Source: Polytrichum commune (Eukaryota > Streptophyta > Polytrichopsida > Polytrichales > Polytrichaceae). Taken from it: a DNA stretch of 64,000 nt. The stretch is from positions 26,660,001-26,724,000 of the forward strand of contig OX485803.1 in NCBI GenBank assembly GCA_950295325.1, given 5' to 3'. The notes beneath the pieces are model-generated. The model was not told the DNA's origin and did not search any database. It worked only from the letters and a program-made list of their open reading frames with translations. Shown piece after piece: positions 1 to 64,000 of the stretch (within the stretch, counting starts at the first letter, position 1; the number at the start of each line of letters is the position of its first letter). The translations under genes and the position numbers were made by a program.

Positions 1-1292
1 CTAGTTGTAGAGGTGGTGGCCCGAAAAGCGTGTAGTGATAGGTAGGATGTAGTGATTGGCGGAATAGGTGTTGTTTCACACCACTTGAGATCGCTTTTGG
101 ACGCCATTGACTTAACTATTTTGTGTGCATTCGCATATAGAGTAGGATATTTTGATGTTCAAATTAGGGAGATTGTAGTCACTGTACTATACAAGTTGGG
201 TCTTGACCTACTTGCCTCTTTGAAAAATGTAACTAATTACCGTAATACCTTTACCACTTCGGCTATATACATGTGAATCATGATTGCAATTCATCTTTTT
301 AGATTTGGCAATCCCGGTTTATAAGGAAAACCCTTTTTCCATATTAATTTTGTAGATTAATAAAATAAAATATCCATAATTTCAAAATTTCCTAAGAACA
401 GTTTATTATTGCTAAAGTGATAAAGGTACTACGATATTTACATGGAGTAAAAGTATGAAACAATTTGCATTCCTCATCATTTCCTCTACTCCATCTCTAA
501 TATAGGCTGGATTTGGTCATCGATAGGTAGTTCATATTCTGAGGTTGTCGAAGCTTGTCCATCAACATCAAGCCTGAATGGGAAGGGGATTGAACAAAAC
601 CAGCGGCTTCGTTAGCACCCTACCATGTATTCTTTAGGGGTAAGCTAGATGGGTATTAAATGGTTACTTTTTCCGACTAGCCCAATCTGGAACATTGGTG
701 ATACGAGTAAAGTACGCACCTACCAACTAAGTGCGCACCAACGACTCTGGTTCAAAGTGCGTACTTAAGGGGGAGATTCCTGTACTTTGTCTAAATATTA
801 TGGGTTACTATTCATAGTTACTTTTTGCTATAACTTTTTATTGATATTGTTTTTTTTATAGCACGACGCAATGCTTCCATTGCTTGATATGAGATATGAC
901 CAACTTCATGACTAAGTTATATTAAATGTAAACTCAAACACTAAATATCAACTATGCTAATATGTGGAAGTTACATGTTTGAATTTAGTGGTAGTAAGGA
1001 TATGAAAAAAGGATATAATAAGGGGAAGTAGCGACACATTTATGTCTAACACTAACTGTCAAGGAATTGAAAATTAGTGTTGAGCAAGGTAGGGTGGTAA
1101 CAACACTAAATATAATCAAACACTAAATATCCTATTTAGCATACTTATGTTATTTGGGTAACAATTGATACTCTCTGTCAAATGTTATAGCAATACGTAA
1201 CTCCAAATGGTAACCCACACTAGTCCCGACCAGTACATCAAATTGTTATTCTATATTAGACCCCTTCCAAAATGTTCATAAAATCAATAAGT

Positions 1293-1426
1293 AGTGTGTG
1301 TTCATTCATGTGGACCCCGAGAATATAACCATGGGATGCCGCAGCTAGTGCAAATTAGTTTGAATGTGCAGTAGTTGCGACATCCCATGGTTATATTCTT
1401 GGGGCCCACATGGATGAACACACACT
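1293..1426. repeat. Foldback with about 50-bp arms
   Basis: Left arm 1293-1342 and right arm 1377-1426 are near-perfect inverted copies, with a perfect 19-bp core AGAATATAACCATGGGATG and only a few mismatches elsewhere. The loop is 34 bases. A MITE or an inverted-repeat hairpin locus are both possible. Confidence 0.8.
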
Positions 1427-1554
1427 GCGTAATACTGTTATGTTTACCTCAATTATTTTCTTATAAGTATGTTTATATTCTTGGGGCCCACATGAATGAA
1501 CACACACTGCGTAATACTGTTATGTTTACCTCAATTGTTTTCTTATAAGTATGT
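1391..1554. repeat. 82-bp tandem duplication overlapping the foldback arm
   Basis: Units 1391-1472 and 1473-1554 differ at only a few positions. The first unit overlaps the right arm of the foldback at 1293-1426, so part of the arm was copied with its flank. Confidence 0.85.
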
Positions 1555-3539
1555 AGTCGTGTGGGATGCTTGAGGGTCACTGCTTCTCGTGAAGTGAGTG
1601 TGTCTTTTCTTTTCAGTATGGAAAGAATCAAACGAGGGGCTTCATCAATTTGGTTCATGTGAGAAGGAACTATCTTGATGGGTAAAAGATAGGATTAATT
1701 TGCATTAAATGTGAGAGAAGGTCCTCTTACAAAGCACCTCGTTGGAGCATCAAATAGTATCAAGTCGAACTTCAGGGATTGGTTGATTTATTTTGCACTT
1801 CTAAACCCACCATAAATTACGATGTGCCTTTTTGTGGGCCATAACAACATAGAGAAGTGGGTGTGACTTTACATTTGCTCATATTCATGCTTGGTATTGG
1901 GTTTTGGATCATCTCTTGTGAAATGAATAAAGCATTAAGCAGCTCATGAGACTTGTACATAACATTAGTCAACAAGTTTGGCCGCTTTCATGTCCAAAAA
2001 TTACTTGGAAAAAACTTACCGCCCTTTTGCAGTCTTTGTGTTCAAGGTAGGCAATTTCAAGGATAAATCCCAAGTATATGGGTGGGCAATACAATTGCAA
2101 GCATGTCATAATAGGACAAGTGTGTGTCCTGTCATGGGACCTTGTTGCAGTAACATTTGGCCTTGCTAGTCATACTAACTTCTATGTGAATGTTGATCAC
2201 CCTAACATTGAAATTGATTGAGGTAAAATGTGAATGTTGATTAGCTTGATAGTGCAGTTGATCGGGGTAAAATGTGAATGATGATCGGCCCGACATCGTA
2301 TATAATTGATACATTATATATAACCCAAAGATATTATAAAAAATGTGACAACATTGGGTGTTTCCCTCTCAATAATCGGTGGACAATGATGAATTAAGAC
2401 ATTTATGAACTCCATGTGTGTGTTGAGCATTATGAAGAGATTTAGGGGTTGCTCTAAACTTCCAATGGGCTTCTACACGACACAATGTTTTATTTTATTG
2501 TAAGAAAACCTTTGTAAACACATGGGCCATTTTAACATGTCCTTTTTCTACATGTGTATCAAATAGACAAGATTAATATATGCCTTTTGAAGATCAAGCA
2601 TGTCAATTTAGAATATTAACAACTCTCTTTGAAATTCTAATATCTATATTCCAAGAATGTTCATCATATATGTGAAATATCCCAAGAACATGTGCATAGC
2701 CCCCCGCCCCCAAAGGAACCCCATCATAACACGTGGCCCTCTTAAAGTAAAGGGGATGTGCCGCCCGTGCATGCCTACCCTTGGAAACCACGTTGAACAA
2801 CACCTTGGTAAAATCATTCACCCTAGAATAGTAGTAAAGCTACGGTGAAAACGGTTGTTCCTTCACCACTAAGTGATTGATTGATTGGCTTTTGTGTGTA
2901 GGCGGCAGAGATTTATTGTGTACTTCACATGGTTGTGGAAACCAATGTTTATGCTTATGGGTGTTTGTATGCATGGAATCCAAATTAGAAGTCTATAATG
3001 TCATCGAGGAACTCAACCCTAAGTCTAGTGTCAAAATTGGAGTAGTACCGGTTGGTCAAAAGATGTTTCATCCATACTTCATCGATATCACAAGATGGGG
3101 GAACCTTTGAATACCTAACGTAGATGGATCTATAAACGGTCACTTTTGTCCGACTAGCTCGATTATCCTAGGATATGAAACACACGACTATAGTAGAGGC
3201 GCCTACTCCCAATCGAGATATCATTGGCAATCTTTAGGGTATCGGAATTTCGATCAAGTTGGGATTGGAGTTCGAATGAGTTGGGAGTTAATTTCGATCA
3301 GGCTGAAACCAATAGTGCCATGACACGTGAGTGCTTAAGTGAGGATAAATGAGTGGTTAAAACGAGCAGTTATGGGAAACTCTAGACATTGGTAATGTGT
3401 TTTGGCCAACTTTCGGTTTCAAAATTTTCAATTTAAGGAATGAAATTACCAAAAAAATTCACAATCCTTCTTATTTCTATCTTCTTACATGATAATTTTT
3501 TTTGCACAACCTCATACTTCTCCATGTTTGGCGCATAAT

Positions 3540-3870
3540 CTCTTAAGTGATCAGTTATGGGCGCCTCAACTCTAGCAGGAGATGCACCGTAGCCACCTTC
3601 CTCATAATTTTGAAGTTCATATGAATATCTTCCTCATTATCAAAGTGAGTGGACATGTAGGTCTCCCTCCCCCCCCCCCAACCGTGGTGACTATCAAGTC
3701 TAGAATGGTTATTATCTTTTTTAGCATGTAGTCCATTGAAGCACATGTCTTCTTGGTATCTGTTATTGGAGCTACACTGAACAATGTGCCACTAAAACAC
3801 ATGCGTCCAAATAAGAAAAGTGACCACATAAAGCCAAGGTTTCTTGACAACCACATATATATACGTGCAA
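3540..3870 (+). repeat. R1 family copy
   Basis: Shares GTAGCCACCTTCCTCATAAT, GTCTCCCT, ACACATGTCTTCTTGGT and AATAAGAAAAGTGACCA with the copy at 53640-54010. A run of C (about 3667-3679) sits in the middle. Confidence 0.6.
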
Positions 3871-4202
3871 ACTATTTGGAACTTCTCATAGCTCATAAAT
3901 TTCAATTTTAACCAATTTGATACCACAATTAACATGAGTGATTCCAAACTATTCTATTGAGATAAACTTGGGACATAACTCGACCCATAAACATGTGGGG
4001 GGTAGATTTTTACCTAAATCTTAAACATGATTGCCACAAATGATGAGCCTCTTTATTTGGGTCAATGTTATAAGTTAATAGTATAATGATAATAGGGTGA
4101 TTCTACAGGTGTTTAAAGGTTCTTGCATGGTATAGACTTGAATATAGAATCAATACAAAAGTATCTCCACAAGTTTGTATTGTTAAGGTAGAATTTAGCA
4201 TT

Positions 4203-4850
4203 GTGTTTTAAGCTGTCAAAAATTGACTAGTTGGTCACAAATTGTCAAAAGGCCAAAAAATGCTAGTTTACTAGTTGACATCAAATTTGCCCTTGATGCA
4301 AAATTGTTAGAACGTCCACTAGTTGGTTTTTAGTGTTTTACTACTGAATTGTCTATTCAGTAGTAGTAAGTGTTTGGGGTTAGTAACTTAGGTGATCAGA
4401 AAATGACTTGTAGGTCCAAAGTTATTAAAATGCCATTGGGAGTCTTTTACTAGTTGATTTTTTTTTATGACCTCAGTGTGCCAGCTGGTCATGAACTGGA
4501 CAGAGGGCAGGAACGCGTTAGGATAGCTAGTTGCAGTGTTTTGACAGGGTGGCAACCTACCAAGTTGATCCACCTAGTGGTAGTTGTTTTGAAGTATATA
4601 AGGATTGTCCTAGAGCCTTTTGGCTCTCTTAGTACACATATGCGGAGAGGACTTAGACCCTTAGAGAAGATATGTATGCTTGTGAGTTTTTACATCTGGA
4701 CAACTGGTAATCTGGAAGTGTATTGCAGTCCGAACAAAACCACAATCCTAGAAAAACAAGCAATAAAGTGTTGAAGGAGGGATTTGAAGAGTAGATTCAT
4801 TGTTGGTGTTCTCCTATCACTACCCTTCTTGGAAGCTAACATAGTCTTAG
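4203..4850 (+). repeat. Possible solo LTR (low confidence)
   Basis: A TATATAAGG box at 4595 followed by an AATAAA at 4762 resembles the promoter and polyadenylation layout of an LTR. TGTT at 4203 and AACA near 4840 could be its ends, but no 5-bp target duplication or primer-binding site was found. A 106-codon open frame inside (4454-4774) is unrecognised and probably incidental. Confidence 0.25.
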
Positions 4851-7800
4851 TGTTGACAAGACAAAGAAGTTGAATGTGTTATTGAAAATGTGCATTGGAC
4901 AACTTGTGATGTAGTACCAAGGAATGCATTCAAAAGTAGAAAGGGTGGGTGTGCACGGACGTGACGCTTATGGGAGGACGTTCAGAGCAAGTAGTTACAA
5001 TGACATAAAAAATGTACCATAAGTTGGTAGAAGGTTAGAGAGGTCAGATCCGGACTCGGTTTGCGAAAACCACCTCCAGAAGTTGCCGGATCTGACTAAA
5101 AACGTGAGCTGGTCGAAAATATGAAAGTGGTCAGAATGGCCCGAAAACTATACTGTAAGTTGGTAGGAGGTTAGAGACGGCAAATCCAAGCTTATATTGT
5201 GGAAACGACCTCCGTAAGTTGGCTGATTGGGCCAAAAACGTGGGCTGGTAGGTAGTGTCCAGGGCATGTTTCAAGCCTTAAACGGAATTTGTAGGGGATT
5301 GTACGTCAAAGGAGATGTCTAGGGATGAGGAACTAGCTTGGGAGGTGTTTATGCAAGGCTTGGACGTGACTAGCGGCAAACTAATTAATGGAGCAAGGAA
5401 GGAGTGCGAACATCCATTAACATGTACCCTACCAATTTTGTGTGTGTGTGTGTGTGAGGGGGGGGGGGGAGGTGAAATTACTAATGGTACTTACCCATGT
5501 GGTATAGTAAAGAGGACTCCATGTAGAAGGGTTGGAGCAACGTGAGTGCGATAAGATGGTAATACCCCCAATGTGCATGGGTACATCACATCTTAGGTTC
5601 CAATGTTTTCCATATTGTCTCATTACTTGCAATTTTTCATGTGGCCAAAAAATTTCAACCAAATAGAATGAATGTGGACTTTAAACTTAGGTGAAGGTTT
5701 GAACTCAAAAGTCCTTTTTTTTCCTTTGAAAATCATAATTATATAATTATAAGACATATTAGATACATCTTTTTACCAAATAGAATTGCATAAAATTTAA
5801 TATGTACACAACTTTTAGTATTACAAGTAAATGCACATTGGGGAAGGGCGGGGGGGGGGGGGGGTTGAAAGTATGCAATCATATGGTTGTGATCCTCTAC
5901 ATTGAATCCCCCCCCCCTCCATGTATTATGCAACCAAGTTCAATATTTGATTTTCATTCATAATAAATCATGCTCCTCCCTCATTGCATAGTGCTAATTC
6001 TAACATCTACCAAACATGATTCTCCAAGAAGTGAACATGGTAATTTTGTTATAGGATGATATTCCAATTCAGTGTAATGCGACGTGTTATTTAATTTGAC
6101 CACAAAATTGGAAGACAAGTTTTCATCTCCACCTTCTATGCCTATTATTGTGGCCCACTATGATTATGGGACAGATGGGAATAGTGTATCTCTCATTCAT
6201 CCAACATAATTGACTTGAAATAATATGTAGCATGGATGATACTTTTTAGATTGAGTTTGACATCGGAAGTAGCTTGAAAGACCCTAGTAATATGTGATAA
6301 ATGTTTTGAAACATTTGACCTATTTGCCTCCCTATTTTTCAATCCACACATGAAGTACAATGGGCCGCAATATTTTCTACCCGTGCTAGCGTTCAAGTCA
6401 AAATAATAAAGAGTAAAAAGGTGTAGTTGGGTCCCACGGCTACACTCCAATGTAAGATTTTGTGAACTCCATATGTCACCCTCTCCACAATTCGTCGGAA
6501 TTTAAACTATTTGATGCTTTTGAAAAACGATATAAATTTCTCTTGGTCATGACCATTGGACCACTGATGATAACCACGAGACATCCTATATCATTTTCTT
6601 ATCACAACACTTGGTCATGTGTGAATACAACCCTAAGGGGTTGTTCACTCCATGGACCATGAAGTTGTCCCAAGGCCCTATAAAATTTGTGATTGGTTGT
6701 TGAACTCGTCATGGGACCACTTAGGTTTACACCAAGGAAAAAAAATGTCTGAGTGACCATGGAGTTTGAGGTCCCCAAAAGACATATTTTAGGGCCTACA
6801 TTATCCACTGACATGGTCCAATGGATTTTGCAGTAGGAGAGGCAAAAGATATGCTCTAGTCAAGAAAAAGGAAGGGCCCATGGAAAAAAAAATGTTGTTA
6901 TAATAAAACTTAAATGAAACTTTTTTGAGGAAGAGAAGATGAGGACAAGAGACGACAAGAGAATGGTCAAACTTAATTATTTTTCTTTCAAAACTGCCTT
7001 TTTTGGGCATATATTAAAAAAAACACTTTCACTTTTTGGTGCATGGCCATTCCTATTGGTTCACATTCGGTTTATACAATAACGTCCTCTACATGTGAAT
7101 TCATGAATTATATATAATGTACAGTGTGGTGTAAGTTGTGGTGTTTTTTTATTTAGATGTAAAGTCACATAAATAAAACTAGGTTTAGATTTTTTTAATA
7201 GGTTCAACATAAATCATCTACCATTAGTGGCATTGGATATTAAGCAAAATGTATGTGGACATGTAGATGGATTTGTTGAAACGGTTGCCTTTGGATGAAA
7301 AGTACCGTCATCCGGCAATAAAAAGGTTGGTTGGCTTGATTAGGGTTTCATTGGGGGGAGGGGGGGGGGTCAAGAACCATAAGCAATATGCTAAAGTTCA
7401 TAATATGATGGTTATGTGTGTATAATGTGTAGAGTAATATTTGCGCAGTGTAATGTATGTGCAAATTGTTCACACAAAATTTCTACTATTCATAAATAAG
7501 ATAGGGTGATTATAATTATGCGACTCTAAAATTCATATGTAATGTTAGGGCGTTAGAAAATACCATTCAGTAGAAATTTAGCTACTTTTATGGTGGAGAA
7601 TATTCGACGAAGGAAGGTAAATATCCCCCATTAAATAGGGGTTCTCGCACGTGTATACATAAATCAAGCGTAGGTGCACCCCCTGTGGTCAAACTTTACT
7701 TGACTATGACTGGACCACTCAAGTTTTTAGAACTATGATTGGCTAGGGATTAGGTAGTGTCCCATGTTGGGTTTCCAATTTAAGCTTTGAAGGCCCACAT

Positions 7801-8004
7801 TATTCTCCATGGGTGAGAAAATTACATGAAGTCCTAGATGACTACAATGTGCAATGTTATGTTGCTTTTCAGGAGCATTTATCTTGACCGCCAATTCGGA
7901 GTAGGCCAAACACATTATGCCCATGTTAAAAGTACTTATATAAAAAGAGAGAAAACAAAACAAAAACAAAGTATTTTTCATCACCAACTTCTTGTGGTTG
8001 TATC

Positions 8005-9251
8005 CAGGGGTGTTTTTTCACAAGGTCCCTAACATGTCTAGGGACATGTTCATAAAAAAAAAACATTTCCAGTGGATGGGTTCTTAGAAAATGAACTGGT
8101 TTTGGGACGTGTCAAATTCACTTTGGACGGGTTCTAAAAATAACATTATTTAAATTAAAAAATGGTACAAATATCAATTACGTTATGTCATATATGACAT
8201 GTGAATATAAGCATAATGCAATCAAACCACTAATACCCAATCAAACTATCAATCTTGAAGTGCTTGATTCACCTGCATACATTAATTCATCAACCACAAA
8301 ATTTAGAACCTTTTTAACATAATGTCAAAGATTACAATTGAAGGTAAACTTAGTAATTGAATAAGAATTAGTATATATAAACATGTTAAAAAGTTTAAAA
8401 ATAAAGAGCTACTTACCCTTCAAAGAAGTGGATGAATTCTCCTATCCTTCATGTTTCATGTTTAACTCGAATTGACAGAAATTTCCTGCACAACCCTTGA
8501 ATCTGCACTCAACCCACAACAAAAGAGAGGAATAAGACTCTCAAGATTTAGGATGCTAATGAATCGAACATATGCAACTGAAAGCTAAAGCAACTGAGAG
8601 ACCGGTGAGAGATAACTTGATTGCAGTCGTCAAATGAACCGGTTGAGTTTGAGAAAACACTTGTTGAAGTTCAAGATTGCAGGAGAAGATTGTTCCAGCG
8701 GCACTCTTCAACTTCTTGAATTCGAGTTAGTTTCAAATGAACCGGTTGAGTTTGAGAAAACGTACACCTATTGAAGTTCAAGATTGCAGGAGGAGATTGT
8801 TCCAGCGGCACTCTCCAACTTCTTGAATTCGAGTTAGTTTCAAATGAACCGGTTGAGTTTGAGTGACTGAGTCTAGTTCAGTTTCTTTGAACTGGTCTGT
8901 GGACAAACAAACAAAATGGGACAGTGGCAGGCTGGCAAATTGGTAACTATAATAGAAAAGCAGAAATGAACGAAGATAGTAAGATACTATTGTTTCCAAG
9001 TGGCAAGTGCACCAATCACATGCCGACATCTTTCGGGTTATCTTTATCGATTTGTTTTTTCCTTTAACCTTTTCATGGACGGGTTGGTTTAGAAATTACC
9101 GGTTTTGGGACGGGTTGTTTTTTCTTCAACCTTTCCATGGACGGGTTGGTTTTGAAATTACCGGTTTTGGGACGGGTTGCAATTTTTTTTGCCTTTCAAT
9201 TTGAGGTTTTGGGACGTGGACGGGTAAAAACTTTGTGAAAAAACAGCCCTG
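8005..9251. mobile_element. Non-autonomous hAT element, 1247 bp
   Basis: Ends match as terminal inverted repeats, CAGGGGTGTTTTTTCACAAG on the left and CAGGGCTGTTTTTTCACAAA on the right (19 of 21 positions agree). They are flanked by a perfect 8-bp direct duplication, GTTGTATC, at 7997-8004 and 9252-9259. A CAGGG start with an 8-bp duplication is characteristic of the hAT superfamily. Subterminal copies of GGACGGGTT and GGTTTTGGGACGG cluster near both ends, as expected for hAT binding sites. No transposase frame is present inside. An internal tandem duplication lies at 8631-8861. Confidence 0.88.
8631..8861. repeat. Internal tandem duplication in the hAT element
   Basis: Two units of 103 and 107 bp (8631-8733, 8734-8840) begin with CAAATGAACCGGTTGAGTTT and are followed by a partial third unit to about 8861. 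They are highly similar, so the duplication is recent relative to the surrounding decay. Confidence 0.85.
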
Positions 9252-9259
9252 GTTGTATC

Positions 9260-12200
9260 CAACAAAGTGGAGTGACTGAACATTGAATGCAAGTGCTTTA
9301 TCACCTGGTGTAAAGCATCCCCCTAATCCAAAGATCTAAACCTGCAAAATTTCAAAGTTCATATTGTGAATATTCAAAGGGGTGTCTATATTAAAATTTA
9401 ACGATCTCAAGAATCTTCACTTTGATAATACTACAATGCTCATACGAGCTCCAAAATTATGAGGAAAGTGACTATCACCAAACTTTACAATTGTCTATCA
9501 TCTCAGAATAAATGCGTAATATGTATTCTACAAGAAGCGGATGTAGAGGTAAAAGTGTCTATTTAAGGTCCACTTACCTTTATAATAGTTACATTTAAGT
9601 TGCACATCAATAGTTGGAAACACTATAACTATTGAGCTTGTTCACAAAGTTCACAGCTTCATTAAAGGCCGCTTTACACATATACCAAGATTCATGACCA
9701 TGAAAACTTAAGGGCCCTTGAGAACCATCCAAAGGCCATACCATGGGGAATATTCAATTTGACAATTGATGGGCCCTCAAGCTTAGTGTAGTGTCAACAT
9801 GAATGATGTTGAGGAACTCCAACACATGTTCGGATTCAAATCTCCCACAATGATAACATAATAATTCGTAGGAACCAATGGCAATTGATTGATTACTATA
9901 GTCCCTAGTTTTGCATTTGACTTACCTCTTTTCTGATGCTCATGACGCAACATCCAATAGACCATGAAACATTATCCACTTGTTGTCGTGTAGGTACAAT
10001 CTTTGGGAAATGAGAAAACCGTTGTATTATCAAGGTGTCACATATTCAATAACATGATAAATTGGACCTCTTTGTCATAATAATGAAGTACTTCATGAAA
10101 GTACACAATAGATTTTTGGTCACATATACAAAATAATTATTTTGCCAAATGTCTTTACAAATATGCAAATATCTCTCTTAAAACCTATGTGGATTGGAAG
10201 AAAGAATTGATAGTATGCTCATGTTGCCACTTCAAATTAGCAACAAATATCTTATTGAGCTTCTCTGATATGGCCTACACTTTTGTTATATTTGCAGGAA
10301 TAAACTCTAATGGGATGTCTATAAAAACAATGTAGCTAATAATTGAGCATGATGTCGAGCATTTGCCAGTTTCACAATAGGCGGAGGTCTCTCATCAACA
10401 TCTAAAGAGCCCAAAGGCTTTGCATTAAAGTCAAAACTAGGTGATTTTATTCCCTATCCCATATCAACCAACTATGACATGCAATATTCAACTTCAATGA
10501 TGTCTTCACCTTTCATTCTTAGATAATCTTCAAATGACATGTCATCTTGTCCAATCTACATATCATAATTGCCCTTCAAATCAGCAAAAATAGTCATTGT
10601 CTTGAAATCAACTTCTAAAACTTAACATGCCTTCAAATGCTAAAAACTTTGCCAATACAACTCATGATTGGACAAAACTACCACCAAAAGAAGTGAGATT
10701 TCAAGAGCTTTTCCCAAAAATATGTAGATCAAAGCAATATGATATTATTGAGCTCAGAATGCTTAAAAGCATACTATGCACCTTGGTTTAGGGTTTAGGT
10801 GTAATTGTTGCAAAAGGGATAGAAGCTAATGAGTCTCTTGATTAGGTTTCGAGATAGAGAACATCGTTCCCTTTGTTCCCATGTTTTTACATCATTTTGC
10901 ATTAAAATATATTTTATCCACATTTTGTCGAGGTCACCTTTAACCCTTAGCCTTAGATGGAATAACCCGCTGCTGACCGGTTTACACATACATTACTCCT
11001 ATCCAAATTAGCACGTTCTAAACTTCCATTCTTGAAGCAATCTATTCCAATACTCAATATGTTGTTTTCCCTCAATGAATCCCTAATGAGTAGGTGCCCT
11101 AGGTTTTCAAGTTAATGTTCCCCTGAATCCTAATGTCAAGGCTAAGTGTCATCTAGAGGAAAACCATTCTTATGTCTAATATCTTGTAGAATTATTCCAA
11201 TCTCTTTCATGGTTTGAATGGCTTATAGTTATTATCATTCCGTTCAATATTCTAAGAATGTGTAATTAAGAGTATCAAGTCCTTTTTCAATTCAAGCATG
11301 CTCTCTTGCTAATGCCAATTCACCCAATTGGTGGAAAGTACTTGACTTTGGTAATTTATATATTCCATCATTCAACGAGTACATCTTCATAAGGATTTCA
11401 TGAATTCTTCCATTAAGGTATTTAAACAATGCTTTTTGGCATTCACGTGTATGCTTCAGGATTACATATGGTCAATATTCTCGTAAACTCTACATGGTAT
11501 GGAATTACTCAAACTTTCCCTAAGTTGACGTGGGAGGTGTCATGAAATGACATCTTAGTCATACTCGAGCGCCATGTGGCGTTTGATGTGGCCTACTTAA
11601 TTGACGGCCTCGCCTTCGCTCCTCCTTTGGATATGATTTCCGCACTCGTCACTTTACGGCTTGCACGTCAATTGGTACTTAAAGCGGAACTTTAATCCCA
11701 AAGGGTTAGATCGTCCTAGGAATGAAAGTCTTCATCTCCACTCCCGTGCTTCAACCATGTGTTTTATTTTGGTCTAACCAATAATTTTCCTTGGGTTCTT
11801 AGTCTTGTGGTATCTCTTAGCTTTAGGTATTCCCAAAACTTTCACCACTTGTCAATTGACCTTCGTCCAATTCGGCTAGGGTTTTCTTTTTAATTTTAGA
11901 AGGTCTCTAGACCTCAAAAAGTTTCCTCCATGCCCTGGCTCGTATGCTTTCGGCTTCCAAGTCCTTCGTTCTTCAAATCCTCCGGTCTTCAAGTCTTTCA
12001 TTCTTCAAATCCTTCGAGATTCGCCACGACACTCACGTAGAATGGTTCGTGATTTTATAATGAGGTGTCTTAGATCCCCGTTGTGCTTCTTCAAATAGGA
12101 CTTAACATCTACCTTTTCTTGATGTGGCGGTTAGGTCTTTTCCCCTTATGGTCAAATGTATATTTTTTAAAATTTTAATGCCATATGTAACTATTAAGTT

Positions 12201-13801
12201 CTTTTAATAGATGTATGTGGGGAATACATCTGGTGTATTTACTATCTGTCTAGATGTGCCATGGGATTCGACCACAACCCATCTAATCCCATCCGTCCAA
12301 AATTGGTTACATCCATTTAAGTATTCAATTCCTAAGTATGTTTATCCCTCCTAAGCCTACTATGTATTCCTACTTGCACTCATGTATTGTATTGACCTCG
12401 TTTACACTAGTGCTACCTTCCTAAGCTATTTGTTCATTCCCGGGTAAAAGGTATGTACTTAACCTAATTGGCCCGTTCCCGAGACCGTGGCTCTGGTTCA
12501 GGCCGAGGGCCCTACAAAATGTTGGTCACTCACTCCTGTCTACCAAGGCCCTCGGCCTTCCTTGTTGGCTTCTTTTGTCTTGTGGCTCCCCCCGCGCTCT
12601 CCTTGTGACCGGCCGTCCTCCTCGACTGTGTATCAGTGGCCATCTCCTAACAGGGTCCACGCATTTCATATGTGAAAGTTACATAAATTTAATATTAACT
12701 ACACGCTTATATATGTGTGAGACTTGTTGTAAATGCATTTATTACCACTATAATATGATATTTTGGGGGTCCATGAGTGTCATATTAACAATTTCACATT
12801 CGTATTATAGAGGAAAACTTTAGCTATAAATTTTGGTTCACATAAATTGTGTTAGTGTATCGAATTTGTCATATTATCATGTGTCGTATTAAAGAGGCAA
12901 GATTGTAGCCAAGTATAGCTCCATCCATTCAAATTCCTTTGGTCTCTTGAGCCTTCATAATACGGTGTAAAGTGAACTTGGATTGTCTCCAACTTCTCAA
13001 CCAATCACATAAAATTGTTTATCGTGGATCAAGGGCCCTCAAGTTATAGTGTAAAGTGACCCTAATCTATACCATGCCCACACATGATGGGCTACTTTTC
13101 CTTCACTTTTCGCTAACAACAATAACTAGATGTAATGTACTTACAATATCATTGTTTAATGGCTACTTCAATTCCCCGACCTCGTGACCGGGTTAACAGT
13201 TACAGAACGATGATAATATAGTCCACCATGTGCTACTATTATTTGCTTACAATATGTAAGTTGTTCGAAGCCTAGTTAGGAAATGAGAATGCTAATAATA
13301 GAATATATTGATAGACTAATTTAAAAATATGGTATATGAGTATATTTTATATTTAAGGGCTTTGTCCTATGTTTATACTAATTTTGGGTTGGTATAGAGG
13401 TGAATGCATGGTATTAAGAAGTAACATCAATATTGGTATGCAAGAACCTACCCATGGTTTAGAATAATGTAATACCAGTCAAATATTGATTAGTGATGGG
13501 TATGTGAAGGTGAGAAAATATCTATATATTCAAGTTATTATCCATGTTGATACTCGGATGCATTTGGCTAGGTGTGAAGGTTATTGCATGGTACGTATAA
13601 CTGCGTGCTATTGAAAACAAAATATTGTCAAATACTCATACCCTATTGGTGTAAAAAAAATGTGGAATCCTCATTATAGATATTGGAATCATATCAAACA
13701 AATATAATACCAGTCCAATAAGTGTAGATATGTGAGAAAAATGATTATACATATATATATATATACATACATGTAATAATTAATCACAATATATTTAGAA
13801 T
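9260..13801. other. Gene-free sequence with a GC-richer island
   Basis: No gene is supported. It contains an inverted R1 copy (about 9400-9620) and sequence loosely like MITE family copy A (about 9640-9800). The 11530-12670 island, with its hairpin and CTTCAAATCC repeats, may be retroelement debris, but no termini were found. Confidence 0.5.
12501..12557. repeat. GC-rich hairpin
   Basis: Perfect 11-bp arms GGCCGAGGGCC and GGCCCTCGGCC flank a 35-base loop, in the middle of a GC-richer island (about 11530-12670). No gene is recognised there. The island also holds a short CTTCAAATCCTTCG-type tandem repeat at about 11950-12012. Confidence 0.6.
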
Positions 13802-14644
13802 AAAAAATGACACACCCACACTTAATGGTGCCAATGAAAGGAGTTTGATCATTCACTAGCCACATTTACCAATTTGTGTGGACAAACACATAAAGCTTTG
13901 TTGGTCCATTGTGCCCCTGTTGTGCATTGTTGGCATGACGTCAACACATACTCCCGAGATCATGGTGGCGACTAGGCATGTGCATGTACTTTGCTCGAGC
14001 AAGATGAAGGCTCTCACAATTGTAATTTACATGAGAGAGGGAGGCTTAAAAAGATGAAAGGTTGACACCCTTTAAGTCACCTACTATAATAGCTTTTTGT
14101 GTGATCATCTAATTTCACGACTTTGACTTGATGGTCAAGTTCCATTCAAAGGGGTAGCAAGCAACTTCTTATACCCACAAATGCTCTTTCCTTGACCCTA
14201 AGAAGCAACAATTTTATTGTACGTGTATATATATAATTATAATTATAATAAAACATCCACACTTATTAGTACCAATGCAAGGAGTTTGATTGTTCACTAG
14301 CCACATTCACCAGTAAGTGTGGGCAACATATAAAGCTTTGTTGGTCCATTGCGCCTCCATTGTGACTGATTGTTGGCATGAAGTCAACGCATACTCCCGA
14401 GACTAGCTAGGCACGTGCATGTACTTTACTTGAGAAAGATAAAGACTTTCTCACTTACAATTTACATGAGAGAGGGAGGCTTGGACAATGAACGGTTGAC
14501 ACCCTTTAAGTCACCTACTATAATAGCTTTTTGTGTGATCATTTCATCTCAAGGCTTTGGCTTGATGGTCAAGTTCCATGCGAAGGGGTGGCAAGCAACT
14601 TCTTATACCTACAAATGCTCTCTCCTTGACCCGTAGTAACAACA
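13802..14644. repeat. Roughly 400-bp tandem duplication
   Basis: The segments about 13802-14210 and 14250-14644 are collinear, sharing blocks such as GGAGTTTGAT, AAAGCTTTGTTGGTCCATTG, CATACTCCCGAGA and TTTACATGAGAGAGGGAGGC. They are separated by an AT-rich linker. Open frames in the second copy are incidental. Confidence 0.8.
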
Positions 14645-15514
14645 GACTTGGACCACTACTATGCCAACATATGAGTCCTAGGCAATCGTCTTATGTCGGT
14701 GAAAGAACAATGCACATCTATCACTGTGATAGATTTGTTGGTTTTCAAATGACATATGATGATTGTCCATTACTCGTACGCTTGTAGCGAACATACACAT
14801 TGTACACATGTGCTTTTATTGCATCAATATTGTAGTCTTTGGCTTTCCATCCCAACACCCAATGGGGTCCGGACATCTTTGGTCTTTGGATTCATTGAAT
14901 CACCGTGCCGTACTTTAAGGTCCCATTGAGCACGGCTCTGCCTACGTTTGATTTTTAGGCTGGGGGGGGGGCAGTGTGTTAAAAAATTAAGGATATAGGT
15001 GCAAACAACCACTATTTTATAGGGGGGTATTACTTTTAATTCTCTTATTTTTTCACATGCTATCATTATGTAAATTTCTACTTTGGGTTAATAGAAAAAT
15101 GGCTTGCATTACTTATAATTCCAAATGACCTATTATTCCATACCCTATATTACTTTTAAGTCCATTTATATTTTTTTGCCCCCATGTTTTAAAAATACCC
15201 TATCATTTGTTCGCACGTATATTGCTACTCCAACCAATGACTACCCCCCCCCCCCCCCCCCGAGTTTTTAGGTCATCTTTGAAGAGAATTAAGTTGAGAT
15301 GTGGATTGGGATTTTTTATATAAATTATTTAGGAGGGGAGGGGGATTTCACATAATTTTCACTTTGCATAATAATAATTTACATCCTATGGACTTTGGAA
15401 GGAAAATATGCTAAAAAATGGTTGGAGCTTGGTACATAGTGTCACTCGCTATTTGGAACTACATAATACTATAACTTACATGTGATGCCAATTTCTACTT
15501 GGCATGTGAGGTAG

Positions 15515-16462
15515 AATACCGTAGTTTACTAGCAGGTTAGGCAACTTGCTGCCTAATATTTAATTAAAGTTCAAAAAGTAGGTTCGGCACCTAAAAATAG
15601 TACATTCATATTTTCGGCAATTTTCTCTTTTAATTTTTAAAAATGCGGCTTACATTCATTTTTAATTTTCTATTTCAACTTATATCTTGCACATCTCTCT
15701 TGCATTGAATGACAAGTAAGATGTGAGTGAAGAGTTGAGAATGCTCTGTGCTTTATGCAAGTAGAGTGGAGTTGTGTTCAACAATGCATATGGGATATGT
15801 AAACTTTGAGGTGAAGCACCTAGTTAGACGTCATTTTTATAACACGCATAACTTTTGCATAGAGTCTTCAAATGACATAAAATTTGTTGGAGGTGAAATA
15901 TTACTTGATTTCTAAAATTTTCTTAGACCAACAAAATTCCAAAAAAGTTGATCTTCTATGCACAAATGAGCTCCAAAAAATTGTTATGAACGCATTTTAA
16001 TTTTTTGATCTTTACACGGCTGCAATGTTTTGTCCATATCTTTTGCATAAAGACTTATTTTGACACAAAACTTGTTGGAGGTGGAAGAAGGATTGATTTC
16101 TCAACTTTTGTTAGTTGGACAAAATTCTATAAAAACTTCATCTTCTATGCTCAATTGGACTCCAAAAATTTGTGTACAACACATTTGAAAAGCCTCGCCT
16201 AGAGGCTACTTCTTAACCCATATTCTTTGTGGACTAATGTACGTGAGCTTGATTACAAAAGGAGCACCTTCTCTCCTTCAAAATTCACATATGCTTCCGC
16301 TGTAAGTAAAACTCTAGTGAGAAGTAAAAATTTCTTACTTTTAGGCAATTTTGAAAAATAATTAATTTTATATTCGGCAAAAAATGCCAATAATATTCCA
16401 AAATTTTAGGCGCCTATTTTTAGAATTATTTTGTGCCGAACCTGCTATTAAACTACGGTATT
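15515..16462. mobile_element. Candidate 948-bp element with 29-bp terminal inverted repeats
   Basis: Termini AATACCGTAGTTTACTAGCA and onward (15515-15543) match the inverted right end (16434-16462) at 27 of 29 positions. The inverted matching continues more loosely into a second motif containing GGTTCGGCAC and ATTTTCGGC. A TA lies at the CCGTAG boundary on both sides, so a TA duplication is possible. The interior holds two diverged tandem copies (about 15840-15990 and 16010-16170) and no coding frame. Confidence 0.65.
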
Positions 16463-16588
16463 ATTATATGTTAATGCTAATAAGCTACTTACTTATACTT
16501 GGTTTGTACAGGGTAAAACTTACAGTGAAAAATGGAGTTCATTATTTAATAACTTACACTTACTTTAACAATGTAAAATATAAGAATC

Positions 16589-16590
<2 letters not shown>

Positions 16591-16644
<54 letters not shown>
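16591..16644. repeat. CT then CA microsatellite
   Basis: A compound dinucleotide run: CT repeats pass directly into CA repeats. It lies about 130 bp beyond the candidate element at 15515-16462. Confidence 0.95.
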
Positions 16645-17959
16645 GCCTCATAACGATCATATCCTCTTTGATAATACTTGAATGATTCAAAAGATAAGCC
16701 GAGACCAACTTTTCCGGAGGAAAAATACATTGGCACTAGAGTTAACTTTAAGGTATGGGGATAAACTAGGGTCAAACTCCCCTAATGATTCTTATTTGAG
16801 TCTATTCAAAAACTTTAAGAGGGCTTCTTTGAGTTTTAGGCTTCGTCATGTAAAAGTCATTCTCATACATGTTTTAGTTATATGTACATAATCAAGAATC
16901 TTCACATTTTCTTAGGCATCTATGTGAATGTGTGTTTTTTTGTTCCTCTCACCACTTGTCACTTGTGTATTCCCAAAACAAAATAAAACTCAATTTGTTG
17001 CTCTTGAATAGAGCAAAACAATGTTTCTACCCAGTGTTTGTTTAGACCATTGACACGTGTTGGAAGTAACACATATGAAGATATTTGAAAGAAGAAAAAA
17101 AGTTGAGTTAGTCCCCTACCTTTGGTGACTTTAAAGTGAACTATTTTCCAAAGACACGTATTGCACAAATTCAAGCAATAATCACACTACTTCAGGCCAA
17201 ATTTGGCGAGGAAAATGTCCAAGGGTGTAGCATGTGGTTGACACAAGACAACATGAGAATAAATTTGTTAAAATAAATTTGTTGGTATGCCATAAATGAT
17301 ATTGAATTTATGAAAACACAAGACATGTACCTAACAACCAATACAATAAATTTCATATTGACAACTTTGATGGTATGGTAGAATGTATAACTATTCTCTA
17401 ATGTCTCAAGGTAATCATGATATATTGTTGTTTAACTTATAAAAACTTAGGATCTTGGTTGCATGTTTGCAAGTCATTCATGTTGACCGGTCCATTACAC
17501 CTTTCACTTTAATTTCAATGTTCATGATTGTCCAAAGAATGTGCATTAAACTTGATAGGTCCCGATGTCACGGTCCACTTCACATAGCCTTACCTTTGCC
17601 TAGCCATACCCCGTAATGCTCCTTGTTCCCATTGGTTGTTCTTGTTTACTTCCTAAACATTTGTTGGGCTCCCCAAACTATGGAACCAAAAAGGGAACAT
17701 GGCCCATGTATTACTTGGGCCTAGCCACAAAGGCCACTAGCCACATTGGGCGTGGAAAAAGTCTTAGTGTACAACATTCCCGCCATGGCTACAAAAGCAT
17801 TGTGAGAGACTGAACTGCTCCCAGCCTTATCCCTAGCCTGCAAACCCCCTCGTTGTTCCTTTTGTCTCCTTGGTTGGTGACTTCCAATTCTTAAGTCTTT
17901 GTGGACTCTTGAAACTAGCAACTCCAAATGTAACAGTGCCCACATGTTATTATTGGGAC

Positions 17960-18683
17960 CCGCCACTTCACACATGAGCCAAGGGCCGTGACCATGAGAT
18001 TGTGAGAGCCGAAAAGAAAGTGTCCAAAGGCCGTCCAACACACCTCCAAAATCATGTAGTGTGGTCACGGACCCTCGGGTGTATTGCAAAGCCATATGTG
18101 ACCATGCCCTCAACCAAGTGCATTTTCAATGATTTTCTATTCATGCGGGTCCTCACACATGATAAAGTAAAATAAACCGACGGTTGTGAGTGCCATGGTC
18201 TCCCAGTTTTGTGTTAGGTCTACCTCCAAGAGGTGGTTTTTGAAAATAATCCAGGTGACCATGAAACACGATCCATTTGATGCCATGTAGGAGCCCATAT
18301 AGACTTCACATCCATCTTGCATTCACATACTCCGTTCTTCCCTCAAGGATAGTGTGAAGCGAACTTGGGCTAGCTCTGCCTTTTCCACCAATGAGAGTGC
18401 TTGAGGTGAAACGGTCATGGGCTCTCAGTCTTGTGTGTGAAATGGTCCTTAGGCCTACCTCCAAGAGGTGGTTTTTGAAAATAATCCAAGTGACCATGAA
18501 ACACGATCCATTTGATGCCATGTAGGAACCCAAGTAGACTTTACATCCATCTTGCATTCACATACTCGGTTGGTCCCTCAAGCGTAGTGTGAAGTGAACT
18601 TGGATTGGTTCCGCCTTTTCCACCAATGAGAGTGCTTGAAATGTACTGGTCACGGGCTCTCAGACTTGTGTGTGAAGTGGCCC
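17960..18683. mobile_element. MITE family 'GGGCCACTTCACACA', copy A with internal duplication
   Basis: The right end reads TGTGTGTGAAGTGGCCC followed by TTA. The left end, CCGCCACTTCACACATGAG, is its inverted match. The body matches copy C (23615-24116) along its length, except that a 235-bp segment is present twice in tandem (18216-18450 and 18451 to the end). The left target duplication is not preserved. Confidence 0.78.
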
Positions 18684-18692
18684 TTATCCTTA

Positions 18693-19054
18693 GGGCCGGT
18701 TTACACTACGGTGGAGAAGTCCACCGGTCATGAAAAAAAGGGCGTTTCTCAATTGTGATCGGTCGAAAATGCAACTCTTGACTGGTGGGTGTTTACACTA
18801 GGTGAAGAAAACAATGGTGGTGAACTTTTCTCATGGATGATAAAATGACATGGCGGCACTTTTTGGAGTTGGGCTTCTCCGGCCTCAAGAGGCCGGACAA
18901 GAAACTCCTCCTCCGGAGAAGCCCAACTCAATAACAATATTTTATTGCCTTTAATTCTTCTCCGGCACATCCACCATTTGCCTCATATAACCATGTCTTG
19001 GCCAAGCATTCTTGACCGACCGGAGGCCTTCTCCACCGTAGTGTAAACCGGCCC
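18693..19054. mobile_element. Tourist/Harbinger-type MITE, 362 bp, TTA duplication
   Basis: Perfect 27-bp terminal inverted repeats begin GGGCCGGTTTACACTACGGT. They are flanked by TTA at 18690-18692 and 19055-19057, the classic PIF/Harbinger target duplication. No coding capacity. An internal perfect 17-bp inverted repeat (18866-18882 and 18913-18929) adds a second stem. Intact ends suggest recent insertion. Confidence 0.92.
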
Positions 19055-20734
19055 TTAGTTTCCTTCTCTCATCTGGTTGTTGCCATATGCATTCCTAAGT
19101 ATTCAAGAGACTCACCAAACCAACAACCCCAAATGAACCAAAGCCAACAAATCTCATAATCAGAGTTCAGATATGAAAGGTATGAGTTGCTAGAGTGAAG
19201 ATTCTCTTGTCTTTAAACAATCACATAAACCCTCTCAATCGTGTTAACTATTGAAGGTATAATGATAAACACGTTGTCTTATCTCATTGAAACACCTATC
19301 TTTTGTGTTCACTCTTAACTACAACCCTTGCCACCAATGTTTAAGATTGAAGCCCTCATATGAGTTTCATTTTCAAGGGTTCTCAAATTTTAGCCCTACA
19401 ATTGAAGGGTTGGTTCAAATCCAAAACGTCAATCCAAGAATATAGAAATGAAATACAAAACTCATGTTCAACTTGTGCATGAATTATATGGTACATGTTT
19501 CTAGTACAATGTGAAGACTTAAAAATAAACCATCTAACTCCACTTCTTGTAGTGACAATGTCCTACGCTTGTTGGTTCTTGTGGCGGGCAGATTCTATCG
19601 AGGACTTCAAGTGATGTCTTCATTTTCAATTTGGGGTTGCATTTTGCAGGGCTATTTTGAGAGAGGTATATTTTGAAGGGCAAAATCGTGTTTGAAGGGC
19701 ATAGAAGACTTCAATCTTGAACATTGCTTGCCACCCTGTAAGGTAAACAACCTCATTCGGTTGCTTTTTTGATTGAGACAAATATATTGAAGTGGTGTAG
19801 TTTGGTGTGGCTCTAAAGAGAGTGGACTGCATGCTCTAAAATATGATAACCATCATGTACGAAATTGTCAACATAAGGGGGGGGGGGGGAGAGACTTATA
19901 TAACCAATTAATGAGCATGAGAATTTTCATTGTGATAATGAATAGGATATACATACGAGCTCTGTAACTTATGAGAAAAATGACTACAATCTCGATTTGG
20001 ATTTGCTAACCATCTTGTACCAATCATGTGCTTCATATCTCAAGAGGAGTGCGTTCATCATGGAAAGTAGCCATTTAAGACCCGTCTACCTTACCATTTA
20101 AAGTAGAGATGTCCAATCAAGAAGCATGACCACATAAGACCCACTAAGATAGACAATGTGCCTACTTCAATTACTTATCTTAAACATACACCTAGAATTG
20201 AGTGGTGTGTAATTAGATGTGGCTCTAAGAGCGGGATACCAAAAAGACATGTATTTCGAATGAGATTAAAACATGTGCTGAGAATGTGAGAACCATTATA
20301 AACTCAATAGTCCACATAATTGGGACGATCTATACGACCACTTAAGGAGCACATAAATCTTCACTGTGATATTGAATATCTTGTTACATGAACTCCAAAA
20401 ATTATGAGATAAGTGACTACGGCCTCGATTTGGATTTGCTTACCATCTCGTACTAATTGTGTGTTTCGTATCCTAGGCGAAGTGGACTAGTTCAAACAAG
20501 TAGCCATCTAAGACCCATCTACCTTACCTTTCACAAGTTAGCGTGCGAACATTAGACTTCCAATCATGTAACGTGGAGAAAACCAAAGTGGAAACTAGCT
20601 TGTAAAGCACTGTAGTGCATTGGCTGAGTTTGGAGTCATACTTGTTAGTTGGGGTCAGCTCCAACTTTCTACACCTAATTGACAAAATATCTCTCTTTTA
20701 GGGTGCCTTCAATGTTGCAACCAACGTTGATATG

Positions 20735-21420
20735 GTACATATATAGGTGAATGCATGGTATCAAAATGAACATCGATAATGGTAGCAAAGATCTTTTATG
20801 TTACCGGTGGGTTATTATAATTGTAATACCACTCCTATATGGATATTTGGCGAGTATCTCAAGGTGAGAGACTTTTTGTATATATGAGTTATTGTTTGAG
20901 TCCACATCAGTCTAAACCATATTGTTCGGAGTCGTTGTGCATAGTAGATTGTATTCCTTGCCCACACATGTTGGTGGGCATAGCCAGTGGATGGCTCCCA
21001 CCAATATGGATGGTTTTTTCATTATTTTAAACCAACAACTAGATATAATGTAGTGGAGATTTACCCGCTTGTTGGGTGGAAAGTCAATGAAGAAAACCAT
21101 CAAATTGGTGGGAGCCGTCCACTTGCTATGCCCACCAATATGTGTGGGTAGGGTATTAATTAAGGTCAGTTCCAACTTTCCACACCTCATATTAGGGCCA
21201 ACCCCCAGGTTTCTACCAATGTTACTATGATACATGTGTGAACACATGGTATCATCATCAACACCAATAATGGTAGCAAATACCTTTTGTTACTCGTGGA
21301 TATTGAAATTGTAATACCACTCAAATATGGATATCTGGCGGGTATCTCAAGGTGACAAAATATTGGTATACCGAGTTATTGTTTGAGTCAATGTATATGT
21401 TGTACGGATCATATTGTTAG
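20735..21420. repeat. Two R2 copies flanking a foldback element
   Basis: The segments about 20735-20905 and 21215-21420 share GATAATGGTAGCAAA, AATTGTAATACCACTC and GGGTATCTCAAGGTGA-like blocks. They are separated by the foldback at 20957-21154. The order suggests local duplication or insertion of the foldback into an R2 cluster. Confidence 0.6.
20957..21154. repeat. Foldback MITE candidate with about 60-bp arms
   Basis: The left arm begins CCTTGCCCACACATGTTGGT and the inverted right arm begins CCCTACCCACACATATTGGT. Both continue through GGGCATAGC and GGCTCCCACCAAT to a TGGTTTT block. TATT flanks both ends and may be a target duplication. No coding potential. Confidence 0.72.
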
Positions 21421-22823
21421 TTGGGGTTGGCTCAACTTCCTATTCTATTTCTAGTTTTGAACATATGAAATTGTGTTATGAAAATTGGCATGGGTCAAGA
21501 AGTGTTACATTGACCAAAATTATCATGGTATGTCAAAAATTACAATGGGCCAACCTAGTAGGTGATAGTGGTCTAGTGGTATAATTAGCACCAACATGGG
21601 CCCTCCAAATTTGGAGGGTCGAAGGGCTAAAAAATTATTTGGTCTTAAATTTATAGTGTTAGATAGCATGGCAATTTGATTCTTAGAAAAAAAATGTGAA
21701 CTTCATATTGGTCTTCATCAAAGACTCTATATCCTTTATTAAATATGTTTCCTATGTCATTATCATCAACTAAGTCCAACCATACATCATGGAATAATGT
21801 TCAAAGAAACACTTCATTATGAGGAGGATAAAATGTTGGATTGTTCTACCTTTTACTTCACATAATGGACCTTTCCCTTTATAATAGCGGGTATTGTGGT
21901 GATGGTCATGTTGCAATATTCCTCACTTGCTTCATTAAAGGATCCCTCCACCTTGGCATTTGCAGTGGCATGTGGACATTCTTGGGTGTTAAACGCTATG
22001 ATGAGATTGCATAATAATCCTTACTACTAAATATTTGATTTTATGTGGCTTAAAAATTGGTGCGCCACATTTATTATAATGGTGTTTCTGACTTGCTATG
22101 TAGCACTAGATGTCATGTGACATCATCTCTAGTGGCCACCAAGTGATTGCAATCAAATTAATGTAATAAACAATTTCCTTGAGTGTTTTAAGAGGAAATG
22201 AAAGCAACATAAATATAAATAAATAAACAAACACTGGGGGTGGGGGGAGGTATAGATAATGGAAAAAATTAGATTTGTGTGCCAAACCAACTCATATGTT
22301 GTGTAGTGTAGTGTGGACACTCATCATCCCTCTCTACCTAGGTGAGGTGAGGTGAGGTGAGGTTGGCACCTCAAACCTCCACATGAGCCATGAAATATGA
22401 ATGCCTTGTCCCCCCACCCCTTCTTTAGATGACATGTGCGCCTTGGTAACAAATAAAAAAGCATGGGAAAAAAATGAATTTACTAAAAATTATGATTTAG
22501 TGTAACATTAAGATCAATAATGTGGAGTGGTGTGTTGATTAGAGTGATCTTTGTGACTTGTCATGTAACACCAAGTGTCACGTGCCACCCTCTTTAACTT
22601 AACTTAGTTGGCACTAAGTGATTGCAAAAAAATGAATGATGTGGGATGTGGATGACGAATAGTGTGGACCGCACCATATTAGGTGTTTAGGTAGTTGAAA
22701 ACCTAATGTTAATGCCCCTCCTTCCTCCCTCCCTTTGATATGCCCCCTTAGAGTCGTCCAACCCCATTTCTTCTTTTCTTTTGTTGCATGTATTGATAAC
22801 TTATAATAAAGCACCCTCTCTAA

Positions 22824-23197
22824 GGGCCACTTCACACATGAGACTGGAGGCCTGTGAATATTGCATTCTAAGATCTCTCATTGGTTGAAAAGGCTGGGAT
22901 TGTTCAAGTTCGCTTCACACTAGAAGGTGAGGGCTCAAGGGTCCAAAGAGATTATCATGGATGAAAAGTCTACGTGTATTTTTGCATGGCAAGATTATGG
23001 ATATAATGTTTTATGGTCCACCATAATTTGCTTCAGGCCCACCTCCGAGAGGTAGGCATGATGCAAATTCCAATAGACCATGCTCGTCAAACATCTATAA
23101 ATTCATGACATCTCATGGTACAACCTTTTGTCATATGAGAATCAAAGGCCCTCTCAAGCTCATGGTTGTGGCCCTTGGCTTGTGTGTGAAGTGGAAC
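22824..23197. mobile_element. MITE family 'GGGCCACTTCACACA', copy B, 374 bp
   Basis: Left end GGGCCACTTCACACATGAG, right end CTTGTGTGTGAAGTGGAAC, flanked on both sides by TAA (22821-22823, 23198-23200). The right terminus differs from the left in its last bases. Length, TAA duplication and lack of coding potential fit a Harbinger-type MITE. Confidence 0.82.
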
Positions 23198-23263
23198 TAA
23201 CCTAACTCAAGCTCTACAATAGTGGCCGCCGCCACCGAGTGATTGCAAGAAAAATGAATTAAG

Positions 23264-23614
23264 GTGTGTGGGTGTCACTTGGTTCGTTTCCATGTTCTCC
23301 AAATTCTATTGATTGTATTTACACAACAAAAACTCGTGTTGCATTAGCAAATCTACGGTGAAACATATGCAAAATTGGATTGAAAATCGGACCTCATCTA
23401 GTTTAGGTAGTTGCAAATATCGGAAATGCATGTTTGTTGGTTCCTTAACTGGACACATAAGTCCTCCCAACTGTGTTCACTATTGAGTGTAGAATAGTAA
23501 TTAACTTTTGAAGACATAGTCCAATCTTTATAAAACATATGTCTCTACGATGTTTACTCTTTAATCCTCACTGAACCGCATACCAATCATATATCGGGGT
23601 TTGATTAAGGATAA
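23264..23614. repeat. Truncated relative of the 52523 MITE
   Basis: It starts with GTGTGTGGGTGTCACTTGGT and is collinear with 52523-52850 through several recognisable blocks, e.g. GTGTTCACTAT and GAAGACATAGTCCAATCT. It ends where MITE copy C begins, so the right terminus is missing. Confidence 0.6.
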
Positions 23615-24116
23615 CGTGCCACTTCACACATGAGCCAAGAGCCATGGTCATGAAATTGCGAGAGTCCAAAAGAGTCCAAAGGATGTCCCAAAAGACACCC
23701 CCAAAATCATGTAGTGTGGTCACGGATCCTCAAGTGTAGTGTGAAGCCATATGTGACCGGTCCCTCAACCAAATGCTAATTTAACGAATTTCTATTCATG
23801 CATGTCCTCACACATGATAAATAGAATAAATTAGCGGTTATGAACGTTCGGAGTGCCATGATCTCCCGGTTTTATTTTAGGCCTACCTTTAAGAGATGGT
23901 TTTTGAAAATAATCCAAGTGACCATGAAACATGATCCATTCGATGCCATGTAGGAAACCATGTAGACTTCACATCCACCTTGCAGTTACATACTCCGTTG
24001 GTCCCTCAAGCGTAGCGTGAAGAGCGAACTGGGACCGGCTCCGCCTTTTTCACCACCAATGAGAGTGCTTGAAGCGTACCGGTCACGGGCTCTCAGCCTC
24101 GTGTGTGAAGTGGCCC
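23615..24116. mobile_element. MITE family 'GGGCCACTTCACACA', copy C, 502 bp
   Basis: Left end CGTGCCACTTCACACATGAG after TAA; right end CGTGTGTGAAGTGGCCC followed by TGA, an imperfect duplication. The body is collinear with copy A. It abuts the truncated repeat copy at 23264-23614 and forms the boundary to the GC-richer sequence upstream of the ABCG gene. Confidence 0.8.
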
Positions 24117-27100
24117 TGAAGGACCATCTCCCTTCCGTGGGACGTGGACGACGCAGAGTGCGGACCACACCAAATCCGGTGGTGACGTCCGCAGTGGCAG
24201 GCCTAGCGTTGACGGCCCGTCGCTCCCTCGCTCGCGCCACCCCCACCGCGGCCCCGCTTCGCTTCGCTCCGCTGCGCTGGTGGGGCCTGGGCCAGCCCGA
24301 CTGGTTTCTGGTTTTCTGCATGCGCGCACAATGGGAAACTAATAATAAAGGCAGGCGGGGGAGCAACAGGCGTGGCGGGTTAGTGGTGCTGATCATGTGA
24401 CGATGGAGGAAACCTTCTGGAAGGGGAAGCTTAGCTCGTAGCGTAGCTTGCGGGGGCCAGCAAGGTGGAGGACTGTCGACTCTGACAAGAAAGCGCAAAG
24501 GAGGGGAGCGCAGGCCGGAAAGATCCGGGGAAGGAGGGAAGGTCGGAAGGCAGAAGGGTGCTGGCTAGTGGCCAGTGGAGCTAGGAGGCAAGTTACAAAC
24601 TTGAGGCGTGGAGCTCTAGATTCCGGCCGGTGCTTCCTCGGGATTCTGATCAGCTCGCAGCCTCAAGCCAGCCTGCCGCCTGCCTGCCGCCTGCCTGATT
24701 ATCTTTCACTACTTATATGTTACCGGATCTCCACTCACAACTCCAACCATCCAGCTCGGACATCTTCCAAGTCACTTTGAGGCCAGGGCTGGACTCGACT
24801 TGAGAGGAGCAGAGTCATCCCAGAACTTCTTCAACAACTCTTAAGGTTACCCGGTACACCCACAAACGCAGCCTAACTTATCCACCCGGCCCGGTGTGGG
24901 AGCCTGTGTCGGAGCTTCACTTTTATCAATCCAGCCGAGGAGTACTATATGGTCAACTTGGCACGTTGCAGGAGGAGTTTGGTTTTGTGAGGAGCAGGGC
25001 AGGCACGCAGTTGTCGGAGTCGCGCTTAGGACTAGGGAATTAAACGAAAAACAAGGTAAGGGAATGAGACGGCGGAGGAGGAGTCATGGGTGAGGGTAGA
25101 GCATGATTTTTTTAAAACGGTTAGCACGGGTGAACCGAGGTTGGGGATCACTGAGGGGATCGTATCGGCAAAACTTGGTGGTGGCGTCATTTTGTGTGGC
25201 ACTTCTTTCTTCATGACTTTTGTCATATGAAACTCGAGACGGAGGAGGATTGCGAGTATTGTGTCTGTCCGATCTGGTGCTACTTTGTATGAGGGAGGAT
25301 TCTGAGCGAGGATATACGTAGCCAACTTAACATAGGTTTATTAGTGAGTCGAGCAAGTTCGACAAGTCCGCTAAGTTTAAGCCGATCGTTTCGCAAGGCG
25401 TGGTTGTTGGTAGATTTTCAGGTCTGAGAATGCCAATGAACGTGTTGATGAAGTATTGTGGGGTAAATTTTCTTGGATTTGGTGGGACGTGTCATTTGAT
25501 GAGGCGGTTACAGATGAGTGTAAATCGCGCAAGTGGTACATGTATTTAGATTGGAGCACTGTATAAGTTTAAATCCAAATCTTGGAGTTTGAATCCACCA
25601 AGTCAAGTGGGCTCCCTCCACTAAGAAATTTTCTTGCCTAGTTAGACTTGTGCCGGTGATTCTTTTTGTTTGTTTGTCCCAAGTGCTTACCAAATGTGCG
25701 TGGCTTGCAGGACTCGCATCTCCATCTCACGATTCTCACCACACCACACCACACCCGGCGGCGACGGTTGCACCAATCGGGCTGCATCGAGTCGAAACTA
25801 ATAAGTAGCTTAGGAAGGTACAGATCAACCACATCCCCGCCCCCATTTTGTAATTTCCTCACACTCCCTCACGATTCTGCGAGAATTTGCGATAGCTTTC
25901 TTGACTCTCAAGGATACCTGCAGACTACCTACTCAGACTTCTGGTCACTCATTCAGGACCCGGTACCAAGAATTCCAAGGCAGCAAGGGGTTTTTTTTAT
26001 GTAGGAGGGAGGATTAAGATAAGGAAGGTGATATTAGTACGCACTGACAGAGCAGACACTCATTAACATTTCCAAGTGGCTTTTAACTTCGGTTCGACTA
26101 TGTTAGGCCTCGGGCCCAGCGGATTCACTCTGCACTAGCCAGCCGGCATTTTTTTTTGCGTCTCCCTCCTTGATCAGGAGTTTCCAACAGCTGGACGTTG
26201 TCACTGCCCAAGAATTCTGGTCCCTCATCAATAAATTGGGAGATACTGCAAGAATTGGGTGGAGAACCGAGATTTAAGTTTATTAGATCGATCGACGTTA
26301 CATCTTTACTCCTTAACTTGGGTTGACATGATCATTTATTGAGGTAATTCGGTTGGGCTATATGTGTTCGCCCCCGGGTTTGGTGGTTGATGCGCACCTG
26401 TTTCAAAATCTGGCAGATTGGTGGGGAGCTTGGCCGGATGGCGTCGGTGCCAGGCAGGGAAATTCGGAAGACTTTATGTAATAGTTAAATAAACATGACC
26501 GATTGGGTGGATGAGTGGGTGCATGGGTTGACGTTCATAGAATTCTGTCTATATTGAAGCGACAGAGCCTGGTTCAGAGATCATAGCAGCTGGCGTTTAC
26601 TTCCACTTGAGGAGGTTTCTATTCTTGGATTTAAGTGTAGATTAGATTATTCGTCGTTGGAGGACGTCGGACCATTCCAAACTTAGGATATGCCAAGAAA
26701 TTGGAAGCTTCGAATTACCTTTTGTCTGGAGAGCAGTTCTACGCCTGCAGCCAGCCGCCTAATTAGAGCCCCTTTATTTTGTACACTGTAAGTCAGAGAG
26801 ATCGAGATGGAGAGCTTGAAGTTAGGATTCAAGTTTTCACCGGCGTAAAAGGAACCTTTGAAGTTAGTCCTCGATCAAGATTATTCACTCAGCTCTTGCG
26901 TACTTGACACCGGTCTTACCAGGCTCGTGGTTCTTTGCATGGTGCTTTGATAAATCCCATGGTTGGCGCTCTCGGTCGAAACCCAAAACTACTTCATGGA
27001 AGTGGTTTAGTGGAAGTTGTTTAGGGCTGTCGAGAGTTCGTACTCGTTTATTATTTTTGCTTGCCATGAATTTTTCTTCACTGAGTACCATTCCCCCTTG

Positions 27101-27310
27101 ATATGTCACTTTGAGCATCTTGATCACTTCACAGTTTGAAGAGGATTAGTGAAGCTCTCAATTTTTTTTGTTTTTGGATAAAAACTTGTGAAATTCAAGT
27201 CAGGAACCCCCTGAAGTTGCAAGTTCGAGCTCAAACTTTGTGGGCGTTAGCTAAGTTGTGCTCAAATTGCATTGCAGGTGCTTGCAGGTGATGATCTCGG
27301 ACGCCTGACG
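24117..27310 (+). promoter_or_regulatory. Probable promoter and 5' UTR region of the ABCG gene
   Basis: This stretch is clearly GC-richer than the surrounding repeats and lacks a convincing open frame on either strand. It ends in tandem acceptor-like CAG sites just before the ABCG start codon, as expected if the 5' UTR is spliced. No transcription start could be fixed. Its left edge is a MITE end at 24116. That it serves the ABCG gene is inference from position and composition. Confidence 0.4.
24118..24780. other. GC-rich patch without recognisable gene
   Basis: Open frames on both strands overlap each other and encode only Arg/Ala/Pro-rich sequence with no motif, as expected from high GC content rather than coding. 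Part of the putative ABCG upstream region. Confidence 0.5.
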
Positions 27311-30300
27311 ATGGCACCACAGACAACCAATGGAGAGGTATTAAATATTCCGTCTCCCATCCTTCCCAATGCGCTCGAGAATTCGAGCTCTCGGCGTCGA
27401 GGCGATCAAACTTTCCCACATGACGACACAACTTCGGCGATAGCCGATTCCGAAGGAGCACATTTCCCAACTGTATTGAGCCGAGATTCGAGCCAACATC
27501 TTGTAGGACACGCAGGCATTATGGCCAACGGTAATTAAAAAAGACTCACGTTCCTCAATTACGCATTATTTGTCAAATGTCAAAGTTAAAAGCATTTGAA
27601 AATCAACTTCTACGAAAACAAACTGGTTGAGGTTAATCCTTGGATGTCAGCTATATAATTTTGGAATTGGGAAGGTCAAATTAACCACATTGTGCATTGA
27701 GCGTGCCACATGAAGCTCCAGTATATCGAGGCAATAAGGTTTCATATGATATACATGTGCTGTTGAAAAACAGTGTTTTTGATAGTGATTATCTTCCACA
27801 TGAGTGTCCTACCTATTATTTTCATTTGAAGGTCGGTTTTCTTCGAGGTATAGAGAGTGGAAGAAAGTAAGAAAACTAGTTAGCAGCTGCATTAGTGTCG
27901 GTGGAAATGAATTGTTTTAATGAAAACAAAAATGCGGAAAACCTTGGCAGAGTCTCAAACAATCTGCCAGGTTAATACGAGTGGTATGAGTCCGTTAGCT
28001 TTTGGAGGGAGGTGACTTAGCATGTGGTTCCTTCCTAGTGTAATATCGCCTTACAGAATAGTTCTCCTATCTCATTGCCACTTTGGTAGTACGCACATTG
28101 CTTCTTTTCCATGATAATTTCTTCACCATGGTGTCTGCCTTAGATTGTCATTGTAAAAAGTCCTCTTTCATAAAACTCTGCCAAATGCAACACTACACTA
28201 GTCATTTATATGATTTAGTGTGGCATTAAACCTAATGGATGTTCATCTCCATTGGTGCTGCCTCCGTGACTTATCCTACAGCGATAAGTGTCCCATACCA
28301 TACCACCTTCTCTCGTTGTCACCCAATGATAATTGCACGATCATTTACGTAGATTGAGGATGAAAAGGTAAGGAGTGTGGGTCACCAGAAATCAGATGGA
28401 TTGTGCAAGTCTTCATTCTCATGACTCCTCCTGCATTACATGCCAGCGTAACGTACTTTCCAGTCTTCCGAAAGGAGAAATGAGAAAAACCGAGGCAATT
28501 GCGGAATACGATTCTCGCGCCCACTCTTTGTTTGGTTTTCCAAAATACAATTCACAAAATTATTGTCCAGGAGTTTTTGTGTGCCCAAAGAGCTGTGAAG
28601 GGGCCATGTTTTAAGCAATTCTTTCGTACTGGAACCATTCTGTTTTGTTCGACGAGTCTTTTACTAACGAAATAAAACTTGTGACACTGAAATGTCCTGG
28701 CAGGCGATCAGGTCAATGGGGAGTACATGATGAGGGCGCCTAGTGGCCATGACCGTACCCCAAATGGACAGAGAATGGAACACATGGTCGACATCGACAT
28801 TCAGGACAATGGTGTACACAAAGACCGCAAACCTCCTTTGCCAATTGTTTTGAAGGTAAAGCATTTGACTGGCGTAGGAACTAATCACTTGTGAATTTTA
28901 CAATTAAATAAGCCACCTAATGTCAAGCATTTTGAAAGGTTTTATATTATCTACTACTCCCTGGTGTACCCCACCCTGCATGGTATAGCACTTGCATCAA
29001 TACATATGTAGTTATCCTACCATGAGTTCTACAACTAATACGTCTTAGAAGCTCAGAAATAAAGAGTCCACAGAAAGTACATGACAATTATGTTTGATCT
29101 GGGCATAGTGTGTGCAATTTCGATGTGAAAGCATTTAGGGGTTAACAAGTTCAACGTCATTTTGTGGGTAGTGCAACCTATTACAATCATGGAGCTTAGA
29201 ATGAGAGGGTACATAAGGTACACGATAATTGTCGATGTTTGATCAACGTATTTTGCATACAATTTTTGGGGGTGAGAAAAGCACATAGGGGTTGTTATCG
29301 AAACTAATGTAATTTTGTGGGCGTTTGCATAGTTTGTGGATCTTCGAAACACGGTGTCGATTGAGTCAAAAACAACGTGGAGCCCCATGCACCCTTTGAA
29401 GATAAAGAGGCAACCCGGCTCTCAGAAGGAAATTTTGCACGGAGTTACAGGGCGGGTGATGCCTGGAGAGACACTTGCAATCATGGGTCCCTCGGGGAGT
29501 GGGAAGACCACTCTCCTTAATATACTGGGCGGTCGAGGTACCCATGGACTGAAAGGCCAAATCACCTACAATGACATCAAGTACAACAAGGCACTCAAGC
29601 GAAGGTTGGATTTTTGTGATCCGACAAGTTACTTTGAATTGTTTGAGGCCTTCATTAATGTTGTCAGTTACAACACTCATCATTCTCAAAATTCAAGCAA
29701 TGTTCTCTTTAATGTCCTGCAGAGTTATTCTGATACTTAAACCAAACACCGTTAGGTTGTTTGATGGATTCTTGGGACTTGAATGTATGAAATTGCAGAC
29801 GAACTGACTGATTTTGTGGCTGTCTTGGCAGGATGGGGTTCGTGACACAGGACGATGTTCTATTCCCGCATCTTACAGTTCGCGAAACTCTTGTGTACGC
29901 AGCCCTATTGAGGCTACCGACAAAAACTTTCACACGTGCACAGAAGATTGAGCGGGCAGAGGAGACAATTGTGGAGCTTGGCCTCGAAAGGTACAGTACT
30001 TACATATTTGCACACGACTCTCTTCCAATCGTCGGCTTAACGAACTAAGAAAATTTGACATTTTTCTGTGAACCTCTGGATTTCAAGTGATAACGATGAC
30101 GAAAGGTTAACCTAGATCGACGTGAACAAGGTCCAGGCCAAGTAGTAGCATTTACTCTGGAATTAATGATCTTCATGTCTAAATTTTATTCTAGTCACAT
30201 TGTTCATGCCCTTGTTTGTGTATTTATTTGCTGGAGGCAATGGATGATTCTTATCTTCTTTTCTGCGAATTAGGTGTCGGGACACGATCATTGGTGGGCC

Positions 30301-33300
30301 GTTTCTTCGAGGAGTTTCTGGTGGAGAGAGGAAACGAGTAAGCATTGGGCACGAAATCCTGGTGGATCCATCCTTGCTGTTTCTGGACGAGCCCACATCA
30401 GGGTTGGATTCTACCACTGCCCTCCGCATTATCCAAGTCATCCGAAACATCGCAAGGGTAAGCACAAATCTATCAAAACCTGACGTGTGTTTTTTTCGGT
30501 TATTGGGCTCGACCCTGCAATTGTGATTTTTTTTGGAATCAGTAATGTTCCTTGAGCATAAGGTAGGTGTGTGTTTTTGGGATACTTGTCTGCACCCACT
30601 TCTCGTAGTACGAGATGATTAGCAAATCCAGATCGTCCCCACGCTCATTTGCCTCATAAATTTTGGAGCTGAAATGTATATCTCATTCATTACCAAAGTA
30701 AAGATTCTTGTCCTCATTAATTGGTCAAAGAGGTCCCCTGCAATCATGTTGATTATTGAACCTGGAATGGTTAGCATGTATTGAGCATGTGTCCAAGTTC
30801 TCTTGAGACACATGTCTTTATGGTGTCCGTTCTTAGTTCCACACCTAACCACATACTAAAATATAGGTGTTCGTATTATTAATATGTTGGATTTAGGGAT
30901 GTCTACCTTAAATATAAAGGGAATAACCTCATAAGACTATAATTTTACAATGTTATGCTCTACCTCACCAATTTTCAGAATAACTAACTTATATGCTTTT
31001 TGATGTGCAGGCTGGACGAACAGTGTTGACAACAATCCATCAACCGTCCACCCGATTATTTTATATGTTTGATAAACTCATCCTTTTGTCCCAAGGTGAC
31101 TCGATCTACTTTGGGAACGCGAGTGGATCAATGGACTACTTCTCATCGATAGGTTTAAATCCTTTGATTGCCATGAACCCAGCTGACTTCATCCTCGACC
31201 TTGCAAGTGGCAACACCAATGACATGTCCATCCCGCCTGCATTGGAGCACGAGACGAAGATGTCGGAAAATGGGGGCCGTCCGAGCGCCAGTGCTGTTCA
31301 CGAGGTTTGTAATTTACTCCCTGCTCCCTTGTTCTCACTTTACATACCCACCAATTGCAACCCAATCATCTTTGGTAGGCATTTGATTCAATGTCGTAGT
31401 TTGGTTGCTTCATGTCACCTAGAAATTCGACGTATTTAGAGATGTTGCTTTTGGACAGTTTGTGGACTGACTCCAAATGAGTTCAGTTCTAACTTTGAGT
31501 CTCTCGATTGGTTTGTGATGCCAATTTGCTTGTTGCTTAGTTATGGGCACACCTCGTGTCCATAAGAATAATGATGGTCAACGCTGTTCTAAACCCAAAG
31601 CCTTGCTTAAAACCTATGGAAACTCTTGAGATTAGCCCGCCTAAGGCATTTTTTAAACGGTGTAGTTTGATGTCGTTGAATCAACAAGATTAAACTTTTC
31701 TTGATACATGATTGTAGAACTTAGTAATGTTGCTCATCCGAGTTTAGAGTGTTTGACATGGCTTTAACCAAGAGCTGGCATGCTCGGTTAGGCATAGATT
31801 CAATGGTGTAGTTTGATGTTGTTGTTTAACGAAATCAAAGTTATCTTGGAACATGTTAATGTAGAAGTTTGTAATAAACAAATAGGGGCTAGGAAAAGAT
31901 AAGGCCGCAGTGGGTCTCCGACCGAGCCCTAGTTATTGCAGAACGTCAAGTTCCGGTCATTCTAATTTAGAAAGTAACGTGACATGGTTGATCAATGAGA
32001 AAGCAATGTTGAGAAATAAACTTACAGGCTTGCGGCGAGATTGCTTGACATGCTAACATGAAGATTTTGTCTCCTTCGTTTGGCTGTGTGCAGTATTTGG
32101 TGCAGAGGTTCAACCAAGAATTGGCACCCAAGGAGAAGGCGAAGCTGTTAGCCCTACCGTCCCTAAAAGGCGAGCTGAAAGTGGCTATCACAGAGAAACG
32201 CGAGTGGTCAACCTCATGGGTCGAGCAGTTCTCAGTACTGATGGTGCGCGGGCTGAAGGAGCGACGACACGAGTACTTATCGTACCTGCGATTCGTGCAG
32301 GTGTTCTTCATCTCGCTCATAGTGGGCTGCCTGTGGTGGCGATCCAAGCGCAACAATTCGTCGGAGATCTCGGACCAGATGGGGCTGGTGTTCTTCATCG
32401 CCATCTTCTGGGGTATGTTCCCGCTGTTCACCGCCATTTTCACGTTCCCGCAGGAGCGAGCGATGCTGATGAAGGAGCGAGCTTCGGATCTGTATCGCTT
32501 GAGTTCGTACTTCCTGGCGAGGACGCTTGGTGATCTGCCGCTGGACTTGGTGATGCCCACCATCTTTGTGCTCATGGTTTACTTCATGACAAATTTGTAC
32601 TTGTCGGCCGGCGCTTTCTTCCTCACCCTTCTCACCGTCTTCCTCAACGTCGTCACTTCCCAGGTATAATCACCGCTCTTTCCTCAGCTGGGTTACATTA
32701 GCCTGGTCCAACACCAAATAAAGCACTACAATCTAACTATCCTATTGAACCTATAAGATTTAATAATGTAGTATTCTCTTACAGCATTGGTTTTAATGTT
32801 CTGCGCGCTTAAGACTATAAATTGTACAGTGAGTGAGATTGAAGACCTAGGGATCTGGATGATGACCATCATATGTTGTTCCTCTTGTGAAATTACGACT
32901 TTTAGAAATGATTTTCGCAAGGATTGGCATTCACTTACTAGTGACCTCGAGATGAGATTGCCTTTGATAATATTCTAACACGATTGCTTGTGACTGTTAA
33001 TTGGAGCAGGGCTTAGGGTTTTTGATAGGCGCAGTACTGATGGATGTGAAGCAAGCCACCACGTTGGCGTCCATTGTCATGCTTGCCTTCATGCTCACCG
33101 GCGGCTTCTTCGTTCAGGTAATTACTTCTCAACTGCAAACGTCAAGCATCCGGTCTTGAGAAAGATAATTAACAAGAAATATATGACTTCGCTCCCTCCT
33201 TGTCGACCTCGTAGTTCTCCTCTCTCGCCTTCCTCCATATGCAATTTCTTGGGTTGTCCCTTGCCCTCATATACATTGTGTTCATATAGATAAGATAGTT

Positions 33301-33874
33301 CCAAAATGAGTGTGGTCCACCAAAAGCAGAGAGACATGCAGGATGCCAGAAATTAATCAAGCAAAATAAAAAGACATGCAATTATGTGTACATGCAGGAG
33401 ATACTACATACATTGACTACCGTGATTGTTTCAATATATCCCTCAATTTAATTTTAATGACCATGATTGTCAAAGCATTGTACACGTGACTCTTAGCTCC
33501 CCAGACCAATTCTCTTAGCCCTGATTGATTGCTGCTGTTCAATTTCTCAACACCTATGGGATACTGACACAAAAATTGCTTATTGAAATTCAAATCTACA
33601 GAACATTCCAGTGTGGATGTCATGGCTCAAGTATATCTCATTCAACTACTACAACTACCGACTCCTGACGAAAGTCCAGTACTCAAGTTCGGAGACCTAC
33701 GACTGCACTGTGAACGGCGTGAATACGAAATGTGGGATGGCCGGCGACTCTACCTTCCACGGAATGAGCCTGGAGGGCGGAGGAATTGAAGCTATGGCGT
33801 TGCTCATCATGGTAGTGGGCTATCGGTTGCTAGCTTATGGAGCATTGCGGTGCATGAAAACCGGGGGGTCGTAA
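27311..33874 (+). CDS. ABCG: Half-size ABCG transporter (ABCG21/22/27-like), nine coding exons
   Basis: ATP-driven membrane exporter, 743 aa. Exons: 27311-27530, 28704-28855, 29333-29604, 29832-29990, 30274-30457, 31011-31304, 32094-32663, 33010-33117, 33602-33874. Every intron is GT-AG and the phases join without a stop. The nucleotide-binding domain comes first: Walker A GPSGSGKT (residues 176-183), Q-loop Gln221, signature VSGGERKR (282-289), Walker B LLFLDEP (302-308), D-loop SGLD (310-313), H-loop His339. About six membrane segments follow (near 491-509, 524-545, 578-594, 600-628, 634-652, 715-735), with a Cys-containing loop before the last. [13 protein letters not shown] (385-397) and the roughly 120-residue polar N-terminus resemble the plant ABCG21/22/27 clade, whose members are about 700-750 aa. 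An acceptor-like CAG just before the ATG implies an upstream 5' UTR exon. Substrate cannot be read from sequence. Intron 5 carries a dispersed repeat. Confidence 0.95.
30590..30880 (+). repeat. R1 family copy inside ABCG intron 5
   Basis: Collinear with 34935-35250 and 53690-53980, sharing CACCCACTTCTC, GGTCAAAGAGGTCCCC-like, GAATGGTTAGCA and ACACCTAACCACATAC blocks. It lies wholly between the ABCG exons ending at 30457 and starting at 31011. Confidence 0.65.
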
Positions 33875-36293
33875 TTAATCAGTGACCACCTCATCTGCTT
33901 AGGAAATTTTGCAACATTGTATACAGATGGTCAGGTCAAGGTAGCGCGCCCCCATCCCCCAAAAAAAGCAGCATTGTATGTATGATAGGTTCTTGAACTT
34001 ACGGGCCACAATTGGTGTCCACACCATGTAGTCGATTATTGGCCTAGTAGGGCGGCCTCTGGGAAACCAGGACTGTGAGGCATTGCTTAGAGCATTACTT
34101 GGTATCCAGCCCTGGTGCCCTCAAAAGTGAGAAATGAGAGCTCTGAGATAAATAGATGATGGTTGGGTTATAAACTATTGACCCTACTTACCGCATCCTT
34201 TATCCTTTTTTTCCCTCTTTTTTCAAAGAAAATTCATTATAGTTTTATCTCTAGATGGGGTAGAACGTAGGTATCCAAAGGTGTTCGCTTTTAGACATGA
34301 ACACTGTTTTGGTGTGTAAGCATTCCAGTTACAAATTTATAGAATATATGGGCTGTCCGGAACGGAAAGACTCGTGGACATCTCAGAGTGAGATTATTTT
34401 TCTTCAAAACCTTGGCTACTTACTTCCTGTGTTGTCTTGGCTATTTAGTTTCATCGTCTCAAGACATGGTATATTTGCCATCTTAACAATCGCAGGTCCC
34501 TTTATCTACAACCGAGTTCTTCCTAAAAACAGCGATTGCAGGCCATTGTTTAGCTTCAATTCCCTAAAATCATCTCACAAAATTCCTGAAAACATGTTTG
34601 TTATAATGAACAATATGATGCAGATATCTTCGAGCCTCTCTACAGATTGTAACCTACTTTAGTTCATTGTGGACTTCTTCCCAATGTGCATGCAGACGTT
34701 CCTCTTAAAAATCCAAGTTTGTTGAGAATATATGAAACTTAATGGAACTTAAAATACACTCCTAGATGGATATATAAACCTTGGACAACTGCCAAAATAA
34801 CTATAGGTAACCAGATTTTTTTCAATAAATTCTACAGAACATAGTCCCCAAATGTCAGCAGGAGATAAGAACCTGCAAAGACTGAGCCTATGCATGATTT
34901 AGGTTGATAACCAGGCCTCCAAGGTAGACTTTTAGCTTTGCACCCACTTCTCCTAAGATGTAAAACACGCAATAGACTTAGTGTGAGATGATTGCCAATT
35001 CCAATTTGTATCTATAGCCTCATCAATTCTAGAGCTCATACAAATATCTTATTCATTATGAAAATCAAATGCTCATGCTCATCATTTCTCATGCTCATCA
35101 AGTGGTCATATAGGTCCCCCAAAACATGTTTAGTATTGAGCTTAGAATGGTTAGCAAGCACATAGATACTAATTTCTTTTAAAGACTCGTGTTTTTGGGT
35201 GCCAATCTCTAACTACATACCACTCAAATATAGGTGTGCAAATTATTGTTGTGTTCAATTCAGACACGTCTTCCTTAGTCCAATCTCTTCTAAACACATG
35301 GCTTTCTGGTGTCCATTCTTAGATCCACACCTAACAACACACCACTCAAATATAACTGTCCAGTTAGAAAAAGTGACCACAAAAGGCCCACATACCTTAC
35401 AGCTCGGTTGCCTCTCTCGGGTGCTTCAAGATAGTTTTATGATGGAAAGCTAAGATTAAAGATAAAATCGTACAAAGTGAAAACACCTGCAATCAATCGT
35501 CACAGGCATCACCACAAACGGCCTTCTCGTGTGACTGAAGCCTAAAGTATCCCAGTTATGTGCCTCCCTCAAGATTTAGCCTTATAGCCCTCAAGCTGAA
35601 ATTATGATGCCTGATTCATGAAGCTGGCAGGCACCCAATTAACTGCAACCAAGATAATGAACCTACACTCCCTTGTGGATGCCACACAATGCTCTCCTCC
35701 AAGGGGCTAGGGTTTAGGCACCTCTCAACAATCAAACTACACTAAATGTGATATTTAGTGACACCAACTCTAATTGTCTTGCTCAATACTAATTGTAAAC
35801 CACAGCTACACAGTGTCACCAACACTAAATGTTTACACAACATTATTTGCCATTCCTTGTAATTTTTTGGGGGAATTATTAATTTACAATGTTGCAACTG
35901 TCACTTACCAAGAGATTTTCCATCCAGATGTCAATCATCCATGACAATATTTCATCAATTTGCTGATAATAGAAGGTAGGGCTTTGGCCAATGGATGAAG
36001 TCTACCATTAATCCATGACAATTACTGATCACTTATTTATAAGTGTCATCCGAAAAGTTATCATAGTGACATAAAATACCATATGACATTAAATATCATA
36101 TTTAGTGTACCTAATCATCACCAGCATGAACACCTGCCTGTCGAGTGTGGAGTTCCAGAAGGTGCAGGATCGAATGTCTCTAAACACCGATGGCAGCTTA
36201 GAGGAGAATCAAGCAGAAAAACAATTATATCACTTTATCCAACTCTGAAGAATGTACAGCAGAGGCTAAGTACATTATTGGGGACTACACTGG
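33875..36293. other. Space between the convergent ABCG and GNA1 genes
   Basis: The two genes end toward each other here, so both 3' UTRs and terminators should lie within it. Besides the R1 copy no structure was recognised. A 121-codon frame (34297-34662) has no known motif. Confidence 0.5.
34935..35400 (+). repeat. R1 family copy downstream of the ABCG gene
   Basis: Matches the ABCG intron copy. Its 3' half is repeated: the ACACATGGCTTTCTGGTGTCC and CCACTCAAATATA blocks occur twice (about 35190-35240 and 35290-35360). No gene is recognised here. Confidence 0.6.
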
Positions 36294-39024
36294 TTAAAAA
36301 TACTTGGCCATTTGAATCTCCTTCCTCTTGTAGCCACATTTTTCATAGAACGCTGCATTGTCAGTGCTGCAATCCAAAATCACCTGAAGACAACACACCC
36401 ATCAGGTGCAATGATAAGAGGATATGACAAATGCCTTTGAACATGAGGTCATGACTGCTCTGCAAACTATTGCGAGTTACAACCAGTTTGTTAGTCCACA
36501 AATGCCAATCTTGTAACTATTTTCATGAGTAAGATGGATCGCCACTTCTACAGGACAATCTGTAGAGAACCCTATGAATCTGAATATTATTGTCAACCAA
36601 GTGATAAAAAGAATACCCTGCAAATTTTACAAGTAGGTGGTGATGAAAGCCATCAATCCACCAAAACAACCTCAAAATAAGTAAAAATGGCTAAAATTCA
36701 AGGACAACAGTAGCAGTGGATCACCTTGTAGCAGCCCTTCTCCTGTGCAAACCTTGTTAGGAATTCAATTATCCTGTAAATGCAGCCCAGCCCAGCTCAG
36801 ATGATGTACATAGTTACAATGCCTACACAAGATCTTGGAGGTAACACCCAGTGTTCGTGTGGTATTGCCATGTTTTGATACATTCAGGTATGTATATTGA
36901 GTATTTCACATTTTTTGAAACCAGTAGGTTCACCCTGGTGTTCGACAGTACTTTTGTTTTGACTGGTAATACAATTTGGATACCCATGGGTAGGTTCTTT
37001 GATACCATTATTCATGTTGATTATTGACACCATGCATTCACCTATACACCGACACTGGTAACAACATCCACATGTTACAACTTAGCCAAATTGAATCACT
37101 CTGACAGATCACAACCAAGATGATCTTATGTAAACTGTCAGAATGCACTAGTCCTGGTTCGACTATGATACCACCAAGACGACCATTGTCTGGATTAGTG
37201 TCAGTTCATCCCTCTATTTAGAAATGGAGGAGGCAAACAATGCACACACCTTTGACCAAGGCGCTGACCCCGCACTGTATGGTCAACCACAACATCTTCA
37301 AGGTGCCCAACCTGGATAGAATTGCACAGCTTAGTGAGTATATGCTTACCTACAATTCGGAGGCAATCTAATTGTATTGTACGAGGTCAAGGACCTTAGC
37401 CAAAACTTGAAATGAGAAGCTTCACAAATTATTTAACGATAGATAGAGCCTCTGGAACCATTGCAACCAGAAGATTCTCAAGTATCTAAAGAACAACCTA
37501 GATATATTACCCTTTTTGGATGTTGACTGCTCTTGTACACAGTTCAGAGAATGAACAAATAGTGCAATTTACACTTGAAATTGCACAAATTGGTCAATTC
37601 AAGGCTCTCGTTCCTTTCCTGTGCACTTGGACATGTACCTTGGCATTTTAGACTTGGACTCTCTGAACTCATTGATATTCATCAAACATGTAAAGCCTAC
37701 AATACAAGATTGTACAGGTAAGTGCCTGATTAACCTAAAAAAATTCCAGAAAGGAACTCACCTTGCCACAGTTGCGTACAAACTTGTGCTCTATCAAGAT
37801 ACTCCCAGTTGCAACAATTTGACTACTCTGCAAGTCTGTTCAGAAACAAAATGTGAAAATAGGTCAATTGATGAAGACCACCACCACAATCTGTGAATTC
37901 CATCCAAATGCACATCCCGAAAGAGATCAAGTCATTTTCTCGCACATCAGGAAGAAAAATAATCCAATTCAATTGTCGATATATAAAACTGCAACAAAGC
38001 ATCCATTGCATGGATTGACCAGCTAGAAAAGGAACTACAGCACCTTCAATTACAGCAACGTGGTGGTCGTCTCCAAGCTTCTGAAGGTACTCCACCCTCT
38101 CTGTATTAGAGCAGTACCACCACGTGTCAGCTGCAACTCCCTCCCTATAACTGCTTACTTACATCTGGTCCATAAATTTTCTGAACAGTATTGGAAAGCA
38201 ATACCTGTGACGCACATGAAATTGATGTGAAAAAAACCGTAACATGCATCATGGGAACATGATTACAAGGAAAATAACACCGCTTAAACCCTAAACCCTA
38301 CCTAAACCTTAAACCACTTGAAACTCAGTGGACAGAGAGAGAGAGGAGCACCCACTAGCAAAAGTTTCATCAGCCACCTCTCCAGCGACAGTGAGCTGCC
38401 CCAGCAGTTGCATAAAGCCTGGCAGTCAACAAAGAGTGAGAAATGCAACTCAAAATGCATCGAGAAACGTTTCTTGCACCACAAGGGACTCGTGCTCTGC
38501 ATAACATTCTTGAGCCTTGTAAAGCGCTCCTTTCCTACATCACAAACCTCTAAATTCATATATCATCAACACTGATTTCACATTGAGTCAATGCCTACCC
38601 AACATAGAGTTGCAATTTTGATTTTTTAGTTTCTATATTTTGCGACCTAAAAGGTTAAATTATGAGTTGAATCAATGATGAATGAATCATCAGCTAAATG
38701 TAGAGTTGCCAAATGTAAGGTATCAAAACCTTGAAGGTTACGTATCAACACACATTGAACACCGGTCACTTGCATTTTGGAATGTATTCTAGCTTCAAAA
38801 ATAAAATTTCCAAGAATTCAGGACCTTCATTCCAGATAACCTAAGAATTATTCCATTTGCGCCGAGAGACTACATAGGCTACTGGAGAATGTTATATGAA
38901 TTTTATCAAGGTCTTCTAAAAACTCAAGTATCCATTCTTACCACCACAAATACATACCTTTGTGATTGTCGGAAGCTGAAAGCGGCCGCAGCAAAAATCT
39001 CCCTTCGCCTTCTTCTTGCGCCAT
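36294..39024 (-). CDS. GNA1: Glucosamine-6-phosphate N-acetyltransferase, seven exons
   Basis: GNAT-fold enzyme that transfers acetyl from acetyl-CoA to glucosamine-6-phosphate in UDP-GlcNAc synthesis. Exons on the minus strand: 39024-38958, 38418-38356, 38100-38039, 37827-37762, 37311-37250, 36773-36725, 36383-36294, giving 152 aa (the plant enzyme is about 150 aa). All introns are GT-AG and all phases agree. Diagnostic stretches in order: GFMQLLGQLTVAG (23-35), LGDDHHVAVIE (52-62), IVATGSILIEHKF (68-80), VGHLEDVVVD (87-96), the acetyl-CoA loop RGQRLGQ (100-106), EKGCYKVILDCS (118-129), NAAFYEKCGY (132-141) and the C-terminus EIQMAKYF. The exon 2 donor (GTGGGT) and exon 3 donor (GTAGTT) are the least certain junctions; they were chosen because they alone keep frame and family length. 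Introns 1 and 5 hold dispersed repeats. Confidence 0.94.
36840..37065. repeat. Dispersed repeat family R2, copy in GNA1 intron 5
   Basis: Recognised by ATACCATT...CATGCATTCACCTATACACC and TTGGATACCCATGGGTAGGT. Related copies: about 57220-57520 (IQUB intron 2), and inverted at about 13380-13760, 20735-20905 and 21215-21420, where TAGGTGAATGCATGGTAT is diagnostic. Non-coding. Confidence 0.6.
38541..38770. repeat. Dispersed repeat R3 in GNA1 intron 1
   Basis: CTCTAAATTCATATATC, TCAACACTGATTT and GAGTTGAATCAATGATGAAT blocks recur in inverted order at about 55270-55600 in the IQUB intron between 55670 and 55213. Non-coding, with no sharp termini seen. Confidence 0.55.
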
Positions 39025-39340
39025 TGCCTGCTCAATCAATCAATCAATCTTCAAAGCACGCTGTGGATCTCTTCCAACCGTATAGACTTTTAGTGCATCT
39101 ATTAAGGAATCAAGGAATTTTGATTGTACACAAGACCATCCTATTACACATGACCATCCTTTGATTTACATCGCCAATGACGCAATTATAGGATTTCGGT
39201 GAAGTGGAAGTGGTGAATTCGAGGTTCGAAGGCTCCTCTGTCCATGGTACATAGCTATCGAAGAGTACCGACCACTGGATCTTCGCACCGACCTGGTCAG
39301 GCTCATGGCGACCGGTGGGCGCTCTTTAAGTTAAGTTTTG
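39025..39340 (-). promoter_or_regulatory. Likely 5' UTR and promoter of GNA1
   Basis: Sequence upstream of the GNA1 ATG. The part at about 39190-39330 is distinctly GC-richer than its surroundings, and no gene is recognisable in it. A short upstream frame starts at an ATG near 39243 on the minus strand and ends after about 20 codons. If transcribed, it would be a leader ORF. Function inferred from position only. Confidence 0.3.
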
Positions 39341-41989
39341 GGTGTTCAAACCGGCTTTGATATTCTAATTTTATTCTAAGTATTGGGATAATTCCTTCTA
39401 ATTTTTTAGTTAAAATTTTAATATTTTGGAAATATTTGGTAATGTCAAGCCTAGACTATATATATAGAGAGAGAAAGAGAGAGATATCATTTTATATACA
39501 TATAATATAAATATAATATTTACGAGTAATGTACATACATATTATATCATAATTATTAGTATATATTAAATAATTGTATTTTATTAAAATAAATATTTTA
39601 TAATATATTCTAACTATTTCTTGAGAATGAGAAGATGGTGATGAAAATGATCATATCCAAATTATTGTTTATTGTTTCATTGAAAACGATCCTTGTCCGA
39701 TGATAGATTTCATGAGTTTTTTTTTTTTTTTTTGGTCTATTAGTAACAAATGTGGACGTAATCCTTTCACGGTGCCTCACAATATCTTTTTATTCTAAAC
39801 TTAACATTTAAATTGTTAATTCTCATGCATTTAGAAAAAAATCCATGAAGAACATTTATTTCTCTAATATAATTTTTTGCCACGTACCACATTCACATTG
39901 GTGAAGTCATTGTTGAAAATCACATAGAGATTATCTTTCAGCATTTAAAATGTTGAACCAAACATCACTCTACATTGTAAAAGTATATTGATTATGGTGA
40001 TAAGTTATTATCTACATACATAAAACATAATCACAATAATATGATATGTGTTCGTATATAGTGTGGGGCTGCACTACTCAATATTTAGGATCACCAAATT
40101 GTTGTCAAACATCTAACACTTAGTTTGCAACTTGATATCGAGTATCTCAACACTTAGAGTTCAACTTAGCTCAATCAAAAAAATAAAACTTAGAAATTTC
40201 AAGAATTATAGATGCACATGGTATATACTCACTTGCAAATTCTCATTGGGATGTATTGGATCAAATAAACATGCTTTGTTTTTTTTTCTGTTGTATACCT
40301 CAATGTTTATTTGAGAGATATACATGAAGGGAAGCTAGGCGTGTTTTACATATCATCCGATTATGCAACATGCAAGTGTGAGCAGGTTGTATTCTTGCAT
40401 CCTACAAATAAATAAAAACACAAATGTAGGATGAGTAGCCTTGTCCCAAACGTAGCACTACAGTAAGAGATATCCTTTAATTCAACAAGTCATTTGGTTG
40501 GGAGTTGGTTGTTTTACATACAACACCTTCCATGTTTGGTGAGTTTTGGATGCATGGTTGGTGGTAGTATGGAGGTTTCAAGAAAGAACATTTTATATTA
40601 GATCATTCAAGCTCGAACTCATTTGACATGCCAAGATGTGTTGAAATGAGTTTGACATGCAATAAACCCACATAGGTCGTTCTTCATTCAAATCTGAACA
40701 CTAACCCCCAACATGCACCACAAGTATATACAAAGGAATGGTTTTGCATTCAAAGCAACCAATGGAGATCATAGGGGACCAACTCTAACGAAAACTCCCA
40801 TTGAAGGATTATCATAGTTATCAAAAACTAAAGGGTTTAGATGGGGGTCCATGGTCCAAGTACACATGGGCCAATTTGAAGCAATTTGTGGCAAATCGAA
40901 CCGTTGAACCAAACCCTCCTATGAACTCAGAGAGAGGGAATTATTGTATACAAGCATACCTCTTATACATTCAACATAAAAACATGACTCCTATAGGTTT
41001 GTAGCCGATTCATCTTCAATGACTTGGACTGGACTATGTTAAGGTCTTAAGAGCTGATTCTAGTGTCAAGTAAACTACTAATAATAACATACATGTTGCA
41101 TACTATTTCAAAGCTTTATGTTGGATGAATGGGAGGTACACTCGTATGTGATCATTTTCTTTGTCACTATGTCCCTACCTTCTAAAACAATTCTTTAAAA
41201 CACATGAACTCTCCTTTGAGCTTCATTAGTGTTTTCCTCCAAAATGATGTCATGTAAAAGACACCTCACTTTGCTTTTTCTTGCTCTTGAATCCTCATCT
41301 AAAGGTTTTGGGTCTAGCTTACACCTCTTGGCCAATAGGATTGTTACATGTTGTTGAACCCTCCGTCTTGGACTAACCTTTTATTCAACTACTAATAGCC
41401 ACTTTGCTACAGTGAAGTAAATTGATTTACACTCACATGTTAAGAAATTAGATTTTTTGCCTTGAAAAGTGCCACCTCCACTCTTAATGGGTAAGGGGTG
41501 GCACCAACTAGCTTTACATGAATTGAGTGGAGTTGCTTAAAAAATAGGGGCCTACCATTGAGCTTCATTGTGAGTTGTGGATGGAGCCCATCCTCCCATC
41601 CAAGGGCTCATGTCACCTAGGGTTTAGTTGGGTGGGGTGAGTGGTGTTGCCCCTCTTGCCAGGCACATGGGAAGGGAACAGGGCCCCACCCGCCACTTGC
41701 CATGCCACGTGGCGCAATGCTAGTGGCCGGGTAATAGGCATGGTGTGGCAGGGTGTGGCGGACCCGCACATGCTCCCCCGCCAACTCACGCAGCTCCCCC
41801 CCCCCCCCCCGCCAACTCACCCTATTTAACTTTTTCCTGGAAATTTTCACACTTGCAGTAGCCCCGTTCACACCTACACGTCGGGTTCGGTGATTAGGGT
41901 TTACAGGCTGAGCTCCAGCGGCTACAGAGCAGTGACATCTGAGTTTTTTTTCGGTCCCCTTCAACTTGATGATTCTATAATCGTGATTG
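39341..41989. other. AT-rich gene-free DNA, then a GC-rich patch
   Basis: 39350-41600 is strongly AT-rich with no gene. 41630-41820 is GC-rich with a long C run (about 41797-41810) and may belong to the Harbinger element's left part. 41020-41180 resembles 61160-61340, so it is a further dispersed repeat. Confidence 0.45.
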
Positions 41990-42012
41990 TGTGTAAGGGT
42001 TTAGGGTTTAAG
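41990..42012 (+). promoter_or_regulatory. Telomere-like motif just upstream of the Harbinger transposase
   Basis: AGGGTTTAGGGTTTA ends a few bases before the transposase ATG at 42017. Plant teloboxes (AAACCCTAA on the other strand) are common near transcription starts. A second double copy lies at about 38285-38300 in GNA1 intron 2. A regulatory role is inference. Confidence 0.35.
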
Positions 42013-42016
42013 GGTG

Positions 42017-43421
42017 ATGGCGGACCAATCCATCTTGGTGTTCTTCACGTTCTTGGTTGTTCTAGTGACGTTCCACGCTCGTAGACATCGCCGTGTAGTG
42101 CCGTATGTTCCATTCGACATGACGGGAGGACGCTCGATGTGCCGTTTGCTCCCACTTTATGCTACGATGGCGTGGAGGCAGCGATTTCCTCGTCGCATGT
42201 GGTGGGTGGAGCCTCGCCAATACATCCATCACCACATTGTGGAGGGTGATGTGTGGCATACTTCCCCCCAAATGTTAAATTTGAGGTATTGGCAAACTTA
42301 TCGTATGGACTTTTTAGCATTTGAGGCTTTGGTGGATTTATTGACGCCGTTTTTGCGTCCTACCACTGCTACATTTGTTAGACCCCCCATTCCGGTAAAA
42401 AAACAAGTAAAACTTGTCTTGTACCGATTGCCTCATGGTGTAAGTTATGCTAGAATGCACAATTTGTATGGATGCGGAGAGTCCACTATTCGCAAGTATA
42501 CTATGATAGTGTGTTGGGCTTTAAGGTCTAGTGAGGATGGTTTATTTTTTCAGTTTATCCACACTCCCTCTAGCGATAGGCTTCAGAGCATTATAGAAAA
42601 ATTTAGAGACATCAGAGGGTTACCAAACATTGCAGAAGCAATAGATGGCACGCACATACCTTTGAGCGCCAAACCCAGTAGACGATACACTCCCATGCCC
42701 AAAGATTTTTACAATAGAAAACATTTCCATAGTATTGTGTTCCAAGCGGTTTGCGACACAAATAGAATGTTTTGGAACGTACGGGGCAGCCCGGTGGTGT
42801 CCATGATGCAGGGCAATTTGCAGTGTCCTCCCTAGCTACACAATTGAATGGAAGACAGATTTTAGCTGAGCCAATCATCCATCTCAGTGGAATGGAGATC
42901 AGACCCTATTTGGTGGGCGACACTGCTTATCCTAGCAGACCTTACATGCTGAAGAATTTCAAACTAGGAGATCCGACAATGATGGATAAAATTAGGTATG
43001 GCTTGGGATTTTTATTTATTTAATATTATTCATGCTTTGCACATGGTATGAGTTTCATAAAATTTGACTATGACTGTTCTTTGGATTCCATAGGTCTGAC
43101 TCCTCTGTTAATAGGGGACGCGTGGTAATCGAGCAAGCTTTTGGTACTTTAAATAATCGCTGGCGCATTCTTAAGGCCTTTAATATGTATGTAGAAAAAA
43201 CAGCGTTGGTTACTTTAGCGTGTTGCGTTCTTCACAATTATTGTGAAATTCACAACCAGCGTGTTCCTATTCCTGCAGACGTCAGACTTCGTCGTGATCC
43301 ACATGTTGGATTTCATGTGGGAAGGATGCAACTTCCCCATGAAGGTGTAGCTGCAAAGGTATCAGGGGAGAGGATGATGAATGTTTTATTCTCATCATGG
43401 CTAGAGCATAATCCAGAGTGA
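42017..43421 (+). pseudogene. PIF/Harbinger (ALP1-like) DDE transposase, frameshifted
   Basis: Transposase of a PIF/Harbinger element. Exons 42017-42995 and 43094-43421 are joined by a 98-bp GT-AG intron; the product would be about 435 aa. A helix-turn-helix-like stretch lies at residues 141-161. The three catalytic acidic residues are all present: D in AIDGTHIP (about residue 210), D in GDTAYP (42919-42921) and E in VIEQAFG (43131-43133). The frame breaks at a run of four G (42783-42786). Upstream reads FWNVR; downstream GQPGGVHDAGQF continues in the next frame, so one base is missing. It could be a true mutation or a homopolymer sequencing error. The ATG at 42017 follows a telomere-like motif. 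Confidence 0.9.
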
Positions 43422-44504
43422 TGTTTCTCTATGTTAGGTTTTTCACTGTAGCCACATGAGTGGTAAATACTCTACGTATGACCCCATGCTATTGTTTTTC
43501 CACTTTCATATAATTTTGATGTGTCATCCTTTGGTATTTGGCTTTGCACGTGATACATCGGAGTTCAAATTATATGCTTGTCCTAATGAGACACTTATCC
43601 TTGAGTGGTGTGTACATTTAATCCCATGCACTAAGGAGACATGTGTTTAAGATACTTTAATGAGATATCAAAATGAAGAGGTTGAAAATGGTTGCCACCT
43701 AGACTTGTGAACTTCTTAATCCTCTTGTATTGATTGGGTGTTTAGTATGCTAAAAGAAGTGGATGGTGAGCGAAAAATGTTCATTCTCATGTTCTTGATT
43801 GTTAAATGCGTAAACATCCTAATCAACCTTGAGAACATTATGAAATTTCCGAACCTCCGGTTTAGGCCTCTTATATGTTAAACATCATCATGTGTATCTT
43901 GATTTCCACTTGAATATTATGAACAACTTTATTTGCTCTAATACTGTTTTCATACATTTTTCAATCAATCACATAAACATCGCAATTGTATGCTTGAAAT
44001 CATAATTTAACATCTTGACATGGCATACATATGCACCTATGATTGGGAAGAACCGGCAATTAGTTACAAATGATGTCGTTGAGATTAGGAAAACACCGGT
44101 TGAAGTTTAAGACTGCCGGTAAATCACCGATTCTTTTAGCAGAATCATTAGAATAAACCTCAATTTAAAAAAGGAAAATTGAAGGATGCGAACATGTAAC
44201 CGGTTGGATTTGCAAACACTAGGATCTCAACATGTTTCGCCAAAAAATCTTCCCGATCACTGATCTGTACCATAATTTCTACTTATTTTTTAAGAGGAGG
44301 TTTCACTAGAAAGATGAAGCCATTCAAATACAATATTTGTATTCTAAGAAATGCTCAAGTAAGAAGTCACATCCACATAGCTTAAACGAATGAGGTATTG
44401 GCTATAAGTTTGGTGTAAAAATCAAAACCACATTGGCTCCATACATTCCAATTCCCTACAAACACAAACCAAAGCTTCATTGGCATAAATCTATCACTAG
44501 GTTT

Positions 44505-45483
44505 CTATTGAGAATTTTCTTTAACAACTTCTGCAAACATAGCAGCCATCATTTCCCCGCTAGCCTGTTGCAATCTAAACATTTCAAGTTCCAGTTTTCT
44601 GTTTTCCTGGCGTTCTATTAAATTATCTTTGTGCATTGTTAGTGTAGCTTCGATTCTCAACCGTTCTATCTCAGCAATGGAATCTGCAAGTCTATCCAAT
44701 GAATCCATCAAATTCCTATCAACCCTAGCATGTTTAGCTAGTGTGGAATTAGTACATTTCCCCAAAACCCCGGGTAATTTTGATGCTCGTGTTCGTGGAG
44801 TGGTGCCGTTGCTCTGTTTGGTCAGGTCTACTAGACGCTTCAAGATCGGTGCGCTCTGGTGAGTGCACCCAAGATGGGTCACCGTCTCCGTCGGCTTCCT
44901 CGCAAACATCCGTCGGAGCGCTAGAAGTCCCGGTGCCGGGCACGGGTACCCCTTGGTCCATTGCTCCTGGAACACCGTTGGTCTTCGTAGTGAGACTAAG
45001 AATTTCGTCAATTTGATCGTACCAGATGAATTTCGCACCGTCGTCCCGCACACCTGCACTTGTTTGGTTGCGCAATTTCTTGATCTTGGAATAGGTGCTC
45101 CGCAACTTCTCCCACTTGTCTGACAAAGATTTGACCTTCCGCCCAGACTCCTGAGGAAACTGCGTAGTCAACAGCTTGTGCACCCGCGCCCATTGATACG
45201 ATCGCATAGTGATCGTGTTGTGTGCCTCGACGTGTTCCTTGCATTGTTCCAATAAAAATTTCACAACAGCATTGCTCCAATGCTGCTCCTGCACAACAAC
45301 AGGAGCCTATCGTGGGAGAGGAGGGGGTGGACATGTCAACACAAAACTAACGGAAACTGAAGCAACAGGAATGGAAGAGAGTGGAAGAGAAGACAACGGA
45401 GCGGAATTTTGAGAACTTTGTGTCATAACCAAGTTTGTAGGACTATTTGCTAACAACTGACTCAGATAGTTCTCCCCTTCCAT
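44505..45483 (-). pseudogene. Harbinger Myb/SANT-like partner protein, broken
   Basis: Second protein of the Harbinger element, convergent with the transposase. It starts at MEGENYLSQLL (45483) and runs into an in-frame TAG at 45309-45307. The frame resumes directly with APVVVQEQHW and a Myb/SANT-like (trihelix type) DNA-binding region: WSNAVVKFLLEQ, RVHKLLTTQF, LSDKWEKLRSTYSKIKKLR and FIWYDQIDEIL. An acidic linker follows. A second break, a net one-base shift somewhere near 44770-44900, leads to the C-terminal Glu/Arg-rich coiled-coil-like tail (DSLDRLADSIAEIERLRIEA) ending at 44505. Partner proteins of this type assist Harbinger transposases in nuclear import and DNA binding. Two lesions make it a pseudogene unless introns explain them. 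Confidence 0.8.
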
Positions 45484-45589
45484 ATCGGATAAACGTGCAC
45501 TTCCTACAAAAAAAAAAGGAAAATAATTTGCAGGTACAATCAAACCCTAGCTCAAGAATGTGCAAGTGAGTGGTCTTTGTCTGTTGAAG

Positions 45590-45657
45590 CTCCTGGAGTC
45601 CCTGGCCTGCACACTGAACGCTCTGGAGCCCCTGGCCGCTCTGGAGTCCCTGGCCAG
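45590..45657. repeat. Short tandem repeat, CTGGAGTCCCTGGCC type
   Basis: Three imperfect copies of a 15-17 bp unit around CTGGAGTCCCTGGCC. On the minus strand they read as repeated GQGLQS, but the frame has no support as a gene. They lie in the leader side of the Harbinger Myb-like gene. Confidence 0.55.
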
Positions 45658-45719
45658 AAAGTTCGTCGTAGTTGCAAGAAGAAAAAAAATTCACCCGCAG
45701 TAAAATTCCTTTACCTGCT

Positions 45720-45795
45720 CCACGGCGTTGGCGGATAGCTCCGGTTGTGCTATCCGGCGCCGGGAGAAATCCGCCAGGGCGCCAACGCTCCGTGG
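45720..45795. repeat. Nested inverted repeat beside the Harbinger Myb-like gene
   Basis: An outer pair (CCACGG then CGTTGGC on the left; GCCAACG then ctCCGTGG on the right) encloses a smaller perfect stem, GGATAG/CTATCC at 45733-45755. It lies upstream of the minus-strand Myb-like gene. It may be an internal structure near the element end, but no target duplication was seen. Confidence 0.45.
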
Positions 45796-45935
45796 ATGAA
45801 AGTCATCCTTCCCGGCCGGCGTCCACCACGAAATCGGCTCACGTGCGTGGCCCCCCTTTCTCCTTCATTCTCCACACCTCTGTTTGCCACCCCTCTTGCT
45901 CTCTCAACTTGTACCTTGTAGCCTCTTTATTCTAG

Positions 45936-48900
45936 TGATGATAAGTGGCACCACCTTGCAAATGTAGTGGTGATTAATGGTGTCTCCTTGTGATTTTTGT
46001 GGGTTTTTGTGTTTTCAGTACAACACTCGAAGTTTGGGAGTGGAATGGAGTTGATGGGGTTTGAAGGTGGCTTGTGAAGGACAATCAAGGTCGAGGCTTG
46101 TTCATTTGGTGCCAAGGTCTCATGCATGCGTTAGTGAAGTTCTTATACATGGACCTTATTCATTTTTGTAGCACTTGAATGACATTTGTAGAGTTTGATA
46201 AGTGCTCTTTGTTGGGTTTGGTGCAAATATTTTAAATACGGAAGCACATTTCAAGCTCATTGGTCCATTATGGTTGTTTGATCTGTCAATCCCAAAGAAA
46301 CGTATTTGGATCAAAACATGCTAATGATGTGGTATATGTTGCAAGTAGCGTTTTAATTTATGCAAGGAGTTCCTCTTGCTATTTCGTCTTTCACCAATTC
46401 ACTTATATCCTTTGCAACATCATCTACTCGTTGACGACCCTTGCAACAAAAATGTATGTATTCACAATTTTTGTATTTTTAAATCAAAAAAATAAAATTT
46501 GCAATAGGTGTTTTCATGAACTCCAAAAACTTGATTATAACATGACTTTTATCCAATCCTAGAGATTTTTTTGGTCACGTTTCTTCAATGGTTTTGCAAG
46601 TGTTCCTGGGGTTTTTTTTTTTTTTTTTTTTTTAAAAAAAAAATTACCACCGAGTCCTAGTGCCTTTCACATTCTACATATTTGCATGTTGTTCAATCAT
46701 GGCACATTTGTTGTGGTTGATGTGTGGATGAATAGACAAGCTGTAAGTTTTTGTAATATGGTTGTAATCCAAGGTAATTTGCATGGGTTAACCATGGCAC
46801 ATTCACTGTGACTATATCATTCAACAAAATTATATTGAAATTAAAAAATACAATGAATTTTATATTTTACATTTATAATTGTCAATTATATTGTGAATCT
46901 CTTCTTGAGAATACAACTCTTGTGAAGACAACTCTAAGAGGATAAATATAATCACATTGAAACTATTACATAGAATATAATAAAAAGTAAAATAGTGATA
47001 TATAAAATAATAATAATACTAAATAATTTTACAACTTATTTATAATAACTTCTATAGTAACTTGTATTTGTTGACAAAAAAACACCTTTTGAAATTCAAG
47101 ACTTTTTGGAAAATCACCTATCCTTTTAGATGACTCTATGGGAATATATCTCAAATTAATGAAGGAAAATTGGAAGATGACAACATGTGACTGTTTGGCC
47201 TTCACAAGACCATAAAAAATACATTTCCTTCCCCCCATATCAACCAATCAATTAATTTTTTCGTATGAGGAATCCATCATGGCTTTTATTGCCAATTGTC
47301 CACAAAACATACTACTTATTTCAAGAATTAAGTATGTTATGTCTATGTAGATTAATGTGACCATCCTATGCAATCCAAAGACATTGATGAGAATGGTTGC
47401 TTCTTATCCCTTTCGGAAGTCATTGATCAATTTGTGTCATTTGCCGATGTTTTCATTAGTGATCTTGTGGTGGCCATCAAAATGTGTCTATGATAACTTT
47501 ATATCCTTTATGTGGACCATATATTTCATTTAAAAACAAGTACTGAGTTTCAACATTTTAAGAATCTTATGAATGGCTCACATCAACAAATACACACGGA
47601 GTGGGTGGCGGATTTAAACACTCTTTAAAACATGCAAGAGTTTTGTTTCATTGTGAATGGTGATCCATGATAATTACAACATTACACGGAATACATTTGA
47701 CTTGCTCATTGTTGACATGTAAAAATGCTCCAGCAATACTCTATGTATATTTATATTTATAATTATTGGTGTTAATTTTTTTAATATCAAGTACATTTAT
47801 TGGCTATATCTGTAGGACAAAGACTATGCATTGACTTCTTTGTTTCAAAAGCAAAATTTCTAACCACTTTGCATTCACACTTGGATGTTACTTGTTCCTG
47901 CTATTTTTGGTTTGCTTTAGGGATGAACATGGTGGCTTGCTGGTTTTTTCACATGAAACCACCGAAATCATCCTCCACGGTGGAACTTTTGGTTGGAACT
48001 GACGTCCATGTTCTTTCTCTAGCTAATGTGATTACTTATGTCTAATAGCACAACTTACTTGGAGCTTTGTTTGTTTGTGCCATGTAACCTTGGCCTATCT
48101 CGCTGCTTTGAATCACTCTGCAAGTTTGTGTCAAGATTGAAGAACTTACCAACACCGAAGCTCGGCATGGGAGCTACTGAAGTTGGAGTCAAATGAGCTG
48201 CAAGTTAGGGTTAAGGCTCTAAAAGTTGGAAGCTAGTATTTATTTTGATTGTATAAAATTGTTTTAATTGTTTTAATTTTTCATAGTTGTTTTAGTTGTT
48301 TTGGGTGCAATATGACCTTCAAGAAATTTGAAGCAATATAAATTGCTTTTGGTTAGTGGTAAATGCCTAAATTAGGATCCCAATGTTTGAAGGTCATATT
48401 TTTTAAATATGTTTATAGTTGATTTTGAATGCAATGTGACATTCAAAATGTGGATGCAACTTAAATTTCTTTGAACCTTTAGTAAGTACCTCAATTGGGA
48501 CCTTGATACTTGTTGGTCTTATTTTTTGAACATGCTTGTAGTTGATTTTGAATGCAATGTGACATTCAAGAAGGTTGATGCAACTTAAATTGCCTTGGAA
48601 CTTTGGTAAGTATCTCAATTGGGACCCTGATCCTTCATGGTCATCTTTTGAAACATGTTTGTAGTTGATTTTAAGTGCAATGTCACTTTTTGGAAGGTTG
48701 GTGTTTGCATTTAGACTTCAGTAAATGCCCTAATTAGGACTCCAATGATTGTTGGTCATTTTTTTTAATGTGATTATAGTTCATTTAGGGTGCAATATGA
48801 TTTTCAAGAAGGTTGGTATAATTTAAAATACTTTTGGACTTTGTTCAGTACTTTATATTTGTATTTGAAGGATGTTGGTCCTATTTTATTGATAATGATA

Positions 48901-50419
48901 CCTAACTTGTGGACTGATTTATGTTTATATAGATGTTGCATCTCAATTGATTTTTGAGTTGGATGCAAGATTTTCCAACCCGTGCAATGGGCACAATCTA
49001 TTCCCAATATTGAATGCGAAAAAAAGTGGACAAGAGTTTCGCCAAGCACATGGAGGTAATCAAGTTGTATTATTGGGAAATACATAGTGTTCAGATTGGA
49101 GAAGAATTGAAGACAATGCCTGCACTCTTGAATTGGTACTCTTGAATTGGTGGGACTTAGATACTTAGCAAAGCCTCTTCAAGATTTGCATGAATTCGAA
49201 TTGTGATGCAGATATTGATTCCATCATATTTTGCAACCTCTTTGACCTATCTTTGGAAGATGGTATAAAATAACCGACATTTTTTGCATTATTTCTTTGA
49301 ATTTGTGAAGTTGGTTGAAATTGCAACGATGCATGTGGTGGGCAACATTGAAGATGAATGATGTTTTTTTGTCTTTTAGCTTTTTGAAGTTGAAATTGAG
49401 AAATGCATTGGATTCACATTTGGGACTTGTAGTGGAAATTTATTCCCAAAGGCAATTCAATCTTGTCATTTTTCTTTTATAATGAGGTTTTTGATTCATA
49501 AATGGGAGGAGTAGAATTTCAACAATTTGAAATTAAAAATCAAGTCCGAATAATGTGAGACTTTAATAGCTACTAGTAGCATGAAATTTTGTAACCACAA
49601 TTAGACCTTTTCATGCAATTTTGTTAATGCAATCACTAACCTCCCTCCTTATATATTTATACTCGTATATGAGATTGTATGACTAATATTCTAATGCAAG
49701 CAATGTTGTTCATTTTGGGTTTATTCTCGTGTTTAAGTGGGCTGATCCATTTGTTTTGGTGTAGATATGCATTAGATACTTCAAGTGCATGATGTTTCAA
49801 CAATGTTCATTTTAAATGTGTGCAAAATAATTTAATTTGAGTGCACATTGATGTTTTAGAAGGCTTGTGTAACACTTGTTGGCCTAAGATGTTGTTAAGT
49901 GCTAGAAATGTGCATGTTGATCGTCTCATATATTTCAAGTTAGTTCATAAGCCTTCAGAGGTTTATTGGGCTAGTGCAATTTGAATGGGTTTCTACAATT
50001 TCAATACGTAGCCAATTTCTTCCTTAGTTTGTTGTGTGGTGGGGCCACATGAAAACTTTGAATATAAATCAGTGGCCACTTAGTGACTTATTATTTTATA
50101 TGAGGGGCCATTGTCTACCTTATCAAAACAGACACGTAACCTTAGATTTCTACCATGTACAATTAGAAGTTATCACCCAAATGAACACTTAAATTTTGTG
50201 CATTCCTCAAATACTCCCTTTAATTCAACTAAATGTAGCCACCTTAAACTCCACCAAAAAAATCTCAAGCTCGCCACCTTGGCCGCTTGTAAACTAAGGA
50301 TGTAGCCAAACCCTACTACTTTTCAAAACAAAAAATTAAGGGCTGCCTTGGACCCCATCTAAGGCGCGGCTAAGAGCATATTTAGAATGGATTCTCATTT
50401 GGATGAATGTAGATGACAT
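45936..50419. other. AT-rich gene-free DNA
   Basis: No gene is recognised. It contains a T-run then A-run at about 46611-46643, the 123-bp tandem array, and a segment (about 47060-47180) loosely related to 44050-44230. Scattered short open frames lack motifs. Confidence 0.55.
48295..48890. repeat. Tandem array, about five 123-bp units
   Basis: Diverged units start near 48295, 48418, 48541, 48664 and 48779, each recognisable by GTTGATTTTGAATGCAATGT or a variant and by an internal CTCAATTGGGACC-like block. Spacing is 123, 123, 123 and 115. Open frames on the minus strand follow from the periodicity and are not genes. Confidence 0.82.
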
Positions 50420-50634
50420 TTCTGTTCATCCTCGTTGTCACCTCTTTCATCTCGGCGGATGGGAGGCCTTGAGGTATCCACCAAACCCTAGCAATTGTTG
50501 TTTGTTGCAGTTGATTGGAATCGCAGAAGTTTGGCCGAGGTCATCGAGTATTCGCAGCGGGAAGCGGAAGAGCGTGGGAATCTGAAGGGGGCGAGGCGAG
50601 GCGAGGAGTTGTTGTTGTGACCTACTTTTTGGAG

Positions 50635-50805
50635 ATGGCGAAGGTGGAGGCAGCCGGGAAGAAGAAGTATTTTAAGGAGTGGCCGACATGGATTCTGAAG
50701 AAGGCCAAGACGGCCACTCACTACGGCTTCATCCCTCTCATCATCTTCATCGGCATGCAGACCGAACCCAAGCCTCAACTATCGCAGCTTTTGAGCCCTG
50801 TTTAA
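50635..50805 (+). CDS. TOM7: TOM7, mitochondrial outer-membrane translocase subunit
   Basis: Small single-span subunit of the TOM complex, 56 aa, single coding exon. The frame stays open upstream of the ATG, but 50635 is the only in-frame ATG and sits in a good context (GGAG then ATGG). The conserved core is complete: [19 protein letters not shown], then the membrane segment around IPLIIFIGM, then [12 protein letters not shown] at the C-terminus, a typical plant TOM7 ending. The N-terminal extension is shorter than in Arabidopsis TOM7 (about 75 aa). The upstream 50420-50634 is GC-rich and includes a short GAGGC repeat, probably the leader and promoter. A 3' UTR probably follows to about 51130; the open frames there are not gene-like. 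Confidence 0.95.
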
Positions 50806-51562
50806 ATTGAAATGAACGAGTAGCAGCGGGGGAGAACGGTCGGCCATAGAGTTTTGCATGAGGTTTGCAATGCTCACATCGTTTCGATCCTTCACATTGC
50901 TCTGTGCCTGCTCAAATGTGGATGGGGGAGTCTTCTTTGGAGACAGGAGCTCCGCCCGGGACCGTTTTTCCGCCAAGATGACAGTTTTGAGACTCGATTT
51001 TTGCAATGGGATGTAGTTTCGGAGTTCATGGGGACGATCACAGAATCTCCCATGAATAGATACTGTGCAGAAGTAGGATGAGCTCTACTTGTATTCTTTC
51101 GAATTTTATGATGGCCGCTTCTTAAAAGAGCTAAAAAGATGTTATTTTCACTTGAGATCGACTGGAATATATTGGAATGTTTTTTTGTGATGGCATTTCA
51201 ATTCACTTATATTGAAATGTGATTAAACTTATATTTCAATCTGCAAATAATACAGTTTTAAAAGGTCCTCTAGACCTTAGATTTCCCCATTATCTTCTTT
51301 TTACGCCTTCTGCTTGATGTGTTTGATTGAGGACGGCAATCTTTCAAATGGATGCAGTTCCAACCACGTATAAATCTCTACCGATCTCTAAGTCTAGTAT
51401 TGGGAAAGCAGGACTTGGACTAAGTAAGTGCATGTTCATAATGTGTGTGGCAAATCAGTGCTTTATGACTCGAAGCAGCATAAACCAATTTTTTGGGTGG
51501 TATAACCGGTATTAGTGAGCTTCTTTTTTATGTAAGTTTTATTTCATTTGTGCCGGCAGGGA

Positions 51563-51670
51563 CTGAATCTGTTGAGAACATGTTTTTGATGTCCATGTTT
51601 TTCTTATGCAAATTTTTGGTGTTTTTGATGTTTTTCATTGCCATCATAAACACGTTCTTAACAGATTCAG
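51563..51670. repeat. Imperfect stem-loop, possible microRNA-type hairpin or foldback
   Basis: Arms 51563-51597 and 51636-51670 pair at 30 of 35 positions around a 38-base loop. The left arm starts CTGAATCTGTTGAGAACATG. It lies about 0.75 kb downstream of the TOM7 stop codon. The surrounding frame 51493-51864 is open but hydrophobic, low-complexity and unrecognised. No known microRNA sequence was recognised. Confidence 0.5.
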
Positions 51671-51923
51671 TATTTTTTGATGTTTTGATTTCCAGTAATC
51701 TGTTTATGTACGTGGTTGGACTTGTAGGTTTTCTTTACGTTCAGGACGAAGCATCAGTCAAAGCACCTTGCTTTCACACAGGATCAATATTAGCCTATAT
51801 ACCTTACATCAACTTGGAAATGAGTCATTGGACGTTGACAGAATTTGACCTGCACCTGTACTGAGCGTGTTCCCTATAACAGCAGTTGCAGAAAATGAAA
51901 CTCAAATATCAAGCAGATTCTAG

Positions 51924-52178
51924 ACACAACAGGATACACAGTCAATAAGACAGTTCATAGAAGCGACAATAGGGGTGTCAAAGGATTCGGTTTCTTCCTG
52001 TACCTTTGGAGATGTAGGAGACAACCTAGACAATGATCCACTGTCGGGAAGTGATCAAGTCAGTGGGGATGTTGTGGAAGTGGCTTCTTCCATGCAAATT
52101 GTTGTGGATGGCCATGGTCAAGGGCTTCTCACCATTTGGCTATTGCCGCATGTGTGTTTTGTTTCTATATCGTTCTAA
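51924..52178 (+). other. Unassigned open frame
   Basis: A frame open from about 51924 reads an acidic, protein-like stretch (RQFIEATIGVSKDSVSS, then DVGDNLDNDPLSGSDQVSGD) before ending at 52178. Composition looks more coding-like than its neighbours, and an AG precedes it, but no partner exons or family were recognised. It may be a decayed exon. Confidence 0.2.
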
Positions 52179-52340
52179 TTTTCTGACTGCTTGGTATTGA
52201 GTATGTAACTCTAAAAGCTCTGCCTCTCTTCAGTTTGATTCTATGATTTTCTGGTTACCTTTTATCTGTAAGAGTTGGTTTGAACATCGATAGTCACAAG
52301 GATGTTAAGATCTTCTAAATAGATGCTGTGACTATGGCTG

Positions 52341-52423
52341 GGGCGAACCAACCCGTACATTGGTTCCTTGGAGGCAAGGGTTTAGGCGTCCAACAAGGAA
52401 CAAGTGTATGAGTTGGTTCGCCC
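52341..52423. repeat. Small foldback between 12-bp direct repeats
   Basis: Thirty-base arms (52341-52370, 52394-52423) pair at 26 of 30 positions around a 23-base loop. A perfect direct repeat CTGTGACTATGG flanks them at 52326-52337 and 52429-52440. Whether this is an insertion with a long duplication or a local rearrangement is open. Confidence 0.75.
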
Positions 52424-52522
52424 AAATCCTGTGACTATGGGCAGGGCAAGATGGAATAGTTACCTCTCTTGAAAGTACGATTGTTTGCCTGTGAATTTGA
52501 ATGTCTTGCTTCTGCAGATAAG

Positions 52523-52870
52523 GTATGTGGGTGTTATTCGGTCATTTTTTCATGTTCTTTAACCTCTTCCAATTAGATTCACACAACAAAATCTGTGTTC
52601 CATAAGCAAATCTTTGATGAAACAGCAACAAAAATTGGACTTCCCCTGATTTAGTTATGGTTATTGCAAGTGCATGTTTGTTGATAAGTCCTGCCAATTG
52701 TGTTCACTATCGAGTGTGGAGTAGTTAATAAAATTTGAAGACATAGTCCAATCTCTTTTACCCATGTGTCTTTATCGTGTTTGTTCTTTGATCCTCACCT
52801 AACCCAACCACACACCAATTGAATATATAGGAGTCTAATTAAGACAAGGTACCAAATAACACCCACACAC
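52523..52870. mobile_element. Candidate MITE with GTGTGTGGGTGTTATTTGGT ends
   Basis: Twenty-base inverted termini match at 18 of 20 positions (52523-52542 against 52851-52870). The interior resembles 23264-23614, which carries the same left end but lacks the right one. No clear target duplication was seen, so the superfamily is unassigned. Confidence 0.65.
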
Positions 52871-53370
52871 TTTATAGAGTTTGTTTGGATCCCGCAAATA
52901 CCAAGATTCTATTTGACTCTCTCAGAACATGATTAGAACTGTTAGGTCATGATTCCAGAGCAATTCAGGAGAGGTTATGGTCTAGAAGGATTAGAAGAAG
53001 CTCTTGCATGTCCTTGGGATGTCCTGATACAGGCACCATTACTGCTTAGTTTTCTATTGTAAATATTTAGTTATCTATCAATGAGTGTCAGTTGGTCTCT
53101 GATTTTGCAGAAACTCTGATTCTGACAGAAATTGCAAAACTTAGCCATCAATTGCCTGCACAGTCAGTGTTGTTGGCACAAAAGTTATATCAAAGGCTAA
53201 AAATAAACTGAAGTGCCAACATATGAGATGACAACTATATACAGGAAGTGATCAACTGTGTTACTTAATTATCAACAAATTGTTGAAATTTGGTTTCAAA
53301 ATCATTGTCATGCAATGTGCACTTTAGCCTCAAGACTAACTTGCCACATCCTTGTTTTGTCTTGTCTAAC

Positions 53371-53802
53371 TTACACAGCAGGGAATGTGTAAGGGGCATC
53401 CCTGGTAGATTGAAAATGTTTGCTGCCATAGTCAAAATCTGTCGGAACAGCTCCAAATATCATGGCTTCAGGGTTACACTCTGGAGTCTCAATAAACTGC
53501 ATACAAATCATGGTGTGTCACTGCGAATTTCACACAAGAGTCTAGTGCAGTTGAGCAGTGTAAGTGTAAGTTAGAAGGGTTTATTTCATTTTTTAAATCA
53601 TCACAGACTACTGCTTTAATGGTGTTTATGGAACATAACACATATGGTAGATGGGTCTTAAATGGTCACTTTTTCCGAATAACACACTTCTCCTAGGATA
53701 TGAAACACACAATTAGTACAAGATGGGTAGCAAATCCAATGGAGGTTGTAGCCACTTTCCTCATAATTTCTGGAGCTCATATGAATACCTTCTTAAGTTA
53801 AC

Positions 53803-53833
<31 letters not shown>

Positions 53834-56800
53834 GTCTCCCTCAATTAAGTTGATTGTTGAACCTAGAACGGTTATCAATTTTTGAGCATGCAATCCAATT
53901 TCTCATAGACACATGTCTTTTGGTAGCCATTGTTGAAGCTACACCGCACCAGATACCACTCACATATAGGGGTTCTAATAAGAAAAGTAACCAAATAAGG
54001 TTGTCTACCATACTATGTTTGCATGCTAAAAGATACTCAAGTTGTTCCTAAATCTGCAATTTTTTTCTTTCCAGGAATCTGCTAATTTTCAATGACGTCT
54101 TCATGTACATATACTAGAAATTGTTATCAACTTTAGTCTCAACTTTATGTTATAGTACTGTGATGTTCTCCTCATTGAACAGAGTAAAGTATCCATTCTA
54201 TGATGTGAATGTTGGAAGTAATTACTTGGAGAAAGAGATGCTCAATACGTCGACGGAGGCCAGATATAGACCTTGCAGATCGACCTCGATACATGAGATC
54301 TGCTTCCCTTTGAATCAGTAATAGAATTTCCCGTGTTAAAGGGTGGTCGTAAACTTGGACAGTCCACTTTACATATCCCAACACCGCCATTCGGTCATCC
54401 ATAGATTCTACTTTCTTTGCAAGTTCCTCGAAAAGCTAAGTATCATAAGACAGCCCACACATGTGTCACCAGTGTGAGAATTATGTAGAAAGAATTGAGA
54501 TAAGCTTGCGAAAATGGAATGAAGATGGTTAATGAACCATCTAATTTGATGTTAATTTTCTCCTTTATTTTTGAATTTCTTTCTTGTATAAGTGTACGTG
54601 CATGCAAAATGGTCACATATATGTATGTGCAAGTGAATATGTGTAAGATCAGCATAAGTTTCAAATAACTGAAATACTCCATTCTTCATACATTTGTAAT
54701 TACTAATAAACTAAGTTACCACGATTGTATGCTTACTTGACCAAGATCACTTGCATGCACTGTGCTAGGAGTTTGAACATGCATCAGCTGACCATTCTTC
54801 ATCTCCCATAATTTGGGAAGAGCCATCATTGAAAGTTTTTTTTTGACTCGTTTGCGATGATTTATATGTGCTGCTCGGCACCGTAGATTGTCTATTGTTT
54901 GTAACAACCTCAATTCCTAACCACGCAATAATACACTCGACATGAATTGCAAAGATTCGTATATTGTTCTACAATTAATGCTAAATCTGGTGACTTGAAA
55001 TGTTTTCGAAATAGTATATAGACCAGATTTAGTGTTGATTAAAGTGAACATCTAAAATAACCCAACATTACCATTGAACCTAAAACTAACATTATGTCCA
55101 AGTCATACATTTTGGAGTTGAATAAACTAAAGATGAACTTAATTTACCTTATTCACCAGTTCTTTGACTGCGGCTATGCGCTCATCGCCAGTGCTTGTTA
55201 TTTTCAAATGCTCCTATTTACATGCCACCCATGAGAGTATAAGATTGTCCATTATGTAACGCTACAAATCAAGTCTATACCTCATCTCAAATGCAAGTGA
55301 CCAACATTAAATGTTGAGTCAATGTTGATACAAATTCTTCAGGGCTTCATATACTTCCAGTGCTAACTCAACATTCATTGAATGATTCATTCAACATTGA
55401 TTCAACTCATAACTCAACTTTTTAGGTAGACTTGCAACTACAGAATATAAAAAACAAAAGATTAAAATTGCGACCCTACTTTTGGTAGCCATTGATTCAA
55501 TGATGTTGCTGTTTAATGTGATTGAATCAATCCAAAATCAGTGTTGATATTTGAGTTTAGAGGATTGTGATGTAAGTAACACATCAATGAGATTTGTCAA
55601 TGTTGAATTCTGTCAAAATCGTGAGTCCCCATTGCATTAAATCAACAATCCAATGAAATTTCAGCATGCCTGTAAACGCCAATGCTCGAGCTCTTGATAC
55701 AAAATCTCAAAATCAGCTGCACTCTCTGGATGTATTCGACGCTCAATTTCATAGCGCAACTTTTCTTCAGCTCTTTGTTTTGCCAGAGCATCTTGTTCGG
55801 TCCAAAACTGGAAGTGTATTGATGCATCACGACGAGGTGCATGGAAATATATTCAATGAATTGTAACACAAATTTTCTTAGCTTATACTAAACAATAATT
55901 CTTCAAATACAGATATGCTGAATATAATAAGGTACTTATTGATATTACTTCAATTCTAGATCTACCAGTCATGGTGATGTGCTACAGAGAATTTAAGAGC
56001 GCTTGTTGTTTACCTTTAAAGGTTTCAAGCTACATTAAATAGAAATATAAGTACGGGTTACCATTGGAGTTACACATTGCTATAACTACAATAGAGGCAC
56101 CCATAACTGATCACTTAAGAGATTTTGTACCAAATTTGGAGAAGTATAAAGTGGTGCAAATTTTTTCCATGTAGGAAGATAGAAATTATGAAGACTACAA
56201 ATTGTTTGGTAATTTTATTCCTTGAATTGAAATCACTGTGAAATTTTTGAAGTCAAAAGTTGGCCTGAACAATTATTAATGTTTAGAGTTTGCCATAACT
56301 GTTCATTCCTCCTCACTTTAACACTCAAAACTAGGACATGTGTCATGCCACAATTGGTTCAGGTTTGATCGAAATTCAGTCCCAACCTAATCAAAATTTT
56401 GTCCCAGCCTAATCGAAATTCCGGTACCTTATAAATTGCTGATGGGATCCTGATCAACAATAGACACTTCTATTAAATTTATCGAGAATATCATTCTTTA
56501 CCAAGTAAGTTAATTCATGTTCTTTGATGTGCAATAATAATAAAAACTTTGGTCTCCGGAGGAGACCGACATGAATTAAGTGTCTGTTCGATCCACCTCC
56601 AATCCCATGCCCACAGGACAAGGGGTGATGTGCATAGTAGTTGTTGGTCTAATCAATCTACGTAAAATGATAATCTCAATATAAAGTTACCGCAACATGT
56701 AACTCCAAATGGTAACCCAACACATATAAGACCATGTAGTGTACCACCACATTGGTCTACATGACAGTTTGAACAAGTTGACGACAAGTGTTAAAGCTAC

Positions 56801-59052
56801 ATTGAAATGTCCTATTAGTGTAGGTTACCATTTGGAGTTACATGTTGCTATAATTTTTTACCAATATAATTTTTTTTCATTGAGTAAGTCATATCATGCT
56901 CTTTGATGTGCATACTAGCTATTTGAAATTGTATATCAATTTCAATGTATTGGGAAAGGTAGGTACAATCCAACTTGTATGCGCTCATTCAAAGTGTTCA
57001 CCTTCAAGAGGATGCTATTTCTTTATTGAGGTCCCTCTAAATACTTGTGATACCCATTTCAGGATAACATATAGAATCAGCTTGAGTGGCAACATTGGAG
57101 TCATCTCTTCTCTCTCCTCCTCCTCTAGAATTCAAGTGAAAGAAGTGAAGACTAGTGTTGGATTGGTATTGTCTGTTTTAAATGTCATTTGGGTATCTAT
57201 AATGAAGAAATCACATTTTTTGGATACCGGTAGGGTATGAGTATTTGACAATATTTTTGTTTTCAATACCATTCAGGTCTATATACCATGCAAGAACCTT
57301 TATACCTAAGTAACATGGCCCTAGTATCAATATGGTTTAGAATGGTATTGACCCAAATATCCATATATATGTGCTCAAGATTCTCTCCCCTTGACATACC
57401 CACCAAACATCAATATTTGGCTGATACTACAATATTGATATCCACGGCTAGGTTCTTTGATACCGTTATTGGTATTGATGATTACTCATACCCATGCATT
57501 CGCCTATACACCAAAACCAACACTGGTCATGAAGACCCCAAAAAAAGACTTTGGTCTCCAAGGAGGACCAGAGTGACTAGAGTGTTTGTTTGTAAGCTAC
57601 GGCCATCCGTGGTCACGTCCTCAAGGACAAGGACAATGACGTTAGATGTAAAACTACTTCACCCTTTGCAAGGAGTAGACACTACATCAGTAGCCAATAT
57701 CCATGGAGATTGTTACGTCACAACACATCTTCGTGTCAGGAATCACGATACCTCTTTTTTCGCCTTTGCATATTCGCGCATCCGATTTGCAGTACGTTGG
57801 GCGATCTTGTGGCGAGTGTGCTTTTGGATCATGATCGCTGCGGCGACACGCTTCCGCATCCACGCGTCCGCGTCCTCGTACGGCCCCGGAACACGAGCAT
57901 AGTCGAAGATGTCGTCGATCACCACCCCGTTCTTGTCGAGGGACCAATATGTTTTGTTTTTATCCATTTGCGTAAACGCCTCCTTGGTCGTTTGGTACGT
58001 CCTCGTCCGCATCCACGAGGCTTGTGTCTCCCGGGACATCATTTCCGGGTACTTTTTCTCCACATAGTCGGGCGGCCATGGCTCCCGCGTTTGGGCCACG
58101 GCATGCAAGTACTCCGTGCCTGGCTAATCACAACATGATGTAGCTTGACACATGAGCAAGGTGTTGTTGTATACCAAGACTTAATGTGTAGATGTTTATT
58201 CATTGTTTGGCAACTTCAAGTTGAAGTAGTGCAATGTTGTGGGTGGCACAAAGTTGAAGGGGTGTGCTTTGAAAACTTTCTAAGTGGCACACATCAAAGT
58301 AAGAGGTATAACATTGTTCATTTCTCTAGAGTCGTTCTTTTTCCAAAAGTAAACATATCACATGAGAATTGATTGTGGTTTTTCAAGCTTGCGTTCAAAA
58401 TTCAACTTGAATTTGGTGGGTGAAAGCATATTGAGGAAATTGTGTGGGGTATCATATTACTAAGTACACGTAATGGGTTAAACAAGTTGAACAATGTTAT
58501 ACCATTAAAGTTTCATAAATTTTTAATGAGATTCATTGAGTAAAATAATACATCATTGCTAGAAAATAAAATGAATAATCATATAGTAAGATTGAGAATT
58601 ATGTAGAGGTATAAAGGCATGCCTCTACATAGTGGACGCTTGTATTGATTAGTCCATATGGATAAAATACCCTCTGAACACATGGGGTATACTTGTTTTC
58701 AAGAGAAGCGCACCCCATGAGATTCCATTTCGTTGTCAAAAGACAATGCCAATCGAATTGGAACATTAAAAAAAGGGTGTTAATCAAAGTATTGACAATA
58801 GTGAATTAGAAGCATCATGGTGTTTGGACAAACTTGCTAACCACTTCTAATGTCTTTGAACCCCCCACGGTACGGCTTGGCCTCGATGTTTTTCCGGTCA
58901 ATGTGCACCGACAAAACTTTGGGTTCGTTGGTCGAATCATCCCACACCTCCATCGTCACATGGGACCCCTTCTGCCGCGACTTGCTTCCCGGCCTCACGG
59001 GGGGTGTCGAGGGTGCCTTAGTATTACCCTCCGGTGGAGACGGCGAGGCCAT
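53371..59052 (-). CDS. IQUB: IQUB/CFAP253-like axonemal protein, seven chained exons
   Basis: Homologue of the ciliary IQ-motif and ubiquitin-like protein IQUB, a radial-spoke component in animals. Exons: 59052-58842, 58119-57752, 55807-55670, 55213-55148, 54916-54737, 54435-54226, 53496-53371; 432 aa as chained, all in phase. Family signatures in order: KPYRGGFKD (60-68) joined across an intron to GTEYLHAVAQT (71-81), RETQASW (100-106), an IQ motif around IMIQKHTRHKIAQR (166-179), IHPESAADFEILYQELEHWR (20 residues, 218-237), LRLLQTIDNLR (263-273), REILLLIQREADLM (355-368) and LFLQ then FIETPECNPE (388-401). The 55807-55670 exon has a GC donor; the other introns are GT-AG. The N-terminus is probably incomplete (see the candidate exon at 59250-59355). 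The last exon either stops at 53371 or splices at 53375 to exons not found. Animal IQUB is much longer (about 790 aa). Confidence 0.85.
53640..54010 (+). repeat. Dispersed repeat family R1, copy in IQUB intron 6
   Basis: Its blocks GGAGCTCATATGAATA, GTCTCCCTCAATTAAG, ACACATGTCTTTTGG and CACTCACATATAGGGG recur in the same order at about 3540-3870, 30590-30880 (ABCG intron 5) and 34935-35250, and inverted at about 9400-9620, 19900-20150 and 20330-20520. It contains a GATA microsatellite at 53803-53833. No coding capacity; class unknown. Confidence 0.65.
55270..55600. repeat. Dispersed repeat R3 in IQUB intron 3
   Basis: Inverted relative of the repeat in GNA1 intron 1. It includes AAAATCAGTGTTGATATTTGAG and several GTTGAGTCAATGTTGA-like inverted motifs typical of a foldback. 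Non-coding. Confidence 0.55.
56692..56848. repeat. Foldback with perfect 26-bp arms, in IQUB intron 2
   Basis: GCAACATGTAACTCCAAATG and onward (56692-56717) is inverted exactly at 56823-56848. Related half-copies lie near 1190-1215 and 56058-56085. It sits in the 1.9-kb intron between the second and third chained IQUB exons. Confidence 0.72.
57220..57520. repeat. R2 family copy in IQUB intron 2
   Basis: Contains TTGTTTTCAATACCATTCAG, CCACGGCTAGGTTCTTTGAT and CCATGCATTCGCCTATACAC, matching the GNA1 intron copy. It lies between the IQUB exons ending at 57752 and starting at 55807. Confidence 0.6.
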
Positions 59053-59249
59053 CCTTTGAATTAGTCGTCTCCGAATTCAATGTCCACTACACGAACAAAC
59101 TACTTCAACCTTTGGAGAATGTGAATCATTCAAGGGTTGGCCAAGAATGTTTGGCCGCCTCGTCAACACACCGCAACCATCTCGAGGTGCACATTTGGAG
59201 TGCATCATGTTTTGAAGAGACATTGGTTGTGGTGTTGAGAGGTGGACTT

Positions 59250-59355
59250 TTGATTGTCACCATTTGCGCACTCGTGAGCTTGTAGATATCGGAAAACTGG
59301 AGCCGGTTTACATTTGTGTGAAAATCTCGGAGTTGGAGGCCCGCATAATAGAAAT
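59250..59355 (-). CDS. IQUB: Candidate upstream exon of the IQUB-like gene (ubiquitin-like fold segment)
   Basis: On the minus strand a CAG acceptor at 59356-59358 is followed by an open frame reading FYYAGLQLRD and then FSDIYKLTSAQMVTIK. The pattern resembles the second half of a ubiquitin-like domain (the AGKQLED and LSDYNI region of ubiquitin). IQUB proteins carry such a domain just before the part encoded by the next exon. The donor joining it to 59052 was not identified, so the right-hand limit is approximate. A frame change is needed before the next exon. Confidence 0.4.
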
Positions 59356-59419
59356 CTGTGGGGGTTGACCTCACAAAAGTAAGCCTCAAATTGGCGTGCA
59401 CTGCTCTGTAAGATGGCCC

Positions 59420-62148
59420 AAGTCAGTTGAGAAAATAATTGAGAATAATTTCCATGCTGCACTTCACGTAGTAGATGTATTTCTTCAAGGAAACGTAGAT
59501 TCAGATCAAACCTAAGATTGCATCTCAACTCCCAAGGAATTTAACCGGCGTCAAAGATCATTGCACAAATACCATGGCTACATCAACTCAGAATTTGAGC
59601 TCAAGTCGCTTAATTGGCATCATCCTCCTCCATTGCACCGTTGAGCCGATAACTGTTATAAATTCAAATCTCTTGCCAATATTGTTGAGGATTTGAAATC
59701 TCACTCCCCCTCCAACAAAAATTACACAACTGAGAGTTGAAACTGTAGGGATGACACCCATTATAGGTTTGCAAGAATGAGAAATACTTCACCTTTGATC
59801 AAAGCTGCAAAATCAACTGTAAATCTGAGTCATGTTCACGATTCCAGGACCTAATGTAGGTAGGGCTCGTTCTACTGCCAATCCTCCTAGCCTTAGTTTT
59901 CTTTTTTCCATTTCATCTGGCTTGTGTTCCCAAGCTAATCGGCTTCATAGTCACTCAATCTTTGTGGCCTGCAATTTCTTTTTTCTTCTTAAATAACAAT
60001 GCCGTCTCTTTTCAGGATAGGATTACTTTGATCGATGCAAGATTCTCCCTGCCTGAAGCATTTCTGCAAAAAATAAGAACCTCCAAACTTACACACAAAA
60101 GTGCAGTAGAAATTTTGCATCTCCGGTCAATTCAGGCCAGCATCATCACTTGCAAAGCGAGATATTAATCAAAGCTCCAGAATCACAGCTCCTTTAATCT
60201 GCTCCTTCTGCACGCAGACTCGACGCCAAAAACCATTGTCTTGCGCCCAGGTCAAACATTGTGAACCTTGAAACGAAGATGTCATGCCCAAAATGACAAT
60301 TTCCAATTCACAATATCAGCCCAAACATTGAATCCAAACTTGAAGCTCACGATAACACGACCTGTTTATGGCCCTTTCCTTATATATTGGGTTCCCACTG
60401 TACAGGGTTCTCACCGAAATCGTGACAAATACTTGCTCAAAACAAAAAAGGTCAAACGCAGAATGTATTTGTGAGTCTTGGAATTGAAGGGCGTATCATG
60501 CCACCAAGACGAGTTACCAAAGCGCAATTACAATGTACAATATCCCGGCCTCGCAAACATTGAATTTTCACTTGAAGCTCATGACAAAACAATTTTTTTC
60601 TGCTTTTTCGGATCGGGTTTCCACAAACCGGTCCTCACCAAAGTCATGAAAATTACACACAGGCAAATGCAAGCTTGGAGGAGCGGCCCCATGACAACGG
60701 AGTAAATTTGGGATCACAATTCTGCAGACAGCGCCTTTACAAAATGTGAAGATCAGGGAAAGTAAGGCCATAGAGTGAAGTGGGGGAGGGAAAAACTGCC
60801 CTCAACCGGCTGACATAAAGGCTCCCTGGGTTTCACTTGAATTGCCCAGCAATAGGGCACCTTACTTTGGGAGAGAGAGGGGATTTATCGCCTGCTGGCA
60901 TACCTCTCATTCATCCAACTTCAACAATGTCCGGGGAGGATTTTGGGCATAATCGGTCGAAATCCTAGTGTTTCCAAGACCAACCGGTTACATGTTGTGA
61001 TCTTTTGGTTCTTCCTTCACTAATTTGAGGAATATTTTAAAGATTCCTTTAAATGATCGGTAGTTTACCTGATGTCTTGACCTTAATGGTTGTTTCTCAA
61101 ATTCAACTAGTTCATATGTGACTACCGGTCAGTTCTCCTCATTCATTGCAACTTAAAAGTCCTAAAGCTAGTATGTAGTATGGAGGTTGATATAGATTTG
61201 ACAACGGAATTAGTTTCAGAGACCTTTATTAATCTAGTCCAAGTCATTTGAAACGATTTGGCCATAAACCTACACGGGGTCAAGTTTTAATGTTGGATGG
61301 ATGAGAGGTACTTCCGTATGCGATAGTTCCATGTTTAGGACAAGGACTAGATAGTTTTGCTCTTTCAATTGGCCCCTTGCCAATCTTACGGATGTAACGA
61401 GTATCTCCATTGATAGAGCCGCAAATGGACCTCTACCACTGGTTTTTTGGACCTTTTAAGGCAAGGTTGCACCCTCCATCCTTCACCCGACCCAAAGTCA
61501 ACATGTTTTTTTATATTCTTATCCATCACCAATTGTGTTGTAGAGGGCCCTCTCCCTTGAGTGGATGGACTCTCAAAATGTACAAAGCTAAAACATTTTT
61601 GAAATAGGGCCCTTTATAACATAATCAACGCCCAATAATAATTCAAGATAATTGTAGGCTTTGGGGAAGGATGCATCATGAGACTAGCTTGAAAAAGTTT
61701 AAGAAATTGGTGGTGAGGGACGTTTGTGCCTCTACGAGTGGGGACACTCTAAAAGGGCTATACCTAGTAAGAGCATATTCTCCCATAGGTTTGTGGTTAA
61801 TTCAACTTGGATACACTTAAGCTACTTTGAGGTGTTTGGCACTACAACTTTCACACCTAATAATGTGGGCTGAAAGTTAGAATGGGTAGAAAAAATTACG
61901 ATTTATTGCATTTTTATGTGGGTTGGAAATTAGGATGGCTTATAAATCAATAAAAAGTTATTACTCAAATATGGATAAATAAATAAATAAATATATATAT
62001 TATTGGCACTACATATGTTCACCCCACAATTATTATTCTTTATAAACTTAATTTATTAATATTTAAAAAAATTGTTTCTCTAATTCATATGATAATGTGG
62101 GTTCATAAATGGCTCGGACCAAGAAAAGTTACATTGACCCCCGTTAAT
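59420..62148. other. Gene-poor region upstream of the IQUB-like gene
   Basis: It may contain the missing first exons and promoter of the IQUB-like gene, but none could be chained. Two diverged copies of a roughly 200-bp unit are visible (about 60280-60430 and 60495-60690), sharing AAACATTGAATCC/TTTTCACTTGAAGCTCA-like blocks. Confidence 0.4.
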
Positions 62149-62152
62149 CTGA

Positions 62153-62196
<44 letters not shown>

Positions 62197-62264
62197 GTAT
62201 ATGTATATATGTATATATGTATATATGTATATATGTATATATGTATATATATATATATATATAT
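62149..62264. repeat. Long TA/TATG microsatellite
   Basis: About 115 bp of alternating TA with interspersed GTATATAT units. Both strands are open here only because of the simple repeat. Confidence 0.95.
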
Positions 62265-62879
62265 TCCCATTAAATTATGGTTTTGTAAAAAGTCAAGATA
62301 AATCAATAAACTTGAAAAGGTAAAGAGTATAAAATGTCATGATTTGAGGCTCATCCTCAAGGGGCTAACAATTGGTCTAAGGTGTGTGGGGCTTATGTGG
62401 TCACTCTCCTTAAATTGAAAATTACATTTCAAAGATGTATTTTAGTGTGAATCAATAGTCTATTCAGACACTCTAGTTCATTTCACCTCCATTAATTTTC
62501 ACCTCTATTCTCAATAATATTTCCTCTTTAAAATATTCCATAAGTATATTGAGAAATAAAAATATTATATAAAGGTGCCACATCATAGGAAATAAGTCTA
62601 CATCTTATAGCTAGTCCCAAGAAAGAAATTAAAATCTACCTTCTATCCATCCTGTCCATTCCTTCCTTTATCTGCTCTTCCTTTCTTGTAATTCTCTCCT
62701 CTTTATGCCATCCTTTCTACCCTATCCATTCCTTGATTCCTTCCTGGCCCTCATATACATTGTATTCAAGTAACTTGTAGTAAATTTTAAGTTATGGATT
62801 GGATGTAGTCCTACAAGTTCATGAAGTCCTCATACCTCTAGACATCTTAAATGTCATTGAAGCACCAAACATGCATTTT

Positions 62880-63960
62880 TATCCTATCAAGAAGAACCAT
62901 GTGTTCTTCAGGGTTTCATTTGCTCTACAATGACCTATTGTGTCATGCAATGTGTTTCATTTGACAAACATGAAAAAACATAAGACAACATATGACAATG
63001 AATGACAACGATGATGATTGACATCAAAAGAAAATGAAAGACAAAACTAATACATACCAAATTCCCTAGAGATAACATTAGCCAAAGGCATTGTCAATTA
63101 TTGGCCCAAGGGTCCCATTCTCCAGCATCATGTACATGTATTGAATGCAAGTTTGAAGGTTTTTGGTGAGTTCATTGGGCATCCACACGACATCCACCTC
63201 ACCGATGAGAACATGCAAGCCAATCATGTTGATATGGACAATGGAGGAGGAACACAACTGGGTTTCCATTAGGAAACTTGCGTCTGGCTTGATCCCATGC
63301 ACGTCCTTTGACTTCCTTGCAAGTTAGAGTGCATACAAAATGGGGTTGGATGACACACGTGCACACTCTAAGTGTCTCACAATACAAATGGCACATTCAT
63401 CAGAGGTGATGTCTACAAACTTGGATTACACATCCAAGAAAAAAGGTGGAGCCTCTGAAGGGGTATCCTCATCACTTTCTTCTTTCTCCAAAGGTTTTGG
63501 TGGATCTTCCTTCTTCACCTATTGAAGGACCTTTTTCACTTTCTACTTTGGTATTTTTGTGTGATGATGACTTCTCCACTTTGTGGGCAGCCTTCATTGT
63601 CAAATTGTGAAACTCTGACATGGGGGTTCAAGGTCATCTCTAGCCTTCCTCTACGGGGGTGCAAGTGGCTTAGTGGCAATGTCAAGTTGGCAAACCCTCC
63701 CAAACTTCTCTACAATTTTATGGAGCTCTCTATGCTTTCTATTCTCCCACACAAGATATAACTTCAACAACACGGGTTCTTTGTACACCTTACATAATTT
63801 AAGACCCTATGGTAAGATGTCATGTTATTGCCCTTATGTACAAGTTTACAAATCATACAAGAGAATGGAGTCTTGTGTTCTTCAACCTTATGTGCATGAC
63901 AACCTCATACAGTCCACCCTCTATAAATGTTAACCCTCTCTAAATGTTAACTTTCTTCTA
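62880..63960 (-). other. Unrecognised broken frames at the window end
   Basis: On the minus strand, fragments such as VKKEDPPKPLEKEESDEDTP (about 63500-63425) and EVDVVWMPNELTKNLQTCIQ (about 63200-63140) look protein-like but lie in different frames with stops between. They may be a decayed gene or transposon. No family assigned. Confidence 0.2.
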
Positions 63961-64000
63961 CTCCCCACATATTGCACACTATAAATGTTAAACGTGTTAA

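Follow-up and report, generated by a model that had tools for sequence, protein, structure and literature searches.

Introduction

In Chlamydomonas, FAP253 is an adaptor of radial spoke 1 and is located where the base of this spoke meets the doublet microtubule; it is bound by calmodulin at a place between spoke and docked inner arms, and it is also contacted by the p28 dimer of inner dynein arm a (available text of PMC12399478). The same portion of that paper describes the FAP253 proteins of Tetrahymena and Chlamydomonas as lacking the ubiquitin-like domain predicted in mammalian IQUB, and because of this absence the domain does not define the family as a whole. Human IQUB variants accompany poor sperm motility (accessible part of PMC12832936). 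IQUB has so far been studied as a mammalian sperm-motility gene, and FAP253 in one alga and one ciliate. A literature search, in which subscription journals were thinly covered, returned no paper on land-plant IQUB/CFAP253 by title or abstract among the matches listed.

Cycads and Ginkgo retain swimming sperm, Ginkgo doing so without RSP2, RSP3, RSP9, and RSP11, and many flagellar structural genes have been lost from Gnetum, conifers, and angiosperms, according to the part of the Cycas genome paper that is accessible (PMC9023351). Here we analyze a 64,000-nucleotide stretch of DNA (the window), which corresponds to C1:26660001-26724000 of a 407.8-Mb assembly. An earlier note, made from the letters of the sequence, had proposed that it contains an IQUB/CFAP253-like gene hidden in short exons.

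Results

A seven-exon gene on the minus strand

Seven exons join in phase on the minus strand between positions 59052 and 53371 of the window, giving a coding sequence of 1,299 nt that encodes 432 amino acids with zero internal stops. The exons, together with the unusual third intron, are as follows (E-values are for each exon found alone by tblastn with FAP253, unless another query is named):

Exon 1, 58842..59052, minus strand: 211 nt; ATG start; holds VTMEV..KPYRGGF; E 0.022
Exon 2, 57752..58119, minus strand: 368 nt; holds GTEYLHAVAQT, RETQASWMR, TQM, and the IQ-like helix IQKHTRHKIAQR; E 1.6e-7
Exon 3, 55670..55807, minus strand: 138 nt; holds HPESAADFEILYQELEHWRLQ; E 9e-13
Intron 3, 55214..55669, minus strand: 456 nt; read as GC-AG; missing from the second copy of the gene (C4), in which a single exon takes the place of the two flanking ones
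Exon 4, 55148..55213, minus strand: 66 nt (22 aa); missed by the FAP253 query, found at E 6.3e-4 with the window's own protein as query
Exon 5, 54737..54916, minus strand: 180 nt; holds ELRLLQTIDNLRCRAA; E 2e-8
Exon 6, 54226..54435, minus strand: 210 nt; holds LTREILLLIQREADLMYRGR and the core of the Pfam IQUB domain; E 3e-15
Exon 7, 53371..53496, minus strand: 126 nt; holds QFIETPECNPEA and the stop codon; E 1.6e-4

The six introns measure 722, 1944, 456, 231, 301, and 729 nt and have GC contents of 30-36%. Intron 1 is in phase 1 and the other five are in phase 0; all acceptors are AG, and five introns are GT-AG, the third being read as GC-AG. Around the start ATG at 59052, positions -3 and +4 are A and G, and an in-frame TGA lies nine codons upstream, at 59079, which places the stretch up to 59355 outside the coding sequence. 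The span of 53371..59355 given in the earlier note therefore keeps its lower end but not its upper one.

The proposal that seven minus-strand exons join in phase was borne out by the open 432-aa frame, by the AG acceptors, and by the alignment of the junctions to orthologues: all six are gap-free at the junction itself when aligned to four orthologues from the PDB. The divergent PDB sequence 9e5c carries insertions close by, two residues past junction 1 and five past junction 3. The second gene of this genome, on C4, has five of the six junctions and no intron at the remaining one. The IQUB signature motifs quoted in the note are all present, with 4 residues separating HP from DFEILY. Its statement that no single exon is obvious alone did not survive, since five of the seven were found singly at E <= 1.6e-4. 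In this search of the window with 360 residues of FAP253, exons 6, 3, 5, 2, and 7 were recovered at E 3e-15 to 1.6e-4 and were collinear with the query, and three non-exon matches had E-values of 5.2-9.1; the best match of each of 20 shuffled queries, used as a control, fell between E 0.05 and 5.2. Exon 4 aligns when the window protein is compared with the four PDB orthologues and the C4 copy. When seven segments of matching lengths were drawn at random 20,000 times, no draw was open throughout, a figure that serves as a guide only because the exons had been picked for being open. We regard the match of the predicted protein to FAP253 (E 3.8e-75) as the real test of the gene model.

Two further observations concern the composition of the gene. 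Fourfold sites carry G or C at 68 of 90 positions in exons 1-2 and at 32 of 98 in exons 3-7 (p 3e-9), and the introns between the exons are AT-rich. Intron 2 contains an inverted repeat (window 56657-56883; 61-nt arms, 77% complementary, 105 nt spacing) that resembles a small non-autonomous DNA transposon.

The third intron is best read as GC-AG

When a nearby GT donor was combined with another acceptor, four choices kept an open frame at intron 3. Each of them removes approximately 13 to 25 residues of the aligned region, with part of EHWRLQEHLKITSTGDERIAAV among the residues lost. This stretch aligns to FAP253 with no gap at the junction, and it holds R237, E240, and I244, which are invariant in a five-sequence alignment. 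At the corresponding site, the C4 copy reads straight across with no intron (WRMK-EVM in the C4 copy versus WRLQ/EHL around the junction in the window gene). We rejected a GT donor for intron 3, because conserved residues would be lost and the stretch is retained in the C4 gene, and for the same reasons we prefer GC-AG, which is the best reading of this intron, short of proof. An exact gene model that includes the likely GC-AG intron is directly useful for annotation.

Family assignment of the predicted protein

In hmmscan, the 432-aa protein matched one Pfam family, IQUB (PF25805; E 2.1e-45, 154 bits against a cut-off of 27.8), over residues 280-414 only. A phmmer search of PDB sequences, with a limit of E 1, returned five distinct ones, and all five were IQUB/CFAP253, under the names FAP253, CFAP253, IQ and ubiquitin-like domain-containing protein, and IQ motif and ubiquitin domain containing. 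The best match, over residues 44-413, was FAP253 (7jtk chain s, which we take to be the Chlamydomonas protein; E 3.8e-75); FAP253 also occurs in three other PDB entries. The collinear central region is present (GGF, TQT/TQM repeats, DFE.LY.ELE.WR), and 62 columns are invariant among five sequences. Searches of prokaryote and viral sequence collections gave 174 and 78 pattern matches, respectively, none of which was confirmed as a relative. The family call made in the earlier note thus agrees with the Pfam match and with the PDB search, and the predicted product is a new, well-supported member of the known IQUB/FAP253 family, a result that is mostly expected given swimming sperm.

We compared the window protein with FAP253, 9e5c, and 8j07 chain c2, which we take to be human IQUB, and asked how often each protein was the odd one out. 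The other three agree at 84 positions, and the window protein departs from them at 22 of these. The human protein does so at 26 of 88, 9e5c at 30 of 92, and FAP253 at 5 of 67, which puts the window protein close to the first two and well above FAP253; when 9fqr replaced the human sequence, the window protein differed at 20 of 82. We read the 22 changed positions as ordinary divergence and not as decay.

Ubiquitin-like domain and IQ segment

The 432-aa protein has no Pfam ubiquitin match. Above exon 1 there are 64 minus-strand frames of at least 25 aa, and we scanned ten of these with Pfam, chosen by eye in a selection that left out three larger frames (of 77, 64, and 61 aa; those of 77 and 64 aa are simple-repeat translations) and all shorter ones; the scan gave one chance-level match (E 0.17). 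An upstream exon carrying a ubiquitin-like domain was rejected on the grounds of the TGA at 59079 and of these ten frames out of 64, in which nothing notable appeared.

The earlier note listed an IQ motif. The IQ-like segment keeps IQxxxR, and I168, Q169, and R173 are invariant in five sequences, but a 60-residue window peptide around the segment has no Pfam IQ match. A 62-residue peptide from the C4 copy likewise had no Pfam IQ match and gave one chance-level transposase match instead. The IQ peptides of all four orthologues did match Pfam IQ weakly (E 0.00049, 0.022, 0.0047, and 0.0013), and since all four scores lie under the Pfam cut-off of 20.3 bits, the contrast between the window and C4 proteins and their orthologues is one of degree. 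Because the window peptide fails to match where the four orthologues match weakly, calmodulin binding by the window protein may be weaker or lost.

A second IQUB gene in the same genome

The same genome contains a second intact IQUB gene at C4:8271940-8278473, with six exons encoding 531 aa and zero internal stops. Its protein matches PF25805 at E 9.8e-46. Against the PDB, FAP253 is its best match (E 1e-60), and the same five IQUB/CFAP253 sequences come first, followed by four weak matches (E 0.05-0.9). A profile search of the genome, with the best candidates scored, found no third PF25805 gene. The two genes have five introns in common, at the same positions and in the same phases, and intron 3 is found only in the window gene. 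Their proteins share RETQASWMR, LRCRAA, WTVQ, and ADLMYR, which are absent from the four PDB rows; the C4 protein is 99 residues longer than the window protein, and it lacks a 9-residue insertion of the latter.

Over 420 residues, the window and C4 proteins are 48.1% identical; dN is 0.49, and dS was too high to compute (NG86 = -1). These values suggest that selection has kept both copies. In a six-sequence tree of the two plant copies and four PDB sequences, the plant copies are sisters (UFBoot 100), and their branches measure 0.38 for the window copy and 0.72 for the C4 copy, the latter approximately 1.9 times as long. Core identity to FAP253 is 43.6% for the window copy and 38.8% for the C4 copy. 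Probably the duplication is an old one that took place in the plant lineage, after which the window copy changed less than the C4 copy.

Partner flagellar genes and the genome

Seven contigs, each of 42-78 Mb, together account for 406.07 Mb (99.6%) of the assembly, and C8 is only 147 kb. The plant telomere repeat opens four of the seven large contigs, and the other three start with N in the bases shown. A genome of 0.4 Gb in seven chromosomes would suit a Polytrichum-type moss (Polytrichaceae, n=7).

RSP3 (PF06098) is represented by two genes, at C3:42365466-42366742 and C7:28440008-28440154, which we compared as blocks of reading frames joined together and not as end-to-end spliced models. 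The blocks are 50.8% identical to each other (63/124), and the C3 and C7 blocks are 61.3% and 48.0% identical, respectively, to algal RSP3. Up to E 0.01 in the PDB, each block matched RSP3 only (seven of seven sequences; best E 2.6e-37 and 7.8e-24). On these comparisons, the RSP3 pair, with one conservative and one fast-evolving member, repeats the IQUB pattern.

A clear RSP4/6 gene (PF04712) lies at C1:21992023-21995298, and one p28 gene (PF10211) was found, on C5. The dynein heavy chain family (PF03028), which by itself cannot separate axonemal from cytoplasmic dynein, gave 13 matches at eight separate places, 12 of them above the cut-off. In 14 control genomes, which make a weak control, there were no matches for PF06098, PF10211, PF04712, PF25805, or PF03028. 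A weak second RSP4/6-like match was also seen at C5:30767410-30767628 (E 7.8e-4, one stop inside).

Other features of the window

A multi-exon gene on the plus strand at 29333-32666 encodes an ABC transporter with ABC_tran and ABC2_membrane domains, presumably ABCG-like; the next long frame after it (33587-33871) has no Pfam match. What looks like the remains of a PIF/Harbinger-type element occupies 42014-45306, with a DDE_Tnp_4 transposase in two plus frames and a Myb/SANT-like minus frame; the domain scores are near their cut-offs, and no clear pair of terminal repeats was found for the element. A TOM7 gene lies in a single plus-strand frame at 50635-50805 (PF08038, E 2.6e-18). A Pfam scan of ten further long frames in the window gave nothing at E 0.01 or better, and searches for RNA families and tRNAs, including one of 52000-61000, found none in the window.

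Discussion

Function of the window gene

The structure of the gene, its family, and the presence of genes for its partners are read directly from the genome. Taken together, they make it very probable that the window carries an intact IQUB/CFAP253 orthologue and that this nuclear genome belongs to a land plant, most likely a moss, whose sperm swim; the gene would serve there as the radial spoke 1 adaptor. The role as spoke 1 adaptor in sperm flagella is the most likely one because of orthology to FAP253: the plant protein would dock radial spoke 1 in the sperm flagellum and couple that spoke to an inner-arm dynein. On this reading, the window protein would be expressed in male gametes, would be located in the axoneme, and would bind the partners of FAP253.

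The earlier note had argued from IQUB to swimming sperm, and this argument gains strength from the rest of the genome, which also has RSP3, RSP4/6, p28, and dynein heavy chains, a co-occurrence that makes working sperm flagella most likely. It had also excluded conifers and flowering plants as the source. That placement was right but loose, a bryophyte being most likely; the flagellar gene losses described in the accessible text of PMC9023351 argue against Gnetum, conifers, angiosperms, and Ginkgo as the source.

One copy or two functions

The strongest rival reading is that the IQUB copies, and the RSP3 copies with them, have become specialized for chemically different spokes or for different flagellar positions, the window copy being the conservative one. 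Two PF25805 genes with 48% identity, a dS beyond computing, a sister relationship (UFBoot 100), and branches of 0.38 and 0.72 are what such specialization might leave behind, and the pairing of RSP3 (C3 and C7 blocks 50.8% identical) and the weak RSP4/6-like stretch on C5 (E 7.8e-4, interrupted by one stop) point the same way. Against it, p28 was found as one gene only, and old gene duplicates are common in mosses. We consider specialization unlikely.

A short N-terminus, changed conserved residues, and an unusual GC donor could also mark the window gene as a decaying or silent copy that has persisted by chance, the C4 gene being the functional one. Yet the gene maintains 432 codons without a stop or frameshift, and of the two it is the slower, more FAP253-like copy, both in core identity (43.6% versus 38.8%) and in the tree. 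Decay of the window copy is thus not supported by the residue counts, the comparison of the copies, or the tree, and we regard it as very improbable. That the protein belongs to another family sharing just an IQUB-like domain is barely credible: PF25805 does span residues 280-414 only, and a ubiquitin-like domain and a Pfam IQ match are lacking, but residues 44-413 are collinear, including KPY.GGF and TQT/TQM, and the PDB up to E 1 returns IQUB/CFAP253 only.

A bolder version of the specialization reading may also be put forward. Two parallel sets of spoke-scaffold genes (IQUB, RSP3, and perhaps RSP4/6, each with a conservative and a fast copy) might build two kinds of RSP3/IQUB spokes in sperm flagella, the calmodulin site being loosened in both IQUB copies. 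We think this quite doubtful and offer it tentatively. The diverged IQUB and RSP3 pairs raise a testable question, namely whether the RSP3 spokes of moss sperm are of one kind or of several, and specialist attention would best go to the duplicated spoke scaffold.

Comparison with known systems

A confirmed plant IQUB with its partners in one genome offers a land-plant system for testing spoke 1 docking, and its closest described counterpart is that of Chlamydomonas. FAP253 is collinear with the window protein over 360 residues at 42% identity, and, like the window protein, it ends soon after the IQUB domain and has no ubiquitin-like domain (available text of PMC12399478). The window protein differs from FAP253 in an N-terminus that is approximately 255 residues shorter before the match, in a 9-residue insertion after TQM, and in the IQ segment, which reads IQKHTRHKIAQR in the window protein and IQRWVRGWLGRK in FAP253. 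Mammalian IQUB (8j07 chain c2, and 9fqr chain Ij, which is 85% identical to it) has the central and IQUB-domain blocks in common with the window protein at 33-34% identity. Unlike the window protein, it extends approximately 200 residues past the matched part and has a predicted ubiquitin-like domain (PMC12399478, same portion).
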